64,000 nucleotides of DNA, from positions 1,426,001-1,490,000 of the forward strand of contig NC_015389.1 of NCBI RefSeq assembly GCF_000195315.1, written 5' to 3'. Shown here one piece after another: positions 1 to 64,000 of this stretch (positions are counted from its first letter, which is position 1; the number at the start of each line of letters is the position of its first letter). A program made the position numbers and the translations under genes. The DNA comes from Coriobacterium glomerans PW2. GTDB taxonomy: Bacteria; Actinomycetota; Coriobacteriia; Coriobacteriales; Coriobacteriaceae. Below the pieces are notes generated by a model that saw nothing but the letters and a program-made list of their open reading frames with translations, did not search any database and was not told the DNA's origin.

Positions 1-379
1 TGCCGTTGAAGATGAGCTGCCAGATGTAGCCGAGCACGATGCCGCCGATCAGATTGGGCATGAAGAAGATCGTACGGAACACGTTCGTGCCCCGCAGCCG
101 TTTGGTGAGTCCGAGCGCCAGGGCGAAGGCGATGAGATTGATGACCACGAGCGAGACGACGGTGAACAGCGCAGTGAACCAGAACGCGTGCTGAAAGATC
201 GTATCCTGAAGCGCGAGAGCGTAGTTCTCCAACCCGGTGAACGTCGCGTCGGTCACCGTGGTGAAGTTGCACAGCGATAGCCAGATGCCCATGGCAAACG
301 GAACGATGAATCCGATGACGAACGCCGCGAACGTGGGCACGACGAAGATCGGCAGATAGCGCCGAATCGCCTTCTCCAT
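1..379 (-). CDS. Sugar ABC transporter permease, MalF/UgpA type (3' end outside window)
   Basis: This is the N-terminal 126 residues of an inner-membrane permease of a carbohydrate ABC importer; the rest lies beyond the left edge. Translation begins MEKAIRRYLPIFVVPTFAAF. A first membrane helix follows (about residues 9-32), then a periplasmic loop containing FTGLENY, which is typical of MalF-like subunits, and two further hydrophobic segments. The start ATG at 379-377 has a good GGAGG eight bases upstream. It lies just downstream of the sugar-binding protein gene in the same orientation, so the two are probably one operon whose second permease is outside the window. Family assignment is confident; the transported sugar is unknown. 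Confidence 0.85.
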   Translation of the reverse strand, partial: MEKAIRRYLPIFVVPTFAAFVIGFIVPFAMGIWLSLCNFTTVTDATFTGLENYALALQDTIFQHAFWFTALFTVVSLVVINLIAFALALGLTKRLRGTNVFRTIFFMPNLIGGIVLGYIWQLIFNG

Positions 380-490
380 GATGTCAACCTCCTTTGCGCG
401 CAAAAAAGCAGCGGGCAGGCGCGCGAGTTGCCCGCTGCATATGAGACCGTTCTCGACCGAGTCCTGACCCCGCAGGGATCAGAGCTGATA

Positions 491-1852
491 TCAGGCGTTC
501 TTCTTCGACGCCTTGGCCTCGGTGGCCCACCCGTCGACGAACGCCTTCTTGACCCCGTCCCAAGTCGAGTCGGACTGATCGGCCGCGTAGCTCGTGAGTG
601 CCGACTGCAGAGCCGTCTTCCAGTTCTCGCTCGGGATCGTGCTGAACAGCCAGTCCACGGGTGTCTTGCCATCTGCCAGATACTTGTCGGACAGCAGCGT
701 CAGCGGGTTCGTCGATTTCTTGTTCTTCTTGAACGGGATCACGAAGCCCATGCCATCGAGATCCCCGATGGCCTTGTCGGTGCCGCACATCGCTTCCACA
801 CCGGCCTTGGAGGTGACGCACCAGTTCATGAATTTGAGCGTCGCGGCGATATCATCTTCGGAGACGTTCTTGTTCACGCACCAGTAGTTCTCCGACCCGG
901 TGCACAGACCCTGGTTCTGCTCACCGGCGACGCCGATGTAGATCGGCAGGATCCCCAGATTGTCATCGCCGACATCCTTGATGTTGGCGTACTCCCAGGT
1001 GCCGTTCTGATAGAACACGCACTTGCCGGTCACGAACTCGGCGGTCGCGTCATCTGCGGTCTTGGTCGACAGCTGTGAGGGGTCTGCGGTCTCGTTGTTG
1101 ATGTAGAGATCAAAGATATCGCGATAGTTCGGCAGATAGGTCCCCTTGATCGCATCGGTGGTCTTGATGTTGTCCGCCTTGTACTCATAGTAGATGGGCA
1201 GGTTCGCCAGGTGAGTGGTGTAGCGCCAGTAGGAGCTGTTGTCCAGGCCCGCCGAACCGAACGCGGAGAAACCGAGCTCGTCTTTGCGTTTCGTGATATC
1301 TTGGGCGATCTTCTTGAGGGAGGCGAAGTCGGTGATGTCCTCGATCTTGTGGCCGGCCTTCTTCAACAGGCTCGTGTTGCAGATGATGCCGTAGGTCTCG
1401 ATGACGTAGGCGACGCCCTTGACCTTGCCGTCGTCGCCGACGAGTTTGAAGTTGTCGTACGCCAGCTCGTTCATGATGTCGGCGCCATCGAGATCGTAGC
1501 AGTAGTCCTTCCAGGAGGCCAGACCCACCGGTCCGTTGACCTGGAACAGCGTCGGCGGCTCCTTCTTGGCCATGTTCGACTTGAGCTCGGTCTCATACTG
1601 GCCCTGAGCCGCCGTCTTGACGGTCATGGGGATGCCGGTCTCCTTCGTGAAGATCTTCGCGAGCGCGTTCCACTGCTTGTCCTGCTCGGGCTTGAAGCTC
1701 TGGAAGTAGACCTTGCCCTTCGCGTCCTCGGAGGCACCCGACGTCGATCCGGATCCGCCTGCGGAAGCGCCCTTGCACCCCGTTGCGGCCAGCATCGTCA
1801 CGCCCGCCACCGACCCTAGCCCGACTTTGATGAACTGCCTTCTCTCCATCAT
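491..1852 (-). CDS. Extracellular sugar-binding lipoprotein of an ABC transporter (SBP family 1)
   Basis: A 453-residue solute-binding protein that would capture a mono- or oligosaccharide outside the membrane and pass it to the adjacent permease. The N-terminus has a twin-arginine-like ERRQFIKVG, a hydrophobic stretch and a lipobox ending in AATGC, followed by a Gly/Ser/Ala linker. The body resembles MalE/UgpB-type proteins, including a GKCVFYQNGTWEYANI segment typical of family 1 binding proteins. The start has two consecutive ATGs behind AAGGAGG. Transcription is probably controlled by the LacI-type operator about 30 bp upstream. The substrate cannot be named; the nearby alpha-fucosidase makes a host-glycan fragment plausible, but that is inference. 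Confidence 0.9.
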   Translation of the reverse strand: MMERRQFIKVGLGSVAGVTMLAATGCKGASAGGSGSTSGASEDAKGKVYFQSFKPEQDKQWNALAKIFTKETGIPMTVKTAAQGQYETELKSNMAKKEPPTLFQVNGPVGLASWKDYCYDLDGADIMNELAYDNFKLVGDDGKVKGVAYVIETYGIICNTSLLKKAGHKIEDITDFASLKKIAQDITKRKDELGFSAFGSAGLDNSSYWRYTTHLANLPIYYEYKADNIKTTDAIKGTYLPNYRDIFDLYINNETADPSQLSTKTADDATAEFVTGKCVFYQNGTWEYANIKDVGDDNLGILPIYIGVAGEQNQGLCTGSENYWCVNKNVSEDDIAATLKFMNWCVTSKAGVEAMCGTDKAIGDLDGMGFVIPFKKNKKSTNPLTLLSDKYLADGKTPVDWLFSTIPSENWKTALQSALTSYAADQSDSTWDGVKKAFVDGWATEAKASKKNA

Positions 1853-1881
1853 AGCGAATTCCTCCTTAGGAATGGACGCCT

Positions 1882-1901
1882 GTTTGGAAACGTTTCCAAA
1901 C
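1882..1901. promoter_or_regulatory. Perfect 20-bp LacI/GalR-family operator
   Basis: GTTTGGAAACGTTTCCAAAC is a perfect palindrome with the central CG expected of LacI/GalR-family sites. It also fits the catabolite-response consensus WTGNAANCGNWNNCA. It lies between the -10 box and the start codon of the sugar-binding protein gene, where a bound repressor would block transcription. The cognate regulator is not in the window, so local induction and CcpA-like global control cannot be told apart. Confidence 0.85.
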
Positions 1902-1912
1902 TGATTTCCATC

Positions 1913-1941
1913 GTTATATGCCCATGCAGGAGGGCACGCAA
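1913..1941 (-). promoter_or_regulatory. Putative sigma-70-type promoter of the sugar ABC operon
   Basis: On the minus strand TTGCGT (1941-1936) and TATAAC (1918-1913) are separated by 17 bp. They sit just upstream of the palindromic operator at 1882-1901 and about 60 bp before the start codon of the binding protein gene. Confidence 0.55.
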
Positions 1942-2028
1942 GGCATCATTGAGATATTGACCGTTCACGGTTGACCAGATACCGTCTGCCGTTAAAGTTT
2001 CGGCAAGCGGTTGACGCAACGCTTCGCG

Positions 2029-4737
2029 TCAGGCTCCGCTCTCCCCCTGAGAGGACACCGTGAGATTCGCGAGCGCCGCAAGCCGGAGCACGAGATTCAC
2101 CGTCCCGACGTTGTAGCCCGCCTGCGCGTAGCGTCCGATCAGGCCTCCCCGCTCGGTCTGAACGAGCAGCGCCAGGGGAAGCTTGCCGGGCTCGGCGAAC
2201 ATGCGACGCGCGAGTCGCTCGGGAAGCTCGGAGAAGTCCTGCCGGCACAGATGCGCCTCGGGCAGCGCCGAGCGAGTTCGCGACAAGGTGGGATCGGAAA
2301 GCTGCGCCGCCGCAGGTACAACCAGCAGGATCGACAGCTCTGACGACTCGAGCTGCTCAGCTTGCTCGCGAAGCTCGTTGAGCAGGTGCTCGGTGGGCTC
2401 CTCGCGCAGCCTTAGAAAGCAGACGAGCGCGCAGTGTCCCTGCGCTTGGACCGCGACGCTCAGGTCGCCTCCATCCTCGGATTCGAGTGTGAAGTCTTCG
2501 AGAGGGATCCGCGTGAGCATGTCGCGCGCCTCGGGCTCGCGCACCCTGAGGCGCACCGCTACGCTCGCCGGATCACCCAGCTCGAAGTCGAGCTCTGAGA
2601 CCTGCTGGTCGCCTGCCGGCACCCGAACCGTGGAGGTGAGCCGATAGCAACCGCGCGGAAGGCGCATCTCGCGCAGAGCGGCCGGAAGCTGCTCGGCTCG
2701 CAGATCGAGCATATCGAACTTCAGGCGCATCCGCGCATCACCCGTGCCGGCCGACTGGATGAGCCGAGCCAGGCTCCAATCCCTGCCGTAGACGATCCCC
2801 TCTTGCGGAAAAGCGAGCTCGAGACAGCTTCCATCCGGCTCCTCCACTGCGCTCGCCTCCTTGAACGACCCGTGATCCCAGTACTGCGCCGTGAGGTCGA
2901 GCGGGTTCAATCTGGCGGGGATCCCGAGAGCCCGAGCGATGCATACGAACAGGGTGCGTCTGGTCTGCGGTGCAGCCTGACCGGAGCGAAGCGCGGCGGC
3001 AGGCGAGGCGACCAGCTCGAAGCGATGCTCATCGCGCGCGAATCCGATCTCGCGCTCGATGCGCTCCCAGATGCTCGCGGGGCGCTCGATCATCATCTCG
3101 CGCTCCTTGTCGCCAAAAGCTGCGACGATGGCTTCTGAGGCCGAGCTGAGCTGCTCGGTGTGCACGCGGGGACACAAAACGAAGGAGCGGAAGAGGCTGC
3201 GGGCGAGCTCTGGATCAGCTCCCTGGCGCTCGATGCGCTCCAAGCTCGCCTGCCTGAGCGACCGCGCATGGCGCAGATGGGCCTCCAGAATCGCTGCGGT
3301 CGCGTCGCAGCAGTCCTTCTTCGACAGCGTCGAGAGCAGCTCAAGTCGGTCCCGCTCGATATCGCGCAGCAGAAAGCGCTCGATCTCCGAGGCGTTGCCG
3401 AACGCGTCGCCGAACCACTCCCCTATCCGCGCCTCCCACGTATCGTCGCCGGCCAGCGCGCCCGCGGACCGATAGCGCTCGATCACGCGAGCCGCCGAGC
3501 GCGCCGAGCGCGCGCCGAGCGCATCCAGGCGCTCGCGTCGATGCTCGTCGGCGCGAGCTCTGCGCGCCCTTCCGATGCCGAGCAGCTCGGGAGCGGGCTG
3601 GCTTGAGGGCGCCGGATGGTCGAGGGGTGCGCGGACGTCCAGGTCGCACCAGGCGCGCTGGACCGGCTCGGATGCCGCGCAGGGAGCGGCAGCGAGCACG
3701 AGTTCGACCCGGTCGGTCTCAGATGTGCTCACAAGGGTCTCTGCCATGCTCGTCTCATCGCTGGCCAGCAGGCGCAGCGTTCCCATGCCGATCTCGATCG
3801 AGGCCGAGCCCTTCGCGTCGGTGATCACGTGGCCGATCTCGCGCCAGGCGGCTGCGTTCAGATAGCTCAGATCGATCTGGACGTGCCGGGCCGGGCTGCC
3901 GTCAGCGCGACGCACCTGCACGTTCAGCACCGTCGTCGGCGCGTAGAACGATGTGATGTTCTCGATGACCGTGCTGCCGTCGCGCGCGAGCCTGGCGCGA
4001 TCGCAGGTGAGATCGCACATGAAATCGGAGTACAGCACCGTCCGCACCATCATGGCGCGCCCGGAGGCCGCCGTGAACCAGCCGCGGTCGAGCACCTCCT
4101 CGGGCTCGCAAGCGCCCAGATAGCGCCAGCGGCCGTCCACGTGTACCTCGACCCATGCGTGGTTGTCATCGCAGTGCGCCCAGCAGGGCGTATAGATCTG
4201 ACGCGCGGGGATCCCGACGCTGCGCAGCGCGCTCACGAGAAACGTCGATTCCTCCCCGCAGCGGCCCCTTCCGCATCCCAGCAAGGCCAGCGGATCGAGC
4301 GTGCGACCGTCGGACTGCTGGTAGGTGACGCGTTCTGCGCACCAGTAATTCACCTCGATCACGGCTTCGACGTCCGTCTTTCCCGCGACGCGATCTCTGA
4401 GCGCGCGCCAGAAGACGTCTCGGCAATCGGTCAGGGGCTCGTTGTTGATGCGAGGGCAGGCGATATCATGCACGAAGATCCGCTCCGAGGCCTCGGCCGC
4501 CCAAGGCATCTCACGCCGAAGCATGACGGCGTGGGAGGCGAAGGACGCGAGCAATCCTGGGGCTGCATCGAACACATCGCTTATCGGCAGCGTCGCATAC
4601 AGGTAGCGAAGAAGCTCCGCGACGTCTTGCTGCTGGCTGGCAAGTTCGTGCTCGATCTGCTCGCTGAGCGGCTCGAGAAGATCGGCTCGCCTCGCAAGCC
4701 GCGCTCGCGTGTAATCGGTCAATGCCTGAGAGAACAT
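2029..4737 (-). CDS. Large transglutaminase-like (cysteine peptidase fold) protein with a C-terminal thioredoxin-like region
   Basis: A 902-residue protein with no signal peptide or membrane segment, so probably cytoplasmic. Residues about 125-240 form a transglutaminase-core domain: the nucleophile Cys160 in GRGRCGEES, His193 in HAWVEV, and the GACEPEEVLDRGWF segment characteristic of one bacterial transglutaminase-like subgroup in place of the usual Asp motif. Several beta-rich stretches follow. The last 130 residues (ALVCFLRLREEPTEHLL onward) read like a thioredoxin fold without a CxxC pair. The function of this architecture is unknown to me; peptide or glycopeptide hydrolysis is a guess. 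The ATG follows AGGAG at a longish spacing. It is downstream of the fucosidase gene in the same direction. Confidence 0.75.
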   Translation of the reverse strand: MFSQALTDYTRARLARRADLLEPLSEQIEHELASQQQDVAELLRYLYATLPISDVFDAAPGLLASFASHAVMLRREMPWAAEASERIFVHDIACPRINNEPLTDCRDVFWRALRDRVAGKTDVEAVIEVNYWCAERVTYQQSDGRTLDPLALLGCGRGRCGEESTFLVSALRSVGIPARQIYTPCWAHCDDNHAWVEVHVDGRWRYLGACEPEEVLDRGWFTAASGRAMMVRTVLYSDFMCDLTCDRARLARDGSTVIENITSFYAPTTVLNVQVRRADGSPARHVQIDLSYLNAAAWREIGHVITDAKGSASIEIGMGTLRLLASDETSMAETLVSTSETDRVELVLAAAPCAASEPVQRAWCDLDVRAPLDHPAPSSQPAPELLGIGRARRARADEHRRERLDALGARSARSAARVIERYRSAGALAGDDTWEARIGEWFGDAFGNASEIERFLLRDIERDRLELLSTLSKKDCCDATAAILEAHLRHARSLRQASLERIERQGADPELARSLFRSFVLCPRVHTEQLSSASEAIVAAFGDKEREMMIERPASIWERIEREIGFARDEHRFELVASPAAALRSGQAAPQTRRTLFVCIARALGIPARLNPLDLTAQYWDHGSFKEASAVEEPDGSCLELAFPQEGIVYGRDWSLARLIQSAGTGDARMRLKFDMLDLRAEQLPAALREMRLPRGCYRLTSTVRVPAGDQQVSELDFELGDPASVAVRLRVREPEARDMLTRIPLEDFTLESEDGGDLSVAVQAQGHCALVCFLRLREEPTEHLLNELREQAEQLESSELSILLVVPAAAQLSDPTLSRTRSALPEAHLCRQDFSELPERLARRMFAEPGKLPLALLVQTERGGLIGRYAQAGYNVGTVNLVLRLAALANLTVSSQGESGA

Positions 4738-4825
4738 GGCTGCCGCGCTCCTATCGTCTGTGTTCCATCTGTCGCCTCTATGGGCTCGAGCAGATCGGAT
4801 GGCTTGTGCACCGGCTGAAAGACAC

Positions 4826-4869
4826 AGGAAAGGCAGTGCAGAGATCGGGGACCTGCACCTGCCTTTCCT
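4826..4869. terminator. Inverted repeat between the fucosidase and transglutaminase-like genes
   Basis: AGGAAAGGCAG (4826-4836) is exactly complementary to CTGCCTTTCCT (4859-4869) across a 22-base loop that contains a second TGCA pairing. It starts ten bases after the fucosidase stop codon. There is no long U run in the minus-strand direction, so it may be a weak terminator or a processing hairpin rather than a full stop. Confidence 0.45.
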
Positions 4870-4878
4870 TGAGTGATG

Positions 4879-6201
4879 TTATACCACATTGACACCGATC
4901 ACCGTATCGATCGAGTCGGGCAGCTCGGCGAGAGGTCCGAGATCGGCAAAAGCGATATCGGGGTAATCGCTGTGAGTCCAGCTCTCAGACTGTCTCACCT
5001 CCGAGCCGTCTGCGACACGGCGCATCGCGGCGATGCGGTCCGGCGGGAAGCCGAGCAGCGGTACCGGCCCGAGCGCGCTTTCGTACAGATGCGCGAAATA
5101 CGTGTCGCCGTCGCGCGTGATCCGCCCCCATTCGGGCCGCTCCGGTTCGATCGGCCCCCCCTGAGACGGGCCGCATCCGTAGACGCTTTCCCCGTTGCGC
5201 GCCAACCAGGAGCCCACGGTCTCCAGAATGCGCATCGAGGGCTCCGGAAAGCGTCCGGTGGCATCCGGGCCGACATTCACGATCATGTTGCCACCCTTCG
5301 ATACGCATTCGACGAGCTTGTGTATGATGAGGGAGGCGGATTTGTAGTTCAAATCGGTCGCGCAGTATCCCCAGTTGTCGTTCAGGGTGAGACAGGCCTC
5401 CCAGACGAGCGGATCACCGTGGGCGTCAACCAGACCCCGGGGCGGAATGATCTGCTCGGGTGTCACAAAGTCTCCATGGTAGGCGGTCGGCGCGCAGGCG
5501 GCAAGCGATCCCAACCCCTCACCGCTGACCTCCAGACGGTTGTTCACGATCACTCCGGGCTGCAATGAGCGCACCATGTTCATGAGATCGGTGGCGCGCC
5601 ACGCCTCCCCTCGCAGCTCATCATAGGAGAAATCGAACCACAGAAGATCGAGCGCACCGTAGTTCTCGCACAGCTCGCGCACCTGCTCGTGCATGAAATC
5701 GAGATAGCGGCTGAAGACGCGGTGCGTGTTCGCGCCCCGCAGGGAATCGCGGCGGAGCGGAGCCTGCCTGTCGCCGAATTGCGGAAAATCCGGATGATGC
5801 CAGTCGATGAGCGAGTAGTAGAGCCCGACGCGGATGCCCTCCGCGCGAAACGCCTCGAGGAACTCGGCCACGATATCGCGGCCGAGATGCGTGCACGTCG
5901 ATTTGAAATCGGTCGTCGCCGTGTCATAGAGGCAGAAGCCGTCATGATGCTTCGCCGTCAGCACAGCGTAGCGCACGCCGGCGGAGCGCGCCGAGCGAGC
6001 CCAGGCGCGCGCGTCGAAAGCGGTCGGATCGAACTGGTCGAAGTAGCGAGCGTAGGCAGTCTCATCCATCTCCTCGATGCTCATGACCCACTCGCCGCGG
6101 GCGGGAATCGCATAGAGCCCGAAATGGATGAACATGCCGAAGCGATCATTCACGAACCACTTCATCCGCTCATCGTAGCGTTCGCGATCGAAGCGGTACA
6201 T
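4879..6201 (-). CDS. Alpha-L-fucosidase, glycoside hydrolase family 29
   Basis: A 440-residue retaining alpha-L-fucosidase that removes fucose from host mucin or milk glycans. Family 29 features are clear: the opening WFVNDRFGMFIHFGLYAIPARGEWV, the substrate-binding AVLTAKHHDGFCLYDT, GLYYSLIDWHHPDF, and the nucleophile Asp in LLWFDFSYDE. There is no signal peptide, so the enzyme should act in the cytoplasm on imported fucosylated oligosaccharides. The length suits a catalytic domain with a short C-terminal beta region. The start follows AAAGGA. The gene is divergent from the opp-type operon at 6482 and shares its regulatory region, which contains a long inverted repeat. Confidence 0.93.
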   Translation of the reverse strand: MYRFDRERYDERMKWFVNDRFGMFIHFGLYAIPARGEWVMSIEEMDETAYARYFDQFDPTAFDARAWARSARSAGVRYAVLTAKHHDGFCLYDTATTDFKSTCTHLGRDIVAEFLEAFRAEGIRVGLYYSLIDWHHPDFPQFGDRQAPLRRDSLRGANTHRVFSRYLDFMHEQVRELCENYGALDLLWFDFSYDELRGEAWRATDLMNMVRSLQPGVIVNNRLEVSGEGLGSLAACAPTAYHGDFVTPEQIIPPRGLVDAHGDPLVWEACLTLNDNWGYCATDLNYKSASLIIHKLVECVSKGGNMIVNVGPDATGRFPEPSMRILETVGSWLARNGESVYGCGPSQGGPIEPERPEWGRITRDGDTYFAHLYESALGPVPLLGFPPDRIAAMRRVADGSEVRQSESWTHSDYPDIAFADLGPLAELPDSIDTVIGVNVV

Positions 6202-6266
6202 GGCGGTCCTTTCTCTCTGGCTGGAGCGCGCCGATACGTCGGAGGGCCCATCGCGACTGTTCGCCT

Positions 6267-6313
6267 ATTTGCTAACGAGGGTAGCATAGAGTGTGCTACG
6301 CTCGTTAGCAAAT
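6267..6313. promoter_or_regulatory. Long inverted repeat in the divergent fucosidase/opp promoter region
   Basis: Two 20-base arms, 6267-6286 and 6294-6313, match in 19 of 20 positions as an inverted repeat around a 7-base spacer. Each arm contains TTTGCTAACGAG and a GCTA...TAGC half-symmetry. A terminator is unlikely because the flanking genes diverge, so a shared operator for one regulator controlling both transcripts is the best reading. Confidence 0.7.
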
Positions 6314-6481
6314 GGGTACACGCGTGAATGATTGACAGTCTTCTCGCAGCCATCGGATGCTCGATCGGGCGCGGATGCGCCATCTGCTGAAGCATCGGTG
6401 TCAATGCGAGTCTGTCTGACGTGCCCCAGTTGATCGCACGGCAGTGATCAGAGCACTGAACCACGAGGAAAGGAACGATCG

Positions 6482-8200
6482 ATGAGCACAGGAAAGACAA
6501 CCCCATCGGAACAGCGGGCCGCGAATCTGAATATCACACGCAGAGGCTTTCTCGCCGCCGGCATCGCGACGACGGCTGTCGCAGCCGGGCTGGGTCTCGC
6601 GGGCTGCAAGGGCGCATCGAAAGATGCGAAGGGCAGCGGATCTGCGGGTGGCTCCTCATCGAGCGATCTTCTCAAGGCCGACAAGGACGGCTTCGTCGTG
6701 CGCGCGACCAAGACGGATAGCAAGGCGAAGTCCAACGACGCGACCATCGCGGTGGAGACTCCGGTCAAGGAGCTGCATCCGATGAACTGGTCGGACGGCA
6801 CCTCGGGCAACGTCGTGCTCTACATCTACGATTCGCTTCTCGCCTACGACAAGGACATGAAGTTCGTTCCCCGCCTCGCCAAGAGCTGGGAGATTTCCGA
6901 CGATGCTCTCACATATACGTTCCATCTGCGTGACGACGTCACATTCACCGATGGATCCGCGTTCGACTCCTCCGTCGTGCTCACGAACTACCAGCAGGCC
7001 ATCGATAAGAAGAACAACTGGCGGCGCCGCCGCACCTTTATCGAGACCATCGATGAGAACACCGAGGTCACCCGCGTCAACAGCGCCGAGGCACCCGATG
7101 AGAGCACCGTCGTGTTCCATCTCGCCAAGCCCTTCGCGCCATTTTTGAACTCGATGGCCCAGTTCTTCATCATCAGCGGCAAGGTGGTCACCGATTCCTC
7201 CCATGACTACATGAAGGAGTCCGCCGGCTCCGGACCGTTCAAACTCAAGGAGTACTCGCAGGGCGACCACACCACCCTGGTGCGCAACGATGACTACTGG
7301 GGCAAGGCGCCCAAGATCGACTCGGTCACCTTCCGCGAGGTCCCCGAAGCCGGCTCGCGCATCGCGATGCTGCAGACCGGCGAGGTCCAGGTCGCCTATC
7401 CCGTACCAGCCGATCAGGTGGCGACGATCCGCAGCGCCGGCAACATCAACCTGCTTTCCATCCCCTCCACGACCATGCGCTACGTGACACTCAACAACGA
7501 CGTCAAACCGCTTGATGACGTCCGTGTCCGCCAAGCGCTCAACTACGCCCTCAATCAGCAGGATTACGTCGACGTCATGTACGCTGGCGCCGCGACGCCG
7601 GCGACCTCGGTCCTGCCCGCCACCGTTCCGGGATACAAGGAGCAAAAGCCCTTCGACTACGACATCGAAAAAGCGAAGAGCCTGCTCAAAGAAGCGGGCC
7701 TGGAAGATGGTTTCAGCATAGAGATGATCGGTGACAACTCCTCGCAGGAGACGAAGGGCATGACGTTCGTCATGCAGCAGCTTGCCAAGATCAATGTCAA
7801 AGTCGATGTGAAACCCGGAGACGCGGCGACAAACGGCGTGCTCGCAGAGGCGTCCGAGAGCGAGACGAAGCTCCAGACCTGGTATGTCAACTGGTCGCAG
7901 ACCGATGCCGACGGCTTCATGCGCTCCCTGCTCTCCGAGGCCATGGTACCGCCGACCGGGTACAACACGGCGTTTTGGAAGAACGACAAATTCAACGCCG
8001 AGCTCGAGGCCGGCAACGCCGCGCCGACTCTCGAAGAGCAGAACAAGCACTACGGCGCGTGCCAGGACATCGCCTGGGATGAGTGCCCCTGGATCTACCT
8101 CGCCAGCGATAACTCGCTGATCGCGTACAACTCCTGCCTCTCCAATGTGACCAACCCGCCTCAGGGTCTTGATATCATCAACGAGAAGCTATCGGTGTAG
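6482..8200 (+). CDS. Peptide/oligosaccharide-binding lipoprotein, OppA/DppA family (SBP family 5)
   Basis: A 572-residue extracytoplasmic binding protein that opens the first opp-type operon. The N-terminus carries a Tat motif (TRRGFLAAG), a hydrophobic core and the lipobox LGLAGC, followed by a Gly/Ser-rich linker. The SBP_bac_5 signature is visible: LAKSWEISDDALTYTFHLRDDVTF, then DGSAFDSSVV, then GSGPFKLKEY. An AGGAAAGGA ribosome site precedes the ATG. Permeases and two ATPases follow in order. Family 5 proteins usually bind peptides, but some bind oligosaccharides; the divergent fucosidase with a shared control region makes a fucosylated oligosaccharide or glycopeptide worth testing. Confidence 0.92.
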   Translation: MSTGKTTPSEQRAANLNITRRGFLAAGIATTAVAAGLGLAGCKGASKDAKGSGSAGGSSSSDLLKADKDGFVVRATKTDSKAKSNDATIAVETPVKELHPMNWSDGTSGNVVLYIYDSLLAYDKDMKFVPRLAKSWEISDDALTYTFHLRDDVTFTDGSAFDSSVVLTNYQQAIDKKNNWRRRRTFIETIDENTEVTRVNSAEAPDESTVVFHLAKPFAPFLNSMAQFFIISGKVVTDSSHDYMKESAGSGPFKLKEYSQGDHTTLVRNDDYWGKAPKIDSVTFREVPEAGSRIAMLQTGEVQVAYPVPADQVATIRSAGNINLLSIPSTTMRYVTLNNDVKPLDDVRVRQALNYALNQQDYVDVMYAGAATPATSVLPATVPGYKEQKPFDYDIEKAKSLLKEAGLEDGFSIEMIGDNSSQETKGMTFVMQQLAKINVKVDVKPGDAATNGVLAEASESETKLQTWYVNWSQTDADGFMRSLLSEAMVPPTGYNTAFWKNDKFNAELEAGNAAPTLEEQNKHYGACQDIAWDECPWIYLASDNSLIAYNSCLSNVTNPPQGLDIINEKLSV

Positions 8201-8242
8201 CGAGGCGCGCAGCGACCCGCATTCGCGCAATTGAGCCTAATC

Positions 8243-8275
8243 GCATGCCAGCCGATTATCTGACGGCTGGCATGC
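8243..8275 (+). promoter_or_regulatory. Intercistronic stem-loop after the binding protein gene
   Basis: A perfect 12-bp stem (GCATGCCAGCCG at 8243-8254 with its complement at 8264-8275) encloses a 9-base loop, with no U run after it. Such hairpins behind highly expressed binding protein genes commonly protect the upstream mRNA segment or partly attenuate the permease genes. The second opp operon has an equivalent hairpin. Confidence 0.65.
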
Positions 8276-8302
8276 GCGTTGCATCGCACGGAAAGGCAGC
8301 AT

Positions 8303-9223
8303 ATGGGGAAATATCTCGTCAAGCGGATACTGAACATGATTCCGCTTCTGTTCATCATCTCCGTTCTCGTCTTCATGTTCATCCACCTCATCCCGGGCGA
8401 TCCCGCGCGCATGGTCGCCGGGCCGCAGGCGCGCCTCGGTGAGGTCGAGCAGATACGCGAGCAGCTCGGCCTCAACAAGCCGTTGCTCACGCAGTACATC
8501 GACTGGGTCACGGGACTGTTCCATGGTGACTTCGGGATATCCTTCTCGAACAAGGAGACGGTGGGGTCCCTGCTGGCTCCCCGACTGCCCATCACGATGT
8601 ATCTGACGATCTGCTCTATCACGTGGTCCGCGCTGTTCGGTGTGATCATCGGTGCCGTCGCCGCTATCAACCGTGGACGCTCGCTCGATATCGTGGGCAT
8701 GGTCATCGCGATCGCCGGCATCTCCATACCGAACTTCTGGCTCGGTCTTCAGCTCATGGAGATCTTCTCGGTCGGCTTCGGTCTGCTGCCCACGGGCGGG
8801 GTCGACACATGGCAGGGTTACATTCTGCCGTCGCTCGCCATGGGTGCCGGCATCATGTCCATTCTCGCGCGCGTCACGCGCTCCTCGATGGTCGAGAACC
8901 TCGGTCGCGACTACATCCGGACCTCGCGCGCCAAAGGCCTGAGCGAATCGAAGGTGATCTGGCGCCATGCCTTCAAGAACTCTTCGATCGATGTCGTGAC
9001 GGTGGCGGCGTTGCAGATCGGCGCGCTGATCGCCGGCTCCGTCGTCGTCGAGACCGTGTTTTCGATTCCCGGACTGGGCAGGTTGCTCGTGGCTTCGATC
9101 GGCTACCGCGACTACCAGGTGATCCAGACGCTCATCTTGTTCTTCTCATTGGAATACATGGTCGTCAACCTGATCGCCGATGTCTTGTACGGCATCATCA
9201 ACCCGCGCGTGCGCTACGACTAG
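8303..9223 (+). CDS. Peptide-type ABC transporter permease, DppB/OppB family
   Basis: A 306-residue inner-membrane subunit with six predicted helices. The start is the ATG at 8303, which follows GGAAAGG and gives MGKYLVKRILNMIPLLFIIS; an upstream in-frame ATG at 8279 has no ribosome site. The family N-terminal segment FIHLIPGDPARMVAGP and the ATPase-contacting loop around DYIRTSRAKGLSESKVIWRHAFKN are present. The second gene of the opp-type operon; the next gene starts 12 bp after its stop codon. Confidence 0.92.
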   Translation: MGKYLVKRILNMIPLLFIISVLVFMFIHLIPGDPARMVAGPQARLGEVEQIREQLGLNKPLLTQYIDWVTGLFHGDFGISFSNKETVGSLLAPRLPITMYLTICSITWSALFGVIIGAVAAINRGRSLDIVGMVIAIAGISIPNFWLGLQLMEIFSVGFGLLPTGGVDTWQGYILPSLAMGAGIMSILARVTRSSMVENLGRDYIRTSRAKGLSESKVIWRHAFKNSSIDVVTVAALQIGALIAGSVVVETVFSIPGLGRLLVASIGYRDYQVIQTLILFFSLEYMVVNLIADVLYGIINPRVRYD

Positions 9224-9235
9224 GAAAGGCAGATC

Positions 9236-10138
9236 ATGGCAGATACAACCACGAAGAACGCTGAGGGCGCATTCGCGGCGGGCGAGGAGCTGCCGCGCGC
9301 CGTGAGCCCGTGGAGGCAGTTCATAAAGAAGTTCTGGCGGCGCAAGACCGCCGTCGCAGGCTTCTTCTTCATCGTGTTCGTCTTGGTGATCGCCGTCATC
9401 GGCCCGCAGATCACCCCGTATGACCCGGGAGCCTACGATTACGCGGCCCTGTACTCCGGTCCGAGCGCGACGCATATCTGGGGCTGCGATGAGTTCGGAC
9501 GGGACGTGTTCAGTCGAATCCTCGCGGGCACGCAGCTCTCCATCGGCACGGCCGTCACCGCCTCGGTGCTCGGAACCGTGGTCGGCGTGGTGCTCGGCTT
9601 GCTCGCAGGGTTTCTCGGCGGAATCGTCGACGCGATCATCATGCGCGTCTGCGACATCATGTTCGCGTTCCCGGGTATGCTGCTCGCCATGGCGATCGTC
9701 GCCATCATCGGACCGGGCATCAAAAACATCATGATCGGCGTCGCGGTGTTCACCGTTCCCACGTTCGCGCGCATCATCCGGGGAGCCGTGCTCGAGGTGC
9801 GCGGAGAGCTGTATGTCGAGGTCGCGAAATCGGTCGGCTGCTCAACGGCCAGGACGATGTTCGTTCATATCTTCCCCGGTACGATGCAGGCCCTGATCGT
9901 CAATTTCTCCATGAACGTGGGCGGTGCCATTCTGACGGCGTCAAGCCTTTCGTTTCTCGGTCTGGGCGCGAATGTCACCGAACCCGAGTGGGGCGCGATT
10001 CTCTCGCAGGGACGCAGCTATATCGCGACCGCGCCGCATCTCGTGCTCTTCCCCGGTCTGGTCATCTTTCTTACCGTGCTCGCGTTCAACCTGTTTGGCG
10101 ACGGTCTGCGCGACACGCTCGATCCCAAGTTAAACTGA
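9236..10138 (+). CDS. Peptide-type ABC transporter permease, DppC/OppC family
   Basis: A 300-residue partner permease. It has a short cytoplasmic N-terminus, then a first helix AGFFFIVFVLVIAVIGPQIT, the OppC-type segment HIWGCDEFGRDVFSRILAGTQLSI, and the EAA loop near EVAKSVGCSTARTMFVHIFPG. The start ATG follows GGAAAGG. It pairs with the upstream OppB-like protein to form the channel. Confidence 0.92.
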   Translation: MADTTTKNAEGAFAAGEELPRAVSPWRQFIKKFWRRKTAVAGFFFIVFVLVIAVIGPQITPYDPGAYDYAALYSGPSATHIWGCDEFGRDVFSRILAGTQLSIGTAVTASVLGTVVGVVLGLLAGFLGGIVDAIIMRVCDIMFAFPGMLLAMAIVAIIGPGIKNIMIGVAVFTVPTFARIIRGAVLEVRGELYVEVAKSVGCSTARTMFVHIFPGTMQALIVNFSMNVGGAILTASSLSFLGLGANVTEPEWGAILSQGRSYIATAPHLVLFPGLVIFLTVLAFNLFGDGLRDTLDPKLN

Positions 10139-10150
10139 ACGGTGGTCTTC

Positions 10151-11149
10151 ATGTCAGCACCCCTGTTGGAGGTCCGAGGCCTCACGACCGAATTCAAGCG
10201 CGATCGCAAGACGTGGATCACCGCGGTGAGCGACGTATCGTTCGACCTGCATCCCGGTGAGATCGTCGGTTTGGTCGGCGAGTCCGGCTGCGGCAAATCC
10301 GTCTCGTCGCTGTCCGTCTTGCGATTGCTCCCCCGCCAGACGAGCAGGATCTCAGGTGAGGTCATGTTCGGTGGCGACGATCTGCTGAAGCTCTCGGAAA
10401 AAAGGATGCGCTCCATCCGCGGCAACGACATCGCGATGATCTTCCAAGAGCCCATGAACTCGCTCGATCCGATCATGCGCGTCGAGGACCAGCTCGCAGA
10501 GGCCATCACGCTGCACAACGATCTGTCGAAAAGGGAGGTCCACGAGCGCTGCCTCCGCGTGCTCGCCTCCGTCGGCATCCCCGAGCCCAAGATGACGCTC
10601 AGAAGCTACCCGCACGAGCTGTCCGGAGGCATGTGCCAACGCGTCATGATCGCGATGGCGATGTCATGCGAGCCCAAGATCCTGATCGCCGACGAGCCGA
10701 CCACGGCCCTGGATGTGACGATCCAAGCGCAGATCCTGGCTCTCATGGAGCAGATCCGCCGCGAGCGCAACACCGCCATCCTGCTCATCACGCACGACTT
10801 GGGCGTCGTCGCCGAGACCTGCAGCCGCGTCATCGTCATGTACGCCGGTGGCATCGTCGAGCAGACCTCGACGCGAGAGCTGTTCGCGCATCCTGACCAT
10901 CCCTACACCAAGGGCCTTATCGCCTCGGTGCCCAGGCTCGGCAGCCGCGTGAAACGGCTTCCTTCGATCCCGGGCAGCGTGCCCGATCTCGCCGCCATGC
11001 CCTCGGGCTGCCGCTTCGCACCGCGTTGCTCCTTCGCTCAGGAGCGGTGCCGCACGCACGAGGCGACCCTGCATCCGGTCGCGCCCGATCACCTGTCGAG
11101 CTGCCTTCTGAGCGAAAACGAGCGGAAGGAGGTGCTGGCCCATGCCTGA
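10151..11149 (+). CDS. Peptide-type ABC transporter ATPase, DppD/OppD family
   Basis: A 332-residue ABC ATPase. Walker A is GESGCGKS, the Q-loop is in [12 protein letters not shown], the signature is LSGGMCQR, and Walker B is [12 protein letters not shown]. The C-terminal oligopeptide-transporter extension has the Cys-rich [14 protein letters not shown] motif that usually holds an iron-sulfur cluster in this family. The ATG at 10151 is preferred over the GTG at 10142 because of its spacing from GGTGG. It overlaps the start of the next gene by 8 bp, suggesting translational coupling. Confidence 0.92.
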
Positions 11150-12119
11150 TACCCTCGTCTCGATCAAGAACCTCACGAAGCGCTTCCCGGTCAGCAAGTC
11201 GTTCTTCGGCAAGCCGACGAAGTTCGTCCATGCCGTGAACGACGTCTCCTTCGACATCGCTGCCGGTGAGACCTTCGCCATCGTAGGGGAATCCGGTTGC
11301 GGCAAGTCCACGACAAGCCGACTTCTCGACCACCTGATCAAACCCGATGAGGGTGAGATATGGTTCGATGGCCGTGAGATCTCAAAGCTGTCTGACAAGC
11401 AGATGCGTCCGCTGAGATCGGACATGCAGGTCGTGTTCCAAGATCCCTACGGCTCGCTCAATCCCCGCATGAAGGTGCAGGACATCATCAGCGAGCCCCT
11501 CCTCGTTCACACCTCGCTCTCCACCGGGGAGCGTCTGCGGCGCGCCCAGGAGCTGCTCGATGTCGTCGGGCTTTCTGCGGCCCATGGCGAGCGCTATCCC
11601 CATGAGTTCTCCGGAGGCCAGCGGCAGCGCATCGGCATCGCGCGCGCCCTGTCCGTGCAGCCGAAGCTCATCATCGCCGATGAGCCGGTCTCGGCGCTCG
11701 ACGTCTCGATCCAGGCGCAGGTCCTGAATCTCCTGCGTGATCTGCAGGAGAAGTTCAACCTCACCTATCTGTTCATATCGCATGATCTCGCCGTCGTCGA
11801 GATGATATCCGACCGCATCGCCGTCATGTACCTGGGCTCGATCATGGAGGTCGCGCCGAACGAGGATCTCTACCGCAATCCGCGTCATCCCTATACGCAG
11901 GCGCTGCTCTCCGCGGTGCCTGTGCCCGATCCGGAGATCAAGAAGCACCATGTGCTGCTTGAAGGCGATATCCCCACCTCTACCACGCTCCCCTCGGGGT
12001 GTCCGTTTCGCACGCGATGCCCGCATGCGACCGAGAAGTGCGCCAGGGAGGTTCCACCGGACACAATCGTGGAGCCGGGCCATGTCGTGAGATGCCACTA
12101 CCCCGACCTCACGCTGTAG
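11142..12119 (+). CDS. Peptide-type ABC transporter ATPase, DppF/OppF family
   Basis: A 325-residue second ATPase of the importer. Walker A is GESGCGKS, the signature is FSGGQRQR, Walker B is LIIADEPVSALD, and the C-terminus has GCPFRTRCPHATEKC. It is the last gene of the opp-type operon and is followed by a terminator-like hairpin at 12161-12197. Confidence 0.92.
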   Translation: MPDTLVSIKNLTKRFPVSKSFFGKPTKFVHAVNDVSFDIAAGETFAIVGESGCGKSTTSRLLDHLIKPDEGEIWFDGREISKLSDKQMRPLRSDMQVVFQDPYGSLNPRMKVQDIISEPLLVHTSLSTGERLRRAQELLDVVGLSAAHGERYPHEFSGGQRQRIGIARALSVQPKLIIADEPVSALDVSIQAQVLNLLRDLQEKFNLTYLFISHDLAVVEMISDRIAVMYLGSIMEVAPNEDLYRNPRHPYTQALLSAVPVPDPEIKKHHVLLEGDIPTSTTLPSGCPFRTRCPHATEKCAREVPPDTIVEPGHVVRCHYPDLTL

Positions 12120-12160
12120 CCGCGATCGGCTGGCACGTACGATCGACACACGAAGCCTTT

Positions 12161-12197
12161 GCGCCCGTTTCGCCCGTTGCGAGACGGGCGCTCGTTT
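12161..12197 (+). terminator. Terminator-like hairpin after the opp-type operon
   Basis: GCGCCCGT (12161-12168) pairs with ACGGGCGC (12184-12191) and is followed by TCGTTT. The loop contains a second CGCCCGT that could form an alternative pairing. It lies between the opp operon and the thiamine leader. Confidence 0.6.
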
Positions 12198-12202
12198 GAG
12201 CG

Positions 12203-12208
12203 TATAAT
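12203..12208 (+). promoter_or_regulatory. thiC: Putative -10 box of the thiamine operon
   Basis: A perfect TATAAT lies about 54 bp before the riboswitch. A matching -35 at 17 bp is poor (a TTGCGA lies 20 bp away), so only the -10 is supported. Confidence 0.45.
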
Positions 12209-12261
12209 CGAGCGGATCGCATCGACGCGACGGGATCGCGCCGCCAGGCGCGATCGCAGAT

Positions 12262-12350
12262 CACGGGGAGCTTGCGCAGACGGCAGGCTGAGAGGGAGCG
12301 CGCTCGCTCCGACCCGAAAAACCTGATATGGGTAATGCCAACGAAGGGAA
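12262..12350 (+). ncRNA. TPP riboswitch (THI element)
   Basis: The conserved segments occur in the right order: GGGGAGC, then GGCTGAGAGGGAG, then GACCC, then ACCTGATATGGGTAATGCCA, then ACGAAGGGAA. These are the P1-P3 and pyrophosphate-sensor parts of a thiamine pyrophosphate aptamer. The final GAAGGGAA lies just before the thiC start at 12356, so ligand binding probably hides the ribosome site and turns off translation. Confidence 0.95.
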
Positions 12351-12355
12351 AAGAT

Positions 12356-13750
12356 ATGAACATCAGTGACAGCGAACACGGACGCCGCACACCAAGAGGT
12401 TGCGAACCGAAATCGAAGAGCGAGCCTCAGAGCCCGAGCGCTCCCGTCACGCAGATGGAGTTCGCGCGCGCTGGTCGCATCACGGCCGCCATGCGCGCGG
12501 TCGCGGAGCGCGAGCAACGCGACGTCGAGTTCATCCGCGAGCGCGTCGCCGACGGACGCATCGCCATACCCGCCAATGTCGTCCATCTCGCGAAGGGGCT
12601 CGCGCCCGTAGGCGTCGGCGAGGGCCTCTCGACGAAGGTCAACGTGAACCTCGGGATCTCCGGGGACCGCGCCGACGCCGCCGAAGAGTGGCGCAAGGTC
12701 GGCATCGCGCAGGACAACGGCGCCGATGCCATCATGGATCTCTCCAACGCCGGCAAGACCCAGGCGTTCAGACGCGACCTCATCGCGAAGACCCCGCTCA
12801 TGGTGGGCACCGTGCCGATGTATGACGCGATCGGCTACCTCGAGAAGCCGCTCGTCGAGCTCACCGGCGATGACCTCCTGCGCGTCGTGCGCACCCACGC
12901 CGAGGACGGCGTCGACTTCCTGACGATCCATGCGGGCATCAACCGGCGCGTCGTCGAGACGTTCAAGCAGACGGGCCGGCTCATGAACATCGTCTCGCGC
13001 GGGGGCAGCCTGCTGTTCGGCTGGATGGAGGTGACCGGAGCGGAGAACCCGTTCTACGAGCGCTTCGATGAGGTGCTCGAGATCTGCCATGAGTTCGATG
13101 TCACGATCTCGCTGGGGGACTCGTGCCGACCGGGGTGCCTCTATGACGCCAACGATGCGACCGAGACCGCCGAGATGATCGAGCTGGGCAAGCTCACGCG
13201 CCGAGCGTGGGACGCCGGCGTGCAGGTCATGGTCGAGGGCCCAGGTCACATGGCGATCGACGAGATCGCAGCGACGGTCAAGATGCAGAAGCGGCTGTGC
13301 CACAACGCTCCGTTCTACGTGCTCGGGCCCCTCGTGTGCGATGTCGGCGTGGGCTACGATCACATCACCGCGGCGATCGGCGGCGCGATCTCGGCGAGCG
13401 CGGGCGCGGACTTCCTGTGCTACGTGACGCCCGCTGAGCACCTGTGCCTGCCCGACGCCGACGACGTGCTCGACGGCCTCATCGCGACCAGGATCGCCGC
13501 GCACGCCGCCGACATCGCCAAGGGCGTGCCCGGCGCGCGCGACGCCGACGCGCGCATGGCGCAGGCCCGCCGCAAGCTCGACTGGGAGGCCATGTGGCCC
13601 GCTGCGCTCGATCCGGCGACGGCTCGCGCCCGCTTCGAGGCCTCGCCGGCCGCGACCGAGGGAACCTGCACGATGTGCGGCAAGATGTGCGCCGTGCGAA
13701 CCGTCAACAAGGTTCTCGAGGGCACCACCATCGATCTCGATGCGAGCTGA
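12356..13750 (+). CDS. thiC: Phosphomethylpyrimidine synthase ThiC
   Basis: A 464-residue radical-SAM enzyme that rearranges aminoimidazole ribotide to hydroxymethylpyrimidine phosphate. Recognisable parts are MEFARAGRIT, NVNLGISGDR, VMVEGPGHMA, and the C-terminal cluster-binding CTMCGKMCAVR. The Cys spacing here is CX2CX3C; I recall CX2CX4C for the E. coli enzyme, and the shorter form seems common in anaerobes. The start is set by the riboswitch: the ATG at 12356 follows GAAGGGAAAAG, and longer in-frame starts would lie inside the aptamer. First gene of the thiCMED operon. Confidence 0.96.
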   Translation: MNISDSEHGRRTPRGCEPKSKSEPQSPSAPVTQMEFARAGRITAAMRAVAEREQRDVEFIRERVADGRIAIPANVVHLAKGLAPVGVGEGLSTKVNVNLGISGDRADAAEEWRKVGIAQDNGADAIMDLSNAGKTQAFRRDLIAKTPLMVGTVPMYDAIGYLEKPLVELTGDDLLRVVRTHAEDGVDFLTIHAGINRRVVETFKQTGRLMNIVSRGGSLLFGWMEVTGAENPFYERFDEVLEICHEFDVTISLGDSCRPGCLYDANDATETAEMIELGKLTRRAWDAGVQVMVEGPGHMAIDEIAATVKMQKRLCHNAPFYVLGPLVCDVGVGYDHITAAIGGAISASAGADFLCYVTPAEHLCLPDADDVLDGLIATRIAAHAADIAKGVPGARDADARMAQARRKLDWEAMWPAALDPATARARFEASPAATEGTCTMCGKMCAVRTVNKVLEGTTIDLDAS

Positions 13751-13822
13751 TCGGCGGGCGATCAGCCGCTGGAATGAGGCGCGGCCGACAGAGAGGCAGC
13801 GCCGTGACAGAAGGGCTACGAC

Positions 13823-14656
13823 ATGGATCTGGAACACCTCGGCGAGAGCCTCGCTCGCGTCCGCGCGACCTCACCTCTGGTTCACAGCATCACAAACTAT
13901 GTGACCGCCAACGATTGCGCCAACGCCTTGCTCGCATGCGGCGCCTCTCCCATCATGAGCGACGATGCGGCCGAGGTGGCTGACATCACCTCGATCTGCG
14001 GGGGGCTCGTTCTCAACATCGGCACGCTCAACCAGCGCTCCATAGAGGGCATGCGCGTGGCAGGGGCGCGCTCCGCGGAGCTGGACCACCCCATCGTGGT
14101 CGACCCGGTGGGAGCAGGTGCCTCAGCGCTGCGCACGCGCATCGCCACCGAGCTGGTCGATACCCTGCCGGTCACGGTCGTACGCGGCAACATGAGCGAG
14201 ATCAAGGCGATCGCCGGTGCGGCTGCCTCGACACGTGGCGTCGATGCAGGACCCGATGACGCGATCACGCGAGACAACCTCGAGTCGAGCGCGGAGTTCG
14301 CACGCGAGCTCGCTGCGCGACTCCACGCGATCATCGCCATCACCGGCGCGATCGATATCGTAGCTGACGAAACACGCGTGCGCGCCATCACTAACGGCGT
14401 TGCCATGATGAGCTCGATCACGGGCACGGGCTGCATGCTCTCCTGCCTCGTCGGCGCCCACGTCATCGCCTCTTTCGATGAGCGGCTCGATGCCGTCGTC
14501 TCAGCTGTGGCCTGCATGGGAATCGCCGGCGAGGTCGCTCGGGCTCGCATGGACGCACTCGATGGCAGCGGCAGCTTCCGCATCTATCTTATCGACGCCA
14601 TCTGCAACATGGACGCCCCGACACTTGATCGACGTGCCAGAGTCGAGGTTCTGTGA
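13823..14656 (+). CDS. thiM: Hydroxyethylthiazole kinase ThiM
   Basis: A 277-residue kinase that phosphorylates salvaged hydroxyethylthiazole. The N-terminal PLVHSITNYVTANDCANALLACGASPIM is diagnostic, as are the NMSEIKAI region and the nucleotide-site SSITGTGCMLSCLVGAH with its conserved Cys. The stop codon overlaps the start of thiE (TGATG). No thiazole biosynthesis genes (thiG, thiH, thiS, thiF) are in the window, so thiazole is probably obtained by salvage. Confidence 0.95.
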   Translation: MDLEHLGESLARVRATSPLVHSITNYVTANDCANALLACGASPIMSDDAAEVADITSICGGLVLNIGTLNQRSIEGMRVAGARSAELDHPIVVDPVGAGASALRTRIATELVDTLPVTVVRGNMSEIKAIAGAAASTRGVDAGPDDAITRDNLESSAEFARELAARLHAIIAITGAIDIVADETRVRAITNGVAMMSSITGTGCMLSCLVGAHVIASFDERLDAVVSAVACMGIAGEVARARMDALDGSGSFRIYLIDAICNMDAPTLDRRARVEVL

Positions 14657-15357
14657 TGGAGCGCTTCGCCGCGCAAGACCCCCGCCGTCGCGGCATGTGG
14701 TCACGCGAGCGGATTCGCGCAAGCATGCTGATCTACGCCGTGACCGACCGCAGCTGGCTCGCCGGCCGCACGCTGGAGGCGTGCGTGCTCCAAGCGATCG
14801 AAGGAGGCGCGACCTGCGTGCAGCTGCGCGAGAAGGATCGGCCGACAGCCGAGGTCGCCGCTATCGCGGAGCGGCTCGTACCCTGCTGCCGCGCGCACGG
14901 CATCCCCCTCATCATCGACGATGACGTCGAGGCTGCCGCACGCTCCGGTGCCGACGGGGTCCATGTGGGACAGACCGACACCGCCTGCCGGGAGGCGCGA
15001 GCCCGGCTCGGGGACGATGCGATCATCGGGGTCTCGGCCCGCACGGTGGCCGAGGCGCTGGCGGCTGAGGAGGCGGGTGCCGACTACCTCGGCGTCGGAG
15101 CCATGTTCAGCACGCAAACCAAGGCTGACGCCACTCCGGTTACACGCGAAACCCTGAGCGGAATCTGTCGGGCCGTGTCCATACCCGTGACCGCCATCGG
15201 CGGACTGAGCGAGCGCACCATCCCCTTGCTCTTTGGTACCGGTGCCGACGGCGCGGCCATCGTCTCGGCGATCTTCGCCGCCGCGGACATCGAAGCGGCG
15301 ACGCGCGCGCTGAGAATGTGCGCGGTGCGAGCGTTTCATCGAGATGGCATGAAATAG
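14656..15357 (+). CDS. thiE: Thiamine-phosphate synthase ThiE
   Basis: A 233-residue TIM-barrel enzyme that joins hydroxymethylpyrimidine pyrophosphate to thiazole phosphate. Typical segments are CVQLREKD, LIIDDDVEAAARSGADGVHVGQTD, IIGVSARTVAEA and YLGVGAMFSTQTK. It starts at the ATG overlapping the thiM stop. There is a non-homologous N-terminal leader of about 25 residues before MLIYAVTDRSWL, so translation could also start at that internal Met. Confidence 0.94.
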   Translation: MERFAAQDPRRRGMWSRERIRASMLIYAVTDRSWLAGRTLEACVLQAIEGGATCVQLREKDRPTAEVAAIAERLVPCCRAHGIPLIIDDDVEAAARSGADGVHVGQTDTACREARARLGDDAIIGVSARTVAEALAAEEAGADYLGVGAMFSTQTKADATPVTRETLSGICRAVSIPVTAIGGLSERTIPLLFGTGADGAAIVSAIFAAADIEAATRALRMCAVRAFHRDGMK

Positions 15358-15464
15358 CACTTTCGATATGGCACATGGGTAGACGATATCTGAGGCCCGG
15401 TCTCATCCGATCGCGCCAGACCGGTTCAGCGAGCCTTCATGTTCTGAGAAGGAAAGGGGATCAT

Positions 15465-16283
15465 ATGGAAACCAGGGTCATTCCGGCAGTTCTGAGCATA
15501 GCGGGATCGGACTCAAGCGGCGGGGCCGGCATTCAGGCGGATATCAAGACCATAGCCGCCCACCATCTGTTCGCCGAGACGGCTATCACAGCGCTCACCG
15601 CGCAGAACACGTTGGGGGTTCGCGATGTGCTCGAAGCGACACCTCGAATCGTCGCCGAGCAGATCGATGCCGTGTTCGAGGACATCCCGCCGGCAGCCGT
15701 CAAGATCGGCATGGTCTCCTCAACCGAGATCGTCGAGACGATCGCCGAGCGACTTACGCGGTGGGGCGCGCGAAACATCGTTGTTGATCCGGTTATGGTC
15801 TCCACAGCGGGCTCGCGGCTCATCGACGAGGACGCTGCGAGCGCGCTCGCTGAGCTGCTGTTCCCGCTGGCGACCGTCATCACGCCCAATGTGCCGGAGG
15901 CCGAGGAGCTGAGCGGCCTCGAGATCACCACGGCTCACGAGCAGGAGCGAGCTGCACGCGAGCTGGCGGCGCGCATCGGCTGCGCCGTGCTCGTCAAGGG
16001 CGGCCACATGACCGACGAATCGAACGATCTGCTTGCCGAGCGCACCGGAGAGGGTGATGCGATCAAGACGTCCGTCACCTGGTTTCGCCATCCGCGCATC
16101 GAGACCGCCAACACCCACGGAACCGGATGCACGCTGTCCTCGGCGATAGCATGCGGACTCGCGCAGGGGCTGGGCCTCATCGCCGCCGTCAACCAAGCGA
16201 AGAGCTATGTCACCGGAGCGCTCGCAGCCGGATTGGATCTGGGCCGGGGGCCGGGCCCGCTCGATCATATGTGGCAACGCTGA
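15465..16283 (+). CDS. thiD: Hydroxymethylpyrimidine/phosphomethylpyrimidine kinase ThiD
   Basis: A 272-residue ribokinase-fold enzyme that phosphorylates HMP and HMP-phosphate. Motifs are LSIAGSDSSGGAGIQADIKT, ITPNVPEAEEL, LVKGGHM, and the anion-hole NTHGTGCTLSSAIA. The ATG at 15465 follows GGAAAGGGG. A 107-bp gap separates it from thiE, with no second riboswitch visible, so it is probably read from the same transcript. It converges on the dehydrogenase gene at 16323. Confidence 0.95.
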   Translation: METRVIPAVLSIAGSDSSGGAGIQADIKTIAAHHLFAETAITALTAQNTLGVRDVLEATPRIVAEQIDAVFEDIPPAAVKIGMVSSTEIVETIAERLTRWGARNIVVDPVMVSTAGSRLIDEDAASALAELLFPLATVITPNVPEAEELSGLEITTAHEQERAARELAARIGCAVLVKGGHMTDESNDLLAERTGEGDAIKTSVTWFRHPRIETANTHGTGCTLSSAIACGLAQGLGLIAAVNQAKSYVTGALAAGLDLGRGPGPLDHMWQR

Positions 16284-16322
16284 GGGCCCTGAGAAACGCG
16301 CTCAGACGGGACCCGCTGCTTC

Positions 16323-17414
16323 TCATGACTGCGTCCGGGGGCGGCAGATGGCCTTGCAGACCGTGACGCGACGCTCGAAGATGTCCCGGCACAGCCCGGG
16401 GAGCTCATCAAGATCGCAGATCGCGGTGACCAGATCATCGACGATCATGTCGCCCGCGTCGATCATCGCGACGCTGAATTGCCACTCGTTGACCGGCGTC
16501 GCGGCGTAGTGCGAATTCCAGATTCCCTTGAGAGACAGCTCCTTTCGCAGGATCGCGCTGTGCTGACTCAGCGATATCGTCGTGTCGCGCACCGGATTGC
16601 CCAGCAGAACGACGGTGCCGAACGTGCGCGCGCACTCGATGGCCTGCCCGAGAGCCGCCCCGGTCCCCGTTCCCTCGATCACGACGTCGGCATCCCGGCC
16701 GGCGCTGAGTTCGCGAAACGCCTCTCGGATATCGCACGCCGAACCGTTGATCACCTGCGCGCCGCGCTGACGCGCGAATTCGACCTTCTCCTCGACGATC
16801 TCGCAGATCGCGACCGTGCGCGCGCCGAAGATCCTCGCCCAGCGCTCGGCCATGATGCCGATAGGGCCCGCGCCGAAGATCAGGACGTTCATGCCGGCGC
16901 GCACCTCCCCGCGACGCAACGCATGCTGGGCCACGGTGCACGGTTCGACCATCGCGAGGCTGTCATCGGTCGTCTTCGGGTCTGTGCTGAAAACGACGTG
17001 CCACGCGGAGGGGACAAGACAATACCGCGCGAAACCTCCGTCGCTGCGGCTCCCCAGATAGTCATAGTCCTCGCACATGGCGTAGTTGCCCGACAGGCAC
17101 GCTCCGCAGCTCCGACAGGGGATGCAGGGAAAGATCGCACCTCGCGTTCCCACGAGCGAGGGATCGGCATCGTCGCCGACCTCCACGATCTTCCCACCGA
17201 ACTCATGGCCGATCGTGAGCGGATAGCGCTGCTTGCTGGTGCCCAGAGTGAAGATGCGCGGGATGTCCGATCCGCAGACGCCGCACGCCCCGACTTTGAT
17301 CAGCAGCTGTTCTCCCACGGGCTCGGGGATCCGGACCTCATCGGTACGGAAGTCGCCGATGCCGTGAAGGCGGCAGGCCTTCATAGTCGATTGCCGATAT
17401 GACGATGGTTCCAT
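16323..17414 (-). CDS. Zinc-dependent polyol(-phosphate) dehydrogenase, GatD-like
   Basis: A 363-residue medium-chain dehydrogenase that probably oxidises a polyol phosphate delivered by the adjacent PTS to a ketose phosphate. Catalytic zinc ligands appear in GACGVCGSDIPRIF and GHEFGG; the SDIPRIF wording matches galactitol-1-phosphate dehydrogenases. The structural zinc Cys cluster is CIPCRSCGACLSGNYAMC, and the Rossmann motif is IFGAGPIGIMAE. The ATG at 17414 follows GAGGAG. It is the last gene of the PTS locus, 49 bp after the IIB gene. The real polyol is unknown. Confidence 0.85.
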   Translation of the reverse strand: MEPSSYRQSTMKACRLHGIGDFRTDEVRIPEPVGEQLLIKVGACGVCGSDIPRIFTLGTSKQRYPLTIGHEFGGKIVEVGDDADPSLVGTRGAIFPCIPCRSCGACLSGNYAMCEDYDYLGSRSDGGFARYCLVPSAWHVVFSTDPKTTDDSLAMVEPCTVAQHALRRGEVRAGMNVLIFGAGPIGIMAERWARIFGARTVAICEIVEEKVEFARQRGAQVINGSACDIREAFRELSAGRDADVVIEGTGTGAALGQAIECARTFGTVVLLGNPVRDTTISLSQHSAILRKELSLKGIWNSHYAATPVNEWQFSVAMIDAGDMIVDDLVTAICDLDELPGLCRDIFERRVTVCKAICRPRTQS

Positions 17415-17463
17415 ATGCGCTCCTCTCGAGCAGATGCAGGGCGGTCGGCTATCTACGAGCAGC

Positions 17464-17946
17464 TTATCTGAGCAGAGATGCGACGTCGACCTGCTTTTGA
17501 GCCGGGACGATCTGAATCTCCACCTTCATACCGCTATCTATAAGCTCCTTCAAGATCTGCCGTTCAAGATCGGAGGCGGCTACGTTTTGGAAGAACTTCT
17601 TCCTGTTCGCCGCCATCCCCATGCCGCCGATGTTCAGAAACTCGATGCTGACGCCGCCGTCGATCAGGCGCTTGACCGTGAGCGGGTACTTCACGAGCAT
17701 CATGGTCGGTCTGGGCAACCCGGCGGCGCATAGCTCGATAGCCCCTGCGACATCGGTGACATCGATGGTGATGCCGGAGGGCACCAGCAGTCCGAACATC
17801 TGCCTCATGAACGGATCGGCGCTCACGTCGTCGTCCACGACGAGGATATGGGTCACATCGTGATAGGCGTGCAGCCATGCCGTGATGACCTGCCCGTGTA
17901 TGAGGCGATCGTCGATGCGGACGAATCTCAGATTACTGTCGATCAT
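17464..17946 (-). CDS. PTS mannose/fructose/sorbose-family IIB subunit
   Basis: A 160-residue cytoplasmic phosphocarrier. The phosphorylated His17 lies in RIDDRLIHGQVITAW, the hallmark of the mannose-family IIB domain, followed by ILVVDDDVSADPFMRQM. It takes phosphate from IIA and hands it to the incoming sugar at the IIC/IID complex. Unusually for these loci, it is separated from the other PTS genes by the epimerase gene. The exact start is slightly uncertain; no strong ribosome site was seen. Confidence 0.92.
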   Translation of the reverse strand: MIDSNLRFVRIDDRLIHGQVITAWLHAYHDVTHILVVDDDVSADPFMRQMFGLLVPSGITIDVTDVAGAIELCAAGLPRPTMMLVKYPLTVKRLIDGGVSIEFLNIGGMGMAANRKKFFQNVAASDLERQILKELIDSGMKVEIQIVPAQKQVDVASLLR

Positions 17947-17994
17947 GTTACCTCACATTCCGTTGTTGACCTGCAAGTTTCTGATCAGACAAGC

Positions 17995-18669
17995 TCAGCT
18001 GGCAAGACCTGTGAGATACGCCTCGTACAGCGTGGCGAAGCCAGCGGGGCCCTCGCCCATCAGCGACGATGTACCGACGACGAACCCGTTCGCGCCGGCT
18101 TCGATCATCCGTCGCGCATTCGCGACCGTCGTGTTGCCATCGATGACGATCTCTATGGGATGGTCGGCTCGGCGGACAAGCTCCCGTATCCGCTTGACCT
18201 TGTTCAGATGGTCCGCAACCATGGTCTGTCCGGCAAAGCCGGGACTGACCGCCATCACGAGCACGAAGTCGAGCAGCTCCAGACACTCGGTGACATAGCC
18301 GACCGGGGTGCCCGGGCTCAAGGCCAGACCGCACGCCGACGCCCGGCGTCGAATACGCTCGAGGAGCCTGTAGGGCTGCGCGCACGTCTCGGGATGAAAG
18401 CAGCAGCGGTCATGCGGCCGCAGCTTGAAAAACGAGACGAAGGCGTCGGCTCCCTCGGCCATGATGTGCACATCCAAGGAGAGCTCGGTGATCGAGGCTA
18501 TGGCATCGAAGTCATCGGTCCCGAGCATGACGTTGGGAACGTAGTGACCATCCATGACGTCGAAGTGCACACCGGCGACCCCGGCGCGCTCGAATGCATC
18601 GATATAGCCTTTGACATCCCAAGGAGCGCTGCACATGATGGACGGATAGATGTTGAATTCCTGTTTCAT
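17995..18669 (-). CDS. Ribulose-phosphate 3-epimerase family protein (Rpe/AlsE-like)
   Basis: A 224-residue TIM-barrel epimerase that inverts C3 of a ketose phosphate. The metal ligands are present: His and Asp in GVHFDVMDGHYVPN, His in SLDVHIM, and Asp in IVIDGN; SPGFAGQ forms part of the phosphate loop. Within a PTS-dehydrogenase locus it probably serves that pathway, for example converting allulose-6-P to fructose-6-P or ribulose-5-P to xylulose-5-P, rather than being the housekeeping enzyme. This role is inference from context. Confidence 0.88.
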   Translation of the reverse strand: MKQEFNIYPSIMCSAPWDVKGYIDAFERAGVAGVHFDVMDGHYVPNVMLGTDDFDAIASITELSLDVHIMAEGADAFVSFFKLRPHDRCCFHPETCAQPYRLLERIRRRASACGLALSPGTPVGYVTECLELLDFVLVMAVSPGFAGQTMVADHLNKVKRIRELVRRADHPIEIVIDGNTTVANARRMIEAGANGFVVGTSSLMGEGPAGFATLYEAYLTGLAS

Positions 18670-18784
18670 GCTCTCCTCCCGTCGCGCTGATCTGAACCCG
18701 ACACATTCAAGAAGCGGTTGTACCGTCTGCGCGAACGCGCGGACCGCTTTGTCTTCGCGCTGGAGTCGCCGACATGGACCGGCT

Positions 18785-19618
18785 TTATGCGTATGCGCCG
18801 CACAGCGCCTCCAAGCCGACGATCAAAAAGCCGAGGCCGAAAATGATGAGCACAAGGTAAAGAGGTTTGACTTTCTTTCGCAGCAGAAACCATACACCGA
18901 GAACGACCAGCATGGGCAGAAGCCCGGGCAGCAGCGCATCGAAGACGCCCTTTTGCAAGTTGAATTTGACGTCACCGAGTTCATTGCTCCAGGTGAATTG
19001 TGCAAACGACAGATCGAGGTGGACGTTCTGAACGGTCATGGCTCCGACGACCATGAGGCCGACAACACTCACCGCGTTCAATATGCGATTGATGATGCCG
19101 CTTGAGAGCAGCTCGACGATGGCATCTTTGCCCTTGCGATAGCCGAGCATGAACATGTTATAGCCACAGGTGAGCATCAGGATCTTGAACACGGTCTCGA
19201 ACAGGATCGGTCCCGCGAAGTTCCCCGCCAGGGCAAGCTGGATGCAGATGCCGGCGAGGACCGGATAGGCGATCGATTGCGACACCGTATCGCCGATGCC
19301 AGCCATGGGCCCCATGAGGGCCGCGCGCAAAACGGTGATGTCATCCGCGCTGATCTGGGCTCCGTTTGCACGCTTCTCCTCCATAGCCGAGCTGATGCCG
19401 TTGATGATCGTGCCCATCCAAGACGGTTCCGTGTTGTAGAAGACAAGATACTTCTTGAGCTCTTCTGCCTGTCGCTCTCTCGGGTACAGCTCCCGGATCA
19501 CCGGCACGAACGCGTTGGTGTTGCCAAGCCCCTGCATCCGCTCATAGTTGTAGCATGTCTCCGAGGAATACGTGAGCAGCCAATTTTTGATCAACGTCGA
19601 TTTCTTTAGCTGTGTCAT
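18785..19618 (-). CDS. PTS mannose/fructose/sorbose-family IID subunit
   Basis: A 277-residue membrane protein. The N-terminal half carries the family signature (SETCYNYERMQGLG and YNTEPSWMGTIINGISSAMEE), then GPMAGIGDTVSQS. The C-terminal half has several membrane helices ending at a positively charged RKKVKP before a last helix. It forms the translocation complex with the IIC protein encoded 2 bp upstream. A 115-bp gap follows before the epimerase gene. Confidence 0.93.
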   Translation of the reverse strand: MTQLKKSTLIKNWLLTYSSETCYNYERMQGLGNTNAFVPVIRELYPRERQAEELKKYLVFYNTEPSWMGTIINGISSAMEEKRANGAQISADDITVLRAALMGPMAGIGDTVSQSIAYPVLAGICIQLALAGNFAGPILFETVFKILMLTCGYNMFMLGYRKGKDAIVELLSSGIINRILNAVSVVGLMVVGAMTVQNVHLDLSFAQFTWSNELGDVKFNLQKGVFDALLPGLLPMLVVLGVWFLLRKKVKPLYLVLIIFGLGFLIVGLEALCGAYA

Positions 19619-19620
19619 GC

Positions 19621-20385
19621 CTACTCACCCGCCTGTTCGATCTGCGCGAACCCGTTGAAGTTGTAGATGAGCACGGCGATGATGACCCCCAGAAACGTGA
19701 TGATCATGGTCGAGAAGCTCGCGAACTGCGCCAAGGCGAAGCCCAGGAAAAAGAACGCCGTGAGCTTGGGTTTGTTCAGATACTGCAACAGCATCGCGAT
19801 ACCGAGAGCGGGCATGAGCCCGCCGATCACGCCGAACGCGTCGACGATCCACTGCGGGAAGCTCTGCAGCCATCCACCGAAGGGCGCGCCGAGCACGACG
19901 ACCAGATAGGCGGGAACGCCGTTGATGAGCGCGGAGACCAGAAATGATGGAACGTAGTTGCAGATCCGCATGGCGCGGATGTTGCCCGCTTCCAGGAAGT
20001 TCTCCGCCATATGGACCCAGAAGGTGTTGACGGACATGTACACGGTCCATACAAGAATGGTGACGCTGCCCAGGATGACACCGACGGTCGTTGCGGTGTT
20101 GACGTCGAGACCGGAGACCAGCGCCAGTGCTGTTCCCACTGGACCAGCGAACTGCGGGTTGCCCGGCATCGATCCGCCTGCGGTGATGAAGCCGATATAG
20201 GGCAGGTTGATTGCGGCGGCGATCATCATCCCCTGGAGGGGCTGCCCCATGACAATGCCGACAAGAAACCCCGACCAGATTGGATAGAGCCACGAACGAG
20301 TGATCGCATGGCTGAACCACCAGCTGCTGCAGGTGGTGATCAGCGCGACGAGCAATGCTTGGATGATCAAGATATCCTCCTTCAT
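19621..20385 (-). CDS. PTS mannose/fructose/sorbose-family IIC subunit
   Basis: A 254-residue polytopic membrane protein forming the sugar channel with IID. The PTS IIC segments LVGIVMGQPLQGMMIAAAINLPYIGFITAGGSMPGNPQFAGPVGTALAL are recognisable (given here in parts of a longer motif at residues about 40-90). Eight or so hydrophobic stretches are visible. It lies 48 bp downstream of the IIA gene and 2 bp before IID, consistent with one operon. Confidence 0.93.
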   Translation of the reverse strand: MKEDILIIQALLVALITTCSSWWFSHAITRSWLYPIWSGFLVGIVMGQPLQGMMIAAAINLPYIGFITAGGSMPGNPQFAGPVGTALALVSGLDVNTATTVGVILGSVTILVWTVYMSVNTFWVHMAENFLEAGNIRAMRICNYVPSFLVSALINGVPAYLVVVLGAPFGGWLQSFPQWIVDAFGVIGGLMPALGIAMLLQYLNKPKLTAFFFLGFALAQFASFSTMIITFLGVIIAVLIYNFNGFAQIEQAGE

Positions 20386-20433
20386 CAGATCTTGAATACA
20401 CCTTCGCTTGCGGCCTGCATGTGCTACGCGATG

Positions 20434-20859
20434 CTAGGGCGAGTGCTCAGGCACCAGATCCGCAAGCTGGATGATGCCTGCTCGCGCTGCCTGCGCGCAC
20501 GACGCCTCAAGTTCGACGAGTGACTTGCGCTCTCGGTTGAAGACCGCCTCCACGAGCATCGGAAAGTTCAGCCCTGTCAGGCAACGGATACGCGCCGATC
20601 CCTCATCGGAGATGATTCGGGCAGCGCACGTCGACGGAGTTCCGCCGAGAAGATCGACGAGAACGAGCGTGCCTTCGCTTCCCGGCAGCGCATTCAACTT
20701 CTCTATAACGCCTCGCATCTGCAATTCAAACGCACTCGGATCATCTCCTTCCAATAGCGCGAGAGCGCTGATCTCATCCACATCACCTGTCACCAGAGCC
20801 AGAGTCGATAGGATTCCTCCGGCGAGGCCACCATGGGTCGCAACAACGATGTGCACCAT
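20434..20859 (-). CDS. PTS mannose-family IIA subunit
   Basis: A 141-residue EIIA-Man-type domain. The phosphorylated His9 lies in VVATHGGLAGGIL; the later LVDLLGGTPSTCAARI is the conserved second motif. It takes phosphate from HPr. The start ATG at 20859 follows AAAGGAGGGGG, so longer upstream reading is excluded. It is the first gene of the polyol/ketose PTS operon. Confidence 0.93.
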   Translation of the reverse strand: MVHIVVATHGGLAGGILSTLALVTGDVDEISALALLEGDDPSAFELQMRGVIEKLNALPGSEGTLVLVDLLGGTPSTCAARIISDEGSARIRCLTGLNFPMLVEAVFNRERKSLVELEASCAQAARAGIIQLADLVPEHSP

Positions 20860-21080
20860 TTCCCCCTCCTTTCGATGTGCTGCACTGGATGACATACAAA
20901 TTGGAAAACGCCTGCATAGTCTGTGTGGTCGACGGAAAAAAAATCGGAACAAGAAAACCGATGCTCGAAACAGAGGTCTATTGTCAATGTGTATGAGGGC
21001 GGCAACCTGTGAGCTCCTTCACCGGACGCGGTACGTTGAATGCGGCCTTCAACGCCATTTGCTCCATGAATTCAAAACCG

Positions 21081-21293
21081 TTAGATCGATTTTCTACCCG
21101 CGAGTTCGTCTAGTGTTTTTCCGAATAGGCTGCAAATCTGTTCAGCATGATCAAAGCTGATTGAGCAGGTCCCACAGATCCAATCCCTCACCTTCGCCGG
21201 CGAAACGCTTAAGCGAACAGCCAGATCGTTCTGCGTCATGTCAGCGTTCATAAGCCAGATGAAAATACGCCGTCCTACCTTCTCTCTATTCAT
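21081..21293 (-). CDS. Small XRE-type helix-turn-helix DNA-binding protein
   Basis: A 70-residue protein consisting almost only of a helix-turn-helix: WLMNADMTQNDLAVRLSVSPAKVRDWICG, then SFDHAEQICSLFGKTLDELAG. The start MNREKVG at 21293 follows GGGAGG. It is divergent from a second small HTH gene and shares with it a region holding four similar operator-like sites. Both genes end their HTH with TLDELAGR, so they are probably related and cross-acting. Targets are unknown; the PTS operon begins about 220 bp away on the same strand. Confidence 0.8.
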   Translation of the reverse strand: MNREKVGRRIFIWLMNADMTQNDLAVRLSVSPAKVRDWICGTCSISFDHAEQICSLFGKTLDELAGRKSI

Positions 21294-21310
21294 GCGATGG
21301 TGCCTCCCAA

Positions 21311-21438
21311 ACACAAAACGTGTATGTTTATTTACATTATGTCACATTTCGTGTCTTTCACTCATAAGAATAGACACAATACGTGTCTTAAGCAATACCT
21401 TTATTCATAAAAATTTGAATAAGTGTCACCATATGTGT
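21311..21438. promoter_or_regulatory. Array of four operator-like sites between divergent HTH genes
   Basis: Four 13-base sites share a CACA-N3-CGTGT-like core: 21311-21323 (ACACAAAACGTGT), 21342-21354 (TCACATTTCGTGT), 21374-21386 (ACACAATACGTGT) and 21426-21438 (TCACCATATGTGT). Site 3 extends to the perfect palindrome GACAC-N5-GTGTC. Centres are 31, 32 and 52 bp apart, close to 3, 3 and 5 helical turns, so proteins bound there would lie on one face of the DNA. Confidence 0.75.
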
Positions 21439-21469
21439 ACTATCAGTTGTGACATCGATTGGAACGATT

Positions 21470-21805
21470 ATGAATCTTCAACTTGTTCGTCTGCGCAAAG
21501 CTGCTGGATATGTTAGCCGCAGAACCTTTTCTGAAGCTCTGGGGGTTCCTGAGCGCCAGATAAAAGCCTGGGAGGACAGAGAGCGGAAACTTCGGCTGGA
21601 GGACGCCTGCGACATCGCCGATCTGCTCCATTGCACCTTGGATGAGCTCGCCGGTCGTGACTTCTCCCCCGTCGAGTTCTCAGATCCTCAGCAAGCCGAC
21701 CTGAATCGATGCTACGAGTCATCAACAGAAGAGCAGAGAGCCTTCATCCTCCAAGGGGCCCGAAATGCCGCACTTGCATCAAGAGATGCGAGGGGCGGCT
21801 GCTAG
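21470..21805 (+). CDS. Small XRE-type helix-turn-helix regulator
   Basis: A 111-residue protein with an N-terminal helix-turn-helix (LRKAAGYVSRRTFSEALGVPERQIKAWEDRERKL, given at residues about 8-41, then CDIADLLHCTLDELAGRDF). A short C-terminal helical region follows (STEEQRAFILQGARNAAL). The ATG at 21470 follows GGAA at usable spacing. It lies 32 bp downstream of the last of four shared operator-like sites, suggesting autoregulation. Confidence 0.78.
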   Translation: MNLQLVRLRKAAGYVSRRTFSEALGVPERQIKAWEDRERKLRLEDACDIADLLHCTLDELAGRDFSPVEFSDPQQADLNRCYESSTEEQRAFILQGARNAALASRDARGGC

Positions 21806-21896
21806 GCACCGACGGTCCGTCAGCTTCGCGGAGCATGATGCGGCATGCGATTCGAGCGGCTGATCCACCCCACCGGATATGAGCTCTCTGTGGGCA

Positions 21897-23081
21897 TCAT
21901 CCCAGTCGAGCGGTCGATCTCATCTCTTCTTGCGTTTCCAGAACGTACTGCACGAACAGCGCCACACCCATCACAAGTCCCCGCTCATCGATATCGAATT
22001 TCGCATGATGGTGCGGATAGACCGGTCCCTCGAGCTTGCCGCCACCGACCAGGGCAAGGACGCCCGGCTTGTCACGCGTGAAAAACGAGAAGTCCTCGGC
22101 GACGCCGATCATGGGATAGTCGATCAGCGCCTCGTCTCCCGCTGTCGCTCTCACGGCGGCCTCCGCGCGACGACTGCAGTCTTCGTCGTTTATGACCGGT
22201 GGGGTCGCCTCGGTGTAGTCGAGCTCGAAGGTCGTCCGGAAGGCGTCGCACGTGCCGCCGATGATGCGCTCCATCGCCTGCGGTATCTGCGCGTGGACCC
22301 CGTGAGAGAAGCTCCTGACGGTCCCTGTGAGCGTCACCTCGTCGGGGATGACGTTGAACCCCGTACCCGCCCTCAGCGTGCACACGCTCACAACCGCCGC
22401 CTCGGTCGACGATATCTCCCTGCTCACGATCGTCTGCAGGGCGCTGATCACCGCGGCGGCGCACGGGATCGGGTCTATCGCCGTTTCCGGAGACGCCGCA
22501 TGGCCGCCGTCTCCCCTGATGGTCAGGCGGAACACATCGCAGGCTGACATACGCGGACCCGCTTGAACGGATATCTTGCCCACGGGAATGGGCGACCAGA
22601 TGTGGATGGCCATGAAGGTATCGATATCTTGAACCTCGGGCAACGCCGCCACCCTCTTCGCACCTCCTCCGAGCTCCTCGGCCGGCTGGAATATGAACCT
22701 GACGGTCCCCTTCAGCTCGTCTCTGTGCTCGGACAGAATCTTCGCAGCCGTGAGCAGCATCGCCATGTGTGCGTCATGGCCGCAGGCATGGCTCGTGTTC
22801 TCGTACTCCGACGCGAACGGGAGCCCCGTTTCCTCCTTGACGGGAAGGGCATCCATGTCGGCGCGCAACCCGATCACGGGCAGACCCCTCTTGCCGACGA
22901 GCGTCGCGATGACACCGGTCCCCGCGACCTCGACATAGGGAATACCGAGAACATCGAGCTCCTGCTCGATCAGCCTCTGCGTCCCCTGCTCCCTCCAGCC
23001 CGTCTCGGGATGTCGATGGAACTGTCGACGCAGCTCGACGACGTGGTCCCAGCTGTCCTCGGCGATGCCCATCACGTCCAT
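21897..23081 (-). CDS. M20-family amidohydrolase (N-acyl amino acid/hippurate hydrolase type)
   Basis: A 394-residue dinuclear-metal amidohydrolase. Metal and catalytic motifs are GLRADMDALPVKEETGLPF, SHACGHDAHMAM and the Glu pair in QPAEELGGG; the dimerisation lid domain lies at about residues 185-300. Relatives deacylate N-acyl amino acids or hippurate-like conjugates in the cytoplasm. The ATG follows GGGAG. It is monocistronic and divergent from the UPF0178 gene. The exact acyl substrate cannot be read from sequence. Confidence 0.9.
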   Translation of the reverse strand: MDVMGIAEDSWDHVVELRRQFHRHPETGWREQGTQRLIEQELDVLGIPYVEVAGTGVIATLVGKRGLPVIGLRADMDALPVKEETGLPFASEYENTSHACGHDAHMAMLLTAAKILSEHRDELKGTVRFIFQPAEELGGGAKRVAALPEVQDIDTFMAIHIWSPIPVGKISVQAGPRMSACDVFRLTIRGDGGHAASPETAIDPIPCAAAVISALQTIVSREISSTEAAVVSVCTLRAGTGFNVIPDEVTLTGTVRSFSHGVHAQIPQAMERIIGGTCDAFRTTFELDYTEATPPVINDEDCSRRAEAAVRATAGDEALIDYPMIGVAEDFSFFTRDKPGVLALVGGGKLEGPVYPHHHAKFDIDERGLVMGVALFVQYVLETQEEMRSTARLG

Positions 23082-23357
23082 GAGTCATACTCCCATCCAT
23101 GGCTCGATTACTCATATCTCAGAGTCGCGCGCGATGTGCGCGCGCCCTCAGCTCCCTTCAACTCAGCCCCCTGCGCTGCCGCGACCCGTATCGCTGAGTA
23201 TGGTGCACGAAGAAAACGTCGAGGCGGATCCGCCATGCCATCGCATGCCTGACGCATCGCCGCTTCATACCATAGTAGCAGCTCCGTGCGCCGAGACGAC
23301 AAGCGATGTGATATCATGCCTGCATGCAGCAACCAATGTGTCTGAAGGAGTCCGTCT

Positions 23358-23876
23358 GTGCCGCCCACGCTGTATATAGACGCCGACGCCTGCCCGGTGA
23401 CGCGCGAGGCGCTCGCCTGCGCCCGCAAGGCTCGGGTCCGCACGGTCATCGCCGGCAACACGACGCAGAATCTCGCGCGTCAGATCCGTCGCGACGATCC
23501 GCGAGAGGTCGGCCGCGCGCGGGGGCGGGATGCGACCCACACCGGTTTCTGGGTCGAGATCCTCGAAGTCTCCGTCGGTGCCGACAGCGCCGACTTCGCC
23601 ATCATCGAGCTGCTCGAACCCGGCGATGTCGTCGTCACGCAGGACATCGGTCTGGCCGGAATGGTGCTCGGACGCGGTGCCGCCGCCATCGGCGTGCGCG
23701 GCCGCATCTACCAGAAGGCGACGATCGACATAGATCTTCTCATTCGTCATGAGGAGAAGAAGGTCCGTCGCACCGGCGGGCGCACCAAGGGGCCGGCACC
23801 CTTCACCGAAGATGACCGCCGCCGCTTCACCCAGAACCTCACCCGGCTGCTGCGAGACGACACGCAGCAGGCATGA
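23358..23876 (+). CDS. UPF0178 (YaiI/YqxD) family protein
   Basis: A 172-residue protein of the DUF188 family, whose fold resembles PIN-type nucleases but whose role is not established. The diagnostic opening YIDADACPVTREAL, the mid VVTQDIGLAGMVL and the RIYQKATIDIDLLIRHEEKKVRR segment are all present. The GTG start at 23358 follows AAGGAG at seven bases. It is intact and stands alone ahead of a methyltransferase remnant. Confidence 0.9.
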   Translation: MPPTLYIDADACPVTREALACARKARVRTVIAGNTTQNLARQIRRDDPREVGRARGRDATHTGFWVEILEVSVGADSADFAIIELLEPGDVVVTQDIGLAGMVLGRGAAAIGVRGRIYQKATIDIDLLIRHEEKKVRRTGGRTKGPAPFTEDDRRRFTQNLTRLLRDDTQQA

Positions 23877-23910
23877 ATTCGTCATCTGAAACCGATTTGA
23901 AAAGAGTCGT

Positions 23911-24501
23911 ATGAGCATCGCCGGCATTGCCGGCTGCACCGACCACAACGCACGAACAGCAGATGCGCCTCATGGCCGCAATCGGCGCTCGATGCTCCGT
24001 GCTCGACTACTCGCCGCAGATGGTTGCAGCCGACCGCCTCGTCGCCGAGCGCGAGGGGTATGACATCGAGATCGCGCGCGCCGACATGACCAGGCCCTCC
24101 CCTTCTCCGACGGCTCATTCGATCTGATCATCCGTCCGCTCTCCAACTGCTGCGTCGAGGAGGTCCTGCCGATCTGGCGCGAATGCCATCGCGTGCTCGC
24201 GCACGGCGGACGTCTGATCTGCGGACTCGATAACGGATTCGGCTATGCGTTCGACGGCGCGGAGGAGCGCATCGTCAACAGGCTGCCGCACAACCCGCTG
24301 CGCGATCCGGATCTCATGGCGACCTTCGACATCGACGAGGACGACATCCAGTTCTCGCATACCTTCGACGAGCAGATCGCAGGGCAGCTGCGGGCGGGTT
24401 TCACTCTCATCGACTGCTATGAGGACACCCACGGCGAGGGCAGACTGCACGATCTGAACATTCCGACCTTCTGGGCAACCCTCTGTGAGAAGCGGAGCTG
24501 A
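23911..24501 (+). pseudogene. Class I SAM-dependent methyltransferase, frameshifted and 5'-truncated
   Basis: The first reading frame gives EQQMRLMAAIGARCSVLDYSPQMVAADRLVAEREGYDIEIARADMTRP (residues split here across 23960-24095) and then runs into SPSPTAHSI-stop. One base out of frame, LPFSDGSFDLIIRPLSNC continues the expected methyltransferase fold from 24097 and runs to 24501 (HRVLAHGGRLICGLDNGFGYAF). A one-base change near 24093-24100 therefore breaks the gene. The N-terminal third with the glycine-rich SAM loop is missing or unrecognisable. The downstream frame keeps good codon use, so the decay looks recent. Confidence 0.8.
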
Positions 24502-24979
24502 TCGCGGCCGAAGACGGCTGCAGCCCTCAAACGATGCGCCACCGTCACCGGCCCCGGTGGCGGCGACGATGAAGCTCTTTCTTGTACTGAAAACGCCCTA
24601 TCGCAGCTCAGCGCAACGGATACTCGACGGCACTGTGTTATATCTCCGTTCATTGTATCGAATTTCATTCGTGGTAATAAAAAGAGCATGCAGCATATAG
24701 AGGACTATAGGCGCGCATACAACTCCCTCGACAGCCATTTTTCAATTGGACAACTATTCGTCCCGCCTCGATTGGAATCTGTTCGCAGCCGAGCCCGAGA
24801 TTGGTTTCGATTGTCCGTCTACCGATTGCGAGCTATAAGCTGAGCCGGCGCGACAGCAGCGCCGTCATAAGAACCCCGGTTGAGAACACCACCTAAGTGC
24901 GAAAGTGAATTAGTCCTCGCTAAACACCATGGTATACGAAATTATGAGGGCTAGGCCTTTGCATGAGGTACCAATGTGA
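24502..24979. other. Gene-free interval, lower GC
   Basis: No convincing coding sequence or RNA gene was found. A short inverted repeat with GCCACCG and CGGTGGC lies near 24538-24561, just after the methyltransferase remnant. The middle part is more AT-rich than its surroundings. Confidence 0.5.
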
Positions 24980-25591
24980 TCACGGCCGCACGATCAAATC
25001 GGCCTGAAGCTGCCTATCGACTATCTCATACATGTTCGTGATGCCACCGACCTCCACTGCGGCGGTGAGACCATAGCAGTCAAGACAGGTTCCACAGCTC
25101 AGTATCGCGCATCCGCGATCCTCAAGGGCTTTCAGATCTTCAATGGAATCCGATCCCGAACAGGCCAGCTTCACGCCTCCGTTGTACAGCAGCACAGCAT
25201 CGATCTGCTTGGCCTGCTGGCTGAGAGCATAGATGAAGCCCTTGAGAAGGATGGCACCCAGCTTGTCATCGCCTGAGCCCATATGGCCGGCCGAGATGAC
25301 GGCGACGATGCCGCGATGACCCGACCCTTCCCGTGTATCAACCGCTTCCTCATTCTGATCGTGTCCGGAGCGAGCGGGAATGGTGATCTTGACGCGGTGC
25401 TCCTTGTCACCGATGCGTTCCGAGCTGACGACATATCCTTTCTGTTGCGCCATCTTCATGAGATTCTGAACGGCGACCTCGTTGTCCACGCGCGTCTCTA
25501 TGGTTCCGCCATCGGAGAGCTTGGCGGCCGCCTTCAGAGTCATGACCACGGGAACAGGACAGACCTCGCCCATCGCGTTGACTACCACCAT
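24980..25591 (-). CDS. yedF: Selenium-metabolism sulfurtransferase-like protein YedF
   Basis: A 203-residue two-domain protein. Residues 1-75 are a TusA/SirA-like domain with the reactive Cys in GEVCPVPVVMTLKAA. Residues about 95-203 are a DsrE-like domain with GHMGSGDDKLGAILLKGFIYAL split by a short loop and CGTCLDCYG near the end. Such fusions co-occur with selenium use in anaerobes and are thought to move selenium or sulfur; selD and selA are not in this window. The ATG at 25591 follows AAAGGAG, so the longer in-frame upstream reading is not used. A good promoter lies about 120 bp upstream. Confidence 0.88.
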   Translation of the reverse strand: MVVVNAMGEVCPVPVVMTLKAAAKLSDGGTIETRVDNEVAVQNLMKMAQQKGYVVSSERIGDKEHRVKITIPARSGHDQNEEAVDTREGSGHRGIVAVISAGHMGSGDDKLGAILLKGFIYALSQQAKQIDAVLLYNGGVKLACSGSDSIEDLKALEDRGCAILSCGTCLDCYGLTAAVEVGGITNMYEIVDRQLQADLIVRP

Positions 25592-25707
25592 GATACTCAG
25601 CTCCTTTGCTGTCGGTTTGCAACAATTCTGACCCTCTCGAACAAGATGCAACCCGGTTAGCCGTCTACTCCCATTTTTATCCGGAGACGAACCTTCGACA
25701 TAGCCCG

Positions 25708-25737
25708 AGTATAAGCATGGGTATTTATATATGTCAA
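25708..25737 (-). promoter_or_regulatory. yedF: Sigma-70-type promoter of yedF
   Basis: On the minus strand TTGACA (25737-25732) and TATACT (25713-25708) are separated by 18 bp. They are followed by a leader of about 115 bases before the yedF ribosome site. Confidence 0.75.
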
Positions 25738-25818
25738 TAAAACCCGCCATTTCTTTGGCGGCACAATCATATGCGCCTTCAGAAACTTAAGCCCGCGAGC
25801 CGCACATGATATCCTTTG

Positions 25819-25881
25819 TGCCCCTGCCCGAATCTGGTTTTATTCTGGCGACCAAAGAAACTCAGGGGCAACTTCTTTTTT
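25819..25881 (+). ncRNA. Possible small RNA or orphan terminator
   Basis: GCCCCTG (near 25820) is complementary to CAGGGGC (near 25864) and is followed by AACTTCTTTTTT. That is the form of an intrinsic terminator with a 37-base loop. No gene ends just upstream on the plus strand; a TATCCT lies a few bases before the stem. It could be a small stand-alone transcript, or a relic. Confidence 0.3.
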
Positions 25882-26309
25882 CGGTAAGCGGTTATGATGC
25901 TCGCACCACATGAGAATAGGCGAGGCGGCGCAACCGGCGGCTGCAGCACAGCAGGATGTTGCGGAGGAGGTCGCGCCCGGAGATCACATGCGACAGAGGG
26001 GAGAAGCCGGTATGGCCTCCGGGTTCCCGCGCGCCGATGACGCCGGTTGGGACACCTCGCCTTTGTACGATCGCGGGAACACGTCTGCGTCCCCGTGTCG
26101 TCTGTGTGAAATTACCCAAATTGAGACGACCCGATATCCATTCACGAAATATTCATGTCCTGAAAGGTCGATTTTGCAAACAGGCGCAACTCGAATACGA
26201 GATTTCTCTATAACAGAATCCGGATAGAGGGTGCGCGCTGTGACTCCATCCCGAAGCATAAGACCGCCTCGTGATCGATCTCATGCAACCTCTTGCAGAT
26301 GAAACCCGA

Positions 26310-26747
26310 TCATCGCGACGGCGTCCGCTTGCAGTCGGCATCCTCAAGCATGCGTCTCAGAACCTCCACATGGCTGCGCCGCTCACGCGACGCTGCGCCC
26401 AGCAAGCAAACGACCTCATAGCCGCCATAGCGGTCGAAGAACCGCACGACAGCGTCGCGCGCGATCATCTCATCGCGATAAGCCTCGGAGAAGCTCTCCC
26501 ATGACATCGTCTTATGGATATAGGCGCCGAACAGCTCTGGAGTTGGCGCAAACAGCGTATCGTGCTCATAGTCCGCGTCGAGCAACTTGGGCACGAAATA
26601 CGCCAGATCGTTCTTCTTTGTGAATCCGGCAAGCTGATTGGTGTTCTTGAGTCGCACGTCAAGCAGAAGATCGGCGTGCTCCTCAGCGAGCGTATCGAAG
26701 AACTGCTGAGCGGTGATGCCATACGGCCTGATCGTGTGGATTCTCAT
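26310..26747 (-). CDS. DUF488-family protein
   Basis: A 145-residue protein with the DUF488 pattern: MRIHTIRPYGITAQQFFDTL, LLLDVRLKN and DLAYFVPKL. The usual C-terminal LLC...CH motif reads VCLLGAASRERRSHVEVL here, so both conserved Cys positions are replaced. The family's role is unknown. The ATG at 26747 follows GAGGG; an in-frame ATG ten codons upstream is also possible. Confidence 0.75.
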   Translation of the reverse strand: MRIHTIRPYGITAQQFFDTLAEEHADLLLDVRLKNTNQLAGFTKKNDLAYFVPKLLDADYEHDTLFAPTPELFGAYIHKTMSWESFSEAYRDEMIARDAVVRFFDRYGGYEVVCLLGAASRERRSHVEVLRRMLEDADCKRTPSR

Positions 26748-26940
26748 GATGTAGAGCCCTCTTCTCATTCGCTTCATGCAATCGGAACGGAAGCACTGAA
26801 GTTACTATATCCACTGGAAAAATCGATATACCTGCTGTCCCGCAGACAAACACTCGCTTGATGGTTTCGGCTCCGTTATCGCTCGATTGCACCTCGGCTT
26901 ACAGGACTTTGTACCGCAAGGCGAGAAGTTAGCGACTACA

Positions 26941-26973
26941 AAATAAGGTCAGACGCTTTTCAGCATCTGACCT
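26941..26973 (-). terminator. Intrinsic terminator of tRNA-Val
   Basis: On the minus strand AGGTCAGA and TCTGACCT (26973-26966 and 26953-26946) form an 8-bp stem with a 12-base loop, followed by TATTTT. It starts 10 bases after the tRNA CCA end. Confidence 0.9.
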
Positions 26974-26982
26974 CGTTGTTCG

Positions 26983-27057
26983 TGGTGGGCGTTACAAGAT
27001 TTGAACTTGTGACCTCTTCCGTGTCAGGGAAGCGCTCTCCCCCTGAGCTAAACGCCC
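26983..27057 (-). tRNA. tRNA-Val (anticodon GAC)
   Basis: The acceptor stem GGGCGTT/AACGCCC, D-arm TAGCTCAGGGGGAGAGC, anticodon stem-loop CTTCC-CTGACAC-GGAAG and TPsiC loop GTTCAAATC are complete, with CCA encoded. The anticodon GAC reads valine GUC/GUU codons. Confidence 0.95.
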
Positions 27058-27087
27058 GATTTGCGCCTGCGTGCACGCGCAGGTGCT

Positions 27088-27116
27088 AATATAGCGAACC
27101 TGCGCAGCTCTGTAAA
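27088..27116 (-). promoter_or_regulatory. Promoter of tRNA-Val
   Basis: On the minus strand TTTACA (27116-27111) and TATATT (27093-27088) are spaced by 17 bp. The tRNA starts 30 bp downstream of the -10 box. Confidence 0.75.
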
Positions 27117-27354
27117 GATCGAATCTGAAAAAGCGCGTCGCGGTTCGCGCGAGATGCCGTGCATCGCGCCTCTCAGATGGACACCGCTATCCTGACGAAA
27201 CCATATGCGACCGGTCGCCGCAAGCGGTGACGCGCGACTCCGTCCGATCGGGCGGATGCCGAGGTATCCGAAAGCGCAACTGCAGCTCCCGTGCTCCGTC
27301 ATCCGATGAAAAGCCCTCGTCGCAGGACCCTCGTCGGTTTTTTTGCGATGTGGC

Positions 27355-27383
27355 TTGCATGGACCTGAGTTCTCGTGTATCTT
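27355..27383 (+). promoter_or_regulatory. Promoter of the tRNA-Gly/tRNA-Cys transcript
   Basis: TTGCAT (27355-27360) and TATCTT (27378-27383) are spaced by 17 bp and end 12 bp before the first tRNA. Confidence 0.7.
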
Positions 27384-27395
27384 ATCTCTCTGCAA

Positions 27396-27471
<76 letters not shown>

Positions 27472-27511
27472 TCGCATGCAACGGCCGGATCGAGATTCGG
27501 CCTTTTTCTTC

Positions 27512-27585
27512 GGCGACGTGGCCAAGTGGTAAGGCAGAGGCCTGCAAAGCCTTTATCCCCGGTTCGAATCCGGGCGTCGCCTCCA
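27512..27585 (+). tRNA. tRNA-Cys (anticodon GCA)
   Basis: The acceptor GGCGACG/CGTCGCC, anticodon stem-loop AGGCC-TGCAAAG-CCT and TPsiC GGTTCGAATCC are complete, with CCA encoded. It lies 40 bp after tRNA-Gly and is followed by a strong terminator. Confidence 0.95.
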
Positions 27586-27593
27586 GCAACAAG

Positions 27594-27632
27594 AGCCGGT
27601 AGAGGTGCTTTCCTCTACCGGCTTCTCTTTTT
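27594..27632 (+). terminator. Intrinsic terminator of the tRNA-Gly/Cys transcript
   Basis: AGCCGGTAGAGG (27594-27605) pairs perfectly with CCTCTACCGGCT (27612-27623) around a 6-base loop and is followed by TCTCTTTTT. Confidence 0.95.
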
Positions 27633-27664
27633 CTGCACGTGCTGTGATACCGCTCGATCGCCGA

Positions 27665-28498
27665 TCACGTCTCCACTGTCGACAGAAGCTTGATGAGTCG
27701 AACGAGCGTACCTCGTGCATCCGTGCGTCGGTGCACCTCCACGCTGTCGACGAGCATCCGCATGAGTCTGATGCCCCGCCCGCGCTCCTCGGTCACATCC
27801 GGCTCCTCGTCAGCACCGATTTCATAACCCTCGCCGCAATCGAGGACCTCCACGACGACGCGATCGACATAGGCGCGTATCGTCATGGTCACACCATCGC
27901 AGTCCGCGTGATCATAAGCGTTGCTGAGCGCCTCCCCCAAGGCAGAAACCGTGTCCAACCGTGCATCGTAGCCCATGGGCAGATCACTCAGTATATCGAT
28001 GGCTCGATGCCGATAGTAGCTCAGGTTCTCGATCCCCTTCTGCACGACGATGGCCTTGCTCCACAAAGGGGATTGATCTTGAGATGCAACAGGGATCGGC
28101 AATCGATGGGCAGCGGTGACATGCAGCACATCGAGCGGCTGCGCACGTTGAAGAAAGCGAATGATCTCGGGTGAGGCGTTTTCCAGCGTCAGCAGACCGC
28201 CTGCATGCATGAGACTCCGAGCGCAGGCGAGCAGGAACGCCAGACCCGTGGAGTCTATGAATCCAACATGCTCGCAGTTGAGCAGAATCCGCCTGATGCC
28301 AGATTTCACATAATTGTCTATCTCGGAGCGCAGCAGAGACACTGTCGCGATATCGATATCCCCCGCAGGCGCGATGACTGCTATGTCGTTCCATCCATCC
28401 ATACCGTTTTGATTCCCCGGTGACTCGGTTCTAAACAGCTGCTCGGCTACTCGCTCCGAGATGGCAGCATGTTGGTTATATTTTAACCATTTCTTCAT
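27665..28498 (-). CDS. STAS anti-anti-sigma domain fused to an RsbW-like serine kinase domain
   Basis: A 277-residue fusion. Residues about 36-135 form a STAS domain with the phosphorylatable Ser83 in GFIDSTGLAFLL. Residues about 150-272 form a HATPase_c_2 anti-sigma kinase with the N-box ALGEALSNAYDHA (Glu189, Asn193), the G1 box VEVLDCGEGYE and the G2 region RGRGIRLMRMLVDSV. In Bacillus these partners are separate proteins (RsbV and RsbW); here both are on one chain. It is the last gene of a three-gene operon with a SpoIIE-type phosphatase, which would dephosphorylate the Ser. No sigma factor is adjacent. The start at 28498 is butted to the previous stop codon with a weak ribosome site; Met33 behind GGGGA is an alternative. 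Confidence 0.85.
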   Translation of the reverse strand: MKKWLKYNQHAAISERVAEQLFRTESPGNQNGMDGWNDIAVIAPAGDIDIATVSLLRSEIDNYVKSGIRRILLNCEHVGFIDSTGLAFLLACARSLMHAGGLLTLENASPEIIRFLQRAQPLDVLHVTAAHRLPIPVASQDQSPLWSKAIVVQKGIENLSYYRHRAIDILSDLPMGYDARLDTVSALGEALSNAYDHADCDGVTMTIRAYVDRVVVEVLDCGEGYEIGADEEPDVTEERGRGIRLMRMLVDSVEVHRRTDARGTLVRLIKLLSTVET

Positions 28499-29428
28499 CT
28501 ACGATATGTCTGAATCGTCCATTGCGGCCTGGAATCGTTCCTCGGGCGTATCAGGCTCGACATGTACAACGGTGTCGACAACCTGGGGAAAGCTCTCGGC
28601 GATCGCGCGCTCGACCAGACCGGCGACCTCGTGCGCATGAGCGATGCTCATGGACGGCTCGACCATGATATGCAGGTCCATGTAGACCTCGCCCTCGGTT
28701 CCGCGGGTTCGAACGTTATGGCAGTTGATCGCTCCGGGAACCGAGTTGACAACCGATTTGACTTCACGCACGGAGATTCGCGCCTTGTCGGAGAGCGTCG
28801 CGCTGGCTTGACGAAACACCTCGTAGGCGCTCTTCAGTATCATCACTGCAACCAGAATCGATACGATTGGATCCGCGATGGGCCATCCCGCCCGCACGAA
28901 CACGAGACCCAGAATGACCGAAAGGGTCACGAGGACATCCGCGAGCGTGTGAAAGGAATCCGCCTCAAGCAGCTCCGAGCGCAGCGCACGGGCGCGATTT
29001 CGCTCAAAGACGACAACGAACAGGTTCACTGCCAGCGTGATCACCATGACGGCAAACGATCCGGCGTTCACCTGGGGCTCGGCGGTGGCGAATACGAGGC
29101 TGCCAACGGCTTCGGATCCGACTGAATAGGCTGCACCGAGCAGCATGATCCCAATACCGGCGCTGGCATAGGTCTCGAATTTCTGATGACCATAGGGGTG
29201 ATCCAGATCAGCGGGGCGTGCTGCAAGGGCCAGACCGATGATGCCGACGAGATTTGATACCGAGTCGAACAGCGAGGCGATACCGTCTGCACGGACCGAC
29301 ACGGCACCGGTGATGCTTCCGTACCAGATCTTTGCTACCGCGACCATGAGATTCAGCACCAAGATGATGCCGAGCGCATGCCGAATGCGCGAGAAGCGCT
29401 CATGCGCGCTGTGAGCCCCGATTCTCAT
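28499..29428 (-). CDS. Cation diffusion facilitator (CDF) family metal efflux protein
   Basis: A 309-residue membrane protein with about six helices in residues 15-210 and a C-terminal cytoplasmic metal-binding domain (VNSVPGAINCHNVRTRGTEGEVYMDLHIMV, given at residues about 222-251). The helix-2 motif reads VRADGIASLFDSVSN and the helix-5 motif ADSFHTLADVL. Thus the first transport site has Ala where the zinc type has His, which hints at a different metal, possibly manganese or iron. It overlaps the upstream phosphatase gene by 4 bp (ATGA) and abuts the STAS-kinase gene, so it is embedded in a signalling operon. Confidence 0.9.
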   Translation of the reverse strand: MRIGAHSAHERFSRIRHALGIILVLNLMVAVAKIWYGSITGAVSVRADGIASLFDSVSNLVGIIGLALAARPADLDHPYGHQKFETYASAGIGIMLLGAAYSVGSEAVGSLVFATAEPQVNAGSFAVMVITLAVNLFVVVFERNRARALRSELLEADSFHTLADVLVTLSVILGLVFVRAGWPIADPIVSILVAVMILKSAYEVFRQASATLSDKARISVREVKSVVNSVPGAINCHNVRTRGTEGEVYMDLHIMVEPSMSIAHAHEVAGLVERAIAESFPQVVDTVVHVEPDTPEERFQAAMDDSDIS

Positions 29429-31785
29429 TCAGGCTCCTTGTCTCTGTCAAAGCGAAGCGCAACGAGAGCGATGTCATCATCAAGCGTCGAGTCCGTGAAC
29501 TCATCGAGAGCATCCAGAATCGTCTGACACAATCCATGGAGTCCTTGATGAACGTGACGCATCACATGATCGCGCAGACGCTGCTCGCCGAAGAACTCAC
29601 CTTTCGAGTTGCGCGCCTCGATGGCACCATCAGTGTACATGAACAGTATGTCACCAGCGGAGAACTCAAAGGAACCCCCCTTGAACGACATGGTCTCAAA
29701 CGCGCCGACGACGCCGGACTGCATGTCCAGGACACAGGACTCAGGCGTGCACGATCGCGCTTCATCTGAACTCTTGAGAATCGAGGAGCGGATGAGCAGC
29801 GCGGGGGGACTGCCCGCCGAGCAGTACCACGCCCTGCCGCGGCGCAGGTCGATCTTGGCGATGAACATGCTGGCGAATGTCTCGACACGCGAGAAGCTCA
29901 TCAGCATGCTGTTGAGAGAGCGGCACATGCCATCCGGATCCGCTCCCTCCCAGGCATATGCGGTGAGCGCCGTCTTCACGAGCGCGGACATGGAAGCCGC
30001 CTCGACGCCCTTGCCCGATACGTCGCCGACCACCATGACGGCGCAGTCGTCTGGAAGATGGATCAGCGTGTAGAAATCGCCCCCTACAAGGGCCTGACGC
30101 GTCGCCGACGAGTAGAGCGAATCCGTCGTCAGTCCGGGTACATTCCCGAGCGCGTTTCTCATACCGACCTGAAGCGTCTGAGCTATGCAGCCCTGCTGCT
30201 TCTTATGCGTCGCATCACCCAGGTAGATCTCATACTCGTGCGCGAGCCACAGCATGTAGTCGTATTCCATATCATCAAGGGGCTCATATGACTCGTCGCG
30301 CAGCAGCACATACATGTGTTCCAGTCCGAGCTGTACCGGCGTCTGCGCAGCGGAGGCGCTATCATCGGCAGTTCGCGCGTCTGTCGGAGGTTCTTGGACG
30401 ATGAGCTGCGGACCGGGGTCAACGAAGATCCCCTGCCCCGGCAAACCGTGGGATTTGAGCCATTTTCCGAAGGTGGACTCCACGTTGAAGCGGGCCAGTC
30501 GCACACGCTCGAGATCGTCGCTGCATGTGGACTGAGCGCCGCCTGCATGAGCCAGATAGTCCTCGATACCCGGGTTCGGGCGAGCAGCCGTTTCTCTGGT
30601 GGAGAAGAACATCTCATCGATGCTTCCAGGGATGTCCAAGAACCTGCCGTTGACATCGAGCGCCCAACACTCGTTGTCTGCATCGAACTTAAACTCATAG
30701 AGGTCGCACGACAGGACTCGGCGCATCTCGCTCGAGATCTTCGGCCAGGTCCCCTTTCTGACGACACCGAACTCGAACAGGGTATCGCGGATATGATTGA
30801 TCGAGCGGATGAGCTTGGTCATGCGCTTGGATCGCAGGCTGTTCACCAAACCGACGAGCTGGATGGATAAGAACTCGCAAATGACCTCGAGCACCTTGAC
30901 GTCGTAGGCGCGCTGTGTCTTCGGACGACTCCAGCCCAGCTCTATCACGCCCAGAACCTGCGTCCCATAGAACACCGGAACCGCGATGAGCGAGCGAAAC
31001 GGCAAGGTTTCCTCGATCCTGAGGGAGAACCGCTGTCGATCGCCGTGATCATACATGATGATCCTCGGATCGTCCTCATCGATGGCGGGCAGAACAGACA
31101 GCCGACAGGACCGCTGCTTGCGCATCACATATGTAGGGATGCCCACGCCATAGGGTAGAAACACCGGAACATCGCACTCAGAGAGACTCCGCGAGACGCC
31201 CCGCAGTCGAAATCCGGTGCTCTCTGAGAAGTAGATCGCGCTGCCATCTGCATCGAGTGCACTGACCAGCTCGTTCAAGACGGTGTCCAGCAGTTTCGCA
31301 AGATCGGTTGCTCCAATGCTTTCCACGATAACCGAAATAATCCCCGAAAGGCGCTTATTTGCCGACTGCAGCTCGCAGAGAGCCCGGTTCAACTCCACAT
31401 CGCGGGCGTACCTCTCTTTGAGGCTTTGCATGACGACAAGAATCCTGCCGGAATCCGCCTGCTCGGATGTGCCGGAAGATAGCTGGACCGCGCGCGCGAG
31501 GACCGGGGTGAACGAGCCGTCGAACAGCTTGAGCGTGAGCTTGGTATCGGACCCGTCCAAGGGAAACGGCAGCTCGTGATCGGCAGCGCGCTCAAATGAC
31601 ACACTGAAGAGCAGATCTTTGATATTCGAACCCACGATAAGCGGCCGCAGCTCCGAGAGAAGATCAAGCAACTGGTGATTTATGTGCAGAATCGTTCCGT
31701 CATGCGCGCACACGGCGATGAAGTCGCTCGTCATCTCAACCAGCTTCAGCAGCCCTATGGCATCGTGATAGGGCATGGCGTCCAT
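29425..31785 (-). CDS. PAS-GAF-SpoIIE-type PP2C serine phosphatase (RsbU-like)
   Basis: A 786-residue regulator. A PAS-like sensor lies at about residues 8-110 (TSDFIAVCAHDGTILHINHQLLDLL in pieces), a coiled linker at 115-160, a GAF domain at about 160-310 (SAIYFSESTGFRLRG, SLIAVPVFYGTQVLGVIELGW), a less conserved middle, and a SpoIIE/PP2C phosphatase at about 560-786 with GGDFYTL, VGDVSGKGVEAA, FASMFIAKID, FMYTDGAIEARN and DDIALVAL. It probably dephosphorylates the STAS Ser of the operon's fusion protein. The start at 31785 is fixed by GGATGGAGG; longer readings would run into the tRNA-Leu gene. Confidence 0.9.
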   Translation of the reverse strand: MDAMPYHDAIGLLKLVEMTSDFIAVCAHDGTILHINHQLLDLLSELRPLIVGSNIKDLLFSVSFERAADHELPFPLDGSDTKLTLKLFDGSFTPVLARAVQLSSGTSEQADSGRILVVMQSLKERYARDVELNRALCELQSANKRLSGIISVIVESIGATDLAKLLDTVLNELVSALDADGSAIYFSESTGFRLRGVSRSLSECDVPVFLPYGVGIPTYVMRKQRSCRLSVLPAIDEDDPRIIMYDHGDRQRFSLRIEETLPFRSLIAVPVFYGTQVLGVIELGWSRPKTQRAYDVKVLEVICEFLSIQLVGLVNSLRSKRMTKLIRSINHIRDTLFEFGVVRKGTWPKISSEMRRVLSCDLYEFKFDADNECWALDVNGRFLDIPGSIDEMFFSTRETAARPNPGIEDYLAHAGGAQSTCSDDLERVRLARFNVESTFGKWLKSHGLPGQGIFVDPGPQLIVQEPPTDARTADDSASAAQTPVQLGLEHMYVLLRDESYEPLDDMEYDYMLWLAHEYEIYLGDATHKKQQGCIAQTLQVGMRNALGNVPGLTTDSLYSSATRQALVGGDFYTLIHLPDDCAVMVVGDVSGKGVEAASMSALVKTALTAYAWEGADPDGMCRSLNSMLMSFSRVETFASMFIAKIDLRRGRAWYCSAGSPPALLIRSSILKSSDEARSCTPESCVLDMQSGVVGAFETMSFKGGSFEFSAGDILFMYTDGAIEARNSKGEFFGEQRLRDHVMRHVHQGLHGLCQTILDALDEFTDSTLDDDIALVALRFDRDKEPE

Positions 31786-31869
31786 CAGCGAGCCTCCATC
31801 CTCAGCTTGCCGCGCGCGGACTCCATGCCGCACGCTCTTTACATGAGCATACCAAAGGAAGGTCAGGGA

Positions 31870-31893
31870 GAAAAAGAAAGCCCCTGGCGAGGC
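31870..31893 (-). terminator. Intrinsic terminator of tRNA-Leu
   Basis: On the minus strand GCCTC-GCCA-GGGGC forms a short stem followed by TTTCTTTTTC. It lies between the tRNA 3' end and the phosphatase start codon. Confidence 0.7.
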
Positions 31894-31904
31894 GAATGAA
31901 TCCA

Positions 31905-31995
31905 TGGTGTCGGAGGCGGGACTTGAACCCGCATGACCTTTGGAGGGGTCACTAGCACCTCAAGCTAGCGCGTCTGCCAATTCCGCCACTCCGAC
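31905..31995 (-). tRNA. tRNA-Leu (anticodon GAG)
   Basis: A class II tRNA with acceptor GTCGGAG/CTCCGAC, anticodon stem-loop CTAGC-TTGAGGT-GCTAG, a long variable arm (TGACCCCTCCAAAGGTCA) and TPsiC GGTTCAAGTCC, with CCA encoded. GAG reads CUC/CUU leucine codons. Confidence 0.95.
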
Positions 31996-32014
31996 ATGCT
32001 TTTCAGCGTGATTG

Positions 32015-32044
32015 ATAATAACCCATAGTGCCTCCGTAAGGCAA
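32015..32044 (-). promoter_or_regulatory. Promoter of tRNA-Leu
   Basis: On the minus strand TTGCCT (32044-32039) and TATTAT (32020-32015) are spaced by 18 bp, about 20 bp before the tRNA. Confidence 0.65.
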
Positions 32045-32099
32045 GAACAATTTTCATCCGCTCAGCATCGACAGAGTCCCGAAGCTCTCCGGTCCATAC

Positions 32100-32142
32100 G
32101 GCTCGCGCGCGCTCGAGGCGCCGCCTCCGCGCGAGCGCGCCG
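32100..32142 (-). terminator. GC-rich hairpin after the second opp operon
   Basis: Two imperfectly complementary 19-20 base GC-rich arms surround a GGC loop just after the stop codon of the distal binding protein gene. There is no U tract, so it may act as a mRNA 3' end stabiliser. Confidence 0.4.
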
Positions 32143-32148
32143 AAGTGG

Positions 32149-33900
32149 CTAGCTCGGCGTCGCGTCCGCCAGATGGATGCGCGTCTGAGGATCGATGTAG
32201 AGACGCGAGATGCGATCGGATCCGAGAACGATATGCGTGAAATACATCAGGGGGATGATCGGGCACATCTGAGCGATCAGCGTGTTGGCATCCTGAAAGC
32301 GCGATATGCGCGAGGACTCCTCCTTGATGGTGCGAGCCTCATTGATCGAGGCGTCAACCTCGGCGCTCGTGAACCCTGATCGATTGGATCCCTGAAGCGA
32401 ACTCGAATGGAACAGCGGGAAGAGAACGCTGTCCATAATGGGGTAGTCCGCAGTCCAATCCATATGGGCGAGCTGATATTGGCGGTTCTGATATCGCCCG
32501 ATCAAAACATCGCTCTCGGCTGTGTCGGTCTCGCAATCGATCCCAACATCCGCCAGGTCACGTATAATCGCTTCCATGACCTTCTTGTGGCCCCCGTCGG
32601 GATTGAACGAGAGCTTCAGCTTCACGCCGCGAGAGCCGTCTTTGCCCTTCGGATATATCTTGTCAAGAAGCGCTGCGGCCGCCTGCGGATCGTGTCTGGC
32701 ATACGGCCACGCTCCGCGTCGATAGCCCGGGATATGAGGAGGTATGATATCGTCTGCGGGTATGCGCGTGCTTTTGAAGACGGATCTGCAGATCTCGTCT
32801 CGATCGATCGCCAGAGAGACCGCCCGTCTGAAATCGGGATTGGAGAGCGGCTCGATCGTGGTGTTGCAGCAGATGAAGTATGTCGAGAGCTCTGAGCCGA
32901 GAACGAGCCGGGCACCCTCTTCCATCGTGCATCCGTCTGCAGACATGCCTCGATCTCCCTTGGCCTTCTCGTACTGGGTGATCGGGCAGTCGCAGATATC
33001 CAGATTCCCGATCTGGAACTCGCGAAAGGCCCGCTCGGCATCGGGCTGGATGCCGAGCGATATGGCGTCGATCTCAGATGGTGAAGGATACGCTTCGAAA
33101 CGTTGCAGCTCGATGCTCTGAGCGTGCTCATCCCAGCTTCCGATCATCCGGAAGGGCCCGTTGCCGACAGGGGCAGCGGCGAAACCCTTGGGATCGACGA
33201 GGGCAGAGGCGGGCACCGGGCCGAGCGCGGGATGAGCCGCGATACTCGGAAAGTCGGCATAGGGTGCCGAGAGCCTGACGACGAGCGTCTGCGCATCCGG
33301 ACACTCAAGACCGGCGAGACCGGAGGCTGCCCCGGAGCGCAGGCTCTGATAGCCATCGACGAGTGAGAGATGGTGAGCGACCTGTGAGGAACCGAGGTTC
33401 TTGGCGAGGACGCTATCGGGATCGACGATGCACTCCCATGCGCGCTTGAAGTCCTCCGATCGCACGGGATCCCCGTTATGAAAAGACGCCTGACGAAGAT
33501 GAAACGTGAACGTCTTAGCATCATCGCTCGCTTCGAAACTCGATGCGGCGAGACCCACGGGTGCGGCCTGCTCGAAATCATATCTGAGAAGCGGATCGAA
33601 GAGCTGAAAAACGACCTGCAGACCCGCGGCATCGCGGACGTTGATCGGATCGATCGCCGCCGGTTGCGATATCGCGACAGCGAGCTTGGCGGGACCCGTC
33701 TGAGCGCTCGTCTGGCTGCCGGGAATCGAAGCACCTTGTTTCGGAAGCCGAGAGCAGGCCGCAAGTGCCGCAAGCGAACCCACGGCGGCCACGCCTCCCA
33801 GAAAGGACCGACGTGTCAACGCAAAGGCATCGCGATCGCCGTTCACCGCCTTCGGTGCCCTGGCTCCGGCGCAGGCCGGATCATGCAACTCATCACCCAT
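32149..33900 (-). CDS. Second oligopeptide-binding lipoprotein of the opp operon (SBP family 5)
   Basis: A 583-residue binding protein at the distal end of the operon. The Tat motif TRRSFLGG is followed by a hydrophobic stretch and the lipobox LAAC. The family 5 pattern includes AIDPINVRDAAGLQVVFQLFDPLLRYDF in pieces, KTFTFHLRQASFHNGDPV and the hinge GNGPFRMIGSW. It is a diverged paralogue of the first binding protein at 38302, with fewer matching residues around the peptide pocket, so it may widen the transporter's range. The ATG follows GGAGGAG. It lies 25 bp downstream of oppF. Confidence 0.9.
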   Translation of the reverse strand: MGDELHDPACAGARAPKAVNGDRDAFALTRRSFLGGVAAVGSLAALAACSRLPKQGASIPGSQTSAQTGPAKLAVAISQPAAIDPINVRDAAGLQVVFQLFDPLLRYDFEQAAPVGLAASSFEASDDAKTFTFHLRQASFHNGDPVRSEDFKRAWECIVDPDSVLAKNLGSSQVAHHLSLVDGYQSLRSGAASGLAGLECPDAQTLVVRLSAPYADFPSIAAHPALGPVPASALVDPKGFAAAPVGNGPFRMIGSWDEHAQSIELQRFEAYPSPSEIDAISLGIQPDAERAFREFQIGNLDICDCPITQYEKAKGDRGMSADGCTMEEGARLVLGSELSTYFICCNTTIEPLSNPDFRRAVSLAIDRDEICRSVFKSTRIPADDIIPPHIPGYRRGAWPYARHDPQAAAALLDKIYPKGKDGSRGVKLKLSFNPDGGHKKVMEAIIRDLADVGIDCETDTAESDVLIGRYQNRQYQLAHMDWTADYPIMDSVLFPLFHSSSLQGSNRSGFTSAEVDASINEARTIKEESSRISRFQDANTLIAQMCPIIPLMYFTHIVLGSDRISRLYIDPQTRIHLADATPS

Positions 33901-33925
33901 GCGCTCCTCCGAGCCCCTCGCGTGG

Positions 33926-34953
33926 CTACAGGTCGATATGCGTCTCTTTGATGGGAAACCTCTTCGCGAAATGACACGCGCAGAAATGACCGTCCGCCAC
34001 GCACTCGAGCTTGGGCTCCTGCTTGCTGCAGATCTCCTTGGCGATCGGGCAACGCGTGTGAAACCTGCATCCGCTTGGCGGGTCGATCGGCGAAGGAGGA
34101 TCTCCAGCGAGAATGATGCGCTTGCGCGTGCGTTGAATATCGGGATCCGGCACCGGCACCGCGGAGAGCAGCGACTGGGTGTAGGGATGGTTCGGCTCGG
34201 AGTACAGCGTCTTCCAATCAGATATCTCCACGATCTTACCGAGATACATCACGGCGACGCGGTCTGAGATGTGCTGAACGACAGACAGATCATGTGCGAT
34301 GAACATGTACGCGGTTCCGAACTGCTTCTGAAGATCGGACAGCAGATTGAGGACCTGGGCCTGGATGGACACGTCGAGGGCGGAGACCGGCTCATCGCAG
34401 ATGATGAGTTTCGGGCGCAACGCGAACGCTCGCGCGATTCCGATGCGCTGCCGCTGCCCGCCTGAGAACTCATGCGGATAGCGATTTATATGCTCCGGAT
34501 TGAGCCCGACGACTTCGAGCAGCTCGCGAGAGGTGCGCATCCGCTCGCTTTTTGTGCCGACATCATGGATGGTCAGAGGCTCTGAGACGATCTCGCCGAT
34601 CGTCATGCGCGGGTTGAGGCTCGCATAGGGGTCTTGAAAAATGAACTGCATCTCGCGACGCATCGCCTTGAGCTCGCGACCGTTCATCGCCGCCATGTCG
34701 CGACCCTCGAAGAAGATCTTGCCCGCAGTCGGCCGCGTGAGATGCATGATGGTGCGCCCGGTCGTTGACTTGCCGCAGCCCGACTCGCCCACGAGGCCGA
34801 ATGTCTCGCCTGCGTGGATATCGAATGAGATGTCGCTGACGGCTGAGACCACCCGCTTTGACAGGCGACTCGCGATCACCCCTCCCTCTACGGGGAACTC
34901 CTTGGTGAGATGCTCGATTCTGAGCAGAGGCTCCTTCTCGGTGTCTGCCGCCA

Positions 34954-34957
<4 letters not shown>
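33926..34957 (-). CDS. oppF: Oligopeptide ABC transporter ATPase OppF
   Basis: A 343-residue ATPase with Walker A GESGCGKS, signature FSGGQRQR, Walker B LIICDEPVSALD, and the C-terminal GCRFHTRCPIAKEICSKQEP cluster motif. The N-terminal insertion VEGGVIASRLSKRVVSAVSD is longer than usual. The start ATG overlaps the oppD stop codon by 4 bp. Confidence 0.93.
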
Positions 34958-36081
<1,124 letters not shown>

Positions 36082-36083
36082 GC

Positions 36084-37031
36084 TTACGCGTCCTTCAATT
36101 TCACATCGAGCGCATCGCGCATACCGTTGCCGAGCAGCGTGAACGCAAGCACGGTGGATAGGATCGCCAGACCGGGCTCGATCATGAGCCAAGGCTGCGA
36201 GCGCAGATACTGCTCACCATCTTGAATAAGCAGTCCCCACGAGGGGTTCGGCGGGGTGACGCCCATACCCAGAAACGACAGCGCCGCCTCGGTGAGGATG
36301 GCTCCGCCGACGTTCATCGTCGCGTACACGACGATTGATGCCACCGAGTTCGGAAAGATGTGGCGTGCGATGATACGAAGATCGGAGGCCCCCATGGCGC
36401 GCGCGGCGTCCACGTAGTCGTTCTCCTTGACCGACAGGATCGCCGAGCGAAACACTCTGGCGATCGATGGCCAGCCCAGCACCCCGATCGCGATGAAGAC
36501 ATTCTGGATGCCATTGCCGATCACCGCCAGCATGACGATGACGAACAGCGTATAGGGAAATGCGAGGAACACATCGGCCAAGCGCATGATGATCGTGTCC
36601 CAGATCCCACCGTAGTAGGCGGCGAGCGCCCCCATGATAAGTCCGATGATCGTCGAGATGCCCGTTGCGACGACGCCGACCGACAATGAGATGCGCGCAC
36701 CGTAGATGACGCGCGACAAGATGTCGCGTCCGAGTTTGTCGGTGCCGAAGGGATGAGCCGCCGACGGCGGAAGCAGCGAGTTCTCCGCCATCGTCGCACT
36801 GTCGGAATCAGTCGGGGATCCCAAGGTGTTCGGTACCCACAGATCAGCCGATAGCGCGATCACGATCACGATCGTGATCCAAAGGATCGAGATCACCGAA
36901 AGCTTGTCGCGCTTCAGGCGCTTGATCGCATCTCCCCACAGAGTGCGGGATGCCTCGCCGGACATCTCCGCTGCGACGGGCTCATCAGCCTTGCCCACCT
37001 CGGCGCGTTCTGATGGACTGTGATACAACAT
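36084..37031 (-). CDS. oppC: Oligopeptide ABC transporter permease OppC
   Basis: A 315-residue permease. The N-terminal cytoplasmic segment is followed by a first helix (LSVISILWITIVIVIALSADL in pieces), then HPFGTDKLGRDILSRVIYGARISL, typical of OppC, and the EAA loop DAARAMGASDLRIIARHIFPN. It is 2 bp upstream of oppD and 8 bp downstream of oppB. Confidence 0.93.
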   Translation of the reverse strand: MLYHSPSERAEVGKADEPVAAEMSGEASRTLWGDAIKRLKRDKLSVISILWITIVIVIALSADLWVPNTLGSPTDSDSATMAENSLLPPSAAHPFGTDKLGRDILSRVIYGARISLSVGVVATGISTIIGLIMGALAAYYGGIWDTIIMRLADVFLAFPYTLFVIVMLAVIGNGIQNVFIAIGVLGWPSIARVFRSAILSVKENDYVDAARAMGASDLRIIARHIFPNSVASIVVYATMNVGGAILTEAALSFLGMGVTPPNPSWGLLIQDGEQYLRSQPWLMIEPGLAILSTVLAFTLLGNGMRDALDVKLKDA

Positions 37032-37039
37032 GTTCGCTC

Positions 37040-38077
37040 CTACTGCTCTTGATTCGTGCCGCCGAGCCTGATCCGGGGATCAAGGAAGGCGTAGCTGATA
37101 TCGACGATCAGATTGATGATCATGACCACGATGACGATCATGGTGACCGACCCCATAACGATCGGGTAGTCGCGCTGGCCGATCGCACGGAAGATCTCGT
37201 AGCCGACACCGGGCCAGTTGAACACCGTCTCGGTCAGAATCGCACCGGCCATCATGGTGCCGAAGTCCATACCGATATAGGTGACAACGGGGATCAGCGC
37301 GTTTTTCAGCGCATGGTGGACGATGACGGAATGCCTGGAGAGACCCTTCGCCCGCGCCGTGCGAATGAAATCCTGGTTGAGCACGTCCAGAAGCTGGGAG
37401 CGCATGATGCGAGCGGTATAGGCGGTCGAGATTGAGGCGAGCGTGATGGATGGCATGATGAAGTACATCCAACCGGGGAACTGCGACATCGGGCTCAGGG
37501 CACCTGAGGGCGGAAGCGCGATAGCGCCGCCGGTGACCTGCGGGAGCCATACTCCGAAAAGCAGTTGAAGAAGCATGCCGAGCCAAAATGCCGGCATCGC
37601 CACGAGAACCGAGGTGACAAGCGTCACGAAGACATCCCAGAACGAATAGCGCTTCACGGCGGAGATGATGCCGGCGCTGACGCCCAGAATCGTCTCGATC
37701 ACGATGGCGACCACGGCGAGCTGTGCCGTGTAGGGATACTTCTGCGCGAGGATGTTCGAGACATCCTCACCGCGCTGATAGGATCTGCCAAGGTCACCAT
37801 GGGCAAGATTGCCCAGGTACAGGGCATAGCGCTCCCACAGGGGCGTAGGGATCGAATCTCCGTTCTCATCAAGCACGGGGCGGCCCTCCCCATCTGTCTT
37901 GATCAGATGGTAACGGGCCCGCAGATTCATCTCGGTCTGCGGATCGAGGGTCCGCTCGCCTGCGATGAGCTTGACCGGATCGCCGGGAACGATGTTCTGC
38001 ATGGCAAACATGATCAAGGTCACCCCAAGAAACACTGGGATGAACTGCAGCACGCGTTTGACGACGTATCTGAGCAC
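37040..38077 (-). CDS. oppB: Oligopeptide ABC transporter permease OppB
   Basis: A 346-residue permease. The best start is the GTG at 38077, which follows GAGAGGAG at 8 bases and gives MLRYVVKRVLQFIPVFLGVT; the longer in-frame reading has no ribosome site. The periplasmic region between helices 1 and 2 is longer than in the DppB-like protein at 8303, as is usual for Gram-positive OppB. The EAA loop is FIRTARAKGLSRHSVIVHHALKN. Confidence 0.92.
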   Translation of the reverse strand: MLRYVVKRVLQFIPVFLGVTLIMFAMQNIVPGDPVKLIAGERTLDPQTEMNLRARYHLIKTDGEGRPVLDENGDSIPTPLWERYALYLGNLAHGDLGRSYQRGEDVSNILAQKYPYTAQLAVVAIVIETILGVSAGIISAVKRYSFWDVFVTLVTSVLVAMPAFWLGMLLQLLFGVWLPQVTGGAIALPPSGALSPMSQFPGWMYFIMPSITLASISTAYTARIMRSQLLDVLNQDFIRTARAKGLSRHSVIVHHALKNALIPVVTYIGMDFGTMMAGAILTETVFNWPGVGYEIFRAIGQRDYPIVMGSVTMIVIVVMIINLIVDISYAFLDPRIRLGGTNQEQ

Positions 38078-38237
38078 AACGCACGCTCCTCTCCTGCTCT
38101 CAGCATTGAAACGGTAATTATACGCTTCAGACGGGCTCACAAGAGCGATCCAAGCGATCACCACATGTGAAGCGCTTCACAGCTCATGGCTGGTTGATTT
38201 CCCAACCGGCCCTGGGCTGCAAGGCTCGAACACATAT

Positions 38238-38265
38238 GCAGGGCATCGAATACTCGGTGCCCTGC
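38238..38265 (-). promoter_or_regulatory. Intercistronic stem-loop after the first binding protein gene
   Basis: GCAGGGCA (38238-38245) is perfectly complementary to TGCCCTGC (38258-38265) around a 12-base loop, with no U run. It lies between the oppA-like gene and oppB, in the same relative place as the hairpin at 8243 in the other operon. Confidence 0.6.
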
Positions 38266-38301
38266 AACTCAACTCAGTTTGAGTACGCGAGCGACGTCTC
38301 G

Positions 38302-39984
38302 CTACTTGGCGATCTCTGCCTTGCTGAACGCAGCCGCGACCTGCGGGCTGTAGTAGAACTTCTTGAGCCTCTTGCTACCCACGTACTTGTGCGAATAGAA
38401 GTAGATCGGGATGAGCGGCATATCGTCGCCGATCTTGGCGCTGATCTTGCGCAGCGCCTCTTTGCGCTCGTCCTCGTCATCGATCAGGCGCGACGCGTCG
38501 ATGGCCTTATCGATCTCGGGATTGTCGTACTTGGAGTAGTTGTTGTCCGCCGTGCTGTAGAAATTGGGGTAGATGAAGTTGTCTATCGTCGGATAGTCGG
38601 CGATCCATCCCATGCGGCCCAGATCGTAGGAGCCTTCCTTCATCGTGGTGAGATAGGCCGCCCACTCCTGCGTGCCCTGATTGACCTCGATGCCGATGTT
38701 CTCGAGATCGCTCTGGATCGTCGTCATGATGTCCTCGTGACCGCCACCGGAGTTGTAGTTGAGCGTGACCGTGATTCCCCGCTTGCCGTCATCGCCCGCC
38801 GGATATTTGTCATCGAGCAGCTTGGCGGCTGCCTTGGGGTCGTACTCGGTGTACTTCCACTTGCCCTCCTTCTCATCGTCGATGAGCGAGGGGATGACGC
38901 CGTCGGCCACCGCACCGTAACCGGACAAGACGGTTTCGACGATGTTCTTGCGGTTGATGGCCATCGAGATGGCGCGGCGAACGTTGACGTCCTTCAGGTA
39001 CTCGTTCGTGCCCTTCAGGTTCGCGGCCAAGAAGTAGACCGAGCACTCGGTGCCGTCGAGGACCTGGTTGCCCGGTGTGACGGTGAAGCCGTCCTTCGAT
39101 GCGCCGTACTGATCCTTGATGTCCTTGAGCTTGGCCGTCGGGATGTTCGTGAAATCGATGTTGCCGGACTCGAACTCGGTGAAGGCCGTTTCGGGAGACT
39201 TTTGGATGCTGAAATAGACCCCATCGATCGTGGCCTTGTCGCCGTAGTAATCATCGTTGCGCTCGATCTCGATGTACTGACCGGTGACCCATTTGTCCTT
39301 CATCTTGAACGGACCGTTGCCGATCGGTGCGAGCAGGAAGTCATCCGCCTCATCGATGGCCGCCTGAGGAACCGGAACCAGACCGGGATGGGTGCACACG
39401 TAGATGAAGTCGGCCATCTTCTTGGAGAGCGTCACCACGAAGGTCGAGTCATCCGGGCAGGTGAGCCCCGTGATCTCCTTGGCGTTGCCCGCCAGGTACT
39501 CGCTGTAGCCCGCAACCGGTGCCAGGTGATACCCGATCTCGCCGGGGGTCTTCATGTTCGGGTCGACCAGACGCTGCCAGCCGCGCTTGAACGAGGCGGA
39601 GTCGACCTTGTCTCCGTTGTGGAACGTAGCCTCTTTCAGCTTGAACGTGTAGGTGAGGCCGTCCTCGGAGATCTCGGGCAGATCCTTTGCCGCGAGCGCC
39701 ACGACCTTCTTCTTGTCCCAGTCATAGGTGACCAGCGGATCGAACAGGCAGTGGCCCACCTGCGTGCCCTGATCCTCCTGCAAGTTGTACGGATCGATAG
39801 CTTTGGGATCGCTCAGGAAGTAGCTGATCTTGTTGCTCGCGGAGGACCCGCCGCCATCCGTGCTTCCCGAGCCCTTGCCTGCGGGACTGCACGCTGCAAG
39901 AGCCGCCAGCGCGCTTGCCGCCAAGGTGCCGCCGATGAACTGACGACGTCCGACGATGGGCTGCCTGACCTTGAAATCTGCCAT
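38302..39984 (-). CDS. oppA: Oligopeptide-binding lipoprotein OppA
   Basis: A 560-residue binding protein, first gene of the second opp operon. The Tat motif GRRQFIGG, the lipobox LAAC and a Gly/Ser linker are clear. The family 5 signature is visible in DPKAIDPYNLQEDQGTQVGH (residues about 58-77) and in LTYTFKLKEATFHNGDKV, GNGPFKMKDKW and RRAISMAINRKNIVETVLSG. The ATG at 39984 follows AAAGGAGG, one of the strongest ribosome sites in the window, in keeping with high expression. Peptide is the expected ligand. Confidence 0.93.
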   Translation of the reverse strand: MADFKVRQPIVGRRQFIGGTLAASALAALAACSPAGKGSGSTDGGGSSASNKISYFLSDPKAIDPYNLQEDQGTQVGHCLFDPLVTYDWDKKKVVALAAKDLPEISEDGLTYTFKLKEATFHNGDKVDSASFKRGWQRLVDPNMKTPGEIGYHLAPVAGYSEYLAGNAKEITGLTCPDDSTFVVTLSKKMADFIYVCTHPGLVPVPQAAIDEADDFLLAPIGNGPFKMKDKWVTGQYIEIERNDDYYGDKATIDGVYFSIQKSPETAFTEFESGNIDFTNIPTAKLKDIKDQYGASKDGFTVTPGNQVLDGTECSVYFLAANLKGTNEYLKDVNVRRAISMAINRKNIVETVLSGYGAVADGVIPSLIDDEKEGKWKYTEYDPKAAAKLLDDKYPAGDDGKRGITVTLNYNSGGGHEDIMTTIQSDLENIGIEVNQGTQEWAAYLTTMKEGSYDLGRMGWIADYPTIDNFIYPNFYSTADNNYSKYDNPEIDKAIDASRLIDDEDERKEALRKISAKIGDDMPLIPIYFYSHKYVGSKRLKKFYYSPQVAAAFSKAEIAK

Positions 39985-40344
39985 GCGTTCCTCCTTTGGT
40001 TCAATGGTGGGACGGTCCCCCACCAGCCTTGCATCCAAGCGTCTGGCGTCGATCGAGACCCCATGCGCAGATGTTGTGTATTACGATACCGGAAAATACA
40101 GGGCTTCGGGACAAGAAACTTGATCGAATCACGCGAGCTGCTTTACCAAAGCGCAGTGTATCCGGGCAAAATCACCGTGATACGCAGCCTTATACTCGTT
40201 GAACGAATGCATAATGTGTCAAGAATGTTTCAGAATAGCGCACAAGGTATGGGTTTCAACAACCGATGGCATGCGATGCCGTCAGCGAGAAACGGCACCC
40301 TCCGAAAGCGCCGCAACAGAGCAAACCATATATGAGAGACAATC
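39985..40344. other. Intergenic region upstream of oppA and downstream of secG
   Basis: No gene seen. A short imperfect hairpin (ATGCCGTC/ACGGCAC near 40274-40297) may end the secG transcript. TTGACA and TATAAG boxes exist near 40190-40213 in the minus direction, but they are 22 bp apart, so I do not call a promoter. Confidence 0.4.
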
Positions 40345-40599
40345 TTAGATGCCCACGATACCCTGCGGGAAGAAGAACATGCAGACAACGACCGACAAGC
40401 CAAACACCACCGAGACGATAACGGTGAGCTTGTCGAGGTTTCGCTCCATGACACCGGTGGCGGCGCTCGAGTTGTACAGAGAGCTCGCAATCATGTCGGA
40501 AACACCGGTGCCCTTGCCGGAATGCATGAGCACCAGCGCGATCAGCGCCAGCGCGGATATGAGCCAGACGGCGAAGATGATGATCTGAAAAGGACCCAC
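40345..40599 (-). CDS. secG: Protein translocase subunit SecG
   Basis: An 84-residue protein with two membrane helices (IIIFAVWLISALALIALVLMH and LTVIVSVVFGLSVVVCMFFF in pieces) joined by the SecG-type loop HSGKGTGVSDMIASSLYNSSAATGVMERNLDKLT. It supports export through SecYEG. A GTG start at 40599 follows AAGGAG at 6 bases. Downstream of tpiA and gpmI, as in many Gram-positives. Confidence 0.92.
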   Translation of the reverse strand: MGPFQIIIFAVWLISALALIALVLMHSGKGTGVSDMIASSLYNSSAATGVMERNLDKLTVIVSVVFGLSVVVCMFFFPQGIVGI

Positions 40600-40660
40600 G
40601 GGAAACTCCTTCGCATATTGTCGAACGGCGGAGATGATAGCACATCTTCCTCCTTGTTCA

Positions 40661-40676
40661 TCGCACCGCGGTGCGA
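40661..40676. repeat. 16-bp perfect palindrome upstream of secG
   Basis: TCGCACCGCGGTGCGA reads the same on both strands. It lies about 60 bp upstream of the secG start and could be a regulator site or a transcript hairpin. Confidence 0.5.
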
Positions 40677-40815
40677 TCTCCAGAGATGATCCAGCTAACT
40701 CGACGAGCTGCGACGTCTCGGAAGCGGGCGTCGGCAGGCGCGCAGAGGCGGCGCGTGGGGAGACAAAGGGGCCAACTGATGCCAACAGAACCGACAAAAC
40801 GAACGATGTCTGCGT

Positions 40816-40881
40816 AGAAGCGCGGTTTTCGACCATCACTTCGCAAGAAAATCGCTTGGAATGGTCAAAAACCGCGCTTCT
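40816..40881. repeat. Palindromic intergenic element, copy A
   Basis: Arms 40816-40836 and 40861-40881 match in 20 of 21 positions as an inverted repeat around a 24-base loop. The arm core GCGCGGTTTT/CAAAAACCGCGC recurs in copies B (52204), C (53665) and D (58513). This copy lacks the ACCCCCTG core of the others and is a divergent subtype. It lies between the 3' end of gpmI and secG. Confidence 0.8.
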
Positions 40882-40940
40882 GTGGCAGCTACCCGCAGCC
40901 AGAGCGCTTCTGTGGCAGCTACCCGCAGCCCGAGCGCTCC
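40874..40940. repeat. 30-bp tandem repeat beside element A
   Basis: Two consecutive 30-base units (40874-40903, 40904-40933) differ at one or two positions and begin with GCGCTTCTGTGG, the outer arm of element A. A third unit starts and stops after a few bases. The repeat lies just after the gpmI stop codon. Confidence 0.85.
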
Positions 40941-40995
40941 CGGGAGCACGCCCGGCGTGACCCCGGAGCGCTCAGCCAGCTGCTTGAGCTCGCCT

Positions 40996-42552
40996 CTATT
41001 CCTCGCGCGCGAGCACGCGCCCGGTCATGGGCGCGGACGGTTCGAGACCGGCGAGGGTGAGCAGCGTCGGTGCGATATCTGAGAGCCGGCCGTCCTCGAT
41101 GCCGGTGAGGTGCGCCGCCTTGTCGACCACGATGAAGGGCACGCGATTCGTGGTGTGGGCTGTGAAGGGATGCCGCGCGCCGCCCTCATCCGTATCGTAC
41201 ATGTGATCCGCGTTGCCATGGTCTGCCGTGATGAGCGCGAAGCCGCCCGCCTCGAGGATCGCCGGGATGATGCGCGCGACAGAGGCGTCCACTGCCTCGA
41301 CTGCGGCGATCGCGGCGTCGGTCACGCCGGTGTGGCCGACCATGTCGCAGTTGGCGTAGTTGACGATATAGAAATCCGCGCGATGATCGCGAATGGCCTC
41401 GACGAGCCGATCGGTGACCTCGGGCGCGCTCATCTCGGGTTTGAGGTCGTAGGTCGCGACCTTGGGACTCGCGACGAGCACGCGCTCCTCGCCGGGCTTG
41501 GGCTCCTCTCGACCCCCGTTCAGGAAGAACGTGACATGGGCGTACTTCTCGGTCTCCGCCGTGTGAAGCTGCCTCAGTCCGGCCTCGGCGATCACGTCGG
41601 CGAGCACCTCGTCGGGAAAGCTCTTCGGGAAGGCCACCTCGACGTCGAACGTCGGATCGTACTCCGTGATCGTCACGAAGTGAGACAGATGCGGCACAAT
41701 CTTGCGCTCGAAGCCCGAGAAGCTCTTCTCGGTGAAGGCACGGGTCATCTCGCGGGCGCGATCCGGCCGGAAATTGAAGAAGATGATGGCGTCGCCATCG
41801 GAAACGCCCTCGTTGCGGGTGGCGAAGGGCTCGACGAACTCATCGCCGCGCGGGTCGCGCGCGTAGAAATCGCGAATGCTGCGCACCGGATCGACATCCG
41901 CACCATCAGCTGCGGTGATCACGTCGTAGGCGCGCTCGATGCGCTCCCAGCGGTTATCCCGGTCCATCGCCCAGTAACGCCCGGAGACCGAGGCGATGCG
42001 CGCATCGCACTCGGTGCGCTCGGAGAGCTCAGCCAAAAAGTCGACGAGTTCGCCCACGTAACCGGCACCCGACTGCGGATCGACGTCGCGTCCATCCAAA
42101 AAGCAGTGGAAGCGCACGCGCGCCACACCGCGCTCGGCGGCCATGCGCGCGATCGCCTCGCCGTGGGCCTGCATGGAATGGACCCCGCCCGGCGAGATGA
42201 GGCCGAACAGATGCAGGGTTCGCCCGGACGCGGCGAGATCGTCCATCGTCTTGACGAACACCTCGTTTTCAAAGATCGAACCGTCGCGCACTGCGTTGTT
42301 GATGCGCGAGAGCTCCTGGAACACGATGCGGCCGGCTCCGATGTTCAGATGGCCGACCTCGGAGTTGCCCATCTGCCCCGCGGGCAGGCCGACATCCTCG
42401 CCGGAGGCTCCGAGCGTGGTGTGCGGGCAGGTCTCGAACAGCGAATCGAGATAGGGCGTTCTCGCTTGGGAGACGGCGTTGGCGTCGCCGGGATCGGCGA
42501 CGCCGAAACCGTCCATGATCACGAGAAGCGCCGGAAGATGACGTTGTGTCAT
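40996..42552 (-). CDS. gpmI: 2,3-bisphosphoglycerate-independent phosphoglycerate mutase
   Basis: A 518-residue two-metal phosphoglycerate mutase of lower glycolysis. The catalytic Ser is in AGQMGNSEVGHLNIGAGR (residues about 58-75), preceded by the metal site MDGFGVADPGD. FHCFLDGRDVDPQSG, VSGRYWAMDRD, FNFRPDRARE, NYANCDMVGHTG and ITADHGNADHM are all present. The ATG overlaps the tpiA stop codon by 4 bp. Confidence 0.96.
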   Translation of the reverse strand: MTQRHLPALLVIMDGFGVADPGDANAVSQARTPYLDSLFETCPHTTLGASGEDVGLPAGQMGNSEVGHLNIGAGRIVFQELSRINNAVRDGSIFENEVFVKTMDDLAASGRTLHLFGLISPGGVHSMQAHGEAIARMAAERGVARVRFHCFLDGRDVDPQSGAGYVGELVDFLAELSERTECDARIASVSGRYWAMDRDNRWERIERAYDVITAADGADVDPVRSIRDFYARDPRGDEFVEPFATRNEGVSDGDAIIFFNFRPDRAREMTRAFTEKSFSGFERKIVPHLSHFVTITEYDPTFDVEVAFPKSFPDEVLADVIAEAGLRQLHTAETEKYAHVTFFLNGGREEPKPGEERVLVASPKVATYDLKPEMSAPEVTDRLVEAIRDHRADFYIVNYANCDMVGHTGVTDAAIAAVEAVDASVARIIPAILEAGGFALITADHGNADHMYDTDEGGARHPFTAHTTNRVPFIVVDKAAHLTGIEDGRLSDIAPTLLTLAGLEPSAPMTGRVLAREE

Positions 42553-43328
42553 GCCAGATGCTCCCCCGCTCGTGCGACCATGGCCGCGAAGTCCTCGGCA
42601 ACAAGCGAAGCGCCTCCGACGAGTGCGCCGTCGACGTCTCGCTCCGCCAGGAACTCGGCGATGTTGCCGGGCTTGGCCGAGCCGCCGTAGAGCACGCGGA
42701 CCCCCTCGGCGATCTGCTCGCCGAACAGCTCAGCGAGGGTCTTGCGGATCGCGCCGCAGACCTCCTGGGCGTCGGCGGCCGTCGCGGTCTTGCCGGTGCC
42801 GATGGCCCAGATGGGTTCGTAGGCGACAACCAGCTGGTCGGCGCGGGCGAGCTCGATGCCGGCCAGACCCGCTTTGATCTGGTCGCACACGAACGCGACC
42901 TGCGAGCCCGACTCGCGGACCGATTCGGACTCCCCGCAGCAGAACACCGGCGTGATGCCGGCGTCGATCAGGGCGCGGGCCTTGCGCATCTCATCGGCGT
43001 CGGTCTCGCCGAAGTACTCCCGACGCTCCGAATGGCCGATGATGCAGTAGAGCGCGCCGACGCCGCGGATCATCCCCGGTGCCGTCTCGCCGGTGTAGGC
43101 GCCGGATTTTTCCCAGTAGCAGTTCTGGGCGCCGAGCCTGATGTCGGTGCCCTCGATCTTGTCGGCCACGACGCTCAGGTCGATGGTCGGCGGGCACACG
43201 AGCACCTCGACGCCCTCCGGTGCGGTCCCGACGAGCTCGCCGAGCCGAGAGGCGAGCACCGCGGCCTCGCCGATGCCGTTGTTCATCTTCCAGTTGCCGG
43301 CGATGAGCCGGGTGCGTCTACTTTGCAT
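42549..43328 (-). CDS. tpiA: Triosephosphate isomerase
   Basis: A 259-residue TIM barrel that interconverts glyceraldehyde-3-P and dihydroxyacetone-P. The opening AGNWKMN, the catalytic His in IIGHSERREYFGE, the catalytic Glu in VVAYEPIWAIGTGKTA and the phosphate loop LYGGSAKPGN are present. It overlaps the pgk stop codon region by 11 bp, so the two are translationally coupled. Confidence 0.97.
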   Translation of the reverse strand: MQSRRTRLIAGNWKMNNGIGEAAVLASRLGELVGTAPEGVEVLVCPPTIDLSVVADKIEGTDIRLGAQNCYWEKSGAYTGETAPGMIRGVGALYCIIGHSERREYFGETDADEMRKARALIDAGITPVFCCGESESVRESGSQVAFVCDQIKAGLAGIELARADQLVVAYEPIWAIGTGKTATAADAQEVCGAIRKTLAELFGEQIAEGVRVLYGGSAKPGNIAEFLAERDVDGALVGGASLVAEDFAAMVARAGEHLA

Positions 43329-44514
43329 CCTCGAGCGCCTCCACTCCGGGAAGGGCCTTGCCCTCGACGAGCTCCATCGAGGCGCCGCCGCCCGTGGAGA
43401 TCCAGCTCATCTTGTCGGCAAGACCGAATTTGTTGACCGCGGCGACCGAATCGCCGCCGCCGATGATCGAGGTGCACGCGGTGTTGGACGCGACCGCCTC
43501 GGCGACCGCCTCGGTGCCATGCGCGAACTGATCCATCTCGAACACGCCCATCGGGCCGTTCCAGAACACGGTCTTGGCTGCGGCGATGGCGCGGGCGTAG
43601 AGCTTCTCGGTCTCGGGGCCGATGTCCATGCCCATCCGGTCATCGGGGATCTTGTCGGAGTCGACGACCTCGCCGGTCGCGTCCTCGCCGAAGTGATCCG
43701 CAACGACGTTGTCGAGCGGCAACAGGATCTTGACGCCCTTGCTCTCGGCGCGCTTCAGCATCTCCGCGGCGCGCTCGACCCAGTCCTCCTCCTTGAGCGA
43801 GGTTCCGACGGTGCAGCCCTTCGCCATGAAGAACGTGTAGGCCATGCCACCGCCGATGATGAGGGTGTCCGCGGCATCGATCAGATGATCGAGCACACCG
43901 ATCTTGGAGGAGACCTTCGAGCCGCCGACGATGGCGACGAACGGCCGTGCGGGTTCCGCGAAGATCGAGGTCAGCGTATCGACTTCCTTCTCGAGCAGGA
44001 AGCCCGCCACGGCGGGCAGATAGGCGGCGGGTCCCACGACCGAGCCCTGCGCGCGATGGGCGGTGCCGAAGGCGTCGAGCACGAAGACGTCGCCGTAGGA
44101 CGACAGGATCTTGGCGATCTCCGGATCGTTGCTCTTCTCGCGCTTGTCGAAGCGCACGTTCTCGAGCACGAGAATCTTGCCGGGCTCAAGCGCGTCGACG
44201 GCGGCCTTGGCCTTCGTGCCGTAGGTGTCGTCGACGAACGCGACATCGAAGCCGGTGAGCTCGCGCAGCTTGTCCGCAGCGGGCCTGAGCGAGAGCGCGG
44301 GCTCCGGTCCGTCGCCCTTCGGGCGGCCCAGATGGCTCATGAGCACGATGCGCGCATGATGCTCGACCAGGTACTCGATGGTCGGGATGGCCGCGCGCAC
44401 GCGCGTGTCATCGGTGACGACGCCGTCTTTGAGCGGGACGTTGAAGTCGACGCGCATGAGAACGCGCTTGCCGTCGACATCGATGTCGCGAACGGTCTTC
44501 TTCGTAAAAGCCAT
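43318..44514 (-). CDS. pgk: Phosphoglycerate kinase
   Basis: A 398-residue kinase making ATP from 1,3-bisphosphoglycerate. The N-terminal GKRVLMRVDFNVPLKDG, LMSHLGRPKG, LENVRFDKREK, GGSKVSSKIGVL, the GPMGVFEMDQFAHGT segment and the C-terminal GGGDSVAAVNKFG all fit. The ATG at 44514 follows AAAGGCAGG. It is separated from gap by 225 bp with GC-rich hairpins. Confidence 0.97.
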   Translation of the reverse strand: MAFTKKTVRDIDVDGKRVLMRVDFNVPLKDGVVTDDTRVRAAIPTIEYLVEHHARIVLMSHLGRPKGDGPEPALSLRPAADKLRELTGFDVAFVDDTYGTKAKAAVDALEPGKILVLENVRFDKREKSNDPEIAKILSSYGDVFVLDAFGTAHRAQGSVVGPAAYLPAVAGFLLEKEVDTLTSIFAEPARPFVAIVGGSKVSSKIGVLDHLIDAADTLIIGGGMAYTFFMAKGCTVGTSLKEEDWVERAAEMLKRAESKGVKILLPLDNVVADHFGEDATGEVVDSDKIPDDRMGMDIGPETEKLYARAIAAAKTVFWNGPMGVFEMDQFAHGTEAVAEAVASNTACTSIIGGGDSVAAVNKFGLADKMSWISTGGGASMELVEGKALPGVEALEDAK

Positions 44515-44655
44515 GCGAACCTGCCTTTCAAGTCTGAGTGCTGAAACTTGCTTTCGGGCGCGTCGGGTGAAAGGTTCGCATGGATCGATGTCCCCTCCCC
44601 CGCTCGCGAATTCCTTGGCGATCTCGCGCGGCAACACCATGCCGCAGCAACGAGA

Positions 44656-44689
44656 GGGCGCGACCTGCGGCAAACCGCGGGCCGCGCCC
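44656..44689. repeat. GC-rich inverted repeat between gap and pgk
   Basis: GGGCGCG (44656-44662) pairs with CGCGCCC (44683-44689); the loop contains a nested GCGG/CCGC. A second hairpin with CGGCAC/GTGCC lies closer to the gap stop codon. Without U runs they are candidates for partial termination or mRNA processing that sets gap above pgk. Confidence 0.45.
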
Positions 44690-44739
44690 CAGATCGACGA
44701 TGACGGCACCCGTCGAGTGCCGAAACACAGAGGTTCGCG

Positions 44740-45768
44740 CTACACGAACTTCTCGAAGTATTTGATGGTGCGCACCATCTGAGAGGTGTAGGAGTTCTCG
44801 TTGTCATACCAGGCGACGGTCTGGACCTCGTAGAGATCGTTTGCGCCCTCGATCTTGTTGACGAGCGTCTGGGTGGTGTCGAACAGCGAGCCGAACGTCA
44901 TTCCCACGATGTCGGAGGACACGATCGGATCATCGGTGCAGCCGAACGTCTCAGGGTCGGACGCGCGATGCATGGCCTCGTTGATCTTCTCGGCTGTCAG
45001 CTCACTGGCCGACTTGACGACGGAGAACAGCAGCGTGGTGGAGCCCGTGGGAACCGGAACGCGCTGAGCGGCGCCGATGAGCTTGCCCTTCAGCTCGGGG
45101 ATGACCAGGCCGATGGCCTTTGCGGCACCGGTCGAGTTGGGGACGATGTTCACGGCGGCGGCACGGGCACGGCGCAGATCGCCCTTGCGGTGCGGGCCGT
45201 CGAGCAGCATCTGATCGCCGGTGTAGGCGTGGATGGTGCACATGATGGCGGTCTGGATGGGCGTGAAGTCGTTCAGGGCCTTGGCCATGGGCGCCAGGCA
45301 GTTCGTGGTGCACGACGCGGCCGAGATGATGTTGTCATCGGCGGTCAGAATGTCGTGGTTGACGTTGTAGACGATCGTCGGCAGATCGTTGCCGGCCGGA
45401 GCGGAGATGACGACCTTCTTGGCACCGGCGTCGATGTGCGCCTGAGACTTGGCCTTGGACGTGTAGAAGCCCGTGCACTCGAGCACGACGTCGACATCGA
45501 GCTTGCCCCAAGGCAGGTTCTTCGCATCGGGCTCCTTGTAGATTTTAATGGTCTTGCCATCGACCGTGATCGAGCCCTCGCCGGCCTCGACCGTGTGATC
45601 GCATGAGTAGTTGCCCTGCGTCGAGTCATACTTGAGCAGGTGCGCGAGCATCTTGGGATCGGTGAGGTCGTTGATGGCGACGATCTCGGAGCCCTCATGC
45701 CCGAACATCTGACGGAACGCGAGACGGCCGATGCGGCCGAACCCGTTGATTGCAACCTTTACTGCCAT
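44740..45768 (-). CDS. gap: Glyceraldehyde-3-phosphate dehydrogenase
   Basis: A 342-residue glycolytic dehydrogenase. The NAD fold [17 protein letters not shown], the catalytic Cys in [11 protein letters not shown], the catalytic His region in [16 protein letters not shown] and the C-terminal [15 protein letters not shown] are intact. The start at 45768 follows AAAGGAG. It heads the glycolytic gene run and follows whiA, as in other Actinobacteria and Firmicutes. Confidence 0.97.
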
Positions 45769-45978
45769 TCGTAACTCCTTTCGTAAGCTCCCGCAGACAC
45801 CTTGCCTGCCGTTGAAGCTCAAATAAATACCACTCGACAAATATACCTTTTTTTCAAAGGGAGTTTCGCGTGAATGGAAATATTGACCGATTCTGCTGGT
45901 TGCCGACACGTCAGAATCCGCTGCGACGTCGACTCGGCGTGCGAGGCGCTCTGCGCCGCAGAGAATCGGCCGCGGGCG

Positions 45979-46905
45979 TCACGTCTGCTCGAGCAGCCGT
46001 TCGAGCCGGGTGATCCTATGATAGAGCGCCGACTTCGACAGCGGCGGGTCGGCGAGGTTCCCCAGATCTCGCAAAGAGAGATCCGGATGCGCCTCGCGCA
46101 GATCGCAGAAGACGCGCAGGGCGCGCGGCAGCGTGTCGCGCAGCCCCATCTCATCGACCCGCTCGATGAGACCGAGCTGATGCTGAGCGGCGCCGGCGCT
46201 TCTCGATTGGTTGGCGAGCTCGGCGTTGACGCGACGGTTCACCTCGTTTTTGACCGACTTCATCGCCCGCGCGTCCTCGATGGCGGCAACGCTGCGCCTG
46301 GCCCCGACGTCGAGCAGCAGCCGTCGGATGTCATCGGCGCTCTTGATGTAGACGGCGAGGGCGGAGCGGCGCCGGTTCACCCTTGGTCGGATGCCTTCGG
46401 TCCCTATGAGCTCGGCCAGCGCGCGGGCGTAGGCCTCGCCCTGAACGGCGATCTCGAGATGGAAGCCCCCGCGCGGATCCGCCACGAACCCGCCCGCGAT
46501 CAGCGCCCCGCGGATGTAGGCGATCCGGCAGCAGGGCCGGGAGACGACATGTCTGGGAATGCCGCGAACGAGACTCCCGGAGCGATCGAGAATGCCCAGC
46601 AGCACGAGAGCCTTCTCGAGGTCCGGCTGGTCTGGCAGGGTGATCAAGTAGTTCCTCACCTTGTGCAGAACTGACCGACGCACCGTGAACTCGGTTCTGA
46701 GCTTCAAGATCTTGTGGGTGAGCCCGATCATCGTGCGGGCGACCGCGCCGGTCTCGGTCGCCACCTGCAGGCGATAGCGGCCCGGACCCGCGTAGGTGAG
46801 CGTGCCGCACACGCGAGCGAGCGCGGCGAGCGTCGCGAGATCGCAGTAGCCGCACGCCGGCTCGCAGCGCGACAGCTCGTCTCTCACCTCCGCCGTGAAC
46901 GACAT
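45979..46905 (-). CDS. whiA: DNA-binding protein WhiA
   Basis: A 308-residue protein with an N-terminal LAGLIDADG-like fold (MSFTAEVRDELSRCEPACGYCDLATLAAL and CCRIAYIRGALIAGGFVADPRGGFHLEI, both in pieces) and a C-terminal helix-turn-helix (HPDLSLRDLGNLADPPLSKSALYHRITRL, residues about 275-303). It regulates cell division or sporulation genes in relatives. The ATG at 46905 lies inside the yvcK coding end, giving a 22-bp overlap and probable translational coupling. Confidence 0.95.
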   Translation of the reverse strand: MSFTAEVRDELSRCEPACGYCDLATLAALARVCGTLTYAGPGRYRLQVATETGAVARTMIGLTHKILKLRTEFTVRRSVLHKVRNYLITLPDQPDLEKALVLLGILDRSGSLVRGIPRHVVSRPCCRIAYIRGALIAGGFVADPRGGFHLEIAVQGEAYARALAELIGTEGIRPRVNRRRSALAVYIKSADDIRRLLLDVGARRSVAAIEDARAMKSVKNEVNRRVNAELANQSRSAGAAQHQLGLIERVDEMGLRDTLPRALRVFCDLREAHPDLSLRDLGNLADPPLSKSALYHRITRLERLLEQT

Positions 46906-47987
46906 CTGTTCATCACCTCGAGGATGCAGGCGCCCAGCGCCGAGGGGTCGTGGATCGAGCGGGACCGTGCGCAGGAGAAATCGCGCACCGCGACCCAGGG
47001 TACGCGGGCGCGCACGCGGCGCTCGGCATCGCCCGTGAGCGCGACATCCCGAAAGGGAAACGCGTCGTGTCGCGCCGGAACCGAAGTTCTCGAGGGTCCG
47101 CCATCGAGGTTGGCCGCGTCGCTCGGCGACGCGATCGGCTCGGCGAGGCGACCGACGAGGGCCCGGAAGGTTCGCGTGGCAGATCCCGCCGCATCTGCGG
47201 AGCGATGGAACACCGCGATGTCGATGGCACCGGCCATGCCGTGTCGCTCGAGCGCGGCCAAGCACTCATCTCCGTCCATTCCCCAAGTCTCTCCTTGCAT
47301 GTCGACCTTGGGGCAGATGAACGCCTTCATGGCCGGTGTGGCCCGCAGGGCGGTGGCGATGCCATCGACGAGCAGATTGGGGATGATCGAGGTGAACAGG
47401 GAACCGGGACCGAGCACGACGAGATCGGCCGCCATGATCGCCGCGACCGCCGGCGCGTGCGCGCGAGCCTTCGAATCGAGCCAGACCGTCTCGAGCGCGC
47501 ACGAGCCATGGGACAGCGCCGCCTGCCCGCGCACCACGCGGCCGTCCACCGTGCGACCGATGAGATGGACGTCGTCGGTCGTCGAGGGATGCACCCTCCC
47601 CACGCAGTCCAGCAGCTGCTCGCATGCGCAGACGGCTTCGGTGAACGTCGCGCCCTCCTCGCACAGAGCCGCGAGCACGAGATTGCCCAAAGCGTGGTTG
47701 TCAAGGTATCCGAAGCGGTGAGCGAAGGCCCGCGCAAGGGGGGCGCCGGGGTCTGAAGCCAGAGCGGAGAGGCACTTGCGCACGTCGCCGGGAGGAAGCA
47801 CGCCTGAGCGCTCGCGCAGGATTCCGGTCGAGCGGCCGTCATCGGCCATAGCGACGATCGCCTCGATGGCGCATGGCAGCGCGCGCAGGGCGCAGATGAG
47901 GTTGGGCTGGCCCGTCCCGCCGCCGATGGAGACGACCCTCAGGGGGCGCGCGGCGGGATCGGACGGCAGCGCGGCTCTCGAAGACAT
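46884..47987 (-). CDS. yvcK: YvcK/CofD-like gluconeogenesis factor
   Basis: A 367-residue protein of the YvcK family, which binds UDP-sugars and supports cell-wall metabolism in Firmicutes. Diagnostic segments are VVSIGGGTGQPNLI, MADDGRSTGILRE, LPPGDVRKCLSAL and VVLGPGSLFTSIIPNLLVDGI. The family motif often reads DDGGSSGRLR; here it is DDGRSTGILR. It is 13 bp downstream of rapZ. Confidence 0.94.
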   Translation of the reverse strand: MSSRAALPSDPAARPLRVVSIGGGTGQPNLICALRALPCAIEAIVAMADDGRSTGILRERSGVLPPGDVRKCLSALASDPGAPLARAFAHRFGYLDNHALGNLVLAALCEEGATFTEAVCACEQLLDCVGRVHPSTTDDVHLIGRTVDGRVVRGQAALSHGSCALETVWLDSKARAHAPAVAAIMAADLVVLGPGSLFTSIIPNLLVDGIATALRATPAMKAFICPKVDMQGETWGMDGDECLAALERHGMAGAIDIAVFHRSADAAGSATRTFRALVGRLAEPIASPSDAANLDGGPSRTSVPARHDAFPFRDVALTGDAERRVRARVPWVAVRDFSCARSRSIHDPSALGACILEVMNRCRSRRR

Positions 47988-48000
47988 GACGATCCCTCCT

Positions 48001-48921
48001 TCAGCCCGCCACCGGCGCCCGCGGGAGGTCGCGGTGAGAGATGGAGACGCGGTACTGCTGGCGCTCGAGGTAGCGCGCCGTCGCCTCGGCGATCGCGACG
48101 CTTCGGTGCTGGCCGCCGGTGCAGCCGATCGCGATGGACAGCTGCGGCTTGCCCTCGGCTATGTAGCCGGGCATGACGGCATCGAGCAGCTGGTACCACG
48201 CTTTCAGGAAGTCCACGGTCTTGGGATGTTCCAGAACATAGGAGGCGACCTTCTCGTCGAGCCCGGTCATGGCGCGCATCGTGGGGTCATAGAAGGGATT
48301 GGGTAAGAAGCGCACGTCGATCATGATGTCGGCCTCGACGGGCATACCGTGCTTGAATCCGAATGAGAAGACCTGCACCTCCATGAGCTGCTGGTCCGTG
48401 AGCTCGGAGAAGGCCTGACGCAGCTTCGTGCGCAGCGCCTGGGTGCGCAGCCGGCTCGTGTCGATGATCATGTCCGCCTTGTCGCGGATGCTCGCGAGCT
48501 GGGTGCGCTCCCGCTGGATCGCATCGGCCGTGGTCTCGCCGCGCGTGGCGAGCGGATGCCGACGGCGATTCTCGCTGTAGCGGCGGATAAGGACCTCGTC
48601 GCTCGCCTCGAGAAAAACCACCTGGCAGCTCATTTCGTGATGCTCGAGCGTATCGATGACGTCGAGCAGCTCATCGAAGAGACCCTGGCTGCGCAGATCG
48701 CAGGTGACGGCGAGATGACGGCCGATACCGGCGTTGATGCCGACGAGCTCGGCGAGCTGCCGAACAAGGCGCGGCGGCAGGTTGTCGATGCAGAAGTAGC
48801 CCATGTCCTCGAAGACGTGCATGGCCTGCGTGCGGCCCGATCCGGCCATGCCGGTGATGATGACGATATCGGGGACGCGGTCGACCGCCTCGGCGGTCCG
48901 TGCGGCTTCCTGCTGTGTCAC
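48001..48921 (-). CDS. rapZ: RNase adapter/nucleotide-binding protein RapZ
   Basis: A 306-residue P-loop protein. Walker A reads ITGMAGSGRTQAM, followed by FEDMGYFCIDNLPPRL; the C-terminal domain has FLPNPFYDPTMRAMTGLD and IGCTGGQHRSVAIAE. The GTG at 48921 follows GAGAGGAG at 8 bases and is preferred over the ATG at 48957. It is the first gene of rapZ-yvcK-whiA. Confidence 0.93.
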   Translation of the reverse strand: MTQQEAARTAEAVDRVPDIVIITGMAGSGRTQAMHVFEDMGYFCIDNLPPRLVRQLAELVGINAGIGRHLAVTCDLRSQGLFDELLDVIDTLEHHEMSCQVVFLEASDEVLIRRYSENRRRHPLATRGETTADAIQRERTQLASIRDKADMIIDTSRLRTQALRTKLRQAFSELTDQQLMEVQVFSFGFKHGMPVEADIMIDVRFLPNPFYDPTMRAMTGLDEKVASYVLEHPKTVDFLKAWYQLLDAVMPGYIAEGKPQLSIAIGCTGGQHRSVAIAEATARYLERQQYRVSISHRDLPRAPVAG

Positions 48922-49270
48922 GCTCGCTCCTCTCCGCTGCGCCTGATCACACACCATGGTATACGATTTCGCGCACCGAAGACGCGGCCTGCTGCCGCTC
49001 ATTCATATTCTACGTGCAAAAACAACTCGGCTGATCCTGAGCCCCCACGGCGGCGACGGAGGCGCTCACACGAGTCGACCACAGGGTGTCGCGAGGTTTC
49101 GATCTGGTTCCGTCCGCTCCGAAGCACCTCCCTGGATGGATCGTGATGGGTGCAGGCTATCATGGCTCCCGTTTGGACCCCAGGGAAGGCTCATTGATTT
49201 GCCAAAGGGAGAGTCTAGCCGGCGCGGAATCTCAACCATTGACAAAGCGTGCGCCAAGGATTGACTCCCG
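48922..49270. other. Interval upstream of rapZ
   Basis: About 350 bp without a supported gene. It separates the conserved rapZ block from the glycosyltransferase pair and probably contains the rapZ promoter; no clear -35/-10 pair was found. Confidence 0.4.
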
Positions 49271-50263
49271 TCACTCGGCTTGAGACGATTCGCTGTCAGC
49301 GATATCGTCTTCTTCCTCAGTTCCGGACTCCTTGACGATGTAAAGAGGACGGTTTTTGGTCTCGAGATAGGTCTTGGCGAGATACTGTCCCATGATTCCC
49401 AGGCAGAGTAGTTGGAGACCCCCCAAAAGGGTGACGATACATGCCAGCGAGGGCCAGCCGGCTACAGGTTCCCCCCAAAGAAATGTCTTCACCACGATGA
49501 AGAGGGCGCCGAAGATAGCTGCGAAGCACAGAATAATGCCTGCGATTGAAGATATGAACAGCGGCGCGGTGGAAAAAGCCATTATTCCATCGATGGAGTA
49601 CAGCACCAGGGAGATAAAGCTCCATTTTGTCTCCCCGGCGACACGGCGCGCGTTAACGTAGGGAATCCATCTCGTTTTGAACCCAACCCATCCGAAGATT
49701 CCCTTAGAGAACCGGTTGCGCTCCCTCAGCGAGAGGACAGCGTCCACCATGGATCGCCTCATGAGACGAAAGTCTCGGGCACCGTCCACCACATCCGTGT
49801 TTGAGATCCTATTGAAGATCCGATAGAAGCTCCGTGCGAACAGAGAGCGAATGGTTGGCTCGCCATCTCGATTCGCTCTGCGGGCAGCCACGTTGTCAAA
49901 TTCATTGTCTTGCAACATCGAGTACATGTCGAAGAGAAGCGAAGGGGGGTCTTGCAGATCCGCATCGATAGTCGCCACAAAGTCGCCGGAGGATCGCTCA
50001 AGCCCGGCGAAGATAGCCGCCTCCTTCCCAAAGTTGCGAGAGAAGGACAGCCAGCGAACTCGAGAGATGCCGGAAAGGCGCGCCGCGTTCATCTTGATCG
50101 ATGACAACGTAGCGTCTTGAGAGCCGTCATCTACGAAGATCAGTTCAAAAGAGACTCCGAACTCGTCGCGCATGCTACGTATGACCCGTTCCAGCTCGGT
50201 GACAAAAATCGGGAGGCTCTCGACCTCGTTATAGCATGGGACGACAACGGAAATCATATGCAT
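49271..50263 (-). CDS. Family 2 glycosyltransferase, GtrB/DPM1-like (polyprenyl-phosphate glycosyltransferase)
   Basis: A 330-residue enzyme that probably transfers a sugar from a nucleotide donor to undecaprenyl phosphate. The GT-A fold is clear: ISVVVPCYNEVESLPIFV, FVDDGSQDATL, FSRNFGKEAAIFAGLE, and the metal-binding DADLQDPPSLL. Two C-terminal helices lie at about residues 230-255 and 265-295. The acidic tail ends SGTEEEDDIADSESSQAE. The ATG at 50263 follows AGGAGGG. It is 48 bp downstream of the polytopic GT-C gene and would supply its lipid-linked sugar. Confidence 0.9.
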   Translation of the reverse strand: MHMISVVVPCYNEVESLPIFVTELERVIRSMRDEFGVSFELIFVDDGSQDATLSSIKMNAARLSGISRVRWLSFSRNFGKEAAIFAGLERSSGDFVATIDADLQDPPSLLFDMYSMLQDNEFDNVAARRANRDGEPTIRSLFARSFYRIFNRISNTDVVDGARDFRLMRRSMVDAVLSLRERNRFSKGIFGWVGFKTRWIPYVNARRVAGETKWSFISLVLYSIDGIMAFSTAPLFISSIAGIILCFAAIFGALFIVVKTFLWGEPVAGWPSLACIVTLLGGLQLLCLGIMGQYLAKTYLETKNRPLYIVKESGTEEEDDIADSESSQAE

Positions 50264-50310
50264 GACGTGCCCTCCTGAGCATTGGTGATAAAAACGCAAA
50301 TTTTGGTCGC

Positions 50311-51951
50311 TCAACATTCCTCGACCTCGGAAACGATGTACCAGACCTGCTCATAGGGCCTAAACAGCGCCTTGTCGGAGCGAATGATGAACCTGTTGTC
50401 AAACGACTTATTGAGATCAATGTGGGTCTGTCGTATGACGCTCCGGTGAGAAACTTCGCTTTCAATTCCTGCATAACGCGAAATCACGTTGAAACGCTCT
50501 CCCCGCATATGCATTCCCCAGTTGCCAGCTTGATAGAAATTTATCCCCGGGCTGTACGCCTCGTATGCCAGTTGTTGAGACCATCTGTCGACGAAATTGA
50601 TCCTCCGCTCGGGTGCAGTTATTGCGAGTAGGCCCATACAAGATGCATCCTGCGTCCATACGGAGTGAATGGCGGTCCCCTGCTCGCGAAGCTCCTGCAC
50701 GGGTTCGATATTCTGTGGCGAGTACAGAGTCTCGATGAGTTTGAACTTTCCCGTTATAGACAGAACCAGCAAAACTCCTATGATTCCGACCGGAGCAAAC
50801 GGTTTTGCTGCCAACGCCACAAGGCGGGCATGGTAAAACATTCCTATGCTAGAACCACGTCCCGCAGCAGGTCGGTTGCGGACCTTCGGCTTAACTCGAC
50901 TATCATCTGACGAGCCGAATAACGCCTGAGCGCACGAGAGCAGCAGCGGCCCGATTGCGACATACAGATATCGGTATTGAAAGATTGGTTTGCCGATCGC
51001 CGACAATACCAAAGTTGATACCATCAGACTGGCGAAGAGCTGGAGCCCTCCTCTGCACCTCCGATCGCGTCGATAGGCGAAAACAGCGGCAAGGACACAT
51101 AGCATTGCCAACGATATAGCGAATGGGTCGGGCTTCGAATATATCGATCCGATGGCAACGCCACAAGGAAGTCCGAACGCTGAGGCAACCGCATCGGCAA
51201 CCCACGGGTCAATAAAAGGGAAGAGAACGGCCTGCACAAGCGCATCGGGATAGCGAACCGTAATCCAAAAACCCGATTCGACTTTCACAATCTGCCGGAG
51301 GAAGATGATCAGCCATGGCAGGTAACACAAAACTTGCAACACTGCACCGACAACAAGACCAGCGCGTACAGATCGATCAGCATGAGTCCGTGTAATACCC
51401 GCATATAACGCGACAACAATGAACAGCGCGCAGATCGTGCCGAAATAGTGCAGATACGCCGATGCGAGACTCGCAGCATGAAATGTGACCCACCAGCTCA
51501 GTGGGATACGCGCGCTTTGGGCGTCACGGCAGCAGACGCGATAGATCCTTGCGGCAAAGATAAAGCACAGGGTCACGGCAAAGGCGCACCAGGAGTACAT
51601 GCGGATCTCTACAGACATGTGAGAAACGTAGGGCGTGAACAAGGCAAGAAATGAGAACATCGCACCGACGCGCTGTCCGTAATCGCGTCGTACGCAGCCG
51701 AATCCTAGTAGTCCCAGCGAAATCGATCCCGCCACCGAGAACAGCCGGCACGCCAAGATTCCGCCACCTGACACCTGACGGAGAATCCAGAGTGCGATGT
51801 AGTAGAGAACCGGATGAACATCAGCCGAGCCGATGCGAATAATATCCGAGATCGAGTGGTTGGAGATCGCAAGGCTGTAGCTCTCGTCAAACCAAATGTT
51901 ACCGTGAAACGCACCCGCCAGAAGATAGGCGCTCCCAAGGGCAATCACCAT
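50311..51951 (-). CDS. Polytopic GT-C glycosyltransferase (ArnT/PMT-like), probably phase-variable
   Basis: The visible frame gives 546 residues with about ten membrane helices and the GT-C catalytic loop FHGNIWFDESYSLAIS right after helix 1. It probably moves a lipid-linked sugar onto a surface polymer outside the membrane. The annotatable ATG at 51951 has no ribosome site and lies inside helix 1. In-frame codons upstream (RRTRIESLVIFHL) complete that helix with a positive-inside tail, but they run into a G10 tract and no in-frame start exists. A frame one base off carries the promoter-proximal start at 52103, so the full gene is 50311-52103 when the tract has 8 or 11 G. As assembled the gene is OFF. 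Confidence 0.85.
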   Translation of the reverse strand: MVIALGSAYLLAGAFHGNIWFDESYSLAISNHSISDIIRIGSADVHPVLYYIALWILRQVSGGGILACRLFSVAGSISLGLLGFGCVRRDYGQRVGAMFSFLALFTPYVSHMSVEIRMYSWCAFAVTLCFIFAARIYRVCCRDAQSARIPLSWWVTFHAASLASAYLHYFGTICALFIVVALYAGITRTHADRSVRAGLVVGAVLQVLCYLPWLIIFLRQIVKVESGFWITVRYPDALVQAVLFPFIDPWVADAVASAFGLPCGVAIGSIYSKPDPFAISLAMLCVLAAVFAYRRDRRCRGGLQLFASLMVSTLVLSAIGKPIFQYRYLYVAIGPLLLSCAQALFGSSDDSRVKPKVRNRPAAGRGSSIGMFYHARLVALAAKPFAPVGIIGVLLVLSITGKFKLIETLYSPQNIEPVQELREQGTAIHSVWTQDASCMGLLAITAPERRINFVDRWSQQLAYEAYSPGINFYQAGNWGMHMRGERFNVISRYAGIESEVSHRSVIRQTHIDLNKSFDNRFIIRSDKALFRPYEQVWYIVSEVEEC

Positions 51952-51974
51952 GAGATGGAATATTACAAGAGACT

Positions 51975-52103
51975 CTATCCGAGTACGACGCCCCCCCCCC
52001 GATTCAAAACATCAATGATCTCAGTCGATAGGCAAGGGATCTCTGCTTTCGGTTGATTCAAAATCCTCATTCCGCTGTGGTCAAACAGGCAACTATCGAT
52101 CAT
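51975..52103 (-). CDS. 5' coding part of the phase-variable GT-C gene (OFF-frame leader, 42 residues)
   Basis: From the ATG at 52103 the frame reads MIDSCLFDHSGMRILNQPKA and on through EIPCLSTEIIDVLNRGG into the G10 tract, then VVLG-stop at 51975. A second in-frame ATG is at 52070. The ATG at 52103 is about 20 bp downstream of a TATAAT box. If one G is added, or two removed, this frame joins the GT-C frame without a break. Ribosome sites at both ATGs are weak. Confidence 0.6.
   Translation of the reverse strand: MIDSCLFDHSGMRILNQPKAEIPCLSTEIIDVLNRGGGVVLG
51991..52000. repeat. Homopolymer tract C10 (G10 on the coding strand)
   Basis: Ten consecutive C residues on the plus strand, flanked by G on both sides. 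It is by far the longest homopolymer noticed in the window and lies within the 5' coding part of a surface glycosyltransferase gene, the classic position of a slipped-strand phase switch. Confidence 0.9.
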
Positions 52104-52121
52104 TTCTGAAGGCGATATCGA

Positions 52122-52127
52122 TTATAC
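52122..52127 (-). promoter_or_regulatory. Putative -10 box of the GT-C/GtrB-like operon
   Basis: A TATAAT on the minus strand lies about 20 bp upstream of the ATG at 52103. No good -35 is visible at 17 bp. It supports a real start upstream of the G tract. Confidence 0.5.
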
Positions 52128-52203
52128 AACGGACCGGAAGATTGAGGGAGATGCCCGCATCACGGCCGTACGCTCCTCCGCCGCCAGCGAGAGTCGTATA
52201 TCT

Positions 52204-52270
52204 GCGCGATTTTTGTATACAAAACTAATGAATAACCCCCTGCATCCAGTCAAAAACCGCGCTTTTGTGG
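52204..52270. repeat. Palindromic intergenic element, copy B
   Basis: The left arm GCGCGATTTTTGTA and right arm AGTCAAAAACCGCGC frame a core AATAACCCCCTG. The outer right flank is TTTTGTGG. The core and right arm match copy C (reverse strand) and copy D closely. It lies just downstream of the nuclease-like gene and upstream of the GT-C promoter. Confidence 0.8.
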
Positions 52271-52280
52271 AAGCATCGCT

Positions 52281-52402
52281 CGCGCGGCATCACTGCGTCG
52301 CCGCCCTACCGTCCCGCACAGGATACGGCGTCGCCGCTTGATTGTCCCGCGCGGCATCACTGAGTCGCCGCCCTACCGTCCCGCGCGGTATCACAGTGCG
52401 CC
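52281..52402. repeat. 33-34 bp tandem repeat beside element B
   Basis: Units start at 52281, 52315 (diverged), 52348 and 52382 (partial). The first and third share CGCGCGGCATCACTG followed by GTCGCCGCCCTACCGTCC with one change. The stop codon and last residues of the gene at 52357 lie inside the repeat. Confidence 0.85.
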
Positions 52403-53373
52403 AGCCCGCCCACAGGGTTGCGGAGAATGCCGTAAGCCGCGAGGAGCCGAGCTAGACCGGCACGGTCCTGAGCCTGCCTGAAGCTGAAACGGACGATGCG
52501 CAAGCCGTGCGCAGTGAGCAGCGCCTCGCGCTGCCGCTCTTGCTCCATCGCTTCGGCAGACGTGCGCCCGCCCAGCAGCGCGGGATCCCACCGCTTCGCA
52601 CGGCCGTCGAGCTCGCCTGCCACGAGTGCACCGTCAACGCTGCGCCACAGGTAGTCCACGCGAAACTTTCGATCGGCGCGAAGCGGATCGGCGAACTCCG
52701 TCTGCAGGTCGATCGGCGGAAATCCGATCTCGATCATCACGGCGCGGGCACGCGACTCCCCACCGTTCTCGCTGCGTCCGTCCGCGAGTTGCAAAGTATT
52801 GCGCGCCTGATCGATGCCCCGTCTGCCAGAACCGCGGTCCTTGAGATAACGCTCCAGGCAAGCCTTTGTGGTCAGCCCCGCATGCAGTGCGGAATCGACG
52901 ATCGCGAGTCCGAGCTCCGTGGATGTCGCGCAGAGACACTTGAGGACCGTCTCGTCGATCCCGGTCACGCGAATCCCATCGACGCGCTCCAGCTCTTCGA
53001 CCGAAAGCCGATGTCTGACGAGCAGTCCGGGCGACCTTGTCCGATAGCTGCCGTGAGAAGCGACATGCGTTGCTCCCAGCAGCTCGAAGGGCACTTCGAG
53101 ACCGAAAACGACGGCTGCCGAGAACATGCAGAACACCCAAGACGGATGAAGGCTCGCTTGGGCGCGAATACGGTGCATCGCGCGCTCGTCCTCACCGAGG
53201 GTCTTCCAATAGGAGATCTCGGCGAACACTCCCGGCTCCGCCTCCACCACCTCATGCGATCTCACACGCCTGCGAAGAGCGCGGCGCTCGTTGCCGCTGC
53301 GAATCGCCAGACAACGCTTTGCCCGATGCGCCTCCCGCAGCAATTCGTTGATCCGCATGTCAATTGCTTTCAT
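52357..53373 (-). CDS. Protein of unknown function with a C-terminal PD-(D/E)XK-like nuclease motif
   Basis: A 338-residue protein. The N-terminal 180 residues (winged-helix-like, with VVEAEPGVFAEISYWKTL) recall the proteins placed near AbiEi-type antitoxins. The C-terminal part has FRVDYLWRSVDGALVAGELDGRAK followed by QREALLTAHGLRIVRFSF, which fits a very-short-patch-repair/DUF559-type nuclease fold (D...E-x-D...K). No catalytic role is proven. The ATG at 53373 follows GAGGA. The last residues are written by the tandem repeat at 52281-52402, so the C-terminus seems to have been replaced. Confidence 0.6.
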   Translation of the reverse strand: MKAIDMRINELLREAHRAKRCLAIRSGNERRALRRRVRSHEVVEAEPGVFAEISYWKTLGEDERAMHRIRAQASLHPSWVFCMFSAAVVFGLEVPFELLGATHVASHGSYRTRSPGLLVRHRLSVEELERVDGIRVTGIDETVLKCLCATSTELGLAIVDSALHAGLTTKACLERYLKDRGSGRRGIDQARNTLQLADGRSENGGESRARAVMIEIGFPPIDLQTEFADPLRADRKFRVDYLWRSVDGALVAGELDGRAKRWDPALLGGRTSAEAMEQERQREALLTAHGLRIVRFSFRQAQDRAGLARLLAAYGILRNPVGGLAHCDTARDGRAATQ

Positions 53374-53664
53374 CACGATCCTCCTCAGAATGACCTGACA
53401 CCGCCCTAAGCTATCAGACGTGTCTTTCCGATATCGGTCATCTATCTTGCAGAAATGCAGCAGGAGGTTACACGGGTCCAACAGGGAATGCGCACACCGC
53501 GGCATGCCAGTCACCCAGGCGCCGGCAGGGGCGCCTCAGACCGACTGACAGTGCCGATCGCAGCGCCGTCTTCATGTCGTTGACGCGTCAGCCGATTGCG
53601 GATCAGATTGATGGCGCTAGGTTGGTTTCCCTGCTTTCAATGACGACTCGGCGGCCGTGCCATT
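53374..53664. other. Interval upstream of the nuclease-like gene
   Basis: About 290 bp between this gene's start codon and element C at the uvrC end. No gene or clear promoter pair was recognised. Confidence 0.35.
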
Positions 53665-53737
53665 CACAGATGCGCGGGTTTTGACTTGATTCAGGGGGTT
53701 ATTCAATAGTTTTATGTACAAAAGGCGCGCTTTTGTG
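53665..53737. repeat. Palindromic intergenic element, copy C, overlapping the uvrC end
   Basis: In inverse orientation to copies B and D, it has arms near 53665-53685 (GCGCGGGTTTTGACTTGATT) and 53716-53737 (TACAAAAGGCGCGCTTTTGT) and a CAGGGGGTTATT core. The uvrC stop codon at 53699-53701 and its last dozen codons lie inside the element. Confidence 0.8.
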
Positions 53738-55729
53738 ATGACCATCAGACGCGGGAGCGGTCTCGGTCTCGGTTTCGGTCTCGGCAGCACGGCGCCCTCC
53801 ACCCTCAGACTCTGCGGCCGGCGCGCCGCACTCCACGGCTCCGCTGCGGACGTCCCAGGCGCGCAGCATGTAGAAGATCTCCTGCGCCACGGCCCGGGGG
53901 ATCCCCTTCACCTCGGCGATCTGCTCCGCGCTCGCCTGACGTAGTCGCTTCATGGAGCCGAAGTGACGCATCACGGCGCGCTTGCGCACAGGGCCCACGC
54001 CCTCGATCTCGTCGAGCACCGAAGCCGTCATCGCCTTGTCGCGCAGCTGGCGATGGAACGTGATCGCGAAGCGGTGAGCCTCGTCGCGAACCTGCTTGAT
54101 GAGGTAGAGCGACGCCGAACCGGACGGCAGCACGACCGGTGTGTCGTCCCAGGGCACGAACAGCTCCTCGTCCGCCTTTGCCAGACCGCACACCGGTATA
54201 TCGAGTCCGAGTTCGGCGAGCTGCGTCATGGCGGCCGTCAGCTGCGGCTTGCCGCCATCGACCACAAGCAGATCCGGCCGAGATCCGAAGCGCTCGTCGG
54301 CCATGCGCACCGGTGCGTAGCGTCGCCCCAGCACCTCCAGCATCGAGGCGAAATCGTTGGCCTCGCCGGTTGATGTGCGAATGCGGAAGCGACGATACTG
54401 GCTCTTGTCAGCGTGGCCCGCTGTGAACACCACCATCGAGGCGACGGTGAAGCACCCGTGGATGGTCGAGATGTCGAAGCACTCGATGCGCATCGGAGGT
54501 GCAGGAAGCGCCAAAGCGCTCTCGAGCTGCAGCAGCGCCTGGTTCGTGCGATCGTCGGCGTAACCGGTGCGCATCATATAGCGCATGAGAGCGTGGCGCG
54601 CGTTGCGCTCGCAGGTCTCAAGCAGACGGTGCTTCTCGCCGCGCTGCGGACGGTGGAGCCGGCACACCCTGCCGCGCTTCTCGGTGAGCCACTCGCCGAG
54701 CAGCTCGGCGTCAGCGAGATCGATCGCGACGTCGACCTCGGCGGGAACGTCGGCCGTCTCGTCGTAGTAGCGCTTGATGAAGCCCGAGACCAGCTCATCG
54801 GCTTCCACGTCAAGGCCCTTGTCGAGGATGAACTCGACGCTTCTGATCGTTCGTCCCTCGCGCACGATGAACACGCACGCCCCGGCGATGGTCTCCTCGC
54901 GATAGAAGCCGACGAGATCTATATCCACACTCGTGGGAAACTCGACCTGCTGCCGGTCATCGAGGTCGCTGATCATCTGGAGACGCCGTTTGATGCGGCC
55001 GGCGCGCTCGAAATCGAGCGCTTCGGCGGCCTCGTTCATCTCGGAGACGAGCTCGTTGACCACATCGCGGCGCTGACCGGTGAGAAAGCGCTCCACGGCT
55101 CGGATGCTCCGAGCATATTGCTCGGGGGCGATGGCGCCGACGCACACGCCCGGGCCGCGGCCCACGTGGTAATCGAAGCAGGGTCGGCCACCGGTTGCGC
55201 ACACCAGGCTCACGATGTCCTCATCCCCGCGATGCGCCTCGATCATGCGGCGCACCCGGCGCCACTCGGCGCACCCAGCGCTGCAGACGGGTATGACCTT
55301 GCGCAGGGTATCGATCGTCTCTCGCGCGGCGCGGCTGTCCGTGTAGGGGCCGAAGTAGCGCGTGCCGGCTCTGTGGCGCTCCCGGGTGTACTTGATAGCG
55401 GGAAACAGATCGCTCTCGGTCACCGCGATGAACGGATAGCTCTTGTCGTCCTTGAAGTCCACATTGTAGTAGGGGCGGTACTGGCGGATGAGGTTGCGCT
55501 CGAGCACGAGCGCCTCGTGCTCGGAATCCACGACGATGTAGTCGAAGCCGCGCACGACCTGCATCATCAGAGGAATCTTCTCGCGGTCGTCGGCGAGCGT
55601 CACGTACTGGCGCATGCGCGTACGCAGATTCTTGGCCTTGCCGACGTAGATGACCTCGCCGGCGGCGTTCTTCCACAGATAGCAGCCCGGCAGCGCCGGT
55701 ACGCGGGAGACCTGCTCCGCCAGGCTCAT
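53699..55729 (-). CDS. uvrC: Excinuclease ABC subunit C
   Basis: About 676 residues. The GIY-YIG nuclease is at residues about 8-95 (PALPGCYLWKNAAGEVIYVGKAKNLRTRM in pieces), a UVR motif at about 205-240 (MNEAAEALDFERAGRIKRRL), the RNase H-like 5' nuclease at about 380-560 (RIECFDISTIHG, LLVVDGGKPQLTAA), and a helix-hairpin-helix pair at about 580-640. After the normal end the chain continues with an acidic (TE)n run coded by GGTCTC-like hexamers and then HKSAPFVHKTIE coded by element C, so the C-terminus is foreign to the family. The ATG at 55729 is preferred; one at 55750 is also possible. Confidence 0.93.
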   Translation of the reverse strand: MSLAEQVSRVPALPGCYLWKNAAGEVIYVGKAKNLRTRMRQYVTLADDREKIPLMMQVVRGFDYIVVDSEHEALVLERNLIRQYRPYYNVDFKDDKSYPFIAVTESDLFPAIKYTRERHRAGTRYFGPYTDSRAARETIDTLRKVIPVCSAGCAEWRRVRRMIEAHRGDEDIVSLVCATGGRPCFDYHVGRGPGVCVGAIAPEQYARSIRAVERFLTGQRRDVVNELVSEMNEAAEALDFERAGRIKRRLQMISDLDDRQQVEFPTSVDIDLVGFYREETIAGACVFIVREGRTIRSVEFILDKGLDVEADELVSGFIKRYYDETADVPAEVDVAIDLADAELLGEWLTEKRGRVCRLHRPQRGEKHRLLETCERNARHALMRYMMRTGYADDRTNQALLQLESALALPAPPMRIECFDISTIHGCFTVASMVVFTAGHADKSQYRRFRIRTSTGEANDFASMLEVLGRRYAPVRMADERFGSRPDLLVVDGGKPQLTAAMTQLAELGLDIPVCGLAKADEELFVPWDDTPVVLPSGSASLYLIKQVRDEAHRFAITFHRQLRDKAMTASVLDEIEGVGPVRKRAVMRHFGSMKRLRQASAEQIAEVKGIPRAVAQEIFYMLRAWDVRSGAVECGAPAAESEGGGRRAAETETETETAPASDGHHKSAPFVHKTIE

Positions 55730-55756
55730 GATGTCCTCATCACCGAGCATGACGCG

Positions 55757-58165
55757 CTAGCACGACCCTCGCGAGCCGCCTGCACCCGGAGGCGAAAGGC
55801 GTCGGCCACCCGAGTCGCCAGCGCGGTTCGGACCTGAGACCGCTCGGTGGTTCGAGCCGGTGCCGGCACAAGGCCCGGTCTGATCGAGACGAGCGGAGCC
55901 GGTGCCGCCACGGGGCCCGGCCTGATCGAGACGCGCGGAGGATGGGGCGCTCAGAGACGGAGGGGCGGGACGGCCGCGGCCGAAGCGAGCCCCGGGACGT
56001 CCGTGCGCGCTCGTGACGCGCGCGTCCTCACCGCGCGCCGCGACTTCGCCTCCGACGTGGCTGCGCCGCGTCGTCGCAGCCGACGGAGAGGCGGCGACGC
56101 GCCCTCTCGCGCGCGTCCGGGATGTGGCGCGGCGTCGATGCGGTCTGGCGCAGCGCTGCATGCCGCCGCGCGCCCGGCGCCGGCTGCGGCCGCCCAGCAG
56201 TCTGCGGATGAGCGAGCCGACCGCATCGGCCTCGGGTACGCCCACCAGCACGGCCGCACCGAACGTCACGAGAAGCGAGACGCAACCCGAGATGACGACA
56301 TAGCAAAGCGTGCGATACGCCGAAACCGCGACCTCGGTTCCATGGACCGTGACCACAAGGGGGCCCGTGGTCGCCTGCAGCGCCTGCATGACGCCCCAGC
56401 CGGCCGCCGCGCCCAGCGCACCGAGCACCGCGCCGGTCGCGAAGCCCCGGATGATGGTGCCGACATTGAGGCCATGCAGCCGGCGACGCAGCCATCGGAT
56501 CGACAGCGCGTCGAGCACGAGGAAGTACAAGAGGTTCGACAGGGCGATCAGCTCCATGCCCCCTCCCAGCACCATGACGACCACCAGCGTGAAGGTCGCC
56601 TCGCACACGGCCGCCACCAAGCAGAAGCGAGCATAGGGCCGCATGTCCATCAGAGCGGAGAAGCTCTTCTGCAGAAGCACGAACTGTCCGTAGAACGGCA
56701 GGGAGAGAGCGAGCACGGCGGTGTAGCTCGCAACGAGATGCACGCCGGAGACGGTGAACGCCCCGGCCGCGTAGACGAGGTTCAGCGGGAAGCTGTAGAC
56801 GACCACGTACAGCGCCAGGGGAATCATGAAGAAGAACAGCTCGCTGACCCCTCGTGAGATGCCCGCTCGCACGCTTCGCGTGTCTCCGCGGGAGGCATCG
56901 CGCGCAAGCTCGGTGTACAGAGCCGTGGACAGCGGTATCGCGATGAGCGCATAGGGCAGCGTGTACCACAGGCGCGAGTAGGCGATGACCGACGCACCGG
57001 TCTCCGGCTGCACGTGCATGGCCGTCGAGTTCGTGACGGAGCCGAGCACGAAGGTGCAGGCCGTCGCCACGAGCGTGGGCACGCCGAGCGCCACGGTCTG
57101 GCGCAGCGCCGGATCGGAGAGGTTGATCCTCAGGCGCGGCCGGATGCCCAAGCGGATGAGCGCCGGGATCTGACAGACCATCTGGACCGCGACCCCGGCG
57201 GTTGATCCCACGGCGATCACGAGCAGCGCGGCCATCGGACTCACCTGCGAGAGCGGACGATACGCCAGAAAGCTCGCGATGGTCACGACGTTGTTGAGCA
57301 CAGGGGCGAACGACGACCAGAAATACTCGCGATGCGCGTTGAGCACGCTCGAGAACACGGAGCCCAGACCGTAGAACAGGATCTGGACGGCCGTGTAGCG
57401 AAAGAAGAAGACGGACAGATCGATCGTCTTGGCGGCGTCGGCGGCATCGCTGCTGCCCAGAAACGACTGCGTCCAGATGACCGCCGGAGCGAACACGGTT
57501 GAGAGCGCGACGATCACCCCGAGTACGACCAGCAGGATCCCGAGCAGATTGCCGATGTAGTCCTCGGCGCCAGCGCGTCCTCTGTTGCGACGCACGTCCA
57601 TGTAGACCGGCAGGAACGCCGTGACGAGCATGCCGCCCATAACGAGTTCGTAGAGGGTGTTGGGTAGGTTGTTCGATATCTGAAACGCCGTTGAGACGGT
57701 GCTGATGCCGATACCGAACGCCATGGCCCACGTGCGTATGAAACCGGTCACGCGCGACAAGACGATGAGTCCGGTCATAAGACGCGCCGAACGCATGACG
57801 CCGCCGTAATCGGAGGTGGACATGTCGTCCTCGGCGGCGCTCGCAGCGCTTCCGCGGCCGGGCGCGGGATCTTCGCGCGCGTTCAGCGAAGCGTCCACCT
57901 CTGAGCCGCCGCTCGGGCGCGCGTCCGCTCGGTCAGCGCCGCTCGGCGTGCACAGACCCGCAGGCAGGGCGGGTGCGCGATGACAGCCGGGAGGCGGCAC
58001 GGCACCGGCGGCCTCCAGAAAGGCAGAGGTCTTGTCCGGCTCGATGAGCGGACGCTTGGCCCAACCGGCCGCGTTCAAAAATGCCGACGTCTCATCGGGC
58101 CTGCACGAGCCCGGCTCGTCACCGGATCCGAAGTGATTGCCGTCATGACGCGGCTTGTCTGCCAT
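55757..58165 (-). CDS. murJ: Lipid II flippase MurJ with long N- and C-terminal extensions
   Basis: An 802-residue protein. Residues about 125-630 form the 14-helix MurJ core (SRVTGFIRTWAMAFGIGISTVSTAF in pieces, NNLPNTLYELVMGGMLVTAFLPVY in pieces). The N-terminal 120 residues are low complexity and carry a duplicated motif, DETSAFLNAAG and DKTSAFLEAAG, perhaps a protein-docking repeat. The C-terminal 140 residues are Arg/Gly/Ala-rich and include a 42-bp tandem repeat (55854-55937) coding ARLDQ-GP-GTGS twice. The ATG at 58165 follows AAGGGATAGGA. It is upstream of uvrC in the same direction. The core function is confident; both tails are unexplained. Confidence 0.88.
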   Translation of the reverse strand: MADKPRHDGNHFGSGDEPGSCRPDETSAFLNAAGWAKRPLIEPDKTSAFLEAAGAVPPPGCHRAPALPAGLCTPSGADRADARPSGGSEVDASLNAREDPAPGRGSAASAAEDDMSTSDYGGVMRSARLMTGLIVLSRVTGFIRTWAMAFGIGISTVSTAFQISNNLPNTLYELVMGGMLVTAFLPVYMDVRRNRGRAGAEDYIGNLLGILLVVLGVIVALSTVFAPAVIWTQSFLGSSDAADAAKTIDLSVFFFRYTAVQILFYGLGSVFSSVLNAHREYFWSSFAPVLNNVVTIASFLAYRPLSQVSPMAALLVIAVGSTAGVAVQMVCQIPALIRLGIRPRLRINLSDPALRQTVALGVPTLVATACTFVLGSVTNSTAMHVQPETGASVIAYSRLWYTLPYALIAIPLSTALYTELARDASRGDTRSVRAGISRGVSELFFFMIPLALYVVVYSFPLNLVYAAGAFTVSGVHLVASYTAVLALSLPFYGQFVLLQKSFSALMDMRPYARFCLVAAVCEATFTLVVVMVLGGGMELIALSNLLYFLVLDALSIRWLRRRLHGLNVGTIIRGFATGAVLGALGAAAGWGVMQALQATTGPLVVTVHGTEVAVSAYRTLCYVVISGCVSLLVTFGAAVLVGVPEADAVGSLIRRLLGGRSRRRARGGMQRCARPHRRRATSRTRARGRVAASPSAATTRRSHVGGEVAARGEDARVTSAHGRPGARFGRGRPAPPSLSAPSSARLDQAGPRGGTGSARLDQTGPCAGTGSNHRAVSGPNRAGDSGGRRLSPPGAGGSRGSC
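55854..55937. repeat. 42-bp tandem duplication in the murJ 3' end
   Basis: Two near-identical 42-base units at 55854-55895 and 55896-55937 each encode 14 residues of the MurJ tail. The period keeps the frame. Confidence 0.85.
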
Positions 58166-58512
58166 CCGTCCTATCCCTTCTTGCATGTGCGGACCACGAT
58201 CGCGAGCAGACCGCGCACATGAGCACGGGTGCCTTCTCGTCCGCCGCGGGCCGCGCGACGGGCATGCAGCATACCACATGAGCGCCAACGGATGTGGAGG
58301 TCATGGGGTGCGCACCTCGTATCAGTGTAGCCATCTGAGTAATCCGTACCGCGTCCAAGGTGTCATTCCATTGATTTTCTTGCCGGCGCGCGGGCGCGGG
58401 CGGCCGAGGTGCGAGCGGGCGCGGGGGCGAGGGCGGGCGGCCGGGTCGCGGGCGCGACCGAGGCGCGGGCGCGGCAGAGGCGCGGTCGCGGGCGACCGAG
58501 GTGCGGAGCGCG
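58166..58512. repeat. Interval with a GC-rich low-complexity repeat upstream of murJ
   Basis: 58381-58512 is a degenerate run of GCGGGCG/GACCGAGG motifs on the plus strand, close to 90% G+C, adjoining element D. The remainder (58166-58380) should hold the murJ promoter; none was clear. No gene is supported. Confidence 0.7.
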
Positions 58513-58580
58513 ACAAACGCGCGGTTTTTGACCAGAATACTGCTATTTGACCCCCTGATTGTAGTCAAAAAGCGCGCGGC
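58513..58580. repeat. Palindromic intergenic element, copy D
   Basis: The left arm ACGCGCGGTTTTTGACC and right arm AGTCAAAAAGCGCGCG surround a TTTGACCCCCTG core. It is in the same orientation as copy B. It supplies the last codons and stop codon (58543-58545) of a broken adhesin fragment. Confidence 0.8.
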
Positions 58581-58861
58581 TGCAGGCATCGGCGGCCGCG
58601 CCCAGCGAGGTGCGATTCGATTCGAGCCCGGTGGTGCTCAGAGCGCTCACGGGCACCTTGCTGCTGTCGGTGGCAGCGCGGTTGGAAAACGCCTTGTTTC
58701 CGAGCTTCGTCAGAGTGGTGTTGCGATTCAGACCCGTCTGCTCGAGCGCGTAGCAGTAATCTCGATGTCGGCGTCCGAGATCGCGGCGTGATAATCCTTC
58801 TGCCCGGACAGGTATCCGTAGATCTCGCACGTCGGGTGCTCCGCATCGTCGTCGGCGACAC
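58543..58861 (-). pseudogene. Fragment of a BspA-like leucine-rich-repeat adhesin
   Basis: Two overlapping frames carry pieces of LRR_5-type sequence: an upstream piece with IYGYLSGQKDYHAAISDAD and, after a frameshift, YALEQTGLNRNTTLTKLGNKAF, then TGLESNRTSLGAAA and FDYNQGVK-stop. The TGL...N-x-S/T-V/L-x-x-L/I-G pattern matches the intact adhesin at 59461-61914. The final residues come from element D. It is probably the 3' remnant of the truncated paralogue at 58874. Confidence 0.75.
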
Positions 58862-58873
58862 GGAACCGCTAGG

Positions 58874-59296
58874 TCACCCTTCTTTGTTCCTTACGCCGAT
58901 GAACGCGTGGAATTCTTGCACGAGATTTAAAGCTCGCGGGGTCCCCCCGAGATTTAAAGCTCGCGGGGTCCGCCCGAGATTCGGAGCTCGCGGGGCCCGC
59001 TTGAGATTCGGAGCTCGCGGGGCCCGCTTGAGATTCGGAGCTCGCGGCGCCCGCCCGAGATTTGGAGCTCGCGGGGTCCCCGTGTCGGCGCGGTGCGCGT
59101 CCGCATCGGCGGCGCGGATCCCGCGCGCTGACGGCCGCTCTCCCCCTGCCGTGGCGGCATCCGACCCGGAATGCACTGCGGGGCTCGCCGTGCCCTGGGC
59201 CAACATGACCGCCGCGCCCGACGCAAGCAGCACCGCTGCGACGCAGCCGATGAGGACGGCCGACCTCGCAGCAGTTGTCCACGTGCGCCGGCTCAC
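58874..59296 (-). pseudogene. Truncated duplicate of the BspA-like adhesin with a collapsed repeat body
   Basis: The first 55 residues (from the GTG at 59296: SRRTWTTAARSAVLIGCVAA and VLLASGAAVMLAQG) are almost the same as the signal region of the adhesin at 61914. After about 40 more residues the chain consists of six 9-residue units of the type RAPRAPNLK and ends HAFIGVRNKEG. The leucine-rich, InlB-like and anchor regions are absent. A secreted repeat peptide could still be made, but gene decay is more likely. Confidence 0.75.
58921..59082. repeat. 27-bp tandem repeat, about six units
   Basis: Units of GAGCTCGCGGGGCCCGCTTG-like sequence plus AGATTCG repeat with a 27-base period; two central units are identical and the outer units have diverged. 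The period preserves the reading frame of the truncated adhesin gene. Confidence 0.9.
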
Positions 59297-59460
59297 AGTG
59301 CAACCGATTCCGTGCGAGGATGCATGCTGCCACGAGGCCGCGGCAAGCCGACTGAGATCGCGCGCGCAACCTAGGTGGAACATATCGACAATCCCGCACG
59401 ATAATCCGTCACGCTTCGATCCGCTCGCAAATGCCTGAGCGAAACACGGAGAAGTGTCGG

Positions 59461-61914
59461 CTAGAGCGCCAATCCCCCACGGCGGCGCCAGACAAGCGTC
59501 GCCGCGCCGAGTGCCGCCGTCAGCGCCAGTGCGCACGCACCTGCCTGCGCGGGTCCGGACCCGAAGGCACCGGTGCCCGGCAGGGTCGGTGCGGCCTGGT
59601 AGCTCATCGTCACATCGATGGCACCGGGCGTCACCGGCTCGTAGTGCTTGCCATCGATCGTGACGGTCCCACCCTCTGCGATGAGGATCTCGCTTACCGA
59701 GCCGCAGAGCTGGAAGCCAGCGGGGGCCATCGTGTTGAAGAGATAGTAGTCGCCCGGAGCCAGACCGTATAGGGCTATCGAGCCATCGGTACCCGACACC
59801 CGGGGCCAGCCGTTGGGCCCGACCGGGTGGGTCTTGTCCTTATCGATGAAGACCTCGTTGGCCCATTTTGAAGTGTCCGAGACCTTACTCGAGTGGCTCA
59901 AGACGTAGCCGGCACCGGCAACCAAAGCGCCACCTGAATCGGCGCTGTGCACCGTGAGAGACATGGAGACCTTGGACTTCCACTGGGCGTAGAGCATCAC
60001 GGTGGCATCTTGCATCTTGCTCAGATCACCAATCAGAGTCTCCTGGTCGTCGAGATGCTCTCCGCTGCCGTCGGCCATGGTGTTCCACCCGGTAAACTCG
60101 AAGTCCTTTCCACGGGTGTACGTGTTTCTCGGCAGCTTCAAAGTCTCGCCGTAGATCTTGGTCTGTGCCGGCATCAAGGTGCCCGAGCCCTTGTTCGGCA
60201 AGAAATTTATCGTGTAGCGCACGGCAGGAACCGTGCAATCGAGCGGCGCGGCACCCTTGTCGTCGTATACGTTGTAGCTGCGCCGCGTCGCACCTGCTGG
60301 ATAGGCGAATTCAGTCTGTCCGACGACGGTGACGCTCAGGTGCTCTTCGTTGGGCGTCAGCTTGCCCTTGGGGTCTTCTTTCTGCGGCAGCGTCTCGAAG
60401 CCGAAGTTGACCTTAGTGGAGCCAGGGGGAACGGTTACCGAATACTCTCCCAAGCACCCGCCGTTATCGCGCGATATGCTCAGCCTGAAGCTCTGCTTTG
60501 CGAAGACTGTCATGTGCGCCCTCGTGAAATTATTCGTGATCCGTTTAGCAGAGACCTCCTTCATGGGAGTCATGACGACGAGCGTGCCGTCCGTTTGAGA
60601 AAAGGTTATATTGTCGTCCGTCAGCGTCGGAACTTCGGCCCATGAGGGGGGCACGAACACCTTGGTTATTTTCGAGCCCGTAAACGTCGACGATTTCGCT
60701 CCGCTGCTATCGCGCACAAGCTTAAAACTCTCCGGCGGACCGTTGAGATACAGCCGATCGTAGTTGGTGCCGTCAAATGAGGCGATCCCGATAGTAAGCG
60801 GTTTGTCTTTGATTTCGGGTGCGTTCAGCACCAGATCGTACAAGTTGGTGTTTCCGTTGACATCGGGCTCCTTGCCCAAGCTAGGACAGTCATGGAAAGC
60901 GCGTGCCCCGATGGAGGTGACCGTCGTGTTCGTCGTCAGACCTGTCGAGGTCAGACTCTTGCAGTCGTAGAAGGGACCCATCTCACCATCCATACCGAGA
61001 TCTGTCACAGACTTGTTTTTTTCAAGTCCGGTCGTCTTCAGATTCTGATCGTTATCGAAGGCGTTTGCGCGCAGCTGCTTTACCGAGTCATTATCGGCCA
61101 AACCGGTCTTATCGTAGTTGCCGTTGGAGAATGCACCCCCATCGATGAGAGTGACACTTGAATTCTCAGCAAGGCCGGTCTCTCCGATCCTACCATCATG
61201 GTTGTAGGCCTCGCGCCCGATGCTGAGGATGGTTGAGTCCTTGTCCGCGAGGCCGGTGGACGTGATGTCATAGCACTGCCAGAAGGCCATTGAGCCGACA
61301 CGGTTCACCGTGTACACGTCGTTGTTGTAGACGATAGTGTGCGGCAGCGTCACATCGCCGCTCGGCGCGGGATCCAGAACCTCTCCCTGCGTGCTTTGAA
61401 ATGCGTTCTCCTTGTTGACTCCGCTGCCGATCTCCACCGTTCTGTTATCTGGATCGACGCTCGTGACGCCATACTGGCATCTCCATACCTTGCCGCCTAC
61501 AGAAATGGACCCCCAGAATCGCGTGCCCACGACGGCCGCGCGAGGCGACGTGGCACCAGAGTTCTCATTCGTGGGCGACGCCTGATGTTTCGTGCCATCT
61601 GAGGCCGGTTGCAAACCACCGCCCGCCCCGGATTTCTTGGCGCCCGTCGAGCCATCGGTAGCGGCCGCATCGGCTTGTTGAGCGCGGTCGCCACTTTTGC
61701 CGTCGATGCGCTCGGGATCGGTTGTCTTGTGCGCGCTCACGCGACTCTCCTTGACGGACGAGCCCTGCTGACCGGCATCCGCCCCGGAATGCACCCCGGG
61801 GCTCGCCGCGCCTTGGGCCCACATGACCGCAGCGCTCGACGCAAGCAGTGTCGCAGCGACGCAGCCGATGAGAACGGCCGACCTCACAGCAGATGTCCAC
61901 GTGCGCCGGCTCAC
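59461..61914 (-). CDS. LPxTG-anchored BspA-like leucine-rich-repeat surface protein
   Basis: An 817-residue surface adhesin. The signal peptide starts MSRRTWTSAVRSAVLIGCVA with likely cleavage after MWAQG. A Ser/Lys-rich linker follows to about residue 140, then LRR_5 repeats with TGL-x-x-N-x-S/T-V motifs (about 205-400), a beta region (400-540), an InlB B-like repeat (YTINFLPNKGSGTLMPAQTK to LYAQWK, about 560-640), a Cna-B/SpaA-type domain (about 650-760) and the sorting signal LPGTG, a helix, and RRRGG at the C-terminus. No sortase gene is nearby. The GTG at 61914 is chosen because it gives a clean signal peptide and is conserved in the duplicate; an ATG at 61986 is possible. Confidence 0.88.
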   Translation of the reverse strand: MSRRTWTSAVRSAVLIGCVAATLLASSAAVMWAQGAASPGVHSGADAGQQGSSVKESRVSAHKTTDPERIDGKSGDRAQQADAAATDGSTGAKKSGAGGGLQPASDGTKHQASPTNENSGATSPRAAVVGTRFWGSISVGGKVWRCQYGVTSVDPDNRTVEIGSGVNKENAFQSTQGEVLDPAPSGDVTLPHTIVYNNDVYTVNRVGSMAFWQCYDITSTGLADKDSTILSIGREAYNHDGRIGETGLAENSSVTLIDGGAFSNGNYDKTGLADNDSVKQLRANAFDNDQNLKTTGLEKNKSVTDLGMDGEMGPFYDCKSLTSTGLTTNTTVTSIGARAFHDCPSLGKEPDVNGNTNLYDLVLNAPEIKDKPLTIGIASFDGTNYDRLYLNGPPESFKLVRDSSGAKSSTFTGSKITKVFVPPSWAEVPTLTDDNITFSQTDGTLVVMTPMKEVSAKRITNNFTRAHMTVFAKQSFRLSISRDNGGCLGEYSVTVPPGSTKVNFGFETLPQKEDPKGKLTPNEEHLSVTVVGQTEFAYPAGATRRSYNVYDDKGAAPLDCTVPAVRYTINFLPNKGSGTLMPAQTKIYGETLKLPRNTYTRGKDFEFTGWNTMADGSGEHLDDQETLIGDLSKMQDATVMLYAQWKSKVSMSLTVHSADSGGALVAGAGYVLSHSSKVSDTSKWANEVFIDKDKTHPVGPNGWPRVSGTDGSIALYGLAPGDYYLFNTMAPAGFQLCGSVSEILIAEGGTVTIDGKHYEPVTPGAIDVTMSYQAAPTLPGTGAFGSGPAQAGACALALTAALGAATLVWRRRGGLAL

Positions 61915-62276
61915 AATGCAACCGATTCCACATGAGGGGCCTGCGACACCACAGTGGCGGCAAGCCGGTCGCGAAGGCGCGCGCAACCTGAGATACTATG
62001 CGATCCGCCAAGGGTCGCTGATGAATGTTGGCACTCGTCGATCGCAGAGACGACCGCGATAAAGGTGCATCCCAAAAGGGGGCACATGGAGTTTGCAGCT
62101 AAATTCGGCCCCATAGAATAGCCCCCTTCCAGCTAAAACGGTCTTCCATCTGGAGCGGGACAGAGCGACATTCCCGCGCGGTAATGTAGTTTTCATTCTA
62201 TCATTTTGTCCGGAATCTCAATCAGATTATGTTCATTCATACAAATGTCACAAGACATTCAGGTCTCTCGATCAGT
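61915..62276. other. Interval between uvrA and the adhesin gene
   Basis: No gene seen. An inverted repeat AAGGGGGC (62076-62083)/GCCCCCTT (62121-62128) and a direct repeat of CAGCTAAA occur in it, followed by an AT-rich stretch. It may hold the uvrA transcript end and the adhesin promoter. Confidence 0.4.
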
Positions 62277-64000
62277 TCAGAGCATATCCGACTCGACGCT
62301 CACATGCTCGCGCTCGCGGGCTGCGTCGCGAGCGAGCACCGGCTTCAGGAACCGCCCGGTGTAGCTTTTCCTGGAGCGCGCGACCTGTTCGGGGGTGCCC
62401 GCCACCACGACGCGTCCGCCGCCGCCGCCGCCCTCCGGACCCAGATCGATGATCCGATCGGCCACCTTGATGACATCGAGATTGTGCTCGATCACGAGCA
62501 CGGTGTTGCCGGCATCGACCAAGCGCTCGAGCACATCGAGCAGCTGGCGGACATCTTCGAAATGCAGGCCCGTCGTGGGCTCATCCAAGATGTAGAACGT
62601 CTTTCCGGTCTGCTTGCGGTGAAGCTCGCGCGCGAGCTTCACGCGCTGAGCCTCCCCACCGGAGAGCGTCGTGGCCGGCTGTCCCAGTCGCACGTAGCCG
62701 AGCCCGACATCGTAGAGCGTCTGGAGCTTGCGCTTGACCTGCGGGATATTGGTGAAGAAGATGAGCGCCTCGGCCACGGACATGTCGAGCACGTCGGCGA
62801 TGGAGCGGCCTCGGTAGAGCACCTCGAGTGTCTCGCGGTTGTAGCGCTTGCCGTGGCAGACCTCGCAGGGCACGTAGATGTCGGGCAAAAAGTGCATCTC
62901 GATCTTGATCTGCCCGTCTCCCTTGCACGCCTCGCACCGCCCGCCGGCCACATTGAACGAGAAGCGGCCGGGAGCGTAGCCGCGCGCCTTGGACTCCGGC
63001 GTGCTCGCGAACAGCGCGCGCAGATCGTCCCACAGCCCTATATAGGTTGCAGGGTTCGATCGGGGCGTGCGGCCGATCGGAGACTGGTCGATATCGATGA
63101 CCTTGTCGATCTGAGCGACCCCCTCAAGCGAGCGATAGGGGCCGACGGGGCGCGACGAGCGCTGGATGGCGTTGGTCAGCGCCGGGGCGATCGTGTCGGT
63201 GACCAGCGAGCTCTTGCCCGAGCCTGACACGCCTGTCACGACGGTGAGCGTTCCCAGCTCGATGCTGGCGCTGATGCCGCGCAGGTTGTTCGCTCTGGCA
63301 CCGGTGATGGTGAGCGCGCCGCGACCCGGATCGCGCCGTTTGCTCGGCACGTGCACCATGCGTTTGCCGGTAAGATAGGCTCCGGTGAGAGAGCCGCCGC
63401 ATGCCATGATGTCTGCCGGGGTGCCCGCGCACACGACCTCGCCGCCGTTCTCTCCCGCACCGGGGCCCATGTCCACCACGTAGTCCGCGGCGCGGATCGT
63501 GTCCTCGTCGTGTTCGACGACGATCACGGTGTTGCCGATGTCGCGCAGCCGCTCGAGCGTCTCGATGAGGCGGGCGTTGTCGCGCTGATGCAGGCCGATC
63601 GAGGGCTCATCCAAGATATAAAGCACTCCCATGAGACCCGCGCCGATCTGCGTGGCCAGCCGGATGCGCTGCGCCTCGCCTCCCGACAGGGTGGCGGAGG
63701 CCCGCGCGAGCGTCAGATAGTCCAGGCCGACGTTCACCAGAAAGCGCAGCCGCTCTATGATCTCCTTGACGACCCTGCCTCCGATATAGCGCTCGCGCTC
63801 GCTGAGCTCGAGCGTCTCGAAGAACGCAAGCGACTCGTTGCACGACATCAGGCACACGTCGTAGATTGACTTGCCGCCCACCGTGACCGCCAGCATCTCG
63901 GGACGAAGCCTGGCGCCGTGACACGCTTGACACGGCTCGTCGCGGATGAAGCGCTCCAGCCGCGCCTTGGTGTTCTCGTTGGTGGTTTCGATGTAGCGTT
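62277..64000 (-). CDS. uvrA: Excinuclease ABC subunit A (5' part outside window)
   Basis: The C-terminal 574 residues of the damage-recognition ATPase. Visible are the zinc-finger half [12 protein letters not shown], the first-ATPase signature [17 protein letters not shown], Walker [15 protein letters not shown], the second Walker [11 protein letters not shown], the second zinc motif [10 protein letters not shown]...CEVCHGKRY and the second signature [17 protein letters not shown]. The frame stays open to the window end. With uvrC in the same block it supports nucleotide excision repair. Confidence 0.97.

Follow-up and report, generated by a model that had tools for sequence, protein, structure and literature searches.

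At one locus of the Coriobacterium glomerans PW2 genome, a run of ten G lies between a short upstream frame and a long one that probably encodes a GT-C glycosyltransferase, and the arrangement is likely, judging from the sequence, to represent a phase-variable contingency locus operating by slipped-strand replication at the G10 tract. The GT-C gene is probably stored in the OFF state in this sequence. The locus was analyzed within a stretch of 64,000 nucleotides (contig NC_015389.1, positions 1,426,001 to 1,490,000; hereafter the window), and its features are listed in Table 1 together with those of other tract loci in the genome and in relatives.

Table 1. Features of the GT-C locus (window positions) and other G-tract loci in C. 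glomerans (genome positions, with locus handle and position where assigned) and in other Coriobacteriaceae (locus handles).
Feature	Position or locus	Strand	Remarks
GT2 polyprenyl-phosphate-type glycosyltransferase, GtrB/PgfS-like	49271..50263	-	PF00535, 3e-28
Putative GT-C (PMT_2-like) frame	50311..51990	-	first helix starts directly behind the tract (RRTRIESLVIFHLMVIALGSAYLLAGAFHGNIWFDE)
Internal Met of GT-C frame	51949..51951	-	only nearby 5' ATG/GTG/TTG; mid helix 1; no Shine-Dalgarno
Upstream short frame, presumed translation start	51975..52103	-	42 codons from ATG 52103; second ATG 52070
G10 homopolymer, proposed slippage site	51991..52000	-	exactly ten G, coding strand
TATAAT hexamer, possible -10 element	52121..52126	-	17 nt before ATG 52103; weak
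SpaA-domain frame, 886 codons	1187342		SD GGAGG, MRRWLQPLSHGTKDSDKKIAHRRPMTALVILLIMITCAATLLSSGFADTPVIGG (signal peptide), G10; now out of frame
LRR/SpaA frame, 910 codons	387106		SD-led MRCRLKNE...MKKNT, G11; out of frame
Leader before 97-codon frame	985876		SD-led leader, G12; out of frame with the 97-codon frame
Leader similar to that at 985876	124380		in frame at G10, before LRR gene carrying TGA
AAA_14-type ATPase frame	415529 (L039 5030)		interrupted by G13 at YLVCGG...PAG stretch; 9 or 12 keeps frame
G tract before ATG	38054 (L034 6054)		7-9 nt before ATG, Shine-Dalgarno distance
G tract before ATG	1676409 (L048 14610)		7-9 nt before ATG, Shine-Dalgarno distance
GH25/ChW enzyme	L052		tract in or behind signal peptide; in frame
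Large adhesin	L057		tract in or behind signal peptide; out of frame
VWA/GBS104-type LPXTG tip protein	L083		tract in or behind signal peptide; out of frame
SpaA/pilin-D1 protein	L084		tract in or behind signal peptide; in frame
999-codon protein	L086		tract in or behind signal peptide; out of frame
Pilus-like region	L055 (G005, contig 3, 241300-251500)		VWA tip-type gene with G10 and SpaA-domain gene with G11

An earlier, sequence-only reading of this stretch had described a coding-strand tract of ten G, an upstream frame opening at one of two ATG codons (52103 or 52070) and closing at 51975, and a GT-C frame whose sole start of its own is an ATG inside helix 1 without a ribosome site, and all three descriptions were confirmed. 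The upstream frame enters the tract reading ...LSTEIIDVLNRGGG and, at the present tract length, encounters a stop codon just past it (51977-51975). Behind the tract, 559 codons are open from the first base onward (50314-51990), with no ATG, GTG, or TTG upstream of ATG 51951. Our computation reproduced the claim that the frames join at 8 or 11 G only: tract lengths of n = 2 mod 3 connect the two frames, other lengths stop early, and a single-base change in the tract thereby toggles between a full-length and a truncated GT-C product. The present G10 allele is predicted to be unable to make a normal GT-C protein from any ordinary start. Because the 559 codons stay open without a normal in-frame start, the loss of the frame appears to be recent or reversible.

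Regarding the 5' end, the upstream-frame start codon of the GT-C gene is weakly supported. A good Shine-Dalgarno sequence was sought before ATG 52103 and ATG 52070, and neither has one, while the frame upstream of the tract (about 40 open codons) is not significant by itself. The upstream TATAAT box mentioned in the earlier reading is present as a hexamer, but no recognizable -35 element accompanies it and no promoter was called there. Codon log-odds were considered as proof of the upstream frames and discarded, being too weak on 30-50 codons and with some antisense frames scoring as well. Octa-G positions in the window numbered 3 against 1.6 expected from dinucleotide shuffles, a difference that is not significant alone, and an Rfam search near the locus gave no match.

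The downstream frame is probably a GT-C glycosyltransferase, an assignment based on weak direct family evidence and on its homologues. Profile searches of Pfam and NCBIfam with the frame itself gave no match, and no solved structure was found by sequence search. Homologues at approximately 30-40% identity were present in 11 of the 67 genomes of the family and in a few other Coriobacteriales; a distant homologue, L028, passed the Pfam PMT_2 profile (39.2 bits against a cut-off of 26.1), while L026 and L022 scored below that cut-off. A WFDE motif behind helix 1 (frame residues 33-36) was invariant across the aligned homologues. The earlier proposal of a surface GT-C enzyme receives some support from L028 and the WFDE motif and finds no Pfam match in the query itself. 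The structure model, of low confidence (pLDDT 49), had a body rich in helices, with a C-terminal part of mixed structure, and Foldseek searches with this poor model returned methyltransferase-like noise, that is, meaningless matches.

The adjacent GT2 gene starts at ATG 50263, preceded by the Shine-Dalgarno sequence AGGAGG at 7 nt and situated 47 bp past the GT-C stop, in agreement with the GtrB-like partner that had been placed 48 bp downstream. Against the NCBIfam PgfS profile, it reached 3.6e-83 and 279 bits, below the equivalog cut-off of 500; by sequence, the partner therefore appears most PgfS-like, yet it is not classed as PgfS. The GT-C/GT2 pair is located between uvrC and rapZ, with one unassigned 385-codon ORF adjoining uvrC, and the two genes are adjacent in several relatives too. 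Elsewhere in the window, 7 kb from the GT-C locus, lies a gene for an LRR/SpaA surface protein (59461-61986) that has a signal peptide and no G tract.

The homologues also bear on the true N-terminus. It is very improbable that GT-C is translated from the internal Met 51951, the sole ATG in the frame, with the tract forming a harmless 5' leader: this Met has no Shine-Dalgarno sequence, and homologues have basic residues and a portion of helix 1 that a start there would remove. The earlier reading had named homologues beginning at the internal Met as an observation that would speak against it, and all those inspected open well upstream of the equivalent position, with basic residues preceding helix 1 as anticipated from its argument that a positive-inside N-terminus needs the stretch behind the tract. 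Since the homologues extend above Met 51951 and two of them align from the first residue past the G10 tract, RRTRIESLVIFHL would be coding sequence. A G run of at least 6 at the 5' end was found in none of the GT-C homologues searched in the family, which argues that the tract at this gene is a lineage-specific gain.

The C. glomerans genome, a single contig of 2,115,681 bases (2.116 Mb), is rich in long G runs. Exact counts were 28 for G7, 5 for G8, 9 for G9, 6 for G10, 5 for G11, 1 for G12, and 1 for G13; the fall-off reverses after G8, and the 22 runs of G9-G13, including the one at the GT-C locus, form a second mode, compared to approximately 3 runs of at least G9 expected when the G4-G7 decay of the window is extrapolated. 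The neighbourhoods of all 22 tracts were fetched and annotated. The majority lay away from the 5' end of any long frame and many were intergenic, and not every G tract in the genome acts as a frame switch. For 5 of the 13 genes encoding LRR_5 and/or SpaA domains, a tract is located 5' of the gene at a distance of up to 700 bp (P ~2e-7). In a weaker test, 3 of the 22 tracts coincided with the 5' end of frames that span at least 500 codons, compared to 1.8% by chance (P ~0.007). A search of the genome for the MutS domain MutS_V found none (the control search was positive in 11 of 14 genomes), and a NucS-like match reached only 21 bits against a cut-off of 24. These repair results, the many intergenic tracts, and the GT-C homologues without a tract are what would be expected of an ordinary pseudogene, in which chance expansion of a G run without MutSL repair broke GT-C for good and the gene will decay. 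We consider this unlikely, as the 559 codons are free of stops, the GT2 partner is intact, and the clustering of tracts at LRR/SpaA genes and behind the signal peptides of relatives would not be expected under neutral expansion. Position-wise counts over 67 tracts were also made for a shared DNA element around them (a CTCnnAGAAAAG-like sequence after several, A-runs before), which was rejected: no motif emerged, just weak AT enrichment at -11 to -7.

As far as the genome was examined, the GT-C gene is the sole glycosyltransferase gene with a tract. The clearest parallel to it is the SpaA locus at 1187342, which is split exactly behind the signal peptide. At 985876, the 97-codon frame and an LRR/SpaA gene share an ATGA, in which the stop of the former overlaps the start of the latter. 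The leaders at 985876 and 124380 lend weak support only, and the LRR frame at 124380 carries a TGA; they were considered as one conserved phase-variable family and set aside, sharing GGGAPRK(A/G)S past the tract and little else that is convincing. At L035 5629-5820 (genome ~124,630-124,820), an LRR/SpaA surface gene whose signal peptide is intact carries an in-frame TGA after about 60 codons, past which its frame goes on. The tracts at 38054 and 1676409 would tune translation and not switch it. A 1174-codon ORF at 27542 was dropped as an in-frame case; its real start is probably behind the tract, which makes the tract a 5' leader. Two further observations concern tracts in other contexts. At L042 5404-5455 (genome 546404 and 546445), a C10 and a G11 face each other between an LRR gene and a SpaA gene and make up the two arms of a GC-rich hairpin, which may be a terminator of variable length. 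At L041 4095-5021 (genome ~496,100-497,020), a CRISPR array (type I-E-like repeats, period ~62 bp) ends at a G9 that seems to have grown inside the degenerate terminal repeat (GCGGGGAGCAC vs GCGGGGGGGGGCAT).

The comparison was extended to a family set of 67 genomes, Collinsella included, from which 40 stretches of relatives were inspected. G10 runs occur in all but three of the genomes; in fragmented assemblies, some of those counted come from contig ends. Tracts in or behind signal peptides, in frame in some genes and out of frame in others, were identified in relatives at genes for surface proteins (Table 1). The most telling case is the L057 adhesin, which has a G10 tract and is out of frame in one species, G030 (L121), while in another, G016 (L123), it has G9 and is in frame, with about 95% identity over ~600 bp around the tract and flanks about 95-98% identical; it has G9 in frame in G060 (L122) and G9 out of frame in G069 (L124). 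The one-G difference between these orthologous adhesins shows change in the DNA tract itself. L092, the closest orthologue (76%) of the L083 tip protein, carries no tract and its signal peptide is intact, which indicates that tracts are gained and lost. The N-terminus of L132 (G068) is the same as that of L031 (Collinsella stercoris). In the pilus-like region L055, tip and backbone could vary independently. In L089 (G031), adjacent paralogous genes with Flp/TadE-like N-termini carry tracts at 3064 and 6936 (C+G10 and G11) that are equivalent in length and lie few codons past a plausible start, and both genes are apparently out of frame.

These data bear on two further explanations. The first is a homopolymer error in sequencing or assembly, with a true tract of 8 or 11 G and a gene plainly in frame. 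Older sequencing chemistry struggles with G10, and an error of one or two bases would give an identical picture; nevertheless, we regard this explanation as rather unlikely, since a whole population of G9-G13 runs exists in the genome, in-frame and out-of-frame genes both occur there and in relatives that were sequenced independently, and orthologues with clean flanks show a difference of one G. Even if the length were wrong, the GT-C gene would still span an unstable tract, a caveat already voiced in the earlier reading, with which we agree. The second is that RNA polymerase slips, or ribosomes shift frame, at the G10 tract, which would yield mixed messages from a fixed DNA sequence and low, constant GT-C expression. 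Long homopolymer runs are established substrates for slippage by RNA polymerase, according to the literature cited in PMC9187656. The DNA-level difference in length between orthologues speaks against this explanation, which is decidedly unlikely as an alternative, although both processes can coexist. The slipped-strand, phase-variable design put forward in the sequence-only reading is instead supported by its recurrence at surface genes of the genome and of relatives and by the G10/G9 adhesin pair.

Under slipped-strand phase variation, replication slippage at G10 would alter the tract length, mostly by one base per event. At lengths of 2 mod 3 (8, 11), the upstream-frame start would be fused to the GT-C membrane glycosyltransferase. 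At a length of 10, translation would end a few codons past the tract, no GT-C would be made, and polarity would probably deprive the close-spaced GT2 partner of expression. Surface glycan or glycoprotein modification would consequently differ from cell to cell within a population, and the GT-C locus would be part of a wider poly-G set in the genome and the family, consisting mostly of adhesins and pili. For this locus, we infer the switching of the GT-C gene, the exact start codon, the polarity on GT2, and the substrate or glycan target.

Most work on poly-G phase variation has concerned proteobacterial pathogens, with Bifidobacterium added lately. The closest known system is the G-tract switch of sortase pili in Bifidobacterium breve UCC2003 (bbr_0113 and bbr_1889), in which a short ORF, led by an SD and encoding a secretion signal, precedes a G-tract, and the long ORF behind it has an annotated start without an SD; the G-tract was proven to slip, and joining the frames gave pili (Penno et al. 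2022, PMC9187656). Both systems are actinobacterial and share an upstream ORF, a G-tract, and a long ORF joined at one length in three, and the Coriobacteriaceae pilin loci L083, L084, and L055 match the B. breve switch closely. The locus described here differs in encoding a membrane glycosyltransferase, in belonging to the class Coriobacteriia, and in its weaker upstream start, and length variation is known in B. breve by experiment. In Campylobacter jejuni NCTC 11168, 29 poly-G/C loci of at least 7 were reported (PMC4965091), and its contingency loci include glycan genes such as Cj1295 (PMC3068675). Genome-wide long G tracts and ON/OFF control by frame are common to both organisms, and many of those in C. 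jejuni are in surface-glycan genes; in contrast, C. glomerans belongs to another phylum and its coding tracts are mostly in adhesins and pili. Likewise, the protein-glycosylation (pgl) glycosyltransferase genes of Neisseria carry an intragenic G-tract by which the frame is toggled, as summarized in PMC9187656, although their glycosyltransferase families differ from GT-C here. Among Actinomycetota commensals, phase-variable homopolymeric tracts are described in Gardnerella (PMC11287997) and homopolymeric tracts in Cutibacterium acnes (PMC4746626); this homopolymer variation is alike but concerns other genes and other classes.

When considering the gene pair, the Pgf protein glycosylation system of Streptococcus mutans comprises the GT2 enzyme PgfS with membrane partner proteins, and we know of no phase variation in it. 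The likeness consists of a PgfS-like GT2 beside a GT-C-like membrane protein, with the C. glomerans GT2 scoring 279 against 500. The sequence-only reading did not know of this design in Coriobacteriia, and our search of the open-access literature (subscription journals lay outside it) likewise turned up no paper on homopolymer phase variation in either Coriobacteriia or Collinsella. The kind of switch itself is already known, with slippage proven in the actinobacterial genus Bifidobacterium, and it is apparently new to Coriobacteriia.

Taken across the family, we lean slightly towards a poly-G phasome in Coriobacteriaceae (Coriobacterium, Collinsella, and relatives) that acts on sortase pili, LRR adhesins, and, here, a surface glycosyltransferase, with the tracts in Shine-Dalgarno or leader positions tuning expression and not switching it. 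It would be a strategy used generally in this common gut lineage and in an insect symbiont. If this is true, annotations of Collinsella and relatives would systematically miss or truncate adhesins whose starts are lost behind out-of-frame tracts, and OFF copies would be counted as missing or as pseudogenes when strains are compared. In Coriobacteriia, pili, adhesins, and surface glycosylation would then be under poly-G control, and the surface kept by an insect gut symbiont would be switchable.
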